From assembly GCA_903926565.1 (NCBI GenBank), contig CAIYJU010000049.1:1-38176 (forward strand): a stretch of DNA of 38,176 bases, in the 5' to 3' direction. Position numbers and translations under genes: made by a program. This stretch comes from an uncultured Bacteroidales bacterium (GTDB lineage: Bacteria > Bacteroidota > Bacteroidia > Bacteroidales > FEN-979). Each line of letters begins with the position of its first letter. Position 1 is the first letter of the stretch. Shown piece after piece: positions 1 to 38,176 of this stretch. The notes below the pieces were generated by a model that was not told the origin of the DNA, ran no database searches, and saw nothing but the letters and a program-made list of their open reading frames with translations.

Positions 1-408
1 GGTGTCAAGAATCGTTCCTTTGATTGCCTTGTTTTGATCGATTGGGGTCAGGTTCGGGATCCTTGCATTGAAAGAGGGATCAAGATCAACTTTTACGAAG
101 GTGCCGTTTCGCATCTCATAATAGTCGATGATATAGTTGTAGTAATAAATGCTTCCGGTATCGAACGGAGGGTTTTTTTGATTTTCTGCAAGTCCGATGT
201 CTCCGTTCCCGTCTTTAAAGGAAATGGTTAAAAATCCACGTTTGGCATACAATCCGGAGTCGAATTGCATGACGAAACCCTCATAAGCGATCACTGGAAT
301 ATCAGGATAGACCTCCTTTTTTACACACGATGTTCCCAGGAACCCGCTTACGAACAGGACAACATACAACCAGTTGCGAAAACCCTTGGGATGGAGAGAA
401 AACATCAT
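1..408 (-). CDS. Lipoprotein of unknown function, 5' part only
   Basis: The reading frame opens at the ATG at 408 and runs without a stop to the window edge, giving 136 residues of an incomplete protein. The N-terminus has a basic start, a hydrophobic stretch (about residues 13-25) and a lipobox LGTSC, so the protein should be processed by signal peptidase II and anchored by the cysteine at residue 28. The mature part starts KKEVYPDIPVI and contains an acidic, glycine-rich segment with the pattern FKDGNGDIG near residue 65, which resembles calcium-loop-like stretches of Bacteroidota surface lipoproteins. No enzymatic motif is visible. The gene is divergent from the LuxE-like gene across 160 bases. 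The lipoprotein assignment is firm; the function is unknown. Confidence 0.8.
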   Translation of the reverse strand, partial: MMFSLHPKGFRNWLYVVLFVSGFLGTSCVKKEVYPDIPVIAYEGFVMQFDSGLYAKRGFLTISFKDGNGDIGLAENQKNPPFDTGSIYYYNYIIDYYEMRNGTFVKVDLDPSFNARIPNLTPIDQNKAIKGTILDT

Positions 409-430
409 GATCAGGTCAATGTTAATTCTG

Positions 431-438
431 TACCTTTG
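431..438 (+). promoter_or_regulatory. Possible -7 box TACCTTTG
   Basis: TACCTTTG matches the Bacteroidota -7 consensus TAnnTTTG and lies between the divergent lipoprotein and LuxE-like genes. No TTG is seen 19-21 bases upstream, so the assignment rests on one element only. It would give the LuxE-like gene a leader of about 125 bases. Confidence 0.3.
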
Positions 439-568
439 CAGCCTGTAAAAGTACAAAAAAAACCGAAACCGGAACAGGTAATATTGGAATCGGTTGACCC
501 GGAAAACGCATGAGCCGGGGAACTTTTACGTGTGTAAAGGATTACCTTATATTGTTGAATTATTCTTC

Positions 569-1546
569 ATGGAATCAAGAGAAAAAGTATTTGAAATAAC
601 TTCAGCACATGAGTTCGGGGTTTATGCGCTGGAGTTGTTCAGTTATCAGTATAACCATAATATTGTTTATCGTGCTTTTACAGATGCCCGCGGGGTAAAG
701 CCTCAAAACATTTTGAAGGTGGAGGATATTCCTTTTCTTCCCATCGAATTTTTCAAAACGCATGAGGTAGTTTGCGGCAGCGTTCCTCCCCAGGCTGTTT
801 TTCGGAGCAGCGGTACCACTGGCATGGTGCGAAGCCGGCATCTTGTGACCGACCTGAACATTTATCGCCGGTCCTTTATCAAAGGATTTGAACGGTGTTA
901 CGGGGATCCGCAGGATGTTCAGTTTCTGGCTCTTACGCCAACGCCTGAACAAGCGCCCGATTCATCCCTCGTATACATGATCCAGAAACTGATGGATATC
1001 AGCAGCAGCCCCGAAAATGGGTTTTTCCTGGCAAGTCACTCCGGCCTGAGTGCCCGGTTGCGGCAGCGACGTGCCCGGAATAAAAAGGTGGTGCTGATCG
1101 GTCTGACGTATGCACTGGTGGATTTTGCCAACAGCTATCCCGGCGACTACTCCCCGCTCATCGTGATCGAAACCGGCGGGATGAAAGGCCATCGTACCGA
1201 GATTACGCGCGACGAACTTCATTCCCTGCTCTGCCCTGCCTTTGGGATCGAGCAGATCCATTCGGAATATGGCATGACCGAGCTGCTTTCACAGGCATGG
1301 TCGCAGGGCGAAGGCAGGTTCAGCACACCCCCGTGGATGAAAGTAATGATCAGGGATACAAATGATCCGCTGAGCTATGTTGGCCCCGGAGAAACAGGCG
1401 GTATCAACATCATCGACCTGGCCAACCAGGACTCCTGCAGTTTCATCGCCACACAGGACCTTGGCCGCATGCACTACGACGGTCAGTTTGAAGTCCTCGG
1501 CCGGTTTGAAGCTTCCGATGCTCGCGGGTGCAGCCTGTTGATTTGA
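569..1546 (+). CDS. LuxE-like acyl-protein synthetase/acyl-activating enzyme
   Basis: This 325-residue protein belongs to the LuxE/acyl-protein synthetase branch of the adenylate-forming enzymes, which activate a carboxylate with ATP and hand it to a protein thiol or other acceptor. Visible motifs are the glycine/serine/threonine-rich ATP loop RSSGTTG (residues 79-85), a family-typical PIEFFKTHEV segment before it, and HSEYGMTEL, the equivalent of the adenylate-binding YGxTE motif. A longer frame from 494 exists, but the ATG at 569 begins the homologous part and leaves room for a leader. In Photobacterium LuxE acts with LuxC and LuxD; neither is seen here, so the substrate is unknown. The stop codon falls in the first unit of a heptamer repeat. 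The VF530-family gene follows after 35 bases. Confidence 0.75.
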   Translation: MESREKVFEITSAHEFGVYALELFSYQYNHNIVYRAFTDARGVKPQNILKVEDIPFLPIEFFKTHEVVCGSVPPQAVFRSSGTTGMVRSRHLVTDLNIYRRSFIKGFERCYGDPQDVQFLALTPTPEQAPDSSLVYMIQKLMDISSSPENGFFLASHSGLSARLRQRRARNKKVVLIGLTYALVDFANSYPGDYSPLIVIETGGMKGHRTEITRDELHSLLCPAFGIEQIHSEYGMTELLSQAWSQGEGRFSTPPWMKVMIRDTNDPLSYVGPGETGGINIIDLANQDSCSFIATQDLGRMHYDGQFEVLGRFEASDARGCSLLI

Positions 1547-1586
1547 ATATCGAATATCAAATATCGAATATTGAATGTTGAATGAA
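1545..1586 (+). repeat. Tandem heptamer array, consensus GAATATC
   Basis: Six back-to-back 7-base units can be read from 1545: GAATATC, GAATATC, AAATATC, GAATATT, GAATGTT, GAATGAA. The TGA stop of the LuxE-like gene (1544-1546) uses the first unit, and the ATG of the next gene (1582-1584) lies in the last one. Copy-number change would alter the distance between the two genes. Confidence 0.7.
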
Positions 1587-1803
1587 GGTCAGTCAGACAA
1601 ATAATCCGCTTCATGGGAAAACACTGGAGATGATCCTCAACCATCTTCTTACCCTTTATCGATGGGAAGACCTGTACAAACGTGTCAGGATCAATTGTTT
1701 TCTTGAAAATCCAAGTGTTAAGTCAAGTCTGACCTTTTTACGGAAAACACCATGGGCACGCAAAAAAGTTGAAGATCTTTATCTGGAGAGCATTATTTCC
1801 TAA
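1582..1803 (+). CDS. VF530-family (DUF2132) small protein
   Basis: This 73-residue protein matches the compact VF530/DUF2132 family nearly end to end. The family-typical blocks [36 protein letters not shown] and [12 protein letters not shown] are all present in order. The family is known from an NMR structure of the Vibrio fischeri member and is often labelled DNA-binding, but no firm role is established. The start ATG lies in the last heptamer of the repeat between it and the LuxE-like gene, and no Shine-Dalgarno sequence is visible. The gene probably shares a transcript with the upstream LuxE-like gene. Family membership is secure; function is not. Confidence 0.85.
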
Positions 1804-1850
1804 TTTTGTATTTGCTGTTATCACGGAGTATTTACTTCAATTGAGCAAAT

Positions 1851-4800
1851 ATGAAAAAGCGTAATTGTCTCCCTGCTATTTTTTTGATTTTAGTGATCTC
1901 TCTTCCCGGTTTTAATGACCTGGCAGCACAACCCAACACCAGGCAATCTTCTGCCGACACTTCCGATTATCCTTACTGGATCCGCATGATGCAGGATCCT
2001 GATGCAAATTACTTTGCAACGGTTGGCGCATTCGAAAAATACTGGAAAAACAGGCCGGTTACCAAAGGTTGTGGGTGGAAAGTTTTTAAAAGATGGGAAT
2101 ACATCATGCGTGACCGTGTATCACCTGATGGGAAAAAACCGCGGCCTGATGCCGTTTACAAGGAATGGACCCGGTTCAGCCAGGCAAACCGTTCCGCCAC
2201 CGGTAGCTGGATTTCACTCGGTCCTTCAACAATCCCGTCGCCGGGACCAGCCGGGTACCTTGGACTCGGAAGGCTGAATGTCGTAGCCTTCCATCCCACC
2301 GACCAGAATAAGCTGTATGTGGGAGCACCCTCAGGCGGATTCTGGCTTACAAGTGACAATGGTGCCACATGGACCACCACCACCGATAACATGCCTACCA
2401 TCGGTGTCTCCGCCATTGCGGTTGATTTTTCAAACCCGTTAAAACTGCTGATGGGAACCGGCGACCGTGATCATGGTGATGCACCGGGGATGGGGGTATT
2501 CAAAAGTCTGGATGGCGGAACGACCTGGACCCAGTCAAATGCCGGCATGGGCAATACCACCGTATGTAAAATGGTTCAGCATCCCGGGAATGCCCAGATT
2601 TTCCTGGCTGCCACATCAAATGGCATTTACAGGTCAACAAACGGCGGAGGGAACTGGACGCTGACAGCCTCAGGGTATTTTCAGGATCTCTGTCTTAAAC
2701 CGGATGATCCGAACATTGTTTATGCCGAATCTTCTTCCGATTTCTACAGATCTGCAAATAATGGACTTACGTTCTCCCAGGTCACATCGGGATTAACTAC
2801 CGGGCAGCGGGGTGCGATCGCAGTAACGCCGGCCAATCCGAATTATGTCTATTTCCTGCAATCCGACAACTCCAGTGGATTCAAGGGAGTTTGGCGATCA
2901 ACAGATGCAGGCCTGAATTTTTCCACCCGGTCAACAACACCGAATATCCTCGACTGGTCCTGCGATGGGAGCGGAACAGGCGGACAGGGATGGTACGACC
3001 TGGTGATCGCTGCTGATCCGATGGATCCGGAAATTACATATGTAGGTGGGGTGGATGTATGGAAATCGATGGATGGAGGTTCCTCCTGGACCGTAAATTC
3101 GCACTGGTACGGAGGTTGCAATGTGCCTGCCGTACATGCAGATTGCCACTTCCTGGGGTTTTCCCCGGTAAACGGGCGGTTATATGCCGGGAATGATGGC
3201 GGCATTTATTATACCGCAAACGGCGGCACCAACTGGACTGATTGTACCGTTGGAATGACCATCGGGCAGATCTATAAGATCGGGCAGAGCCAGACCGATG
3301 CGGCAAAAACAATCAACGGGTTTCAGGATAATGGCACGTATACCAATACATCGTCGGGATGGGTTGCCACCGGCGGCGGAGATGGGATGGAGTGTGCGGT
3401 CGATTACCAGAATGCGGCCTATACCTATCATACCATCTATTTTGGTTCAATCTACAGGAAATTCAACAATGCAGGAGAGGTGCAAATTGCCGGGGGAGGG
3501 GTTTACGGCATCGACGAATCCGGTGACTGGGTAACGCCATTCATCCTGAGCGAGAATGATCCGAAAAAAATGTTTGTCGGGTATAAAAATGTTTGGCGCT
3601 GCAGCGACGTTACATCGAACGCACCGGTATGGACAAAAATTTCCCTGGGAGAAACAAACGATTGTTACGTACTTGAGCAATCCCCGCCAAATCCCGATCT
3701 CCTCTATGTGGTGCGCTGGGGAGTGATGCAGCGAACAGAAAATGCAAATGCAACCGACCCTTCATGGACGATATGTGCACTCCCCGGCGGCAACACCCCC
3801 ACCGATCTGGAGGCCCATCCGACCGAACCAAATACAGTGTATGCAACAGGCGGGAACAAAGTCTATAAGTCAATGGATAAGGGTGCCACATGGAACCTGG
3901 TGCCCGGAACCATACCTGACATTCCCGTAAACACGATTGTTTATGATAAAAACAGCGTGGAGGGATTGTATATCGGCACCCAGACAGGCGTTCTGTACAG
4001 AAATTCCTCACTGCCCGATTGGGTGAATTTCAGCACAGGTTTCCCGGTTGTCGATGTCAGGGAGCTGGAAATTTTCTACAATGCAAACCCGGCAAATAAC
4101 AGGATCCTTGCTGCGACATACGGCCGCGGACTCTGGAAATCTGACCTCTATTCACCGCCAAATTCACCGCCGGTTGCAAACTTTTCATTCAGCCCTTCGG
4201 TTCCTTGCCCGGGGCCAACGGTTCAGTTCAGCGACCTTTCATTAAATGTCCCGACATCCTGGCTGTGGTCTTTTTCCCCCGGTTCAGTTGTGTTTGTCAG
4301 CGGAACAAATGCTGCCTCCCGAAATCCGCAGGTTCAGTTTACAAACAATGTGAACTACACGGTCACCCTCACCGCAACCAACTCATTTGGCGCAACCTCT
4401 GCCGATACACTGATAATGGCAGGTGGGCCAAATACGCCGGCGGCTTACAATTTTGAGTCAGGACTCTTTCCCGATGGATGGACCATAAGCAATCCCGATG
4501 CCGGCACAACCTGGACCATCACAAACACCGGGGGCAGCCCTGCAGGAACCAAATCGGCATTTATTGACTTTTACAGTTACAATGCTGCCGGTCAGCTGGA
4601 TGACATGATCACGGCACCTGTAAACCTGGTGGGAACCCTCAACCCCTGGTTGAAATTCAGGGTCGCATACAGAAGATGGGGCGCCGGATACAGTGACGGG
4701 CTGAAAGTGTTCATCTCTCCCGATTGCGGCAATTCCTGGAATCCCGATCCTTTATATGACAGGTCAGGGACTGACCTGGCCACCGGGCCTGATCAGACCG

Positions 4801-5483
4801 ATGCCTTCATGCCTGCCCTCGCCTCTGATTGGCGGTTGGATTCCATCGACCTGAAAGAATTCTTGAACATGTCGGTAAAACTTAAATTCCAGGGTGTTTG
4901 CGGGTGGGGGAACAACCTCTACGTTGATGATGTTTCTCTTGCAGATAATCCGGTTCTCCTATTGCAGAATGTGACTATTGGAAGTGGGGTGAGTTCATGT
5001 TACAATGCAACTCAAACAATTCGTGTTGCAGGAAACGGAACCACATTTGAGGTACAGACAGGAGGCAACGCGAGCTTTATAGCCGGTCAGAATATCCTAT
5101 TTTACCAGGGCGTCAAGGCGTATAGCGGTGGATACCTTCACGGGTTCATTGCTTCAAACAACCAGTACTGCGGGCAGGCTCCGGCATCAATGGTAACGGC
5201 TGTTACAGCAGATGGTTATGCCGAAGTTCATCCCGACAGGAATTCATTTAAGATCTATCCCAACCCGAATAACGGCACCTTCACACTGGAATTTTCTGAT
5301 CCAGGTTTCAATAACCCTTGCGAAGTTGAAATTTTCGGAATTCTCGGAGAGCGCAAACTGCGGGAGAAAATTTCATCAGGGGAGAAACACACATTTTATT
5401 TAAATACCTTACCACCGGGAATTTATTTGTTGAAGGTAACAGGTGCAAATGCAACAGGCACCATCAAAATGATCCGGCAATGA
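1851..5483 (+). CDS. Secreted BNR/sortilin-type repeat protein with PKD, adhesin-type and T9SS sorting domains
   Basis: This is a 1210-residue exported protein. It has an N-terminal signal peptide (basic MKKRN, hydrophobic core, AAQ end near residue 27). A long region (about 110-760) carries repeated Asp-box/BNR-like elements such as SDNGATW, SLDGGTTW, STNGGGNW and SMDKGATW, typical of beta-propellers of the sortilin/Vps10 and exo-sialidase type. A PKD-like domain follows (about 770-857), then a choice-of-anchor-J/MAM-like domain starting NFESGLFPDGW (about 863-1035) and an extra beta-rich module (about 1039-1105). The last 80 residues are a type A type IX secretion sorting domain (YPNPNNGTFTLEF, then GIYLLKV near the end). 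The protein should cross the outer membrane by T9SS and stay surface-linked or be released. Catalysis cannot be inferred from the propeller alone. Confidence 0.88.
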   Translation: MKKRNCLPAIFLILVISLPGFNDLAAQPNTRQSSADTSDYPYWIRMMQDPDANYFATVGAFEKYWKNRPVTKGCGWKVFKRWEYIMRDRVSPDGKKPRPDAVYKEWTRFSQANRSATGSWISLGPSTIPSPGPAGYLGLGRLNVVAFHPTDQNKLYVGAPSGGFWLTSDNGATWTTTTDNMPTIGVSAIAVDFSNPLKLLMGTGDRDHGDAPGMGVFKSLDGGTTWTQSNAGMGNTTVCKMVQHPGNAQIFLAATSNGIYRSTNGGGNWTLTASGYFQDLCLKPDDPNIVYAESSSDFYRSANNGLTFSQVTSGLTTGQRGAIAVTPANPNYVYFLQSDNSSGFKGVWRSTDAGLNFSTRSTTPNILDWSCDGSGTGGQGWYDLVIAADPMDPEITYVGGVDVWKSMDGGSSWTVNSHWYGGCNVPAVHADCHFLGFSPVNGRLYAGNDGGIYYTANGGTNWTDCTVGMTIGQIYKIGQSQTDAAKTINGFQDNGTYTNTSSGWVATGGGDGMECAVDYQNAAYTYHTIYFGSIYRKFNNAGEVQIAGGGVYGIDESGDWVTPFILSENDPKKMFVGYKNVWRCSDVTSNAPVWTKISLGETNDCYVLEQSPPNPDLLYVVRWGVMQRTENANATDPSWTICALPGGNTPTDLEAHPTEPNTVYATGGNKVYKSMDKGATWNLVPGTIPDIPVNTIVYDKNSVEGLYIGTQTGVLYRNSSLPDWVNFSTGFPVVDVRELEIFYNANPANNRILAATYGRGLWKSDLYSPPNSPPVANFSFSPSVPCPGPTVQFSDLSLNVPTSWLWSFSPGSVVFVSGTNAASRNPQVQFTNNVNYTVTLTATNSFGATSADTLIMAGGPNTPAAYNFESGLFPDGWTISNPDAGTTWTITNTGGSPAGTKSAFIDFYSYNAAGQLDDMITAPVNLVGTLNPWLKFRVAYRRWGAGYSDGLKVFISPDCGNSWNPDPLYDRSGTDLATGPDQTDAFMPALASDWRLDSIDLKEFLNMSVKLKFQGVCGWGNNLYVDDVSLADNPVLLLQNVTIGSGVSSCYNATQTIRVAGNGTTFEVQTGGNASFIAGQNILFYQGVKAYSGGYLHGFIASNNQYCGQAPASMVTAVTADGYAEVHPDRNSFKIYPNPNNGTFTLEFSDPGFNNPCEVEIFGILGERKLREKISSGEKHTFYLNTLPPGIYLLKVTGANATGTIKMIRQ

Positions 5484-5535
5484 CATTATTAAAGGTACCT
5501 TCGCCATTGTGTCCCTTGTGAATTTTTCTGTGTCA

Positions 5536-5567
5536 TTGTGGCTAATTTTTTGAAACAACTTAATTTG
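5536..5567 (+). promoter_or_regulatory. Possible promoter for the MFS gene
   Basis: A TTG at 5536-5538 is followed after 21 bases by TTAATTTG (5560-5567), one mismatch from the Bacteroidota -7 box. The predicted start of transcription lies only a few bases before the ATG at 5581. Confidence 0.4.
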
Positions 5568-5580
5568 TCAAACCATAAAC

Positions 5581-6828
5581 ATGATTAAATCCAACTCCTG
5601 GTCCTGGGACCATATCAAACCCGCATTCAATTTCACCGTTCTTGTTGCATCCCTTGGCTATTTTGTCGACATGTACGACCTGGTTTTATATGGCATCGTT
5701 CGCATTCCAAGCCTGCAAGACCTTGGAATCACAGGCGATGATCTGGTAACCAAAGGAGTGTTCCTGCTCAACATGCAGATGATCGGCATGCTGATAGGCG
5801 GGATAATATGGGGGATTCTGGGTGATAAAAAGGGGCGGTTGTCAGTGCTTTTCGGATCGATCGCACTCTATTCCGTTGCAAACATTGCCAATGCATTTGT
5901 TACCACTGTGCCAGAGTATGCTGTGGCCAGGTTCCTTGCCGGCGTCGGACTGGCGGGAGAACTCGGTGCCGCCATTACCCTGGTGAGCGAGATCATGAAA
6001 AAAGAGTCAAGGGGATATGGCACCACCATCGTTGCTTCTGTCGGGATATTGGGTTCTGTCACAGCCGGCCTTGTGGGGGATTATTTTTCCTGGAAATGGG
6101 CCTATATTTTTGGCGGTCTGCTGGGATTGGTGCTGTTGGTTCTCCGCGCTAAAATGCTGGAATCAGGAATGTTTGCCGCGGTACAATCGAATAAGGCAAT
6201 CAAAAAAGGAGATTTTCTGAGTCTTTTTACAAACCGCAAACGTTTTATGAAGTACCTCAGGTGCATTCTCATCGGACTACCAATGTGGTTTGTGGTTGGC
6301 ATTCTCATCATCCTCTCTCCTGAATTTGCCGTTAAACTTGGGGTTACCGGAAGTGTGGCCGCCGGAAAATCGATCATGTATTGTTATTCCGGGTTGGTTT
6401 TAGGTGATCTGATCAGCGGTTTTTCCAGCCAGGTTTTCCGCTCACGGAAACGCATCGTACTCACCTTTCTCCTGCTGGCTTCCGCACTGATCATCGTTTA
6501 CCTGAATGCGAACAATATCTCCGTGAACCTTTTTTATGCGCTGTGTTTTGTGATGGGAATCAGCATAGGGTACTGGGCCGTCTTTGTTACTGTGGCCTCC
6601 GAACAGTTCGGCACCAATCTGAGAGCTACAGTAACAACTACGGTTCCCAACTTTGTAAGGGGTGGCGTGGTGCTGATTACCCTCTCATTTGAAGCACTGA
6701 AGGGATCCTTCGGGCTGGCCGGGGCTGCTGCCATAGTCGGATCAGTCACCATAATTCTGGCGGTGATTTCGTTGTTTTTTATGGAAGAAACCTACGACAA
6801 GGATCTTGACTACCTGGAAGAATCATGA
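5581..6828 (+). CDS. MFS transporter
   Basis: This 415-residue inner-membrane protein has about 12 hydrophobic segments. The loop after the second helix has the major facilitator motif A-like sequence GDKKGR (near residue 81), and the first helix contains DMYDLVLYG, an acidic pattern common in MFS proton symporters of the sugar/organic-acid groups (for example the AAHS and sialate porter branches). RFLAGVGLAGELGAA in helix 4 matches the family. The substrate cannot be told. The gene sits alone between the secreted protein and the convergent SRAP gene. The intergenic DNA before it carries a string of TTGTG/TTTTTCTGTG words of the kind often found between Bacteroidota genes. Confidence 0.85.
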   Translation: MIKSNSWSWDHIKPAFNFTVLVASLGYFVDMYDLVLYGIVRIPSLQDLGITGDDLVTKGVFLLNMQMIGMLIGGIIWGILGDKKGRLSVLFGSIALYSVANIANAFVTTVPEYAVARFLAGVGLAGELGAAITLVSEIMKKESRGYGTTIVASVGILGSVTAGLVGDYFSWKWAYIFGGLLGLVLLVLRAKMLESGMFAAVQSNKAIKKGDFLSLFTNRKRFMKYLRCILIGLPMWFVVGILIILSPEFAVKLGVTGSVAAGKSIMYCYSGLVLGDLISGFSSQVFRSRKRIVLTFLLLASALIIVYLNANNISVNLFYALCFVMGISIGYWAVFVTVASEQFGTNLRATVTTTVPNFVRGGVVLITLSFEALKGSFGLAGAAAIVGSVTIILAVISLFFMEETYDKDLDYLEES

Positions 6829-6855
6829 TCGATAGCATCGCGGCATAACCCATTT

Positions 6856-7650
6856 CTACAGCAGCAGCGATAAATCCTGTGATCGCTCCACGAGTTCCGG
6901 CATGTCGTTTCGCGGCGAATTAACCAATTGTGAAACCGGCCATGCATCCATTAAATCCGCCGGAAAGGGTTTTAACAGTTCAACCAGCGCCGGATCAGCC
7001 TTTGGGGTAATCCAGCGTTGTTCATCATCCCGTTCAAGTATCACAGGCATCCGGTCATGGATATTCCCCATAAGGGAATTGGGCGTCGTGGTGATGATGG
7101 TAAACGAATGAACAATTTCACCATCACCGGAAACCCATTTATCCCACAACCCGGCAAAACAAAACGGATCACCGTTTTTCATCCCGATATGGTATGGCGT
7201 AGTAGAGACGGGGCATGCCCCGTCTCTACCGCCCCGTTTCCATTCAAAAAAACCTGTTGCCGGCACCAGGCACCTGCGGTTTCGGAATACGGTTTTAAAC
7301 GATGGTTTTTCCACCAGGGTTTCTGCACGGGCGTTGATCAGTAGCGACGGGGCATGCTGTGGCGACAGGGCATGCTGTAGCGACGGGGCATGCTGTGGCG
7401 ACGGGGCATGCTGTGGCGACGGGGCATGCTGTGGCGACGGGGCATGCCCCGTCGCTACCGGTTTTGTCCAGGATGGAATCAACCCCCACCGGTAATAATT
7501 CAGGGTGTCCGGGGCCTCGTTGGTGATCACCGCCAGGTTCTGGGTGGGGGAGCAGTTATACCTGGCTTTATATATCGCGGTCCTTACCCTGAGTCCGAAT
7601 CGTTCCAGGATCATCGCATCTTCAACAGCAAATGAGTATCGTCCGCACAT
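6856..7650 (-). CDS. SRAP-domain protein (YedK/HMCES type) with in-frame repeat insertions
   Basis: This 264-residue protein belongs to the SOS response-associated peptidase (SRAP) family, which crosslinks to abasic sites in single-stranded DNA through its N-terminal cysteine. The expected residues are present: Cys2 (MCGRYSF), Asn106 and Glu110 in NARAE, Glu136 in GFFEW, and His198 in IHDRMPVIL. Two loops are enlarged by repeat DNA. Residues about 65-103 are multiples of a six-residue unit QHAPSP encoded by an 18-bp tandem array, and residues about 139-150 (GGRDGACPVSTT) come from a 28-bp perfect palindrome. The enlarged loops lie between conserved blocks, so the fold may tolerate them. The gene follows rsmI after 4 bases and ends the rprX-rprY-rsmI run. 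Function is likely but not certain given the insertions. Confidence 0.88.
   Translation of the reverse strand: MCGRYSFAVEDAMILERFGLRVRTAIYKARYNCSPTQNLAVITNEAPDTLNYYRWGLIPSWTKPVATGHAPSPQHAPSPQHAPSPQHAPSLQHALSPQHAPSLLINARAETLVEKPSFKTVFRNRRCLVPATGFFEWKRGGRDGACPVSTTPYHIGMKNGDPFCFAGLWDKWVSGDGEIVHSFTIITTTPNSLMGNIHDRMPVILERDDEQRWITPKADPALVELLKPFPADLMDAWPVSQLVNSPRNDMPELVERSQDLSLLL
7202..7229. repeat. 28-bp perfect palindrome with GGGGCATGCCCC core
   Basis: The left arm GTAGAGACGGGGCA is followed directly by its exact reverse complement. The element lies inside the SRAP coding region, where it encodes part of the extra loop after the FFEW motif. The same core occurs at 7435-7458 and at 12055-12171. 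Confidence 0.9.
7341..7458. repeat. 18-bp tandem array ending in a GGGGCATGCCCC palindrome
   Basis: Six units of the form GTGGCGACGGGGCATGCT (with GTAG and ACAGGG variants) start at 7341, 7359, 7377, 7395, 7413 and 7431. The last unit runs on into the missing half, CCCGTCGCTAC, completing the palindrome. The array therefore looks like an expansion of one half of the palindromic element. Its length is a multiple of three and it is read in frame by the SRAP gene. Confidence 0.9.
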
Positions 7651-7654
7651 GGTG

Positions 7655-8335
7655 TCAAACTTTCCCGGCGACTACAATCACAATCTCCCCCTTAACCTTC
7701 TTCTGTTCAAAATAGGCGATCAGCTCTTTCAGGGAGCCGCGGATATTCTCTTCAAAGATCTTGGTAAGTTCACGGGAAACACAGGCATAACGGTCTTCCC
7801 CGAAATACTCTGTAAACTGGGTCAGTGCCTTCACCAGGCGGTGGGGCGATTCATAAAAAATCATGGTTTTCTCCTCTTCGGCCAGCGCGGTAAGCCGGGT
7901 ATGCCTCCCTTTTTTATGGGGAAGGAATCCCTCGAAAACGAAGTGGTCGGAGGCAATGCCTGAGTTGACAAGGGCGGGAACAAATGCCGTAGGTCCCGGA
8001 AGGCATTCCACACGCAACCCTGCCTGGATGCATGAACGGACCAGCAGGTAGCCGGGATCAGAAATGGCAGGGGTTCCGGCATCGCTCACCAGGGCACAGG
8101 TCGCACCCTCTTTCAGGCGTTCCAGCACATTTTCAACGGTTTTGTGCTCGTTGAACAGGTGGTGCGGTACCAGTTTTTTTTCAATTCCATAATGTTTCAG
8201 CAGGTTCCCCGAAGTGCGCGTATCTTCTGCCAGAATGAAATCAACCTCTTTGAGGATGCGCAGGGCACGCAGGGTAATATCTTCAAGGTTCCCGATGGGA
8301 GTGGGGACAATAAATAATTGAGTGGGGGGCCTCAT
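7655..8335 (-). CDS. rsmI: 16S rRNA (cytidine1402-2'-O)-methyltransferase
   Basis: The 226-residue protein has the tetrapyrrole-methylase fold of RsmI, which methylates the ribose of C1402 in the decoding centre of 16S rRNA using S-adenosylmethionine. The diagnostic N-terminal PTPIGNLEDITLRAL, AEDTRTSGNLLKHY, the glycine-rich SDAGTPAISDPGY and LPGPTAFVPALVNSG motifs are all present in order, followed by FEGFLPHKKGRHTRL and FYESPHRL. It ends shortly after the VKGEIVIVV strand and so lacks the extra C-terminal helical domain of longer enterobacterial versions. The gene starts 14 bases after the response regulator and is followed by SRAP after 4 bases, so all are probably co-transcribed. Confidence 0.95.
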   Translation of the reverse strand: MRPPTQLFIVPTPIGNLEDITLRALRILKEVDFILAEDTRTSGNLLKHYGIEKKLVPHHLFNEHKTVENVLERLKEGATCALVSDAGTPAISDPGYLLVRSCIQAGLRVECLPGPTAFVPALVNSGIASDHFVFEGFLPHKKGRHTRLTALAEEEKTMIFYESPHRLVKALTQFTEYFGEDRYACVSRELTKIFEENIRGSLKELIAYFEQKKVKGEIVIVVAGKV

Positions 8336-8349
8336 CGGTTAATCCGGAT

Positions 8350-9051
8350 TTAGATGTTCATCACGAGCTTAAACCCGACGCCGTGAACATTCAGCAACTC
8401 CACACGGGGATCGTCTTTAAGATATTTCCGTAACTTCACGATATACACATCCATGCTGCGCGCATTGAAATAACTGTCGGCATTCCAGATCTCCTTAAGG
8501 GCAACATGACGATCGAGCACATTGTTGGCATGGGTACACAGCAATTTCAACAACCCCGCCTCCTTTGATGTCAGCTTTTGTTCATTGCTTCCGTTAATCA
8601 GGGTTTGCCGGTTGTAGTCAAAAACGTACATGCCGATGGTGTAAACATTTTCATTTCCAGGGGTTTTGAGATGTTCATCGGTGCGTCGCAGGATGGCCTG
8701 CATCCGCAGAAGCAACTCTTCCATGCTGAACGGCTTGGTGATGTAATCATCTGCACCGATCTCAAAGCCTTTCAGCTTGTCCTCCTGAAGGGATTTCGCA
8801 GTAAGAAACAGGATCGGAATTTTTTTATTTACCGCCCTGATTTCCGAGGCAGTCGCAAACCCGTCTTTGACCGGCATCATGATGTCGAGAATGCAAATGT
8901 CAAACTCCTTCCGGGTAAACGCGTCTGTGGCTTCCTGGCCATTGACGCACAAAGTCGTTGCATAACCCTTGGCATCCAGGTAATTTTTCAGGATATTGCC
9001 CAGGTTACGGTCATCTTCAGCGAGAAGTAATCGGGTTTGATTTTTATCCAT
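8350..9051 (-). CDS. rprY: OmpR-family response regulator, RprY-like
   Basis: This 233-residue regulator has an N-terminal receiver domain with the acidic pair Asp13/Asp14, phospho-acceptor Asp56 (CILDIMMP), Thr84 and Lys106 (YITKPF), then a C-terminal winged-helix DNA-binding domain (about 130-230) with the typical YFNARSMDVYIVKLRKYL recognition-helix region. The sequence strongly resembles RprY of Bacteroides fragilis, including IGADDYITKPFSMEEL, and the gene is next to an RprX-like kinase, 34 bases upstream. RprXY has been tied to envelope and stress-related regulation in Bacteroidales; the targets here are unknown. The gene symbol is given by resemblance plus pairing. Confidence 0.85.
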   Translation of the reverse strand: MDKNQTRLLLAEDDRNLGNILKNYLDAKGYATTLCVNGQEATDAFTRKEFDICILDIMMPVKDGFATASEIRAVNKKIPILFLTAKSLQEDKLKGFEIGADDYITKPFSMEELLLRMQAILRRTDEHLKTPGNENVYTIGMYVFDYNRQTLINGSNEQKLTSKEAGLLKLLCTHANNVLDRHVALKEIWNADSYFNARSMDVYIVKLRKYLKDDPRVELLNVHGVGFKLVMNI

Positions 9052-9085
9052 CGGTATTTTTCTAATTATCGGCCAAGGTACGATT

Positions 9086-10372
9086 TTATTCTTTGATCAC
9101 AAACGGGAGAAATACCCTGAATTTGGTTCCCCTGTTCACTTCGCTTTCCAGGCTTATCTTTCCGTGGTGCTCCTCTACAATGGCTTTTACATAGTTCAGC
9201 CCCAGCCCGAATCCACGAACCTCGTGGATGTTCCCGGTCGGAACACGGTAAAGTTTGTCGAAGATCTTCTTCTGCTCATTTTTACCGATCCCGATCCCGT
9301 TATCCTCTATCGTCATCACAATGCCATTGCTGACATTCTCAGTTATTATGCGTATCACCGGCCGCTTTGGTGAATATTTGTTTGCGTTGTCGAGCAGATT
9401 GTAAACCAGGTTTGTAACATGCACCTTGTCACCTTCAATTTGCGAATTCGTTGCTTTCAGCCTGCGCTTGATCTCTCCGTCTTTGATCTCTACCTGGATC
9501 CGGAGGTTCTTGATCACATCGGTGATTATTTCATGCAGGTTGATGGTCTCCTTGTTCATCTTCAGTTGCCCCTTGTCGATCACGGCGGTTTGCAGGATCT
9601 TTTCTGCCATACCGGCAAGCCGCTTGTTCTCTTCCTGGATCATGGAGAGATAACTGTCCAGAAACTCGCCCGATCCCCTCAGCTCTTTGTCACTCAGCGC
9701 TTCACATGCAAGGGATATCGTGGATATTGGCGTTTTAAATTCGTGGGTCATGTTGTTGATGAAGTCGTTCTTCATCTCTGAAAGCCTTTTCTGACGGAAG
9801 ATTGTGGCGATAGTGTATGTAAAAGAATAAAAGATGACGATGATCAGGATGATCGAAATAAGCAGCATTCCCCAGAGTTCGGTAAGCAGAAACTGCTTTT
9901 CGCGGGGGAAATGGATGAGAAGGTATTCGGGACTTGTATAAATGTCGGCCTGGAACAAAATAAATGCATTTCCCTTTTCAATCAGGTCTTTGCGGAAATT
10001 TTGTGAACGTTCCATCAAAAACTCCTGGCGCTCGGGTTTGTAAATACAAAATTCGTAACGGGTGTCAACCCCATGCATATTCAGGTACAACCTGATTATT
10101 GAGTCAAGTTCAGTAACTGTCAATACGCTGTCGTATGGCAGATGCCGGTTAAAGTTAAGCATGTTCTCGTAAGGGTTGATGAGCAGGGCCTTGTTTCGCT
10201 CTATCCGCTCCACCTTCTGCACCACCCTTACCATGGCTTCATTTACACTGCGGCGAAAGTTAGCCTCCTTGATGGCCGAGGCACTCTGGATCCAATAGAT
10301 CTGAATCCCCATTAGCCCGATAAGGGCAATGGTCATGGCAATGATGGTGAAAATGACAATGCGTCTGTTCAT
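9086..10372 (-). CDS. rprX: Membrane sensor histidine kinase, RprX-like
   Basis: From the ATG at 10372 the protein has 428 residues. It has two transmembrane helices (about residues 4-25 and 165-190) around a periplasmic sensor region, a HisKA domain with the phospho-acceptor histidine in NNMTHEFKTPIST, and a HATPase domain with NLLDNANKYSP (N box), DNGIGIG (G1) and GFGLGL (G2). A frame extends to an ATG at 10414, but a TACCTTTG -7 box lies between the two ATGs. Transcription would then begin almost at 10372, which makes the shorter, nearly leaderless form more likely. The partner regulator lies 34 bases downstream. The extracellular signal is unknown. Confidence 0.87.
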   Translation of the reverse strand: MNRRIVIFTIIAMTIALIGLMGIQIYWIQSASAIKEANFRRSVNEAMVRVVQKVERIERNKALLINPYENMLNFNRHLPYDSVLTVTELDSIIRLYLNMHGVDTRYEFCIYKPERQEFLMERSQNFRKDLIEKGNAFILFQADIYTSPEYLLIHFPREKQFLLTELWGMLLISIILIIVIFYSFTYTIATIFRQKRLSEMKNDFINNMTHEFKTPISTISLACEALSDKELRGSGEFLDSYLSMIQEENKRLAGMAEKILQTAVIDKGQLKMNKETINLHEIITDVIKNLRIQVEIKDGEIKRRLKATNSQIEGDKVHVTNLVYNLLDNANKYSPKRPVIRIITENVSNGIVMTIEDNGIGIGKNEQKKIFDKLYRVPTGNIHEVRGFGLGLNYVKAIVEEHHGKISLESEVNRGTKFRVFLPFVIKE

Positions 10373-10377
10373 TGTTG

Positions 10378-10385
10378 CAAAGGTA
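10378..10385 (-). promoter_or_regulatory. -7 box TACCTTTG for the rprX operon
   Basis: Read on the minus strand, TACCTTTG matches TAnnTTTG and ends six bases before the ATG at 10372. That spacing puts the expected transcription start at or next to the start codon. A TTG lies 26 bases upstream, longer than usual. Confidence 0.5.
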
Positions 10386-10464
10386 TCGAAATTTGGTGCG
10401 TATTGATTTAACAAAAATTAACGTATATTAATATTCCTTAACAGATTCCGATTGTTCAATAGGT

Positions 10465-10472
10465 TAATTTTG
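10465..10472 (+). promoter_or_regulatory. -7 box TAATTTTG
   Basis: TAATTTTG matches TAnnTTTG exactly and is followed about 90 bases later by a strong terminator, with no reading frame between. No good TTG is seen at the usual distance, so this is a one-element promoter call. Confidence 0.4.
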
Positions 10473-10478
10473 CATCAC

Positions 10479-10600
10479 AGGATTTGTAATAAAATATTTT
10501 GGCAGGAGCTTTTCAGCAGATAACGAATGCCAGGTGGTTAATTGGATTTTGTTTATTGATTTAAAAGTGTGTTCCCGGCAAGTGAGCACACTTTTTTTTT
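10479..10600 (+). ncRNA. Candidate small RNA or pgi leader
   Basis: The region from the presumed start after TAATTTTG (10465) to the terminator at 10600 has no open frame longer than a few codons. It contains an internal TGGCA/TGCCA pairing (around 10500-10535) besides the terminator hairpin. It would yield an RNA of about 120 bases. I do not recognise a known RNA family. It could be a free small RNA, or a leader whose terminator controls read-through into pgi. Confidence 0.35.
10565..10600 (+). terminator. Intrinsic terminator
   Basis: The stem AAGTGTGTTC (10565-10574) pairs with GAGCACACTT (10584-10593), ten pairs with one G-U, around a nine-base loop. A run of T follows (10592-10600). This is the clearest rho-independent terminator in the window, yet no plus-strand gene precedes it. 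Confidence 0.85.
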
Positions 10601-10628
10601 GCCAATGTCAACCTTATCAGTAATTTCG
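10598..10628 (+). promoter_or_regulatory. Promoter for pgi
   Basis: TTTG (10598-10601) is followed after 19 bases by TAATTTCG (10621-10628), one mismatch from the -7 consensus. The upstream box uses the last bases of the terminator T-run. The resulting leader of about 75 bases carries the palindrome at 10659-10682. Confidence 0.6.
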
Positions 10629-10658
10629 TTCAAAAAATAAACTAACCGACGACGCCCT

Positions 10659-10682
10659 CCCCCTCTCCTTCAGGAGAGGGGG
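10659..10682. repeat. C/G-rich palindrome in the pgi leader
   Basis: CCCCCTCTCC (10659-10668), loop TTCA, and GGAGAGGGGG (10673-10682) form a perfect ten-pair hairpin. It is flanked by CGCCCT and CCGGTGGGTGAGG, a context I recognise as a widely dispersed intergenic repeat in Bacteroidota. It lies between the pgi promoter and the pgi start codon. Confidence 0.8.
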
Positions 10683-10710
10683 CCGGTGGGTGAGGTTCAA
10701 AAACAACCCC

Positions 10711-12054
10711 ATGACAGAACTGAAAATTGACATCTCCAGACTAAAAACCTTTATCGATGATCAGGCATGGCCTGGCATGAAGGAAGAGTTGAACAACTGT
10801 TTTAATCAACTGGCCGGACATTCCGGCAAGGGAAACGATTTTCTTGGCTGGCTGGACCTGCCTGTTCAGCTGGAGGCTGCCTTTCTTTCCCGTATTCAGG
10901 CGGATGCGGAGAAAATCAGGAAAATGGCCGAAATTTTCGTGGTAATCGGGATCGGTGGGTCTTATCTTGGATCCAAAGCCGTGATTGAAGCCCTGGGAAA
11001 TCCTTTTGAAGATCTGAAGGGTGGTTCCGGTTATCCTTATGTTGTCTTTGCCGGTGAAAATCTCAGCGAGAGTTATCATGCCCACCTGCTGGAATTACTG
11101 GATAAAAGAGAGTATGCAGTTGCAGTAATCTCAAAATCAGGAACGACCACTGAACCGGCTATTGCCTTTAGGCTTATCAGGCAGCATATTGAGAAGAAAT
11201 ATGGCAAGGCGGGTGCAAGGGAGCGCATCTTTGCCATCACGGATTCATCGCGTGGAGCGTTGAAAAAATTGGCGGATGCCGAAGGATATGCAAGTTATGT
11301 CATACCGGATGATGTGGGTGGCAGGTATTCGGTACTTACTCCGGTTGGTCTTCTTCCGATCGCAGTGGCCGGTTTTGACATCAATGCCCTGGTCAATGGT
11401 GCGGTAACGATGCGGGAAACCGCCATGAAATCATCGGATTTCGATCATAATCCATGTGTTCAATATGCTGCAGCCCGAAATCTTTTGCTTCGAAGCGGGA
11501 AATTTGTGGAAATCCTGGTCGCCTTTGAACCGAATCTGCTTTATGTGATTGAATGGTGGAAGCAACTTTACGGAGAGAGTGAAGGAAAAGAACAAAAAGG
11601 CATTTTCCCCGCCGGGGTGACGTTTACGAGCGACCTTCACTCAATGGGGCAATACATCCAGGAAGGAATGCGTACCCTCTTTGAAACAGTGATTTCTGTT
11701 GGGGAACCGGCAACGCACCTTGTCGTTCCGAATGACCCCGAAAACCTCGACGGCCTGAATTTCCTTTCGGGGAAGCGGCTTTCCGAGGTCAACCGCCAGG
11801 CCGAACTTGGCACTATGCTGGCCCATGTTGATGGCGGTGTTCCGAATATCCGGCTCACCATTCCTGCGATCAATGAGTATTACCTCGGGCAGCTGATCTA
11901 CTTCTTTGAATTCGCCTGTGCCCTCAGTGGTTATGCCCTCGGTGTAAATCCATTCGACCAGCCAGGGGTTGAAGCATATAAGAAAAATATGTTTGCCCTG
12001 CTCGGAAAACCGGGTTTTGAAAAGGAAACAGCAGAATTGCTAAAACGGATGTAA
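10711..12054 (+). CDS. pgi: Glucose-6-phosphate isomerase
   Basis: This 447-residue cytoplasmic enzyme interconverts glucose 6-phosphate and fructose 6-phosphate. It is of the short bacterial type, without the extra segments of the 550-residue E. coli form. The phosphate-binding and active-site motifs are visible: VVIGIGGSYLGSKAVIEAL (from about residue 77), SKSGTTTEPA, DDVGGRYSVLTPVG, and the catalytic-glutamate block YGESEGKEQKGIFP, with HSMGQYIQEG after it. The C-terminus has GVEAYKKNMFALLGK with the conserved lysine. The frame reads back to a GTG at 10690, but the ATG at 10711 starts the homologous MTELKIDIS and clears the leader hairpin. A GGGGCATGCCCC array begins right after the stop. 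Confidence 0.95.
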   Translation: MTELKIDISRLKTFIDDQAWPGMKEELNNCFNQLAGHSGKGNDFLGWLDLPVQLEAAFLSRIQADAEKIRKMAEIFVVIGIGGSYLGSKAVIEALGNPFEDLKGGSGYPYVVFAGENLSESYHAHLLELLDKREYAVAVISKSGTTTEPAIAFRLIRQHIEKKYGKAGARERIFAITDSSRGALKKLADAEGYASYVIPDDVGGRYSVLTPVGLLPIAVAGFDINALVNGAVTMRETAMKSSDFDHNPCVQYAAARNLLLRSGKFVEILVAFEPNLLYVIEWWKQLYGESEGKEQKGIFPAGVTFTSDLHSMGQYIQEGMRTLFETVISVGEPATHLVVPNDPENLDGLNFLSGKRLSEVNRQAELGTMLAHVDGGVPNIRLTIPAINEYYLGQLIYFFEFACALSGYALGVNPFDQPGVEAYKKNMFALLGKPGFEKETAELLKRM

Positions 12055-12171
12055 ATACGGGGCATGCCCCATTTCCCCGAACAGGGCATGCCTTTATCCA
12101 GATACGGGGCATGCCCCGTTTCCCCGAACAGGGCATGCCTTTATCCAGATACGGGGCATGCCCCGTATCTA
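12055..12171. repeat. 47-bp tandem repeat built on GGGGCATGCCCC
   Basis: Units starting ATACGGGGCATGCCCC begin at 12055, 12102 and 12149, exactly 47 bases apart. Each full unit holds the 12-base palindrome plus a half-type CAGGGCATGCCT, separated by TTTCCCCGAA and TTTATCCAG. The third unit is cut short and ends as a complete palindrome, ATACGGGGCATGCCCCGTAT. The array fills the gap between the convergent pgi and purN genes and supplies the TAG of purN (12169-12171). It may act as a two-way transcription end. Confidence 0.9.
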
Positions 12172-12732
12172 CAACACCACCCGTTCAATTACCTCTGCGA
12201 AATACCGGTATTCCAGCGCATGAACCTTTTCCGCCAGGGTTTCCGCTGTTTCCCCGGCATCAATCTTGCATTTCGCCTGGAAGATAATGCGCCCTTCATC
12301 ATAGTTTTCATCCACAAAATGTATGGTGATACCCGATTCGGTGTCGCCGGAAGCAATTACAGCTTCATGCACCTTTGAACCGTACATGCCTTTCCCGCCA
12401 TAGGCTGGAAGCAAAGCCGGGTGGATGTTGATAATCCTGCCGGGATAGGCATTCAGAAGACTTTGCGGAATCAGCCAGAGGAACCCGGCCAGAACAATGT
12501 AGTCGATGTGGTTTGCCTTTAGAAACTCCGGGATTTCGGAAGTTTCATAGAATGACTTCCTGTTGAATATCCTGGTGGGAACAGAGAGCTTTTCAGCGCG
12601 GGTCAATACATATGCATCCGGCTTGTTGCATAAAACAAGGCTTACCCTGATGGCTGGATGTCCTGAAAAATATTCAATGATCCGTTGGGCGTTGGATCCG
12701 TTTCCTGAAGCGAAAATGGCAATATCCGGCAT
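12169..12732 (-). CDS. purN: Phosphoribosylglycinamide formyltransferase
   Basis: This enzyme transfers a formyl group from 10-formyltetrahydrofolate to glycinamide ribonucleotide, the third step of purine synthesis. It has 187 residues, the usual size for PurN. Visible motifs are IFASGNGSNAQRI at the N-terminus (substrate loop), INIHPALLPAYGGKGMYG with the catalytic Asn and His, and ITIHFVDENYDEGRII with the catalytic Asp. The frame reads back to 12756, but the ATG at 12732 (MPDIAIFASG) is the family start and lies downstream of a TATTTTTG box at 12754-12761. The TAG stop is provided by the edge of the neighbouring repeat. Confidence 0.95.
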   Translation of the reverse strand: MPDIAIFASGNGSNAQRIIEYFSGHPAIRVSLVLCNKPDAYVLTRAEKLSVPTRIFNRKSFYETSEIPEFLKANHIDYIVLAGFLWLIPQSLLNAYPGRIINIHPALLPAYGGKGMYGSKVHEAVIASGDTESGITIHFVDENYDEGRIIFQAKCKIDAGETAETLAEKVHALEYRYFAEVIERVVL

Positions 12733-12753
12733 GATTGATGGATTTGTGTTGCG

Positions 12754-12761
12754 CAAAAATA
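12754..12761 (-). promoter_or_regulatory. -7 box TATTTTTG for purN
   Basis: On the minus strand TATTTTTG is a full match to TAnnTTTG, 21 bases before the purN ATG. No TTG sits at the standard upstream distance. Confidence 0.5.
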
Positions 12762-12910
12762 CAAAACCATCTTAATGTAATAATCGGTCTGAATGTCAAT
12801 TGAACATAACAATCCGAACGGCAGGCACAATCTGGTATCCTTACATATTTCCTAAGTGTCACTAAATCAGTGATGTGAATTTTTTAACTGTTAAAAATTC
12901 TTAAATTATG

Positions 12911-12941
12911 TTGGTTGGATGGAAGAATATTCTTTTCTTTG
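12911..12941 (+). promoter_or_regulatory. Promoter for acpP
   Basis: TTG (12911-12913) is followed after 20 bases by TTTCTTTG (12934-12941), one mismatch from TAnnTTTG. It lies inside the apparent 5' extension of the acpP frame, which supports the start at 12970. Confidence 0.6.
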
Positions 12942-12969
12942 CAGTCGTTTTAACCAAAAAAAAATTAAC

Positions 12970-13206
12970 ATGTCTGACATTGCAGCAAAAGTAAAAGCTA
13001 TCATCGTAGATAAGCTTGGGGTAGATGAAAGTGAAGTTACCATTGAAGCTAGCTTCACCAATGACCTTGGTGCTGACTCCCTTGACACAGTAGAACTGAT
13101 CATGGAATTCGAAAAGGAATTCGATATTGCCATCCCTGACGATCAGGCTGAAAAGATCAGCACAGTTGGAGAAGCCATCGCCTACATCGAGAACAACACC
13201 AAATAA
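12970..13206 (+). CDS. acpP: Acyl carrier protein
   Basis: The 78-residue acidic protein carries growing fatty acyl chains on a 4'-phosphopantetheine arm attached to Ser37 in the [10 protein letters not shown] motif. Length and sequence are typical of AcpP throughout. The frame stays open upstream to 12919, but the ATG at 12970 gives [17 protein letters not shown], the normal family start, and the promoter sits within the extension. fabF follows after 114 bases with a hairpin between them. The pair then continues into rnc, an order widely conserved in bacteria. Confidence 0.97.
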
Positions 13207-13266
13207 ATTGCCATCATTTGGCAAAGTATTCGTGGATCTGTATCCAGGAATAATTGTAATGAAATT

Positions 13267-13287
13267 AACCCCGCACTCAGCGGGGTT
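13267..13287 (+). terminator. Hairpin between acpP and fabF
   Basis: AACCCCGC and GCGGGGTT form a perfect eight-pair stem around the loop ACTCA. No T-run follows. It may reduce read-through so that acpP is made in excess over fabF, or it may protect the acpP 3' end. Confidence 0.55.
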
Positions 13288-13320
13288 ATCCATTAACCAA
13301 TGAACATAAAACTGTAAATC

Positions 13321-14571
13321 GTGGAATTAAGGCGAGTTGTAGTAACTGGTCTTGGAGCGCTTACACCAATCGGGAATTCCGTTGATACCTTCTGGAATAA
13401 CCTGATTGCCGGTGTATGCGGTGCAGGGCCTATCACCCGTTTCGATGTTTCCAAATTCAAAACCAAGTTTGCCTGCGAATTGAAAGATTTCAATGCGGAG
13501 GATTTCTTCGACCGGAAAGAGGTCAGGAAGTTCGACCGCTGCTCGCAATATGGTGTCGTGTGTGCCGACCAGGCTGTGCAGGACGCAGGATTTGACATGG
13601 CCGTACTTGACCCCGACAGGGTCGGTGTAATATGGGCTTCCGGCATTGGAGGACTTGAAACCTTCGCAACTGAAGTGACTGCATTTGCACTCGGTGACGG
13701 AACGCCCCGGTTCAACCCGTTCTTCATCCCCAAGATGATCTCCGACATCACGGCAGGTCATATTTCGATGAAGTACGGTTTCCATGGGCCAAATTTTGCA
13801 ACTGTTTCTGCATGCGCTTCTTCCGCCAATGCATTGGTTGATGCCTTCAACTATATCCGTCTCGGAAAAGCGGATGTTTTCGTTGCAGGCGGTTCCGAGG
13901 CTGCCATCACCATGGTCGGTGTAGGTGGTTTCAACGCCATGCACGCGCTTTCAGTCAGAAATGATGATCCTGCAACTGCTTCGAGGCCTTTTGATAAGGA
14001 TCGCGATGGTTTTGTAATGGGTGAAGGTGCAGGTGCTTTGATTTTCGAAGAACTCGGTCATGCCCTTGCCCGTGGCGCAAAAATTTACGGAGAGATCATT
14101 GGAGGTGGTTTATCTGCTGATGCATATCACATTACTTCACCTCATCCCGAAGGATTGGGCGCGATTTTATCCATGCGTACTGCCCTGGCCGATGCGGGAA
14201 TTTCAAAGGAGTCCATTGACCACATCAATACACATGGAACCTCCACCCCGGCAGGCGACATAGCCGAACCCAAAGCGATCGTAAGTTTATTTGGCGACCA
14301 TGCTAAAACTGTCAACATTAACTCCACCAAGTCAATGACCGGTCACCTGCTGGGAGCAGCCGGTGCAGTTGAATCCATTGCGACATTGCTTGCGGTGAAA
14401 AATGACATCATTCCGCCTACCATTAACCACTTCACCGACGATCCCGAAATTGCCCAGCTGAACTTCACCTTTGGCAAAGCACAAAAACGGACGGTGAATT
14501 ATGCACTAAGCAACACTTTTGGTTTTGGCGGCCACAATGCCTCCGTTATCTTCACAAAATATAAGGTATAG
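13321..14571 (+). CDS. fabF: Beta-ketoacyl-[acyl-carrier-protein] synthase II
   Basis: This 416-residue condensing enzyme elongates acyl-ACP with malonyl-ACP. The catalytic triad is visible as Cys165 (VSACASSANAL), His305 (HINTHGTSTPAGD) and His342 (SMTGHLLGAAGAVES), with Lys337 in NSTKSMTGH. The C-terminal SNTFGFGGHNAS motif is intact. The start is a GTG at 13321, giving MELRRVVVTGLGALTPIG; no ATG lies in frame just upstream. rnc begins six bases after the stop. Confidence 0.96.
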   Translation: MELRRVVVTGLGALTPIGNSVDTFWNNLIAGVCGAGPITRFDVSKFKTKFACELKDFNAEDFFDRKEVRKFDRCSQYGVVCADQAVQDAGFDMAVLDPDRVGVIWASGIGGLETFATEVTAFALGDGTPRFNPFFIPKMISDITAGHISMKYGFHGPNFATVSACASSANALVDAFNYIRLGKADVFVAGGSEAAITMVGVGGFNAMHALSVRNDDPATASRPFDKDRDGFVMGEGAGALIFEELGHALARGAKIYGEIIGGGLSADAYHITSPHPEGLGAILSMRTALADAGISKESIDHINTHGTSTPAGDIAEPKAIVSLFGDHAKTVNINSTKSMTGHLLGAAGAVESIATLLAVKNDIIPPTINHFTDDPEIAQLNFTFGKAQKRTVNYALSNTFGFGGHNASVIFTKYKV

Positions 14572-14577
14572 TCAGCT

Positions 14578-15318
14578 TTGTGGTTTAGACCCTCTCAACC
14601 GGTTGGTGCTGAGTTTTCATCCGATAAGCAAGTTAAACAGGCGATAAAGAGCATCCTGGGATATAAACCCGGAAACATCCGGTTATACCATCTTGCCTTT
14701 TTACACAAATCGGCCACTCAGGAAACAAATAGCGGGATCAGGATCAACAACGAACGCCTCGAATTTCTTGGTGATGCCATTCTTGATGCGGTTGCCGCCG
14801 ACTATCTTTTTAAAACATTCCCTACCCGGGATGAAGGTTTCCTCACCGAAATGCGCTCAAAAATTGTCAGCCGGGCCATGCTGAACAAACTTGCTCAAAA
14901 AATGGGGATCGACTTGCTCATCCAGCTCGACAGCTCCTCTTCCGGTGCTTTCAGATCATGCAAAGGGGATGCATTTGAGGCCCTGATCGGGGCCATGTAC
15001 CTTGACAAAGGATACGATTTTACCCGAAAAATCATTCTCGACCGTATCATCGGCCGCTATTTTGACATGGACGACCTGGTGAACCAGGAGGTGAATTTCA
15101 AAAGTAAAATCATTGAATGGACCCAACGCGAAAAAAAACTGGCCCGGTTTAATGTCGTCGATGAAATAGGAGCCGGCTATAAAAAGCAATATATCGTTGA
15201 ATTACTGATTGATAATGAGCCAATTGCCCGCGGACAAGATCATTCCATCAAAGGGGCGGAACAAAATGCAGCTGAAAAATCCTGGTTAAAAATAAATACA
15301 GAAACTATTGACCTTTGA
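14578..15318 (+). CDS. rnc: Ribonuclease III
   Basis: The 246-residue protein cleaves double-stranded RNA in rRNA and mRNA maturation. The signature NNERLEFLGDAILD (residues 57-70) holds Glu62 and Asp66 of the metal-binding site, and GDAFEALIGAMYLDKG supplies the second acidic cluster. The C-terminal double-stranded RNA-binding domain covers about residues 172-240, with the GAEQNAAEKSW helix at its end. No ATG or GTG is available before the conserved part; the TTG at 14578 gives an N-terminal extension of about 20 residues, common in Bacteroidota. The short gap after fabF suggests co-transcription. Confidence 0.95.
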   Translation: MWFRPSQPVGAEFSSDKQVKQAIKSILGYKPGNIRLYHLAFLHKSATQETNSGIRINNERLEFLGDAILDAVAADYLFKTFPTRDEGFLTEMRSKIVSRAMLNKLAQKMGIDLLIQLDSSSSGAFRSCKGDAFEALIGAMYLDKGYDFTRKIILDRIIGRYFDMDDLVNQEVNFKSKIIEWTQREKKLARFNVVDEIGAGYKKQYIVELLIDNEPIARGQDHSIKGAEQNAAEKSWLKINTETIDL

Positions 15319-15338
15319 CCCTGAATTGGCTATCTTTG
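15308..15338 (+). promoter_or_regulatory. Strong Bacteroidota promoter
   Basis: TTG (15308-15310), 20 bases, then TATCTTTG (15331-15338) match the consensus fully. The upstream box overlaps the last codons of rnc. It should drive the IPExxxVDY gene and probably the phasin-like and ABC1 genes after it. Confidence 0.75.
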
Positions 15339-15363
15339 TTATGAATTAGTAAAGTGCCTTCTC

Positions 15364-15825
15364 ATGGCCAAAAAAATATTTCTTGAATCCAGGTCAGAAC
15401 CTACCCTTTTTACCATTTTCGGTATATCCTGCCATTTAAAAGATTTCAGACTATCCTTTCTCCTCAACAAAATGCTGGAGCTGGAATTTACGAAAATGGA
15501 TGACTTTAAGGGCTATTCCTTCTATTTCTGTCGTGACGAGGATCACTATAACTCATTCTATTTATTGGGAAACCGCGGACCGGAATCAATTTTGCTGCCT
15601 GAACTAAAGCAAACAGATTTTATTCTGCTTGTTGAAGGCCCGTATAAAAAAGCTCAGAAAGAACAGTTGCTGATTAAAGTCAGGGAAATTCAAAATGTGC
15701 TCACTGCCTTTGATGTGCGCTTTGAAACCATAAAAAATTACGAGACATTACTCGCCGATCTTGAACTTCACTTCATGAAAATTCTGAAGGAGGCAAAAAT
15801 TAAATACTCACCCTTAAAAAAATAG
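15364..15825 (+). CDS. IPExxxVDY-family protein, unknown function
   Basis: This 153-residue protein belongs to a Bacteroidota-restricted family named for its IPExxxVDY motif. Here the motif reads LPELKQTDF (residues 78-86), a relaxed version. The family-typical ISCHLKDFRLSFLLNKML is near the N-terminus (21-38), and the spacing to the motif is normal. The gene usually lies beside rnc, as it does here. No catalytic residues or membrane segments are visible, and its role is unknown. It has its own promoter overlapping the end of rnc. The next gene starts 11 bases downstream. Confidence 0.8.
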   Translation: MAKKIFLESRSEPTLFTIFGISCHLKDFRLSFLLNKMLELEFTKMDDFKGYSFYFCRDEDHYNSFYLLGNRGPESILLPELKQTDFILLVEGPYKKAQKEQLLIKVREIQNVLTAFDVRFETIKNYETLLADLELHFMKILKEAKIKYSPLKK

Positions 15826-15836
15826 GAGATACTACC

Positions 15837-16187
15837 ATGTTCGAGGATTTAAAAAAATCAATTGACAAAGGCCTGGATTTCGCATTCATGAATGCTGAAA
15901 AGCTTGCCCAGTCGGCAAAAGATCTTGCCAGGGAAAACAAGTTGACCAAGGAAGAGGCTAAAAAGCTGTATGATTACCTCGTCGCCAAATCGGAGGAAGC
16001 GAAAAAAGTTGTGGAAGATGATCTTCAGGTGCTTGTTAAAAACACGCTTAAAAAGATGAATATTCCTTCAAAAGAGGAGATTAAAAAACTTGAAGACCGG
16101 ATCGAAAAACTGGAGGCAGCTAAAAAAGCACCTGCGAAAGTGAAACCCGCCCCAAAAGTGGTTAAAAAGCCGAAGCCGGTTAAATAA
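15837..16187 (+). CDS. Phasin-like coiled-coil protein
   Basis: This 116-residue, lysine-rich, alpha-helical protein has the layout of the polyhydroxyalkanoate granule-associated/phasin family: an N-terminal amphipathic helix (FEDLKKSIDKGLDFAFM), a central helical part, a heptad region around KEEIKKLEDRIEKLEAAKK and a tail rich in Lys, Pro and Ala. A GGAG sequence about ten bases before the ATG is one of the few clear Shine-Dalgarno sites in the window. It is followed by an ABC1 kinase gene. No polymer synthase gene is in view, so a role at storage granules is not shown; membrane or lipid association is equally possible. Confidence 0.65.
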   Translation: MFEDLKKSIDKGLDFAFMNAEKLAQSAKDLARENKLTKEEAKKLYDYLVAKSEEAKKVVEDDLQVLVKNTLKKMNIPSKEEIKKLEDRIEKLEAAKKAPAKVKPAPKVVKKPKPVK

Positions 16188-16214
16188 ATCACCATAAAAG
16201 ATTGAATTGTGAGA

Positions 16215-17858
16215 ATGTCTAGAATTGGCCTGGCAGTTCATGAGTTGGGCCGTGCCCGCGAGATTATCGGCATTGTTGTCAAATATGGCCTGAGCGAATG
16301 GGTAACAAATTCCGGATTGGGCAAGTTGCTTGTCTCGAAGAAACGCCTGGCCCGGATTGAGCGATACAACCAATGGGAACGAATCAGGATGGCGGTTGAG
16401 GAGCTGGGCCCTACCTTTATCAAATTCGGTCAGATCCTTGCCGACCGGCCTGATATTGTGCCTGAAGAGTTGCGTGAACAGTTGAGAAAACTGCAGGATG
16501 AAGCCCAGCCTATGCCAGATGATTTGGCGATCAGGGAGATTGAGAAAGAACTTGGCAGGCAGGTGGGAGAAATTTTCAGGGAATTTGACACCTGCAGGCT
16601 TGCCTCAGCTTCCATGGCTCAGACCTACCGGGCTGTTTTGCTCAACGGAGAGGAGGTATGCGTCAAGATTCAACGCCCAGGGATCGATAAAAAAATTGAA
16701 CTCGACCTGAACCTGATGAATTTCTTTGCATCAAGGATGCAAAGGCATAACCCCGAAATGGAGGCCATCAACCTTACCGGAGTGGTGAAGGAATTCGGAA
16801 AGACCATAAAAAAGGAACTCGATTTTCATCATGAGGCAGCAAATATTGTCAGGTTCAGCTATTGTTTTGCAGCTGATCCCGATATCAAGGTTCCAAAGGT
16901 TTATGCACAATATACGACGAAACGGATACTGATTGAGGAGTTTATCAGGGGAACCAAAGTCAGCAACCTTGAAAATTTACTTGCATTGGGTTATGACCCC
17001 AAAGTCCTGGCACGCAAGGCCATGAGACTTGTTTTCGATCAGATTTTTACCCATGGTTTTTTTCATGCCGATCCCCATCCGGGGAATATTTTTGTGATGC
17101 AGGGTGAAATTATCTCCTTCATCGACTTCGGAATGATGGGTTCACTGCGGCCGGAACATCTTCAGTTCCTGGGAAAATATGTGCTTGGATACATCGACCG
17201 CGATCCGCATGCCATGGCCGAAGCATTGTTGATGGTTTCCGGAACCCGTAATTTTGCCCGGCTCAGGGATCTTGAATTTCAGATTGGCGACATGCTTGCC
17301 CATTACAAACATCTCAGCATCGATGAGATGGATTTTAGCAAAGTAATGAATGAATCAGTGGATATTCTCATTCATTACGGGCTGCGTATCCCGGCCGGCA
17401 TTTATCTCCTGGTCAAAGCCCTGATGGAAATCGAAAGGGTAGCAGTTGCGCTTTATCCCGGAATCGATTTTGCCCATGAGATGCAACCTTATGCCATTGA
17501 ACTCATTGCCCGCCAGTACAATCCCAAACAGATCGCGGCAGAAGTCTTTGATTCGCTGAAGGAGTATTATAAACTGCTGAAGGAGCTACCGGCCGACCTG
17601 AATGAGATTATCTATAAAATCAAGGAGGGCCGGTTTAAGACGCAGATTGAAGTCAGGGGACTGGAGCCCCTTTCTGAACACCTTGACATATCCAGTACCC
17701 GCGTTTCCATCGCCATTGTTCTGGCCGCACTGATTATCGGGGCCTCAATTATTTCTCAATGGGAACAAACACGCTGGATTGGCGCAATTGTGTTTTGTAT
17801 CGCAGGATTATTCGGATTCTGGCTGCTGGTGAAATTGTTCCGGCGGAATAAATTTTAA
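16215..17858 (+). CDS. ABC1/UbiB/AarF-family atypical kinase
   Basis: The 547-residue protein has all hallmark motifs of the ABC1 family. These are KFGQ (Lys70-Gln73) in an N-terminal KxGQ helix, an alanine-rich nucleotide loop LASASMAQTYRA in place of the kinase G-loop, VKIQRPG with the catalytic-site lysine, EFIRGTKV, FFHADPHPGN and FIDFGMMG. Two hydrophobic helices close the C-terminus (about 492-511 and 518-538) and should anchor it in the inner membrane. Family members support isoprenoid quinone synthesis or lipid homeostasis. The GTG at 16209, two codons upstream, is an alternative start. The gene follows the phasin-like gene after 27 bases and converges with pheS. Confidence 0.9.
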   Translation: MSRIGLAVHELGRAREIIGIVVKYGLSEWVTNSGLGKLLVSKKRLARIERYNQWERIRMAVEELGPTFIKFGQILADRPDIVPEELREQLRKLQDEAQPMPDDLAIREIEKELGRQVGEIFREFDTCRLASASMAQTYRAVLLNGEEVCVKIQRPGIDKKIELDLNLMNFFASRMQRHNPEMEAINLTGVVKEFGKTIKKELDFHHEAANIVRFSYCFAADPDIKVPKVYAQYTTKRILIEEFIRGTKVSNLENLLALGYDPKVLARKAMRLVFDQIFTHGFFHADPHPGNIFVMQGEIISFIDFGMMGSLRPEHLQFLGKYVLGYIDRDPHAMAEALLMVSGTRNFARLRDLEFQIGDMLAHYKHLSIDEMDFSKVMNESVDILIHYGLRIPAGIYLLVKALMEIERVAVALYPGIDFAHEMQPYAIELIARQYNPKQIAAEVFDSLKEYYKLLKELPADLNEIIYKIKEGRFKTQIEVRGLEPLSEHLDISSTRVSIAIVLAALIIGASIISQWEQTRWIGAIVFCIAGLFGFWLLVKLFRRNKF

Positions 17859-17870
17859 CCGGGATACGTA

Positions 17871-18890
17871 TTAAAACGCCCCGGAAAATTGCCGTAAAAA
17901 CCGTACGTCATTTTCGAAAAACAACCGCAGGTCTTTGATCTGGTATTTTAGCATGGTGATTCGTTCAATGCCCATCCCGAATGCAAAACCGGTATATATC
18001 TGACTGTCGATACCGCAATTTTCAAGGGCATTCGGATCTACCATGCCACAGCCGAGAATTTCCACCCAGCCGGTATATTTGCAGATATTGCACCCGACTC
18101 CACCGCAAATGTTGCAGCTAACATCCATCTCCCCTGATGGTTCGGTAAACGGGAAATAGGAGGGACGAAGTCTTATCTTTGTGTTTTCTCCGAACATCTC
18201 CTTTGCAAAGTACATCAACGTCTGCTTCAGGTCGGCAAAAGAGACATGCTTGTCGATATATAAACCTTCGACCTGGTGAAAAATGCAGTGAGCACGCGCT
18301 GAAATAGCTTCATTTCTGAAAACGCGTCCGGGAAAGACCATCCGGATCGGGGGTTTGGTCGTCTCCATCGTCCTGATCTGAATCGAAGAAGTATGCGTGC
18401 GCAGCAGGATGTCGGGATTTGTGGCAATGAAAAACGTATCCTGCATATCCCTGGCAGGATGGTCAGCCGTAAAGTTGAGCGCAGAAAAGTTGTGCCAGTC
18501 ATCTTCAATTTCCGGGCCGTCAGCTACTGTAAAGCCAATCCGGCTAAAAATCTCGTTGATCTGATTCCTGACAATGGATAAGGGATGCCTCGATCCCGGC
18601 TGGAAGAAAGCCGGCCGCGATGGATCCTGATTTTCTGACAATGTGGTTTCTTCTGTATCAAAACCCGATTTGAGTTCGTCAATCTTCTGGTTTGCCGTGT
18701 TTTTCAGCTCGTTAAGCAACTGTCCGACTTCACGTTTCTTCTCCGAAGCAACACTCTTGAAATCATCGAATAACGCAGAAACCAGCCCCTTTTTGCTGAG
18801 GTATTTCAAACGTAGCTGTTCAACCTCTTCCAGGCTGCCGGCTTTTAAGGATTCGACTTCTGCAACCAACTGATCAATCCGGTCTTTCAT
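17871..18890 (-). CDS. pheS: Phenylalanyl-tRNA synthetase alpha subunit
   Basis: This class II synthetase subunit (339 residues) pairs with PheT to charge tRNA-Phe. It has the N-terminal coiled-coil region (about 1-90), motif 2 FRNEAISARAHCIFHQVEG, and motif 3 GFAFGMGIERITMLKY near the C-terminus. An inserted CNICGGVGCNICKYTGW with four cysteines sits before LGCGMVDPN, as in many bacterial PheS. Two ATGs are possible. AAGGAG directly abuts the first (18896) but lies six bases before the second (18890), so the second is chosen. pheT is not adjacent. The gene converges with the ABC1 gene, 12 bases apart. Confidence 0.96.
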   Translation of the reverse strand: MKDRIDQLVAEVESLKAGSLEEVEQLRLKYLSKKGLVSALFDDFKSVASEKKREVGQLLNELKNTANQKIDELKSGFDTEETTLSENQDPSRPAFFQPGSRHPLSIVRNQINEIFSRIGFTVADGPEIEDDWHNFSALNFTADHPARDMQDTFFIATNPDILLRTHTSSIQIRTMETTKPPIRMVFPGRVFRNEAISARAHCIFHQVEGLYIDKHVSFADLKQTLMYFAKEMFGENTKIRLRPSYFPFTEPSGEMDVSCNICGGVGCNICKYTGWVEILGCGMVDPNALENCGIDSQIYTGFAFGMGIERITMLKYQIKDLRLFFENDVRFLRQFSGAF

Positions 18891-18914
18891 TAACATCTCC
18901 TTCCATCAAGGTCA

Positions 18915-18959
18915 ATTCCAAACGTTTAATGTCAGAACCTGGCATTAAACGTTTGGAAT
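18915..18959 (-). terminator. 17-bp perfect inverted repeat between the cyclophilin gene and pheS
   Basis: The arm ATTCCAAACGTTTAATG (18915-18931) is exactly mirrored at 18943-18959 around an 11-base loop. It begins 8 bases after the stop of the cyclophilin gene and ends 24 bases before the pheS start. No T-run is present. Transcription end, attenuation of pheS or mRNA protection are all possible. Confidence 0.6.
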
Positions 18960-18967
18960 GCCGTGTC

Positions 18968-19552
18968 TTATTCAACAATCTTAATCGTCATCTTCACATC
19001 CTTCACCGGGCGGTCAGATGATCCTTTTTCAACAGCAGCGATCTTGTCAATAACTGTTAATCCATCGGTAATCTGGCCGTAAACAGTATACTCATTGTCA
19101 AGGAAATGTGCGCCGTTTTCCGGGTGAACAATATAAAACTGGGAACCGGATGAAGCTTTCTGCGGATTTGATGGTCCGCCCGTTCTTGCAGCTGCAAGAG
19201 CCCCCCTGTTATGCTTGAGTGAAGGAACGAACTCAGCAGGAACGGTATAGCCGGGACCGCCCATACCCAAAGGCTGACCGGGTTTTGCATTTTTTGAATC
19301 GGGATCGCCGCCCTGGATCATAAATCCGCTGATGACGCGGTGAAATAACAACCCATCATAATAGCCGGCTTTGACCAGTTTTACAAAATTGTCGCGATGC
19401 TTCGGGGTTTCATTATAGAGCATGCCCGTCATGTCACCAAAATCGGTGTGAATTACAAATTTTACCACTTTTTCGTTGGTTTTAGTTTGAGAAATAGATG
19501 AAAGATTGAACATAAATACAATTGCCAGAATGGCGAAAATGGTTCTTTTCAT
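18968..19552 (-). CDS. Exported cyclophilin-type peptidyl-prolyl isomerase
   Basis: This 194-residue protein starts with a signal peptide (MKRTIFAILAIVFMFNLSSIS), so it acts in the periplasm. The cyclophilin fold follows, with the catalytic arginine in FHRVISGFMIQGGD, the AAARTGGPSNPQKASSGSQF stretch matching the active-site strands, and LDNEYTVYGQITDG near the C-terminus. It catalyses cis-trans isomerisation of Xaa-Pro bonds in exported proteins. A TATTTTTG box lies at 19573-19580. The perfect inverted repeat after its stop separates it from pheS. Confidence 0.92.
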   Translation of the reverse strand: MKRTIFAILAIVFMFNLSSISQTKTNEKVVKFVIHTDFGDMTGMLYNETPKHRDNFVKLVKAGYYDGLLFHRVISGFMIQGGDPDSKNAKPGQPLGMGGPGYTVPAEFVPSLKHNRGALAAARTGGPSNPQKASSGSQFYIVHPENGAHFLDNEYTVYGQITDGLTVIDKIAAVEKGSSDRPVKDVKMTIKIVE

Positions 19553-19572
19553 AGTTATGGTTTTTTGGTTTG

Positions 19573-19580
19573 CAAAAATA
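19573..19580 (-). promoter_or_regulatory. -7 box TATTTTTG for the cyclophilin gene
   Basis: A full match to TAnnTTTG on the minus strand, 20 bases before the ATG. No clear TTG is found at the usual distance. Confidence 0.45.
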
Positions 19581-19606
19581 CATATAAATTCCTTAATTGC
19601 CTCTTT

Positions 19607-20182
19607 TCAGGTACTTGTCTTCTCAATATAACATCTTCTGCAAAGCGGCTCATACGAATCCATCTCCCCGAGCATCACCAGGTGGTCGTCTTTAACCATT
19701 CGATGGGTGTAGTGGGCCAGGTCGCCGCAATTCATGCAAATGGCGTGAACCTTTGTAACATCTTCGGCAACTGCAATCAGGGCAGGCATCGGGCCGAACG
19801 GTTTGCCGAGATAGTCCATGTCAAGACCCGCAATGATCACCCGGATGCCGCTGTTGGCAAGCTGGTTGCACACTGCCGGCAATTCGCTGTCGAAAAACTG
19901 GGCTTCATCGATGCCAACCACGTTCACATCATTGGTCAATAGCAGGATTTGTGAGGCCGATTGTACCGGGGTTGACATGATGGCATTTTCATCATGCGAA
20001 ACCACCTGGATGTCATCGTACCGCTTGTCGATCTCAGGCTTGAAAATCTCCACTTTCTGCCGGGCGATTTTAGCCCGTTTCAATCGACGGATCAGCTCTT
20101 CAGTTTTTCCTGAAAACATTGACCCACAGATCACTTCGATCCAGCCAAGACGATTTAAGGGATTATTTTTTTCAATATGCAT
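19607..20182 (-). CDS. tdk: Thymidine kinase
   Basis: This 191-residue type II thymidine kinase phosphorylates thymidine for the dTTP salvage pathway. The P-loop [11 protein letters not shown] lies at residues 20-30, and [11 protein letters not shown] carries the catalytic glutamate. The lasso/zinc region is seen as CMNCG and, near the end, CRRC. Length is normal. The gene is monocistronic, with a consensus promoter 43 bases upstream, and is divergent from the gene of unknown function at 20321. Confidence 0.95.
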
Positions 20183-20224
20183 TCAGGAGGGTAATATTTT
20201 GTATTTTTATAGCTGAATTTGTTA

Positions 20225-20255
20225 CAAAAGTAAGCTTTTCTGCGTATTTCACAAA
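20225..20255 (-). promoter_or_regulatory. Consensus promoter for tdk
   Basis: On the minus strand TTTG (20255-20252), exactly 19 bases, then TACTTTTG (20232-20225) match both consensus elements. Expected leader length is about 35 bases. Confidence 0.75.
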
Positions 20256-20277
20256 CTCAAAAAGCCGGAGCGGCTTT

Positions 20278-20328
20278 ATGGCAAAATCGAAGCATCCGCC
20301 ATCCGGGGAAAAAGAACATCATGAATAA
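20278..20328 (+). other. Possible 16-codon upstream reading frame
   Basis: ATG at 20278 opens the frame MAKSKHPPSGEKEHHE, which ends at a TAA inside the second and third codons of the next gene (its ATG is at 20321). A small hairpin AAAGCCG-GAG-CGGCTTT lies directly before it. The overlap would allow translational coupling, but a frame this short may be chance. Confidence 0.25.
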
Positions 20329-21013
20329 AGAGATCGTTAAAGATGAGATAAAATGGCTGCTTGAGGCCATCAATGAACAATTTGAGGCCATTCACGCCCA
20401 CGGGGAAAAGATCCCCCAGATTGAATTTGATATCCTGATGGATAATGTTCGGAAATTTTATGAAAGCATGAATTTGCTGCAGCGTGCCAACGACCCTAAT
20501 CTTTATCCGGACTGCAAGATTAAATCACAGGAAATCCCTGTGGCTGAAACAACTGTTGCAATGCCGGAAGTTCGACATGAAACAGACTCCGCCCCTGTGC
20601 TGCAGGATAAAGTGCAGTTCAGACCGGCCGCTCCTCCCCCGGTGAGGCAGGAGGCAAATGTGGCATCAAAAAAAACCACCAGACCACCGGAGATAGATCT
20701 CTTTGCCTCTGATGAACCTGCCTTCAGCATCAAACTTAAAGAAGCACGTGATAAATCGCTTGGGCCGAAGTTCCCGTCTGACAGAATCGAAAACCTGAAA
20801 ACGGCCATCACAATCAACGAAAAGTTTATGTTCATCAATGAACTTTTTGATGGCAACCTCCGCGAATACAATGAAACCGTTGAAACGCTGAATGGTTTCA
20901 AAACGCTGGATCAGGCTGCTGACTATCTTGACCTGATGCGCAAAAAAAACTTCTGGAACACGGGCTCCAATGCATTTAAAAAACTCACTGAGCTCGTTGA
21001 GCGCCGGTTCTAA
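20321..21013 (+). CDS. Conserved protein of unknown function
   Basis: This 230-residue, probably cytoplasmic protein has three parts: an N-terminal helical region (1-60), a low-complexity proline/alanine-rich linker (about 75-125), and a conserved C-terminal domain (about 135-230). The C-terminal domain contains TAITINEKFMFINELFDGN and an LREYNETVETLNGFKTL stretch. I recognise this C-terminal pattern as recurrent in Bacteroidales proteins without assigned function. No catalytic motif or membrane helix is seen. It lies between tdk (divergent) and the AsmA-like gene, which begins 18 bases downstream and probably shares its transcript. Confidence 0.75.
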   Translation: MNKEIVKDEIKWLLEAINEQFEAIHAHGEKIPQIEFDILMDNVRKFYESMNLLQRANDPNLYPDCKIKSQEIPVAETTVAMPEVRHETDSAPVLQDKVQFRPAAPPPVRQEANVASKKTTRPPEIDLFASDEPAFSIKLKEARDKSLGPKFPSDRIENLKTAITINEKFMFINELFDGNLREYNETVETLNGFKTLDQAADYLDLMRKKNFWNTGSNAFKKLTELVERRF

Positions 21014-21031
21014 CTTATTCAAACCCCTTGT

Positions 21032-23923
21032 ATGAAAAAAGCCATCAAAATATCAGGGGTGATTTCCCTCACCATCCTGCTGCTCCTTATAATTACTCCG
21101 TTTATATTCCAGGACAGGATCAAACAGGAGGTTAAAAACCTGGCCAATAAGACCTTGAAAAGTGAACTGAATTTTTCAGAGATGCACCTCTCCTTTTTCA
21201 GCCACTTTCCAAACCTCAGCCTCACCTTAACCAATTTTTCAATAAAATCCTCAATACCGTTTGACAGGGATCCCCTGATTAGTGCCAAAGAAATTGCCTT
21301 CGGGGTTGATGTGAAAAGCTTGTTTGGAAAAACCATCAGGATCACCCGGATCTATTTTAACAAGGCAGATATTAACATCAGATACAACGATAAAGGTGCC
21401 GCCAATTATGATATTTACCAGCCAAAAGATACAACGTCAGCGGAACAGGATACAACAACATCCGGCGCTGAGCTTAACATTGAACACATCATTTTTAAGA
21501 ACTGCCGGCTGGTCTATGCCGACCCTACCCTCCCGGTGGAGGTGATTGCCAAAGGGTTAAACTATTCGGGAACCAGCAGCATCACCAGCGACTTCTTCAA
21601 CCTTACCTCGGAGGTGAAGATCGATTCACTCGATGTGACATTTGATCACCGGAAATATATTGATGCGAAGCCTGTAACCGCAAAATTGAACACCAAAATC
21701 AACAGCAGGGACTTATCTGTGAATTTTGAAAAGAACGACCTTAAGATTAAGGATATTCCCCTTCAGTTTACCGGGAAATTTAATTTCGAAAAGAATGGCT
21801 ACCAGGTTAATCTCAACTTCCTCTCTGTCATGGAAAAGGAGTTCCTCAGCGCCAGGTTCAAAATCAGGCAGTCGGAAACATTATGGCTTTTTGCAAAAGT
21901 TAATGCAAGCATCGACCTGGGAAAATGGTCAAAAGCCCTCGATGTTCAGGCTGTGGCATTAAAGGGCCTCTATGAACTCAACCTCAATGCCGAAGGATCC
22001 TACCTCACCGGACCTGTGAAAAAAGGCATCCGGAATGAAACTGACACGGTCATTACCAGCATACCAAAATTCGAGCTGATGACTAAGCTCACCGGAGGGT
22101 ATCTCAAGTATTCCGGTTTGCCCCAGTCACTTAACAACATTAATTTTTCACTCAATGCATCATGCCCGGACAACAACTATCAGAATATCAATGTTCAGCT
22201 TGAGAATCTTCATGCAATCTTTCTGAAGAATGAGATAAAGGGATTTTTCAGGATGAAGAACATGAAAGATTTTCCGGTTGAAGCAAGCCTTCTGGGTAGT
22301 TGTAACCTTGCAGAACTTAAAGACGTTGTGCCGGTCGACAGCCTTACCCTGGCCGGGATTCTGTTCATGGACGTTAAAGTGAACGGGAACTACGCTCCGG
22401 AAAAAAAGTTGTTCCCGGTTACCACAGCGCTTATCAGCTTGCATGACGGCGTTGTGCAGACAAAATATTATCCTCATCCCCTGGAGAAAATGGAGATGGT
22501 GGCGGAAATTAAAAACAACACCGGGACCATGAAAGGACTGGTAGTCAGCCTGAAACCAATTGCGTTTATGTTTGAAGGCAAACCATTTACAATTACTGCC
22601 GCATTGGAGAATTTTGATGACCTTCATTACAATGTACAGTCGAAAGGTGTGATAGATCTGGGCAGGGTATACAAGGTGTTTTCACAAAAGGGTCTGGACC
22701 TCGACGGCTACATTGAAACCGACCTTTCACTTCAGGGAAAGCAGAGCGATGCCACATCAGGCCGCTATGCAAGCCTGAAGAACAGCGGCACACTGAAATT
22801 GCGAAATATCGCAGCCACCTCTGCAGATTACCCGAAACCATTCATTGTTAAAACGGGTGATTTCAGGTTTGACCAGGATAAAATATGGTTTGATAATTTC
22901 CTGGCAACTTATGGTGCATCTGATTTCCGGCTGAAAGGCTTCATGAAGAACACAATTAACTATGCCCTGTCGCAGGGAGGAACCCTCACCGGCGATTTTC
23001 AACTGAACTCCGACCTTATCAATGTCGATGAATTCATGGCATTCGCCCCTGCAGGCGCCCCCCCGGCCGTTGCCTCCCCTGTGGAGACAGGGGTTGTTAT
23101 CATTCCCCGCGATCTCGACATCAATTTCAGGGCCGATGTAAAGAACACCTCTCTGCAAGGACTTGGTATCAAGGATCTTCATGGAGAAATAAACATGAAA
23201 GAAGGAATTCTGGTTCTCAAAAATGCAACACTTAACCTGATCGGCTGCAAAGTTTCCATGGATGCCACTTATGGTAGTGTGACCCCTTTTAAAGGGTTTT
23301 TTGACTTTCATATCAAAGCCGATGATTTCGACATCAAAAGGGCATACAACGAAATTGCAATGATCCGTGAAATGGCTCCGTCTGCAGGGAAAGCCGAAGG
23401 GATCGTTTCAATGGATTACACCGTAAAAGGAATGCTGGGTGCCGACATGTTCCCGGTATTGCCTTCCCTGGCAGGCGGGGGAGTTTTCTCCATTAAAAAA
23501 GTGAAAGTTTATGGACTCAAACTCTTTAACGACATAAGCAAAGGCACGCAGAAAGAGGGGATCAGCAACCCGGACATGTCGAAGGTCGATATCAAATCAA
23601 CAATAAAAAATAACACAGTTACCCTTGAGCAATTCAAGTTTAAGGTGAAAGGAATCCGGGTGAGAATTTCGGGTACGACCACTTTCGACAACAAATTGAA
23701 CATGAAAATCCGGCTTGGCATGGGCCCCATGGGCATTATCGGGATTCCCATGAAGATTACCGGAACCGCGGACACCCCGATAATTAAATATGGCAAGGGT
23801 AAAGATTCGGATGACCTTAAGGAATCAGATTACACCGATGAGCTCCCAAAGGAGATGCTCGACCGGATAAAAAATGCAAAGGAGGATGCAGGAGATGAAG
23901 ATCCTGAACCCGGAAATAAGTAA
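21032..23923 (+). CDS. AsmA-family membrane-anchored protein
   Basis: The 963-residue protein has one N-terminal transmembrane helix (about residues 6-27) and a long periplasmic beta-rich part. The N-terminal block KTLKSELNFSEMHLSFFSHFPNLSL and the VDVKSLFGKTIRITRIYFNKADINI pattern are typical of AsmA/TamB-like proteins, and the C-terminal AsmA_2-like region holds repeated short strands ending near residue 935. Such proteins form bridges that carry phospholipids or affect outer-membrane assembly. The very C-terminus is charged and low complexity. It probably shares a transcript with the unknown gene just before it. No outer-membrane partner gene is next to it. Confidence 0.85.
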   Translation: MKKAIKISGVISLTILLLLIITPFIFQDRIKQEVKNLANKTLKSELNFSEMHLSFFSHFPNLSLTLTNFSIKSSIPFDRDPLISAKEIAFGVDVKSLFGKTIRITRIYFNKADINIRYNDKGAANYDIYQPKDTTSAEQDTTTSGAELNIEHIIFKNCRLVYADPTLPVEVIAKGLNYSGTSSITSDFFNLTSEVKIDSLDVTFDHRKYIDAKPVTAKLNTKINSRDLSVNFEKNDLKIKDIPLQFTGKFNFEKNGYQVNLNFLSVMEKEFLSARFKIRQSETLWLFAKVNASIDLGKWSKALDVQAVALKGLYELNLNAEGSYLTGPVKKGIRNETDTVITSIPKFELMTKLTGGYLKYSGLPQSLNNINFSLNASCPDNNYQNINVQLENLHAIFLKNEIKGFFRMKNMKDFPVEASLLGSCNLAELKDVVPVDSLTLAGILFMDVKVNGNYAPEKKLFPVTTALISLHDGVVQTKYYPHPLEKMEMVAEIKNNTGTMKGLVVSLKPIAFMFEGKPFTITAALENFDDLHYNVQSKGVIDLGRVYKVFSQKGLDLDGYIETDLSLQGKQSDATSGRYASLKNSGTLKLRNIAATSADYPKPFIVKTGDFRFDQDKIWFDNFLATYGASDFRLKGFMKNTINYALSQGGTLTGDFQLNSDLINVDEFMAFAPAGAPPAVASPVETGVVIIPRDLDINFRADVKNTSLQGLGIKDLHGEINMKEGILVLKNATLNLIGCKVSMDATYGSVTPFKGFFDFHIKADDFDIKRAYNEIAMIREMAPSAGKAEGIVSMDYTVKGMLGADMFPVLPSLAGGGVFSIKKVKVYGLKLFNDISKGTQKEGISNPDMSKVDIKSTIKNNTVTLEQFKFKVKGIRVRISGTTTFDNKLNMKIRLGMGPMGIIGIPMKITGTADTPIIKYGKGKDSDDLKESDYTDELPKEMLDRIKNAKEDAGDEDPEPGNK

Positions 23924-23972
23924 GATTGAATTTTGGTATGTTTAATATTGACGGCAATGCTTTCATGGACAT

Positions 23973-24026
23973 GACACGTGTCTTATTGTATTAATTTGCA
24001 CGTGTTGATTATTTGTTGTACATTTG
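23973..24026 (+). promoter_or_regulatory. Promoter and paired CACGTG operator of the toxin-antitoxin operon
   Basis: TTG (23996-23998), 20 bases, then TACATTTG (24019-24026) match the Bacteroidota consensus. Two CACGTG palindromes lie 24 bases apart, at 23975-23980 (within GACACGTGTC) and at 23999-24004, the second immediately after the TTG box. Such placement fits autorepression by the antitoxin. The DNA shows the sites; binding is inferred. Confidence 0.6.
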
Positions 24027-24051
24027 CTTTTCTGTTCAATATAGCGTCACC

Positions 24052-24303
24052 ATGAGCACCAAGTTAACCCTGACCCTGGATCAATCAATTATTGAAAGTG
24101 CAAAGTCCTACGCAAAAGGTAAAGGCCGGAGCTTATCAGATATTGTTGAGAATTATTTGAAAACCATTAGCCGGGAACAAACAAAATCTGAAATTGAGAT
24201 CACTCCGGTCGTAAAATCCCTTAGAGGTTCATTTAAGGATCCTGGCGATTTTGACTATAAGAAAGAATTAGCAAAAGGACTGGCTGAAAAATACATGAAA
24301 TGA
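24052..24303 (+). CDS. Antitoxin of DUF6364 type
   Basis: This 83-residue protein starts STKLTLTLDQSIIESAKSYA, a ribbon-helix-helix-like N-terminal strand plus helices, then GRSLSDIVENYLK, as in DUF6364 antitoxins. The C-terminal part (about 45-83) is charged and probably disordered until it wraps around the toxin. The frame extends upstream to 24013 across the promoter, so the ATG at 24052 is the start. The stop overlaps the toxin ATG by four bases (ATGA), ensuring coupled translation. It should neutralise the PIN toxin and repress the operon through the paired CACGTG sites. Confidence 0.85.
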   Translation: MSTKLTLTLDQSIIESAKSYAKGKGRSLSDIVENYLKTISREQTKSEIEITPVVKSLRGSFKDPGDFDYKKELAKGLAEKYMK

Positions 24304-24719
24304 AAAGGGTTTTGATTGATGCCGATGTAATCCTGGATTTTTTCTTTGACAGAAGGCCATTTTCAGAGTATGCAACAATCTTGTTTTCATTATGTGAAGG
24401 GAAAAAAATCAGGGGTTTTGTTACGCCAGTAACATACAGCAATGTTTATTATTTACTGAGACAAACCGCCAGGCATGAAAAAGTGATTGAGAAACTTACG
24501 CTGCTACTGTCGATTACTGATGTTCTGGCAATGGACAAAATGGTTGTATTTCAGGCACTCAATTCCGGGTTTAAAGATTTTGAGGACGCGCTGCAACATT
24601 ACTCCGCTCTTCACCATAAGACCATTGATGCGATAATAACGCGAAATATCAAAGATTACAGGTTGAGTGAAGTTGGGGTTATGACTCCGGAAAACTTCAT
24701 TGCGACTCTGGGTATATAA
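24300..24719 (+). CDS. PIN-domain toxin (VapC-like ribonuclease)
   Basis: The 139-residue protein has a PIN fold. The N-terminal RVLIDADVILDFFFDRRPF supplies two acidic metal ligands (Asp7 and Asp9), FKDFEDALQHYSA supplies the central acidic residues, and IITRNIKDY near residue 115 is the usual late motif. PIN toxins cut RNA, commonly tRNA or rRNA. It is encoded directly after the DUF6364 antitoxin with a four-base overlap. It converges with dusB, 25 bases apart. All key motifs are present, so it is likely active when released. Confidence 0.87.
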   Translation: MKRVLIDADVILDFFFDRRPFSEYATILFSLCEGKKIRGFVTPVTYSNVYYLLRQTARHEKVIEKLTLLLSITDVLAMDKMVVFQALNSGFKDFEDALQHYSALHHKTIDAIITRNIKDYRLSEVGVMTPENFIATLGI

Positions 24720-24744
24720 CAAATGGAAGAAGGCAATGTTTTTG

Positions 24745-25722
24745 TCAGAAAACAACTTGTTCAATTTCTGAAAGTATCCTGAAAACTTCTTCTGTAGAAT
24801 CCTGTGTTACCAGTTTCATCCTCCACGATTTGAAATTCGGGATGCCGCGAAAATAACCGCTGTAGAGTTTGCGTATTTCAAAAAGGGTGGCCCTCTCACC
24901 TTTGTATAATATCGACGATTCCAGGTGCTGCCTGACAACAGAAAGCCGCTCTGCAACGCTTGGCTCAGCAGGAACAGTATGGTTATTCAACCATGATTTG
25001 ATCTCCCTGAAAATCCACGGATTTCCGGTTGCAGCACGGCCGATCAGGATCCCGTCAACACCATAGCGGTTTTTCATATCTTCAGCAACCGGCCCTGAAG
25101 TTACATCGCCATTGCCAAAAACCGGGATATGCATTTTTGGATTGTTCTTCACCTCCCCGATCAGGGTCCAGTCTGCCTCTCCGCTGTATAGCTGTGCCCG
25201 GGTGCGGCCATGTATCGCCAGGGCGCTGATGCCCACATCCTGCAGGCGTTCAGCGATGTCAACAATATCCTTGTGATTCTCGTCCCAACCCAGCCTTGTT
25301 TTAACGGTGACAGGCAGCCGGGTTGATTTCACTACCGCGTCGGTCATCCTGATCATCTTCGGAATGTCCTGCAACAGGGCAGCACCACCACCTTTCATAA
25401 CGATCTTGCGCACCGGGCAGCCGAAATTGAGGTCGATGAAATCTGGGCTGGCCGCTTCTGCCACCTCAGCGGCTTTCATCATTGATTCAACATTTTCGCC
25501 AAAGATCTGAATGCCAAGAGGTCTTTCCTGTGGCTCAAACCTCATTTTATTGTTGCTTTTTTCGGCATCCCGTATCAGCCCTTCGGCAGCGATGAATTCA
25601 GTAACCAGAACATCCGCCCCGTAATGTTTGCAGATTACCCGGAACGGAGAGTCTGTGACATCTTCCATGGGGGCAAGAATGAGTGGGAAGCTCCCTAAAT
25701 CAATATTTCCGATCTTTGGCAA
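24745..25722 (-). CDS. dusB: tRNA-dihydrouridine synthase B
   Basis: The 325-residue FMN enzyme reduces uridines in the tRNA D-loop. Motifs in order are LAPMEDVTDSPFR (FMN), the catalytic Cys102 in NFGCPVRKIVMKGGGAALL, VTVKTRLGW with the FMN-binding lysine, AIHGRTRAQLYSGEADW and FGNGDVTS, then GRAATGNPWIF. No ATG is available before the conserved start. The TTG at 25722 gives PKIGNIDLG, matching the family start, and a stop lies just three codons upstream in frame. It is divergent from the CPBP gene, 36 bases apart. Confidence 0.94.
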   Translation of the reverse strand: MPKIGNIDLGSFPLILAPMEDVTDSPFRVICKHYGADVLVTEFIAAEGLIRDAEKSNNKMRFEPQERPLGIQIFGENVESMMKAAEVAEAASPDFIDLNFGCPVRKIVMKGGGAALLQDIPKMIRMTDAVVKSTRLPVTVKTRLGWDENHKDIVDIAERLQDVGISALAIHGRTRAQLYSGEADWTLIGEVKNNPKMHIPVFGNGDVTSGPVAEDMKNRYGVDGILIGRAATGNPWIFREIKSWLNNHTVPAEPSVAERLSVVRQHLESSILYKGERATLFEIRKLYSGYFRGIPNFKSWRMKLVTQDSTEEVFRILSEIEQVVF

Positions 25723-25758
25723 ATTGTGCTAATTTAGCGGCAAAAATAGCCATAATCC

Positions 25759-26691
25759 ATGGATTTTCGTAAACAACCGATACTCGAAAGCCTGACGCCG
25801 GCCACCCGGTTGTTGTTTGTTATTTTACTCGTCATCTCCTGCTTTGCAATCACCTTCTTCATCGGGTTATTGCTGGCAGTGCCTCTTTTTGGGTTAAGCC
25901 TGAAAAACTTCATCGCGGCAATGTCCGACTACAACGATCCCAAAACCATTCAGCTGCTTCAGTATTTCCAGGTAATCCAGTCTTTTGGCCTGTTTATTTT
26001 CCCGGCTTTGCTTGCCGGGTACTTCTTTGAACGAAGCAGTGCACGGTATCTCACTATTGACAAGCCATCACGATGGCCTGCATATGTGCTTGTCCTTATC
26101 CTGATGTTTGTATCCCTGCCTTTTACCAACTGGATGGTAACGGCTAATGAAGCCATGCGACTCCCGGAATTTCTTAAGGGACTGGAGGATTGGATGAAAA
26201 CCACGGAGGAGGAAGCCGCAAAACTTACCGATGCCTTCCTGAACATGCCTTCTTTCGGAAGATTTCTGTTCAACCTTGTGATGATTGCCATGCTGCCTGC
26301 CATCGGGGAAGAATTTATGTTCCGTGGCCTGCTTCAGCGGCTGTTCAAAGAGTGGCTGGGAAATATCCATGTTGCCATCTTTATCTCGGCTTTTCTCTTT
26401 TCAGCCATGCACATGCAGTTTTACGGTTTTTTCCCCCGGATGATGCTCGGAATCATGTTCGGATATATGTTTTACATGACCGGTTCCCTTTGGGTGCCGG
26501 TATGGGCTCATCTTATCAACAACGGGGCGGCGGTAACCGTTGCCTACCTGAGTCAGCAAGGAATCCTGACAGGTGATTATGAAAACTTCGGTGCAACCAG
26601 TAATGTTATTCTTATCTTATTGAGTGGATTAGCCATCGCGGCAATCTTTTTTGTAATTTACAGATTGAGACCGGCGGAGAACACCGGCTGA
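25759..26691 (+). CDS. CPBP-family intramembrane metalloprotease
   Basis: This 310-residue protein has about eight hydrophobic segments. The CPBP/Abi motifs are clear: GEEFMFRGLLQ with Glu184, Glu185 and Arg189, then SAMHMQFYGFFPRMMLG with a metal-binding histidine, and AHLINNG with the last one. The family includes CAAX-prenyl protease relatives and bacteriocin self-immunity proteins; the substrate is unknown here. Its TGA stop belongs to the first unit of a 14-bp repeat array that fills the gap to the symporter gene. The start ATG is 36 bases from the divergent dusB start. Confidence 0.9.
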   Translation: MDFRKQPILESLTPATRLLFVILLVISCFAITFFIGLLLAVPLFGLSLKNFIAAMSDYNDPKTIQLLQYFQVIQSFGLFIFPALLAGYFFERSSARYLTIDKPSRWPAYVLVLILMFVSLPFTNWMVTANEAMRLPEFLKGLEDWMKTTEEEAAKLTDAFLNMPSFGRFLFNLVMIAMLPAIGEEFMFRGLLQRLFKEWLGNIHVAIFISAFLFSAMHMQFYGFFPRMMLGIMFGYMFYMTGSLWVPVWAHLINNGAAVTVAYLSQQGILTGDYENFGATSNVILILLSGLAIAAIFFVIYRLRPAENTG

Positions 26692-26810
26692 ATTGCCACT
26701 GCTGAATGAATTGCCACGGCTGAATTGCCACGGCTGAATTGCCACGGCTGAATTGCCACGGCCTTCAGGCCGTGGTTCAGAAAGCTTGAAACATCAATGG
26801 GCTTTAGCCC
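26689..26810. repeat. 14-bp tandem array ending in two palindromes
   Basis: TTGCCACGGCTGAA units begin at 26711, 26725, 26739 and 26753, with a degenerate copy at 26693. The last unit runs into the palindrome CCACGGCCTTCAGGCCGTGG (26756-26775). After a spacer comes GGGCTTTAGCCC (26799-26810), another palindrome. I recognise both palindromes as frequent dispersed elements in Bacteroidota, of the kind handled by REP-associated transposases. No such transposase gene is in this window. Confidence 0.85.
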
Positions 26811-26852
26811 AATAATATTTAATAATTGGACCATTCAGCAAATTGTAATTGC

Positions 26853-28277
26853 ATGGTAGGCAGTAGTAAATATCTTTTCACTGATCTCCCCGGAAGCAGG
26901 CTCTGTCCCTTCGACATCATCCTGTTAACCCTGTATGCACTGACCTGTCTCGGAATCGGTTTGCATGCCTCCCGGCGTAAGACGGATTCCGACTTCATGA
27001 TCGCCGGTCGGAAAATCGGTGTTGTCGGGTTTGTAACTTCAGTGGTTGCAAGCTATATCGGCGGGGCAGCCCTGGTTGCCTATACTGCTTATGTGTATCG
27101 TTTTGGGATCTCGGCGATTGCAGTATTCCTTGGAACCGCCATCGGCTTCATCGTGTTCATCCCTTATGCAATGAAACTCCGGAAATTCAGCGGAGATCGC
27201 GAATTTTACACCCTGAGCGACTGGCTCAATTTTAAAATGGGAAAAACAGTTGGCCTCGCCTCCGCTGTAATTCTGATGCTCGTATATTCAGGGATGCTGC
27301 TTAACCAGTTCATCGCCGGAAGCAGCATCCTTGCCAATATCAGCGGCTGGTCATATGAGGCCGGGCTTCTCATCAGCAGCTGTATCATTGCAACATACCT
27401 GCTTGCCGGTGGCTTTCGCAGTGTGATCCGGACCGATATTTTTCAATACATGGTCATGGTGGTAATGCTGGCCCTGCTTGGAGTTGTGATGATGGGCGAC
27501 CGGCGCTCGTTTGTCATGGAACTGGTTGATTTTTCGCGGATGAATGTTGGCATGACCATCGCCTTTACTGCATTTGGCATACTGATCATCTTCCAGTCGG
27601 CCGAATACTGGCAGCGGGTTTATGGGGCCAAATCAGACCGGGTTGTGAAATCGGGGCTGATCGGCTCGGCTGTATTTACCGTACTGACCGGTGTTGCCAT
27701 TACCATGGTCGGACTCTCTGCCCATGTACACCTGCAGGGAATAGAAGCCAAAGATGCTTTCGCAGAGGGATTAACGATGCTCATGCCTGATAAACTTCTG
27801 GGTGCCGCCCTCATCCTCATCTTTGCCGCCATTATGAGTTCTGCAGATACCCAGATATTTGTCCTGGCGTCATCCGTCGCTGTTGACTGGGTGGATAAAC
27901 TCTCCGGAAAAAAGTCGGACAGCAAACGCCGGATGAGGATCACCCGACTTGGAATCATAGGTTTCACCGGGTTAAGTTTCCTTGGAGCCTGGTTCCTGCG
28001 TGACCTGGTGGCTGTGATCGTCTTCATCACCGGGGTAGGCTTTTCAATTATCCCTGCGGCCGTGGCATCCTTTCATTGGAACATCAGGCCACGTGCCGCC
28101 ATGGCCAGCTTCATCGCCGGGCCAGCCTATGTGTTCATCCTGGTAACGATTGCGGCCTTTCAGCCCGATCCGTTTGAATTTTTCAAGAACAACGCAGACC
28201 TTGCAATCCTTTCCATTCTGGTATCCACATTTTTTCTCATTGCCTTCCAGGTTTTCGGGAAAAAAGAAAATCACTAA
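26853..28277 (+). CDS. Sodium:solute symporter (SSS family)
   Basis: This 474-residue membrane protein has about 13 hydrophobic segments and the SSS pattern: SDFMIAGRKIGVVGFVTSVVAS at the first core helices, ASYIGGAALV, YLLAGGFRSVIRTDIFQYMVM (the GGxxxVxxTDxxQ motif, residues about 183-203), and ADTQIFVLASSVAVDW for the sodium-site helix. The substrate cannot be told. The frame is open from a TTG at 26826, but the ATG at 26853 is more likely. The barrel gene follows two bases after the stop, so the two are co-transcribed and translationally close. Confidence 0.9.
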   Translation: MVGSSKYLFTDLPGSRLCPFDIILLTLYALTCLGIGLHASRRKTDSDFMIAGRKIGVVGFVTSVVASYIGGAALVAYTAYVYRFGISAIAVFLGTAIGFIVFIPYAMKLRKFSGDREFYTLSDWLNFKMGKTVGLASAVILMLVYSGMLLNQFIAGSSILANISGWSYEAGLLISSCIIATYLLAGGFRSVIRTDIFQYMVMVVMLALLGVVMMGDRRSFVMELVDFSRMNVGMTIAFTAFGILIIFQSAEYWQRVYGAKSDRVVKSGLIGSAVFTVLTGVAITMVGLSAHVHLQGIEAKDAFAEGLTMLMPDKLLGAALILIFAAIMSSADTQIFVLASSVAVDWVDKLSGKKSDSKRRMRITRLGIIGFTGLSFLGAWFLRDLVAVIVFITGVGFSIIPAAVASFHWNIRPRAAMASFIAGPAYVFILVTIAAFQPDPFEFFKNNADLAILSILVSTFFLIAFQVFGKKENH

Positions 28278-28279
28278 CC

Positions 28280-29629
28280 ATGCGAACACTCCTGCTCACC
28301 CTGGCCCTGTTGATTAATTTGACGGACTTTGGGGCATTCGCTCAGTCAGATTCTGCTGCGCTTCCTGTGAAAGAAAAAAAGAAAACAGGATGGACCTGGG
28401 CCGGTTTACCGGTGGTGGCTTATGATGCCGACCTGGGATTGCAACTGGGCGCCCTGGGACAGGTTTTCTATTATGGGGATGGTTCAACCTACCCTGAATA
28501 TAAACATACCATCTATGCCGAATGTTCATGGTTCACCAAAGGAAGCGCTGTTTATCAGCTGTTCTACGATTCAAAGTACCTGATTCCCGGGGGAATCAGG
28601 TTTACCGCCGACCTCGATTACCTGCCGGAGAGAGCACTTGATTTTTATGGTTTCAACGGGTATGAGGCAAATTATGAGGCTTCAGTCACTAAACAGGGCT
28701 CTGAAGATTATCTTTCAAGGGTTTTTTATAAACAGGAACGAAAAATGTACCGGATCATGGCCGATTTCCAGGGGCCGTTGATCGGGCAGAAACTTCGCTG
28801 GATAGCAGGAATCAACATTCTCGGCATACAAACCGGGACGGTTGACATAGAACGCATTAATAAAGGCAAGCCGGATGATGAAAAATTGCCGGATACCGCC
28901 CTTTTATACGACAGGTATGTTGACTATCAGCTGATCCGGCCCGATGAAAAAAACGGCGGCACCACCATCTACCTGAAAACAGGTCTGGTATACGATACCC
29001 GCGATACAGAATCCGCCCCAAACAAGGGTTTGTGGTCGGAGGTGCTGCTGCTTAGCGCACCAGCCTTTCTGGGGAATCATCCGTATGCCTTCGTTAAACT
29101 GGCTGTTACCCACCGGCAATATATTTCCCTGGTGAGCAGGAAGCTTGTTGCAGCCTATCAGGTCAGTTACCAGGGTACCATCGGGGGAACCACGCCTTAT
29201 TACATTATGCCTTATTTGTATAGCTCTTACAGTCTTACCACCCGGCCCGACGGATTGGGCGGTGTGCGCACCATCCGGGGTGTCCTGCGCAATCGAATCA
29301 CCGGAGATGGCGTGGCTTTCGGTAATGTCGAGCTCAGATGGAAGTTCTTCAGGTCTGTCTTGTTTAAACAAAACTTCTATCTCGGACTTACCGCATTCCT
29401 TGATGGAGGCATGGTGGTTCAGGAACATAAAATATATACCAACGTCATTCCCGAAGACCAGAAAGCATTTTTTTTCAACGAAAGTAAAGACAGACTGCAT
29501 CTGGCAGCGGGATTGGGGCTCCGTATCGCGATCAACGACAATTTCATCATTTCAGTCGATTATGGAATGGCTGTTAACAAACAGGACGGCACAAGCGGGC
29601 TCTATGTCGGAATAGGAAATATATTTTAA
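28280..29629 (+). CDS. Omp85/BamA-like outer-membrane beta-barrel
   Basis: The 449-residue protein has a signal peptide (MRTLLLTLALLINLTDFGAFAQ) and a bacterial surface antigen (D15) barrel. Visible features are many alternating strands, YDTRDTESAPNKGLWSE (the typical strand after the first barrel turn), and GGVRTIRGVLRNRITGDG, which matches the conserved RGxxxxR-type loop-6 motif of Omp85 proteins, and the final strands end in an aromatic residue (NIF). No POTRA domains precede the barrel. It follows the SSS symporter directly and is followed by the transglycosylase after 11 bases. The specific role is unknown. Confidence 0.8.
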   Translation: MRTLLLTLALLINLTDFGAFAQSDSAALPVKEKKKTGWTWAGLPVVAYDADLGLQLGALGQVFYYGDGSTYPEYKHTIYAECSWFTKGSAVYQLFYDSKYLIPGGIRFTADLDYLPERALDFYGFNGYEANYEASVTKQGSEDYLSRVFYKQERKMYRIMADFQGPLIGQKLRWIAGINILGIQTGTVDIERINKGKPDDEKLPDTALLYDRYVDYQLIRPDEKNGGTTIYLKTGLVYDTRDTESAPNKGLWSEVLLLSAPAFLGNHPYAFVKLAVTHRQYISLVSRKLVAAYQVSYQGTIGGTTPYYIMPYLYSSYSLTTRPDGLGGVRTIRGVLRNRITGDGVAFGNVELRWKFFRSVLFKQNFYLGLTAFLDGGMVVQEHKIYTNVIPEDQKAFFFNESKDRLHLAAGLGLRIAINDNFIISVDYGMAVNKQDGTSGLYVGIGNIF

Positions 29630-29640
29630 GAAGTTCATCA

Positions 29641-31602
29641 ATGCAAAACTGGTTCGGTTCAATTAATCGTTATTCCGGGAGGGTTCAACAATCTGTTCGA
29701 TACATATTGCTGGCTATCATTGTTTTAATTCTTTTCTCATTCATCTTTCGTTCACCTGCCGCATCCTGGTACATTAGCAAGCGCATCGAACGGTTCAACA
29801 TGGATGGCAAAGCAACGTTGAAGATATCCAGGGTCAGAATACAGGGATTGGCCTCCATCCTGATCACCGGTATCAGCCTGAAACCGGAAACCGGAGATAC
29901 TTTGCTGAAAGTTGATTCCGCTTATGCCTCCATCGGCATCCTTAAGCTGCTGGCAGGCCGGATCGCACTCCACGATGTGAAACTTATAAACGCCTCTGTT
30001 TTACTGGAGAGCTATGATACCGTTTCCAATTTCAGGTTTTTATTGCATACCAAAACAGCAACGGACGATTCTTCATCAGTTCCGGTAAATTATGCCACCA
30101 CCATCGACAGGATGATGCGCTTTATCTTTGACAAAATCCCGCTCTCCCTTGACATTCGTAATTTCAGGCTGACGACGGTCACCAACGGACATCTGCTGGG
30201 TTGTCATATTCCGCAGCTTGTACTTGCCGACCACTATTTCCGGACGATGTTGAAAATTAACGAAGACAGCACCTCTTCCGGTTGGACTGTAGCCGGGAAA
30301 ATGGACAATCATAACCGTTTGGCTGAATTCCGACTTTATACGGCTGATACAGGAAAAGTCACACTGCCATGGATAAAAAGCAGGTGGAATGCCCTGGTGG
30401 ATTTTGACACCCTTGCCTTCAGTATTGCAGAACAGGAGGGAAGCGCAGGTATTGCAAAGGTCAGCGGGTTTGCATCCGTTACCGGGTTGCGGATCGACCA
30501 CCGCAGAATTGCCGCCGGACCTGTGGATTTTGGCAGGACAGAGTTTAGGTACCTGCTGAACATTGGCAGCGACTATGCCGAATTGGACAGCTCATCAGGG
30601 ATCACATTCAATAAAATCAGCGTTCATCCTTATGTCCGTTACCGGCCAAAGCCCGTTAAACAGATTACGCTAAAGATACACAAGCCGCAATTTCCTGCAC
30701 AGGACCTCTTTTCTTCCTTCCCGCAGGGCCTCTTTACAACACTTGACGGTCTAAGGGTTCAGGGAAATCTCTCCTGGTACCTCGATTTCAATGTCGATCT
30801 CTCCAATCCGGATTCTCTGACATTTGCCACCTCGCTCGACCGGCATCAGTTTAATGTGCTCTCTTATGGAAATGCAGACCTGACTAAAATCAACGGACCT
30901 TTTTTATATACAGCATATGACCACGGTAACCAGGTTCGCACCTTTATGGTTGGTCCTGAAAATCCGGATTTCCGGCCGCTCGACCGTATATCACCCTACC
31001 TTCAGTACGCAATTCTGACCAGCGAAGATGGCGCTTTCTACCTTCACCGCGGCTTTCTTCCCGATGCCTTCCGCGAATCGATCATCACCAACATCAAAGA
31101 ACGGCGGTTTGCGCGTGGAGGCAGCACCATCAGCATGCAACTGGTGAAAAATGTATTTTTAAGCAGCAACAAAACGGTTGCACGAAAGCTGGAAGAGGCG
31201 CTTATTGTCTGGCTTATCGAAAACCAGGGATTGTGCGCCAAGGAACGGATGTATGAAGTTTATCTCAACCTCATCGAATGGGGGCCGATGGTTTACGGGG
31301 CCAATGAGGCATCCCGGTTTTATTTCAATAAAGATGCATCAAAACTCACGCTGGCTGAGGCCATTTTCATGGCTTCCATCATCCCGCGGCCCAAATGGTT
31401 TAAATCCTCCTTCGATGAAAACGGACACCTGCGCGAATCGAATGCAGGGTACTATCGGCTCGTATCAGAAAAAATGCTGAATAAAGGCTGGATTACATCC
31501 CGGGATTTTGAAAAACTGATCCCCGATGTCGAATTAAAAGGACCCGCAAAAATCCTGCTGAAAAGAGCTTCTGTGATCCCTGCTGACAGCGTACCCGAAT
31601 GA
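29641..31602 (+). CDS. Monofunctional GT51 transglycosylase with large N-terminal domain
   Basis: This 653-residue protein has one N-terminal transmembrane helix (about 20-38), a long beta-rich AsmA-like periplasmic region (about 40-440), and a C-terminal GT51 domain (about 445-610). Glu462 in LTSEDGAFYLHRGF is the catalytic glutamate, and GGSTISMQLVKNVFL plus the EALIVWLIE and RMYEVYLNLIEWGP motifs complete the family set. It should polymerise lipid II into glycan strands. No penicillin-binding transpeptidase domain is present, which distinguishes it from class A PBPs. It lies in a run with the Omp85-like barrel and the symporter. Confidence 0.88.
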   Translation: MQNWFGSINRYSGRVQQSVRYILLAIIVLILFSFIFRSPAASWYISKRIERFNMDGKATLKISRVRIQGLASILITGISLKPETGDTLLKVDSAYASIGILKLLAGRIALHDVKLINASVLLESYDTVSNFRFLLHTKTATDDSSSVPVNYATTIDRMMRFIFDKIPLSLDIRNFRLTTVTNGHLLGCHIPQLVLADHYFRTMLKINEDSTSSGWTVAGKMDNHNRLAEFRLYTADTGKVTLPWIKSRWNALVDFDTLAFSIAEQEGSAGIAKVSGFASVTGLRIDHRRIAAGPVDFGRTEFRYLLNIGSDYAELDSSSGITFNKISVHPYVRYRPKPVKQITLKIHKPQFPAQDLFSSFPQGLFTTLDGLRVQGNLSWYLDFNVDLSNPDSLTFATSLDRHQFNVLSYGNADLTKINGPFLYTAYDHGNQVRTFMVGPENPDFRPLDRISPYLQYAILTSEDGAFYLHRGFLPDAFRESIITNIKERRFARGGSTISMQLVKNVFLSSNKTVARKLEEALIVWLIENQGLCAKERMYEVYLNLIEWGPMVYGANEASRFYFNKDASKLTLAEAIFMASIIPRPKWFKSSFDENGHLRESNAGYYRLVSEKMLNKGWITSRDFEKLIPDVELKGPAKILLKRASVIPADSVPE

Positions 31603-31689
31603 ACAGGTTTAAAAATGTCGTCATTTTTCTTCGTGTCTCTTCGTATTCCCTTCGCATAACTTCGTGAAACAATTAACCTGAATAATCCT

Positions 31690-31697
31690 TATTTTTG
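31690..31697 (+). promoter_or_regulatory. -7 box TATTTTTG
   Basis: A full match to TAnnTTTG, 35 bases before the TTG start at 31732. The upstream region carries several CTTCGT words (31630-31665) common between Bacteroidota genes. No TTG is seen at the right distance. Confidence 0.45.
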
Positions 31698-31731
31698 CAA
31701 CAACATTCATCATTCACAAAAAGATACAACC

Positions 31732-32685
31732 TTGCGCACCATTCTCATTTTATTGACCGCACTTATTATTTCGGCCCCCCCTGCTTCCGGCCAGCAAAAC
31801 AAATCCAATTCCCAAAATAAGGACCAGAAGAAGTTTCAGAACCACGGTCAAAAAGATGAAGAGGAAGACCCCAACCCATACCCCCTGCGAAAGGTGGAAT
31901 TCGGCATCAACTTTGGCACCTATTTCGCCAACAGGTATTCCGCCAATTTTTACAATGGCACCCCGGCCAATGTCAACAGTATTGAGGATCTATGGAAAAA
32001 TCCCAACTATAAGCGGGACATCAGGCAGGCTCTGGGGGTGGATGAGTCGGATACTGTAACCCAGGTCACCGTTGATGAAGGCAATGGTTATCCCACAAAC
32101 ATGCACTACAACGTGGGATTCATGGGGGGAGTGTTTCTTCGTATAAACTTCAACCGGAAAAACAGTATGTTCCTCGAGGCAAATTACGCAATGCTGAAAG
32201 CGGCGGATGCGGTTAAAATACGGATTTACAACCCTTTGGCACCTGCCACGTTCGACGACTATAAAATGGAACAGGTCATCGGGAAGGAAGGACGGGTTAT
32301 GATCGACCTGGGATACCAGCGGTCATTTCCCCTGAAATCGAGGATAAACCTGTTTCTTCAGGCTGGTCTGACGATGTGTTATACCCAGGTGCAAAAATCG
32401 ATTTTTGTTGTGGAAGGGCAGGAGTTCAACCTGGTCAATATATATGGCAGTCCCGGGTATCAGCCGGGAACCAGCCAGCAAACTTTTCCCGTCAATCAGA
32501 ATGCGTTTGGCTTTGGTGGCTACCTGGGTGTCGGAGCCGGAATCCCTTTGACCGATAACTGGGGTCTTGAACCGGGTTTTTTTACTCATTATTACCCCAC
32601 AAATCTGGAATATTATCCTGATTTCAAACCATCCTTCGGCCTCTATCTCCGCATTTTAATGTTCTTCGGATCCACAGAGGAGTAG
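31732..32685 (+). CDS. Outer-membrane beta-barrel protein
   Basis: This 317-residue protein starts with a signal peptide (MRTILILLTALIISAPPASG), followed by a hydrophilic linker rich in Gln, Asn, Lys and Asp, and a beta-barrel-like part. Repeated amphipathic strands such as VEFGINFGTYFA, NSMFLEANYAML and LGVGAGIPL, ending SFGLYLRILMFFG, are typical of small porin-like barrels. The start codon is TTG, with no in-frame ATG before it, and a -7 box is 35 bases upstream. It converges with hgcB, 39 bases apart. The function is unknown. Confidence 0.75.
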   Translation: MRTILILLTALIISAPPASGQQNKSNSQNKDQKKFQNHGQKDEEEDPNPYPLRKVEFGINFGTYFANRYSANFYNGTPANVNSIEDLWKNPNYKRDIRQALGVDESDTVTQVTVDEGNGYPTNMHYNVGFMGGVFLRINFNRKNSMFLEANYAMLKAADAVKIRIYNPLAPATFDDYKMEQVIGKEGRVMIDLGYQRSFPLKSRINLFLQAGLTMCYTQVQKSIFVVEGQEFNLVNIYGSPGYQPGTSQQTFPVNQNAFGFGGYLGVGAGIPLTDNWGLEPGFFTHYYPTNLEYYPDFKPSFGLYLRILMFFGSTEE

Positions 32686-32724
32686 CACCCGTTCTATTTC
32701 CGTGAAATATTTCAATTCGTGATT

Positions 32725-33021
32725 TCAGCAACAGTTTCCTCCTGAACCACAATCACAGCTTGGCTCTGTCCCACGGATAAGCCCGTTGAGAATACCTGCC
32801 GCACAGCCAACACCCGATTTCACAGTGATGGCTCCCTCCTGGCAGTTCTTCGCACAGGCGCCGCACTCCATGCAATAGTCCAGGTATCGGATAACTGCCT
32901 TTTTCTCTTCAATCTCAAAAACAGCATGCGGGCATACAATCAGACACATCCTGCATCCGGTGCACTTTTCAGGGTCCAGCTTCAGGGTAACAACATCGGT
33001 AAGATAGGTGAATCGGCTCAT
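32725..33021 (-). CDS. hgcB: Mercury methylation ferredoxin HgcB
   Basis: This 98-residue protein has two [4Fe-4S] motifs: Cys20, Cys23, Cys26, Cys30 (EKCTGCRMCLIVCPH) and Cys50, Cys53, Cys56, Cys60. The second reads CMECGACAKNC, the HgcB signature. Cys73 (SGVGCAAG) matches the single conserved cysteine required in characterised HgcB. The protein ends CDCGSGGNCC, giving the C-terminal vicinal pair Cys97-Cys98. HgcB supplies electrons to the HgcA corrinoid and probably takes part in Hg(II) delivery. Its ATG overlaps the hgcA stop by four bases (ATGA), so translation is coupled. A longer overlapping frame upstream to 33333 is a shadow of hgcA. Confidence 0.94.
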   Translation of the reverse strand: MSRFTYLTDVVTLKLDPEKCTGCRMCLIVCPHAVFEIEEKKAVIRYLDYCMECGACAKNCQEGAITVKSGVGCAAGILNGLIRGTEPSCDCGSGGNCC

Positions 33022-34055
33022 AGTGCTAAAAATCTTGTGATAATCCACCCTGCCAGCCCCACTGAAACCATGGCAATCTGAATTGGCAGCGCAGTTTTCA
33101 TCTCTTTTTGAACCCCCGAAAGCGAGGTGAAGGTGGAGGATCCTGTAAAATTCATGGCCATGAAAGAGGAGAGTCCTCCCATCATCAGGAACCACGATGT
33201 CGTTTCTGCAATGCTCCCTCCCAGCGTGTTTAACCAAAGCAGGAGAAAGGCAGCCAGCCAGCCTGTGACAATACCTTTCAGCGAAAACCTGCGAAACGGG
33301 ATCCAGGGCAGCAGGGCAGGAGTGATGACACATCCTGCAAAATAGCCGGAATACAGGTTAAGGGTAGATTTCCAGCCAACAGTGAATGCAGAATCAACCG
33401 AATAACCGCCCGGATAAAACCCGGAAAGTATAAAAAAAATGGCCGGCACAAGTAACATATAGTATTTCCCGTAAAAAACATCAACGGGGATTACTTTCAG
33501 CCGTTCAGCCAAAGGAAAGGTCACCAGCCGCATCTGATCACTGGCTTTGAGTCCGGCTTCAAGAAAATGCTTGATATCCACGGCTTTGACAGGTCCGTAA
33601 ATCACCGCGAATCCGGTCATGTGTTTTACTTCATGCGCTGAAACCCCGGTTGCCCCCAGCTGGGGAAGTATGATTTTCCGATGGTCAACCAGTTTTTCGA
33701 GATGGTGTATCCTGATGCGGCGAACCACCTCTTTGGTGCCAAAGGTGCCTTTTCCTGCCGCACACCACACATTGATCCCTTTGGTGTCGATCACCAGGAG
33801 CCATCCGTCAATGCCAATCAGTGCCCGCCTGAGGTGGTCGAAGCTGAGTTTGTAGTTTCCGGTGACAAATACCCGGGAACTTTTATCCGGATTGCCAACA
33901 GCATAAATCCCTGGTAAAACCCTGTAGCTCATCCTGCCAATCGACCAGCGGACTTTCATCGTATTCAATCGGTCCTGAAAGCTCCAGACAGTCGAAATTT
34001 GAGGGACTGGTCCAACATCTGTCTGAAGATGGCCGGTGATAAAACCTGCGTTCAT
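33018..34055 (-). CDS. hgcA: Mercury methylation corrinoid protein HgcA
   Basis: This 345-residue protein is HgcA, which carries a methyl group on a corrinoid cofactor and passes it to inorganic Hg(II). The diagnostic cap-helix motif NVWCAAGK lies at residues 95-102, with Cys98 as the putative cobalt ligand, in TKGINVWCAAGKGTFGT. Flanking family blocks are VRWSIGRMSYRVLPGIYAVG, ILPQLGATGVSAHEVK and VIYGPVKAVDI. The C-terminal half (about 198-340) has five membrane helices, with the conserved NFTGSSTFTSLSGVQKEM. All key parts are present, so it should be functional. It follows the CcdA-like gene after 7 bases and overlaps hgcB by 4. Confidence 0.96.
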   Translation of the reverse strand: MNAGFITGHLQTDVGPVPQISTVWSFQDRLNTMKVRWSIGRMSYRVLPGIYAVGNPDKSSRVFVTGNYKLSFDHLRRALIGIDGWLLVIDTKGINVWCAAGKGTFGTKEVVRRIRIHHLEKLVDHRKIILPQLGATGVSAHEVKHMTGFAVIYGPVKAVDIKHFLEAGLKASDQMRLVTFPLAERLKVIPVDVFYGKYYMLLVPAIFFILSGFYPGGYSVDSAFTVGWKSTLNLYSGYFAGCVITPALLPWIPFRRFSLKGIVTGWLAAFLLLWLNTLGGSIAETTSWFLMMGGLSSFMAMNFTGSSTFTSLSGVQKEMKTALPIQIAMVSVGLAGWIITRFLAL

Positions 34056-34062
34056 GATGAAC

Positions 34063-34764
34063 TTAAATGGTTAACAGGAAGTAAAATCCCAGGGCTACAA
34101 GGGAAATCCCTCCCGCATATTTTGCGACACTTCCCACAATTGTGAGAGTTTTGGATATTTTCCCAAGACCCAGGCTGAGCCCGGTCATCATCGCGGCCAG
34201 CGGTAACCCGTATCCCAGCGAAAATGTGGTAAGCATCATCAATCCCCAAAGTGCACTCCCCTTGACAAATGATGCCGCAAGAATTACAGGGAATAAGGGG
34301 TTGCAGCAGGAATTCAACGCACTCGACAATCCCCCGACTGCAAAACCAAAAAGAATCGCCGAAAAAATATTTTGTTTCGATTGACCGGGTTTGATCGAAA
34401 ACCCCGGGAGCTTGAAAGGTACGAGCTCCATCGAATACATCCCGAAGAAAATGGCAATCAACCCGGCGGCGATTTTCCAGTAGTTGCCGAATGAATCATT
34501 GATCCATTGCCCTGCATATCCAAAAAGAGTACCGATCAGACCCATGGAAACAACCCCGCCGATGAGAAAAGCCACCCCCCTGAAGATTGCGGTTTTAGCC
34601 CGGCTTTCCTGCGAGCTGGCCCCGGAGTACCCTGCCACCACACCGATCACTGCAAAGTTGCATCCACAGGTTACCACACTCACAATACCCATCACGAAAA
34701 CCGCAATCAGCACAGGGATCGAAGCATGATCGCTTTTTAAAACTTCATCAATCCAGGTCATCAT
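34063..34764 (-). CDS. CcdA/DsbD-like membrane protein with paired cysteines
   Basis: This 233-residue protein has about six membrane helices and the two-half layout of the CcdA/DsbD transmembrane family, which moves reducing equivalents across the membrane by thiol exchange. The expected helix-1 site reads VVTCGCNFAVIG (Cys33 and Cys35) and the helix-4 equivalent reads NSCCNPLFPVIL (Cys153 and Cys154), each doubled compared with the single cysteine typical of DsbD. The usual SPC.LP pattern is absent. An alternative is a relation to ArsG-type permeases, which have a similar topology. ATG at 34764 or 34761 may be used. It lies in the hgc run, 7 bases before hgcA and 4 after the cysteine-rich gene. 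Confidence 0.7.
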   Translation of the reverse strand: MMTWIDEVLKSDHASIPVLIAVFVMGIVSVVTCGCNFAVIGVVAGYSGASSQESRAKTAIFRGVAFLIGGVVSMGLIGTLFGYAGQWINDSFGNYWKIAAGLIAIFFGMYSMELVPFKLPGFSIKPGQSKQNIFSAILFGFAVGGLSSALNSCCNPLFPVILAASFVKGSALWGLMMLTTFSLGYGLPLAAMMTGLSLGLGKISKTLTIVGSVAKYAGGISLVALGFYFLLTI

Positions 34765-34768
34765 GATG

Positions 34769-35059
34769 CTATTTTTTTGGACAACAGGATGAACCTTTAG
34801 TGGTGTCGCAGGTTGTGGCCTTAGTGGTGTCGCAATCTGAAGAAGAAGGCGGACAACTTGATGCCTTCTCAGCCACCGGCGCTGGCTGTTTAAAAACCTT
34901 TACGGCAACAATGGCCAATGCCGCCAGAATGATGACTGCAAAAATAATTTTGGTCAGCGGGTTGCTTTTTTTTGGAGGGCAACACTCTCCGTCACAACCG
35001 CAATCACTGGTTTTCTGCAAATCTTTTTCAACCTCCGCGGGTTTTTCTTTCTCATCCAT
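34769..35059 (-). CDS. Small cysteine-rich single-pass membrane protein
   Basis: This 96-residue protein has nine cysteines around one membrane helix (about 37-55). The N-terminal tail has CGCDGECC (Cys20, 22, 26, 27). The other tail has Cys69, Cys76 and Cys84 in short repeats of the type CDTTKA/CDTTKG and ends SCCPKK (Cys92, Cys93). No enzymatic domain is present. I do not recognise a named family; the tail pattern is like those of metal- or thiol-handling proteins. It opens the four-gene run that ends in hgcAB, and its vicinal cysteines echo the HgcB tail. A role in metal or electron relay is inference. Confidence 0.65.
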   Translation of the reverse strand: MDEKEKPAEVEKDLQKTSDCGCDGECCPPKKSNPLTKIIFAVIILAALAIVAVKVFKQPAPVAEKASSCPPSSSDCDTTKATTCDTTKGSSCCPKK

Positions 35060-35143
35060 GATTTTACTTATTTCACACGATTTTCATTATTCCCTTGAAA
35101 GCCTTCATTAGCTTCCCCGTCCGCATGTCCGACCTTCTTTCTG

Positions 35144-35182
35144 CAAATATACTTCATAATTTGAAATAACGTAATAATACGT
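35144..35182 (-). promoter_or_regulatory. Promoter and dyad ahead of the hgc gene run
   Basis: On the minus strand TATATTTG (35151-35144) matches TAnnTTTG, 85 bases before the cysteine-rich gene. The inverted repeat ACGTA-ATAA-TACGT (35169-35182) lies where the upstream promoter box would be, and no TTG is found there. This fits a regulator-dependent promoter. No regulator gene is adjacent. Confidence 0.45.
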
Positions 35183-35229
35183 CAAAAAATATAAAATCAT
35201 TCAACAATTCGAACAGATCAAGAATTCGT

Positions 35230-35237
35230 TATTTTTG
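35230..35237 (+). promoter_or_regulatory. -7 box TATTTTTG for the MFS-epimerase pair
   Basis: A full match to TAnnTTTG, placed so that transcription would start near 35243, where a seven-codon frame MTFNMER begins. That frame ends in a TGA overlapping the MFS ATG at 35263. No TTG is seen at the usual distance. Confidence 0.5.
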
Positions 35238-35262
35238 CGCCGATGACTTTTAACATGGAACG

Positions 35263-36411
35263 ATGAAAAACGAAACTTCTTTTTCCCGGCTATTACCAGT
35301 ATTATTTGGGTTCTTTATCATGGGATTTGTGGATGTGGTTGGCATTGCCACAAACTATGTAAAGCAGGATTTTAACCTCAGCGACACGCTGGCAAACCTG
35401 CTCCCCATGATGGTATTCCTCTGGTTTGGTGTTTTTTCAGTTCCAACCGGGCTGCTTATGAATTCAATCGGCCGTAAAAAAACCGTCGTGCTGAGCATGG
35501 CCATCACCTTTGTGGCGATGCTGGTCCCATTGATTGCCTACAAGTTTGAACTGGTATTGGTTGCTTTTGCCCTCCTGGGAATCGGAAATACGATCCTTCA
35601 GGTTTCGCTGAATCCGCTGTTGTCAAACGTCGTTCGGGGTGATCGTCTTACGAGCAGCCTCACCTGGGGACAATTCATTAAAGCCATCGCTTCCTTCCTC
35701 GGACCCATTATCGCGGGTTTCGCCGCTTCAAGTCTTGGGAACTGGAAGATGCTTTTCCCGATTTTTGCCGGAGTTACCCTGTTGTCAACATTGTGGCTGT
35801 TCTTTACCGGAATTGAGGAAAAACCTGTGGAGGGAAAAACCTCTTCATTCGGTGCGTGTTTCGGCTTGCTCAAAGACAGCAACATCCTGATGTTTTTTCT
35901 GGGAATACTGGCCGTAGTTGGCATCGATGTCGGATTAAACATCACCGTACCAAAATTTCTCATGGAAAGGTGCAACATACTGCTCGACCAGGCAGGCCTC
36001 GGCACAAGCTTGTATTTTATCGCCCGAACCACCGGGACATTTGTCGGGGCGATTCTCCTCGTTAAGTTCTCAGCACGAAAATTTTTCATCATCAGCATGG
36101 TCGGAGCCATCATCGGCATGGTCGCCATGTTAATGATGAATAACCTCTGGGCCATCCTCTTTTTTGTTTTCATTGTCGGATTTGCCGTGGCCAATGTCTT
36201 TTCTATTATTTTTTCGGCAGCCCTGCAAAAAAAACCTGAACGGGCCAATGAAATTTCCGGACTGATGATCATGGGAGTTGCCGGTGGTGCCGTCATCCCT
36301 CCGCTGATGGGCGTTGTGTCAGATGCAGCTGGACAGACTGGCGGACTTGCTGTGTTACTCGGTGCCATGATATACCTGTTATTCCTTGCATTCAGCCTGA
36401 AAAAAGCATAA
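35263..36411 (+). CDS. MFS transporter, FucP/sugar-like
   Basis: This 382-residue protein has about 12 membrane helices. The N-terminal FFIMGFVDVVGIATNYVKQDFNLSD and LPMMVFLWFGVFSVPTGLLMNSIGRKKTV patterns are those of the FucP-type sugar:proton symporter group, with the loop motif IGRKKT replacing canonical motif A. The substrate is unknown. It starts with ATG at 35263, overlapped by the stop of a seven-codon mini-frame. It is divergent from the hgc run across about 200 bases, and the epimerase gene begins immediately after its stop, so the two are co-transcribed. Confidence 0.85.
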   Translation: MKNETSFSRLLPVLFGFFIMGFVDVVGIATNYVKQDFNLSDTLANLLPMMVFLWFGVFSVPTGLLMNSIGRKKTVVLSMAITFVAMLVPLIAYKFELVLVAFALLGIGNTILQVSLNPLLSNVVRGDRLTSSLTWGQFIKAIASFLGPIIAGFAASSLGNWKMLFPIFAGVTLLSTLWLFFTGIEEKPVEGKTSSFGACFGLLKDSNILMFFLGILAVVGIDVGLNITVPKFLMERCNILLDQAGLGTSLYFIARTTGTFVGAILLVKFSARKFFIISMVGAIIGMVAMLMMNNLWAILFFVFIVGFAVANVFSIIFSAALQKKPERANEISGLMIMGVAGGAVIPPLMGVVSDAAGQTGGLAVLLGAMIYLLFLAFSLKKA

Positions 36412-37431
36412 ATGACGCCCATGATCCTCGTTACAGGAGGTACCGGACTCCTTGGCTCACACCTCCTGCTCGAACTGGTTGCCTCCGGCAGGCATGTAAG
36501 GGCAATTAAGCGGGCAAACAGCGACATTGCGATGGTGCACAAGGTTTTCTCGTATTATTTGCCAGACCCCGACGCACTCTTTGAGAAAATCGAATGGGCT
36601 GATGCCGATCTGTTGGATTTTGGGGCCATCGGGGATGCCTTGTCCGGGGTTTCTGAAATTTATCATGCAGGAGCCGTCGTCTCATTTTACCCCAACGATC
36701 ATAAGGCAATGCTGAAGGTCAACATCGAAGGTACAGCGAACCTGGTGAATCAGGCAATTGAGAACAAAGTGTCAAAATTCTGCTATGTCAGTTCTGTTGC
36801 AACGTTGGGAAGGGCTGAAAATAATGGTGTTTCTGATGAGGAGACCTATTGGATTCCCTCGAAGAAAAATTCGGTGTACGGGATCAGTAAATATGGCGCC
36901 GAACGTGAGGTGTGGCGCGGCATGGAAGAGGGTCTGAATGCGGTCATCATCAATCCTTCAGTCATCCTGGGGCCTGGCTTCTGGCAGGACAACTCGGGGT
37001 TGTTCCGCCTGGTATGGGAAGGGTTGAAATACTATACCCGGGGGGTCAATGGATATGTGGATGTCAGAGATATCACCAAATCCATGATGGCCCTGATGGA
37101 CGGGAACCATTTTGGTCAGCGGTTTATCTGTTCCGCTGATAATCTTTCATACCAGGATTTTTTCAGCCTGATCGCAAAATCTTTGGGCAAACCTGCACCG
37201 TCGGTTAATGTACCACCCGCCATGACTTCCATCGCCTGGCGTGTCGAAGCTGTTCGGGCATTTTTCACCGGGTCAAAACCTGAAGTTACCCGTGAAATGG
37301 CAACGACCACCTCCCAGGTATATACTTATTCGAGTGAAAAACTTTGCAAGACCCTTGATTTCAGATTCCGTCCGGTGGAGGAGTCAATCAGGGAAATTTG
37401 TGAACTGTATCTCAGGGATCTGAATAATTAA
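36412..37431 (+). CDS. NAD(P)-dependent epimerase/dehydratase (extended SDR)
   Basis: The 339-residue protein has the extended short-chain dehydrogenase layout. The nucleotide-binding TGGTGLLGS is near residue 8, an acidic DADLLD follows the second strand, and the catalytic set is SSVATLG plus YGISKYGAE (YxxxK). It resembles dihydroflavonol-reductase/3-beta-HSD-type SDRs, with NPSVILGPG and YVDVRDITKSMMALMD downstream. The substrate is unknown. The first ATG adjoins the MFS stop; the ATG at 36421 (MILVTGGTG) is a possible alternative start. A link between the transporter's substrate and this enzyme is plausible but unproven. Confidence 0.88.
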   Translation: MTPMILVTGGTGLLGSHLLLELVASGRHVRAIKRANSDIAMVHKVFSYYLPDPDALFEKIEWADADLLDFGAIGDALSGVSEIYHAGAVVSFYPNDHKAMLKVNIEGTANLVNQAIENKVSKFCYVSSVATLGRAENNGVSDEETYWIPSKKNSVYGISKYGAEREVWRGMEEGLNAVIINPSVILGPGFWQDNSGLFRLVWEGLKYYTRGVNGYVDVRDITKSMMALMDGNHFGQRFICSADNLSYQDFFSLIAKSLGKPAPSVNVPPAMTSIAWRVEAVRAFFTGSKPEVTREMATTTSQVYTYSSEKLCKTLDFRFRPVEESIREICELYLRDLNN

Positions 37432-37508
37432 TGTTCCCGGCTGCCTGAACCTGCCAGGGTTTTTACTTTTTATGGATTCCCGCACCACATTCTTACCTTT
37501 TTCCACCA

Positions 37509-37539
37509 TTGACTTTTCAAGATAGGTAAGCTATCTTTA
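37509..37539 (+). promoter_or_regulatory. Promoter for the terminal secreted-protein gene
   Basis: TTG (37509-37511), exactly 20 bases, then TATCTTTA (37532-37539), one mismatch from the -7 consensus. The leader would be about 60 bases. Confidence 0.6.
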
Positions 37540-37606
37540 GTGGATTATTCCTGCATGGTAATACACCATACAAGATTCCTGAAATACATGTAAACTGAAA
37601 GCCATT

Positions 37607-38176
37607 ATGACAACACGGTACAATTTTCCCCAGTTAAATACTTCTCTGCGCAACTCTTTCTTAACCTTGATGTTTCTTTCTTTCTGCCTGGGTGAAGGCT
37701 ATTCCCAGGTGACCGTTGTCAGCGGTACCACGGTTAAGATAAACCCTGCCTCCACGATGAATTCGTCACAGAACATGGTACTGAACGGAGGAGGAACACT
37801 TGATGTTCAGGGCACCCTGATTCTGAAAAAGGACCTGGTCAACCAAAACGTTGCCGCCAATTCACTTGGCACAGGCACAGTCGTATTCTCCGGTAGCACA
37901 GCACAAACGATCAGTGGTCAGAATATCATTCAGAATCTTGAACTGGCCAACGCTGCAGGGCTAACCGTTGCCGGCAACACACGTGTAAATGGCGTGCTGA
38001 CCCTGATCAACGGGTTGGTAACGCTTGGCAACTATAACCTGCTTCTCGGTCCCGCTTCAACGGTATCCGGTACTCCTGCGGCGACCAACATGGTTGTACC
38101 AACAGGCAGCGGACAGCTTCAGAAAGAGTTTGCAGCTGCAGGGAGTTTTACATACCCGGTAGGGGACGCAGACGGA
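37607..38176 (+). CDS. Secreted protein of unknown function, 5' part
   Basis: The frame opens at ATG 37607 and stays open to the window end, giving 190 residues of an incomplete protein. The N-terminus has a signal peptide ending near GYSQ (about residue 34). The mature part is rich in Gly, Thr, Asn and Val with short repeating beta strands: NGGGTLDVQGTLIL, QTISGQNIIQNLELANAAGL and GVLTLINGLVTLGNYNLLLG. This is typical of beta-helix or adhesin-like proteins exported by Bacteroidota, often through T9SS, but a sorting domain would lie beyond the edge. A promoter with both boxes lies upstream. Confidence 0.8.
   Translation, partial: MTTRYNFPQLNTSLRNSFLTLMFLSFCLGEGYSQVTVVSGTTVKINPASTMNSSQNMVLNGGGTLDVQGTLILKKDLVNQNVAANSLGTGTVVFSGSTAQTISGQNIIQNLELANAAGLTVAGNTRVNGVLTLINGLVTLGNYNLLLGPASTVSGTPAATNMVVPTGSGQLQKEFAAAGSFTYPVGDADG

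Follow-up and report, generated by a model that had tools for sequence, protein, structure and literature searches.

Organization of the locus

The window, that is, the whole stretch of 38,176 nucleotides analysed here (G000:C49:1-38176), belongs to an uncultured Bacteroidales bacterium whose genome comprises 4.69 Mb and is 93.8% complete. On its minus strand, the gene pair hgcAB is preceded by two small genes and a promoter-like element, as listed below.

32725-33021, minus strand: hgcB, encoding a 98-aa two-cluster ferredoxin with Cys73 and the terminal Cys97-Cys98 (NF040864 match)
33018-34055, minus strand: hgcA, encoding a 345-aa corrinoid protein with a membrane domain and the cap-helix Cys98 (NF040863 match)
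34063-34764, minus strand: ccdL (name coined here; P0003), encoding a 233-aa CcdA/DsbD-like membrane protein (Pfam matches)
34769-35059, minus strand: cysR (name coined here; P0004), encoding a 96-aa protein with a single span and cysteine clusters on both sides (linkage in relatives)
35144-35182, minus strand: promoter-like element, with ACGTATTATTACGT at 35169-35182 and a TATATTTG box near 35144 (alignment, genome and loci scans)

The genes are closely packed, as 4 bp separate cysR from ccdL and 7 bp separate ccdL from hgcA, and hgcA and hgcB overlap by 4 bp (ATGA, 33018-33021). Together they form a compact unit, presumably transcribed as one operon. The original prediction, which had covered only 32725-34055, placed the pair and its ATGA overlap correctly, but its span ends before the unit does, since this reaches 35059 and is headed by the promoter-like element. 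Elsewhere in the window, an 18-bp tandem repeat of 5.8 copies (7344-7447) lies in frame inside an open reading frame of the minus strand (6856-7650), encoding an APSPQH-type stretch in a protein that is SRAP-domain-like by eye.

Identity and integrity of HgcA and HgcB

In the mercury methylation pair, the corrinoid protein HgcA carries the methyl group and is served by the ferredoxin HgcB, the two together methylating Hg(II) on the inner face of the membrane. The cap-helix cysteine motif of HgcA reads N(V/I)WCA(A/G)GK. In the window, the open reading frame listing and translation give an uninterrupted hgcA frame of 345 aa. When scanned with the NCBI profiles, HgcA reaches 426.9 bits with NF040863 (E 4.8e-128, curated cut-off 275) and HgcB reaches 121.4 bits with NF040864 (E 1e-35, curated cut-off 99). 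The HgcA match extends over model positions 1-324 of 325, thus covering the membrane domain that follows the corrinoid domain. The NVWCAAGK motif begins at residue 95, its cysteine being residue 98, and the conserved membrane block NFTGSSTFTSLSGVQKEM begins at residue 302. Regarding HgcB, its cysteines are found at positions 20, 23, 26, 30, 50, 53, 56, 60, 73, 89, 91, 97 and 98, so that the protein combines the match to the curated model with two 4Fe-4S motifs, the extra cysteine and the C-terminal cysteine pair that characterize this family. A longer in-frame open reading frame over hgcB extends to 33333, and the ATG inside the ATGA overlap gives the 98-aa protein, which aligns to the HgcB model over residues 6-98. 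The Cys98 motif, the membrane block, Cys73 and Cys97-Cys98 agree with the original prediction of a complete pair in a Bacteroidota genome.

Two other identities were rejected for HgcA, as it scores 207.5 bits with the HgcAB-like fusion model (cut-off 285) and 69.8 bits with the gamma subunit model of acetyl-CoA decarbonylase/synthase (cut-off 306). As far as the sequence goes, the latter dispels the concern, raised with the original prediction, that the protein could be the corrinoid subunit of carbon monoxide dehydrogenase/acetyl-CoA synthase (CODH/ACS), and the Cys98 codon is present in the sequence. Compared to known HgcA/HgcB pairs, that of the window is alike in passing the curated cut-offs, in its key cysteines, in adjacency and in overlap, and is itself no different, the difference being its two upstream partners. 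By these profile scores and frames, the pair is a genuine and apparently intact hgcAB, a new member of a known family.

Phylogeny and frequency of HgcA

A tree of 96 HgcA rows, without a CODH/ACS outgroup among them, was rooted at its midpoint. With this root, the window's HgcA falls inside a clade of 50 rows from Bacteroidota and Ignavibacteriota (support 92/96), where it clusters with L002, L003 and L035 (support 100/96), in line with the HgcA identity that the original prediction had proposed to check by a tree. One locus labelled Bacteroidales, L044, sits outside this clade. The cap-helix cysteine is present in 95 of the 96 rows, the exception being L071 (801-1832, labelled Candidatus Brocadiaceae), where NVWGAAGK carries glycine instead. 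Two other arrangements were observed among the loci: in L052, L057 and L061, hgcB lies apart from hgcA, its profile match beginning 1776-3908 bp after that of hgcA, and one genome of the same family (G042) has two separate hgcA loci, L143 and L150, each with its own CcdL.

Among 149 relatives, HgcA is matched in 33 genomes and exceeds the cut-off in 32, compared to 24 of 393 genomes in the sample of the order and two of 395 in the even sample of the phylum. The hgcAB genes are common near the window's genus and rare across the phylum. The view of the original prediction that Bacteroidota carriers are known only sparsely therefore overstates their rarity close to the window's genus, and the accessible text of PMC7438021 already reports Bacteroidetes carriers of hgcAB, some isolates among them.

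The two upstream genes, cysR and ccdL

CcdL belongs to the CcdA/DsbD transmembrane superfamily as judged by Pfam gathering scores, reaching 34.3 bits with PF02683 (DsbD_TM, cut-off 27.1) and 31.2 bits with PF13386 (DsbD_2, cut-off 24.9). The cysteines of the window's protein are Cys33, Cys35, Cys153 and Cys154. Of the 35 CcdL copies with residues aligned at the first-segment site, 34 have two cysteines in it; the fourth-segment site, in a part where the alignment is uncertain, holds two or more in 35 of 37 copies. In the eight outgroup rows, the first site has one cysteine in seven and two in one, and the fourth, where the alignment is likewise uncertain, has none in seven and one in one. The predicted structure of CcdL is of low confidence (pLDDT 62.6, pTM 0.59), and its fold matches are ambiguous. 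Because the weak outgroup row L201 is placed with CcdL in the tree of this protein, and the support uniting the outgroup is 71/52 only, the tree does not prove a single origin of CcdL.

CysR-CcdL could be read as a thiol-redox conduit, in which CcdL, in the manner of CcdA, would accept the electrons of thioredoxin in the cytoplasm and keep thiols on the outside reduced, such as the CysR tail or other targets, giving a general protection against thiol-reactive metals without any transport. The only convincing solved relative of CcdL by sequence is the electron transporter CcdA (PDB 5vkv, E 1e-4), and in both the first and the fourth segment one of its cysteines roughly coincides in the alignment with a CcdA-type site. 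As CcdA carries electrons and not metals, this kinship also counts against the reading as an exporter that is developed below. However, CcdL differs from CcdA by its paired first-site cysteines, which go beyond the needs of thiol-disulfide exchange, and by its linkage to metal(loid) methylation genes. On balance, a purely redox function appears unlikely, with a considerable chance left to it.

Within the same broad DsbD-like superfamily, the organoarsenical permease ArsG (NF040495) was considered and rejected as the identity of CcdL, which matches that model weakly, at 27.9 bits against a cut-off of 200, compared to 309.4 for the ArsG relative of L051, separate from CcdL in the tree. The idea that the pair could belong to the 'Sao' selenoprotein mercury genes found no support, as no Sao model matched the window's CcdL and CysR or any of 23 CcdL copies; for the relatives of CysR, the scan covered Pfam. 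A SaoE-like protein scoring below its cut-off was noticed in L072.

CysR gave no family match with the NCBI curated profiles and Pfam at the thresholds used. In the window, its one hydrophobic span separates four N-terminal cysteines from five C-terminal ones, and the flanks carry three Lys/Arg residues on the N-terminal side and one on the C-terminal side, a charge distribution that suggests a cytoplasmic N-terminal end. The same pattern is seen over 34 sequences, which average 3.7 cysteines ahead of the span and 4.9 behind it, and 3.2 and 1.0 Lys/Arg in the respective flanks. Compared with L002, the dN/dS values are 0.119 for cysR, 0.066 for ccdL, 0.083 for hgcA and 0.176 for hgcB, rough figures because synonymous sites are close to saturation, and both upstream genes look to be under selection.

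Linkage of CysR and CcdL to hgcA

The HgcA loci comprise the best 80 of a larger set, obtained by scanning contigs with the window's HgcA as query and therefore leaning to close relatives, and further loci of relatives, giving 99 distinct loci. Within this set, CcdL lies nearby on the same strand in 35 loci and CysR in 30. Conversely, of the 45 different CcdL copies in the analysis, 39 show linkage to hgcA (35 of 39 in the first set and four of six new ones, leaving out four repeats), one of these 39, in G017, being decayed. By profile search, CysR immediately precedes CcdL in 39 of these 45 copies. Of the remaining six, three (L018, L058 and L142) are truncated at a contig edge, one (L076) has no more than a fragment in this place, and two (L036 and L038) encode a longer cysteine-rich protein. 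Thus, CysR and CcdL occur together nearly always. The records with hgcA-linked CcdL are labelled Bacteroidota, Planctomycetota, Zixiibacteriota and Chloroflexota, single labels among which may be wrong because the records are metagenome bins.

The association is also seen at the level of genomes, although the following p-values overstate the case, since the CcdL profile derives from hgc-linked copies and the genomes are related to one another: among the 149 relatives, HgcA is matched in 22 of 25 genomes with strong CcdL against 11 of 124 without (Fisher p 3e-15), and in the order sample it exceeds the cut-off in 15 of 17 with CcdL against nine of 376 without (p 4e-19, or 5e-18 once the window's genome is left out). 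In the relatives, a clear gap separates the strong CcdL scores, the lowest of which is 99.8 bits for a fragment, from the rest, led by 67 bits for the second part of a split copy and continuing at 60.6 or less. In the phylum sample, the window's genome and G320 are alone in having HgcA, and alone in having CcdL above 200 bits; 14 other genomes have weaker CcdL matches of about 69-84 bits; the gene order in G320 is arsR-arsM-cysR-ccdL-hgcA-hgcB. Along the HgcA tree, the label for CcdL changes 18 times compared to a mean of 28 after shuffling, none of 500 shuffles being as low.

On the other hand, no CcdL is found nearby in 64 of the 99 HgcA loci from the best-80 scan and the added relatives, and 11 of the 33 HgcA-bearing relatives are without any strong CcdL, indicating that the pair is not needed for hgcAB. 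A dependence of hgcAB on CcdL is thereby ruled out, as is CcdL being a partner of hgcAB only, since six of its 45 copies are unlinked to hgcAB.

Four of these six copies adjoin the arsenic methyltransferase gene arsM (L175, L177, L178 and L231); ArsM is confirmed at 336-341 bits in the first three (cut-off 263) and reaches 419 bits in L231 by a profile built in this analysis. In L176, CcdL lies within a cluster of ArsE-, ArsF- and ArsG-type genes with Acr3, and in L232 only CysR and CcdL were found among the eight profiles used; both loci have neither hgcAB nor ArsM, which counts against the export reading. L005 and L198 carry ArsM and hgcAB together, ArsM having been checked in both. The four ars-only copies that the midpoint-rooted CcdL tree includes branch within the hgc-linked ones, which makes loss of hgcAB from a common operon the simpler reading. 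Judged by this gene company, the CysR-CcdL pair appears to track the methylation of soft metal(loid)s and not of mercury alone. As a separate observation, L005 (3618-4853) and L175 (6839-8146) have ArsC and ArsM domains fused in a single protein just upstream of cysR-ccdL.

Promoter-like element and ars genes at the site

The region upstream of the window's unit aligns with those of L002, L003, L035, L157 and L163 around ACGTATTATTACGT and TATATTTG, the core of L157 having diverged. The element stands shortly before arsR in the loci with arsR at the site, and 109 bp before cysR in the window. ACGTATTATTACGT was also located at 5874 in L014, 127 bp before the hgcA match and with no arsR hit, and ahead of longer gene runs in L005 (381), L020 (844) and L175 (11265). 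In several congeners, the site is bracketed by the same flanks, named by eye as a NAD-dependent protein, an MFS transporter, an outer-membrane protein and a transglycosylase-like protein, the search having extended to both sides in some congeners but not in all.

What lies between these flanks varies. L002 and L035 have arsR-arsC-cysR-ccdL-hgcA-hgcB-acr3, the window and L003 have cysR-ccdL-hgcA-hgcB only, with no local ars genes, and L157 has arsR-arsC-hgcA-hgcB-acr3 without cysR-ccdL. In L207 (G016), the matches to the MFS and outer-membrane proteins are 28 bp apart with nothing between them. The same site in L174 (3941-5279, G017) bears a decaying unit, with cysR, ccdL and hgcA broken and hgcB readable.

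In the window's genome, the best Acr3 match is 25.9 bits compared to a cut-off of 282.8, a missed gene being possible at 93.8% completeness; no close ArsM was found there, the best match having 35% identity, and its ArsR-like proteins, encoded elsewhere, are only 45% and 30% identical. One of them (G000:C169:4339-4596), 45% identical to the ArsR of L035, might act on the retained promoter in trans. Because Acr3 is absent over its cut-off and the promoter element of the relatives' ars-hgc operon is retained, arsR, arsC and acr3 were probably lost in the window's lineage, where the four genes and the promoter stayed; a gain of ars genes in the relatives is the possible alternative. An association of ars genes with hgcAB is already in print, in the accessible text of PMC7438021, PMC10504345 and PMC10349881. 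The same-site relatives of the window likewise carry arsR, arsC and acr3 around hgcAB, as do the ars-associated loci in the accessible text of the first two sources, from which the window differs in having no ars genes beside hgcAB and no Acr3 over the cut-off in its genome.

This raises the question of whether the pair is only an accessory of arsenic resistance, found with hgcAB merely because hgcAB often resides in ars operons, and having no role in mercury methylation. Among the 99 HgcA loci of the best-80 scan and the added relatives, an ArsR hit lies nearby in 43, Acr3 in 27 and ArsM in six; the pair accompanies ars genes without hgcAB in L175, L176, L177, L178 and L231, and the ars-hgcAB association is published, as far as the accessible text of PMC7438021 and PMC10504345 goes. 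However, the window and L003 keep cysR-ccdL-hgcAB though ars genes are absent, the profiles of ArsR, ArsC, ArsM and Acr3 found nothing in the stretches examined around CysR-CcdL-HgcA-HgcB of L041, L062 and L152, and the nesting of the four ars-only CcdL copies under the midpoint root looks like losses of hgcAB. Such a passenger status is therefore considered improbable.

Proposed function of the CysR-CcdL pair

The reading preferred here starts from the hgcAB genes as the last two of an operon cysR-ccdL-hgcA-hgcB, whose products HgcA and HgcB would methylate Hg(II) on the inner face of the membrane. CysR would expose one cysteine cluster to the cytoplasm and the other to the outside, and CcdL would place paired cysteines within the membrane. 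Through these thiols, CysR-CcdL may export methylated metal(loid)s that have an affinity for thiols, or shield the cell's own thiols from them, the cargo being methylmercury in this lineage and methylarsenite where ArsM adjoins. The unit would derive from a larger ars-hgc operon that lost arsR, arsC and acr3 and kept its promoter. As the basis for the role of the pair is its anatomy and gene company, we infer its function, and both transport and its direction are part of that inference. Taken as a whole, from the four-gene operon and its ars descent to the export or sequestration of methylated metal(loid)s, this explanation has in our judgement about an even chance of being right. A wider form of it is advanced more tentatively. 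There, CysR-CcdL would be the missing membrane partner of biological metal(loid) methylation, not only in Bacteroidota but also in several further phyla, and HgcAB and ArsM would share it as an exporter or thiol relay, for methylmercury and methylarsenite respectively; the window's lineage would hold it as a mercury unit without an arsenite pump.

MerP and MerT are thought to deliver Hg(II) inwards to mercuric reductase, and by analogy the outer cluster of CysR could collect Hg(II), CcdL pass it inwards and the inner cluster hand it to HgcB, as the cysteine clusters on both membrane sides and the position directly before hgcAB would allow, but the copies beside ArsM or ArsEFG without hgcAB would have no reason to import Hg(II), which makes this the most improbable account. 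A thiol relay or exporter is the most likely function of the pair, followed in order by a CcdA-like redox role, a passenger of ars operons and Hg(II) import.

Significance

To our knowledge, it is unsettled by which route methylating cells take up Hg(II) and release methylmercury. In the accessible text of PMC7438021, mercury uptake is described as highly coupled to export, with no carrier named. A linkage of hgcAB to a CcdA/DsbD-like and cysteine-rich pair was not found among the papers listed in searches of PMC, which covered the main article text; PMC10504345 also contains a gene-neighbourhood figure for Prolixibacteraceae. As far as their accessible text extends, PMC7438021 and PMC10504345 do not mention CysR or CcdL, and PMC13188914 has hgcA and DsbD, not linked to each other. 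What appears to be new here is CysR-CcdL as companion of hgcAB and ArsM, both hgcAB and its association with ars genes being already known. A conserved small gene pair standing before hgcAB, and also beside ArsM, offers a concrete candidate for the membrane handling of methylmercury. The window is a useful case for this, since with the arsenic genes absent, any effect of the pair on mercury would be unconfounded by an arsenite pump of the same operon.
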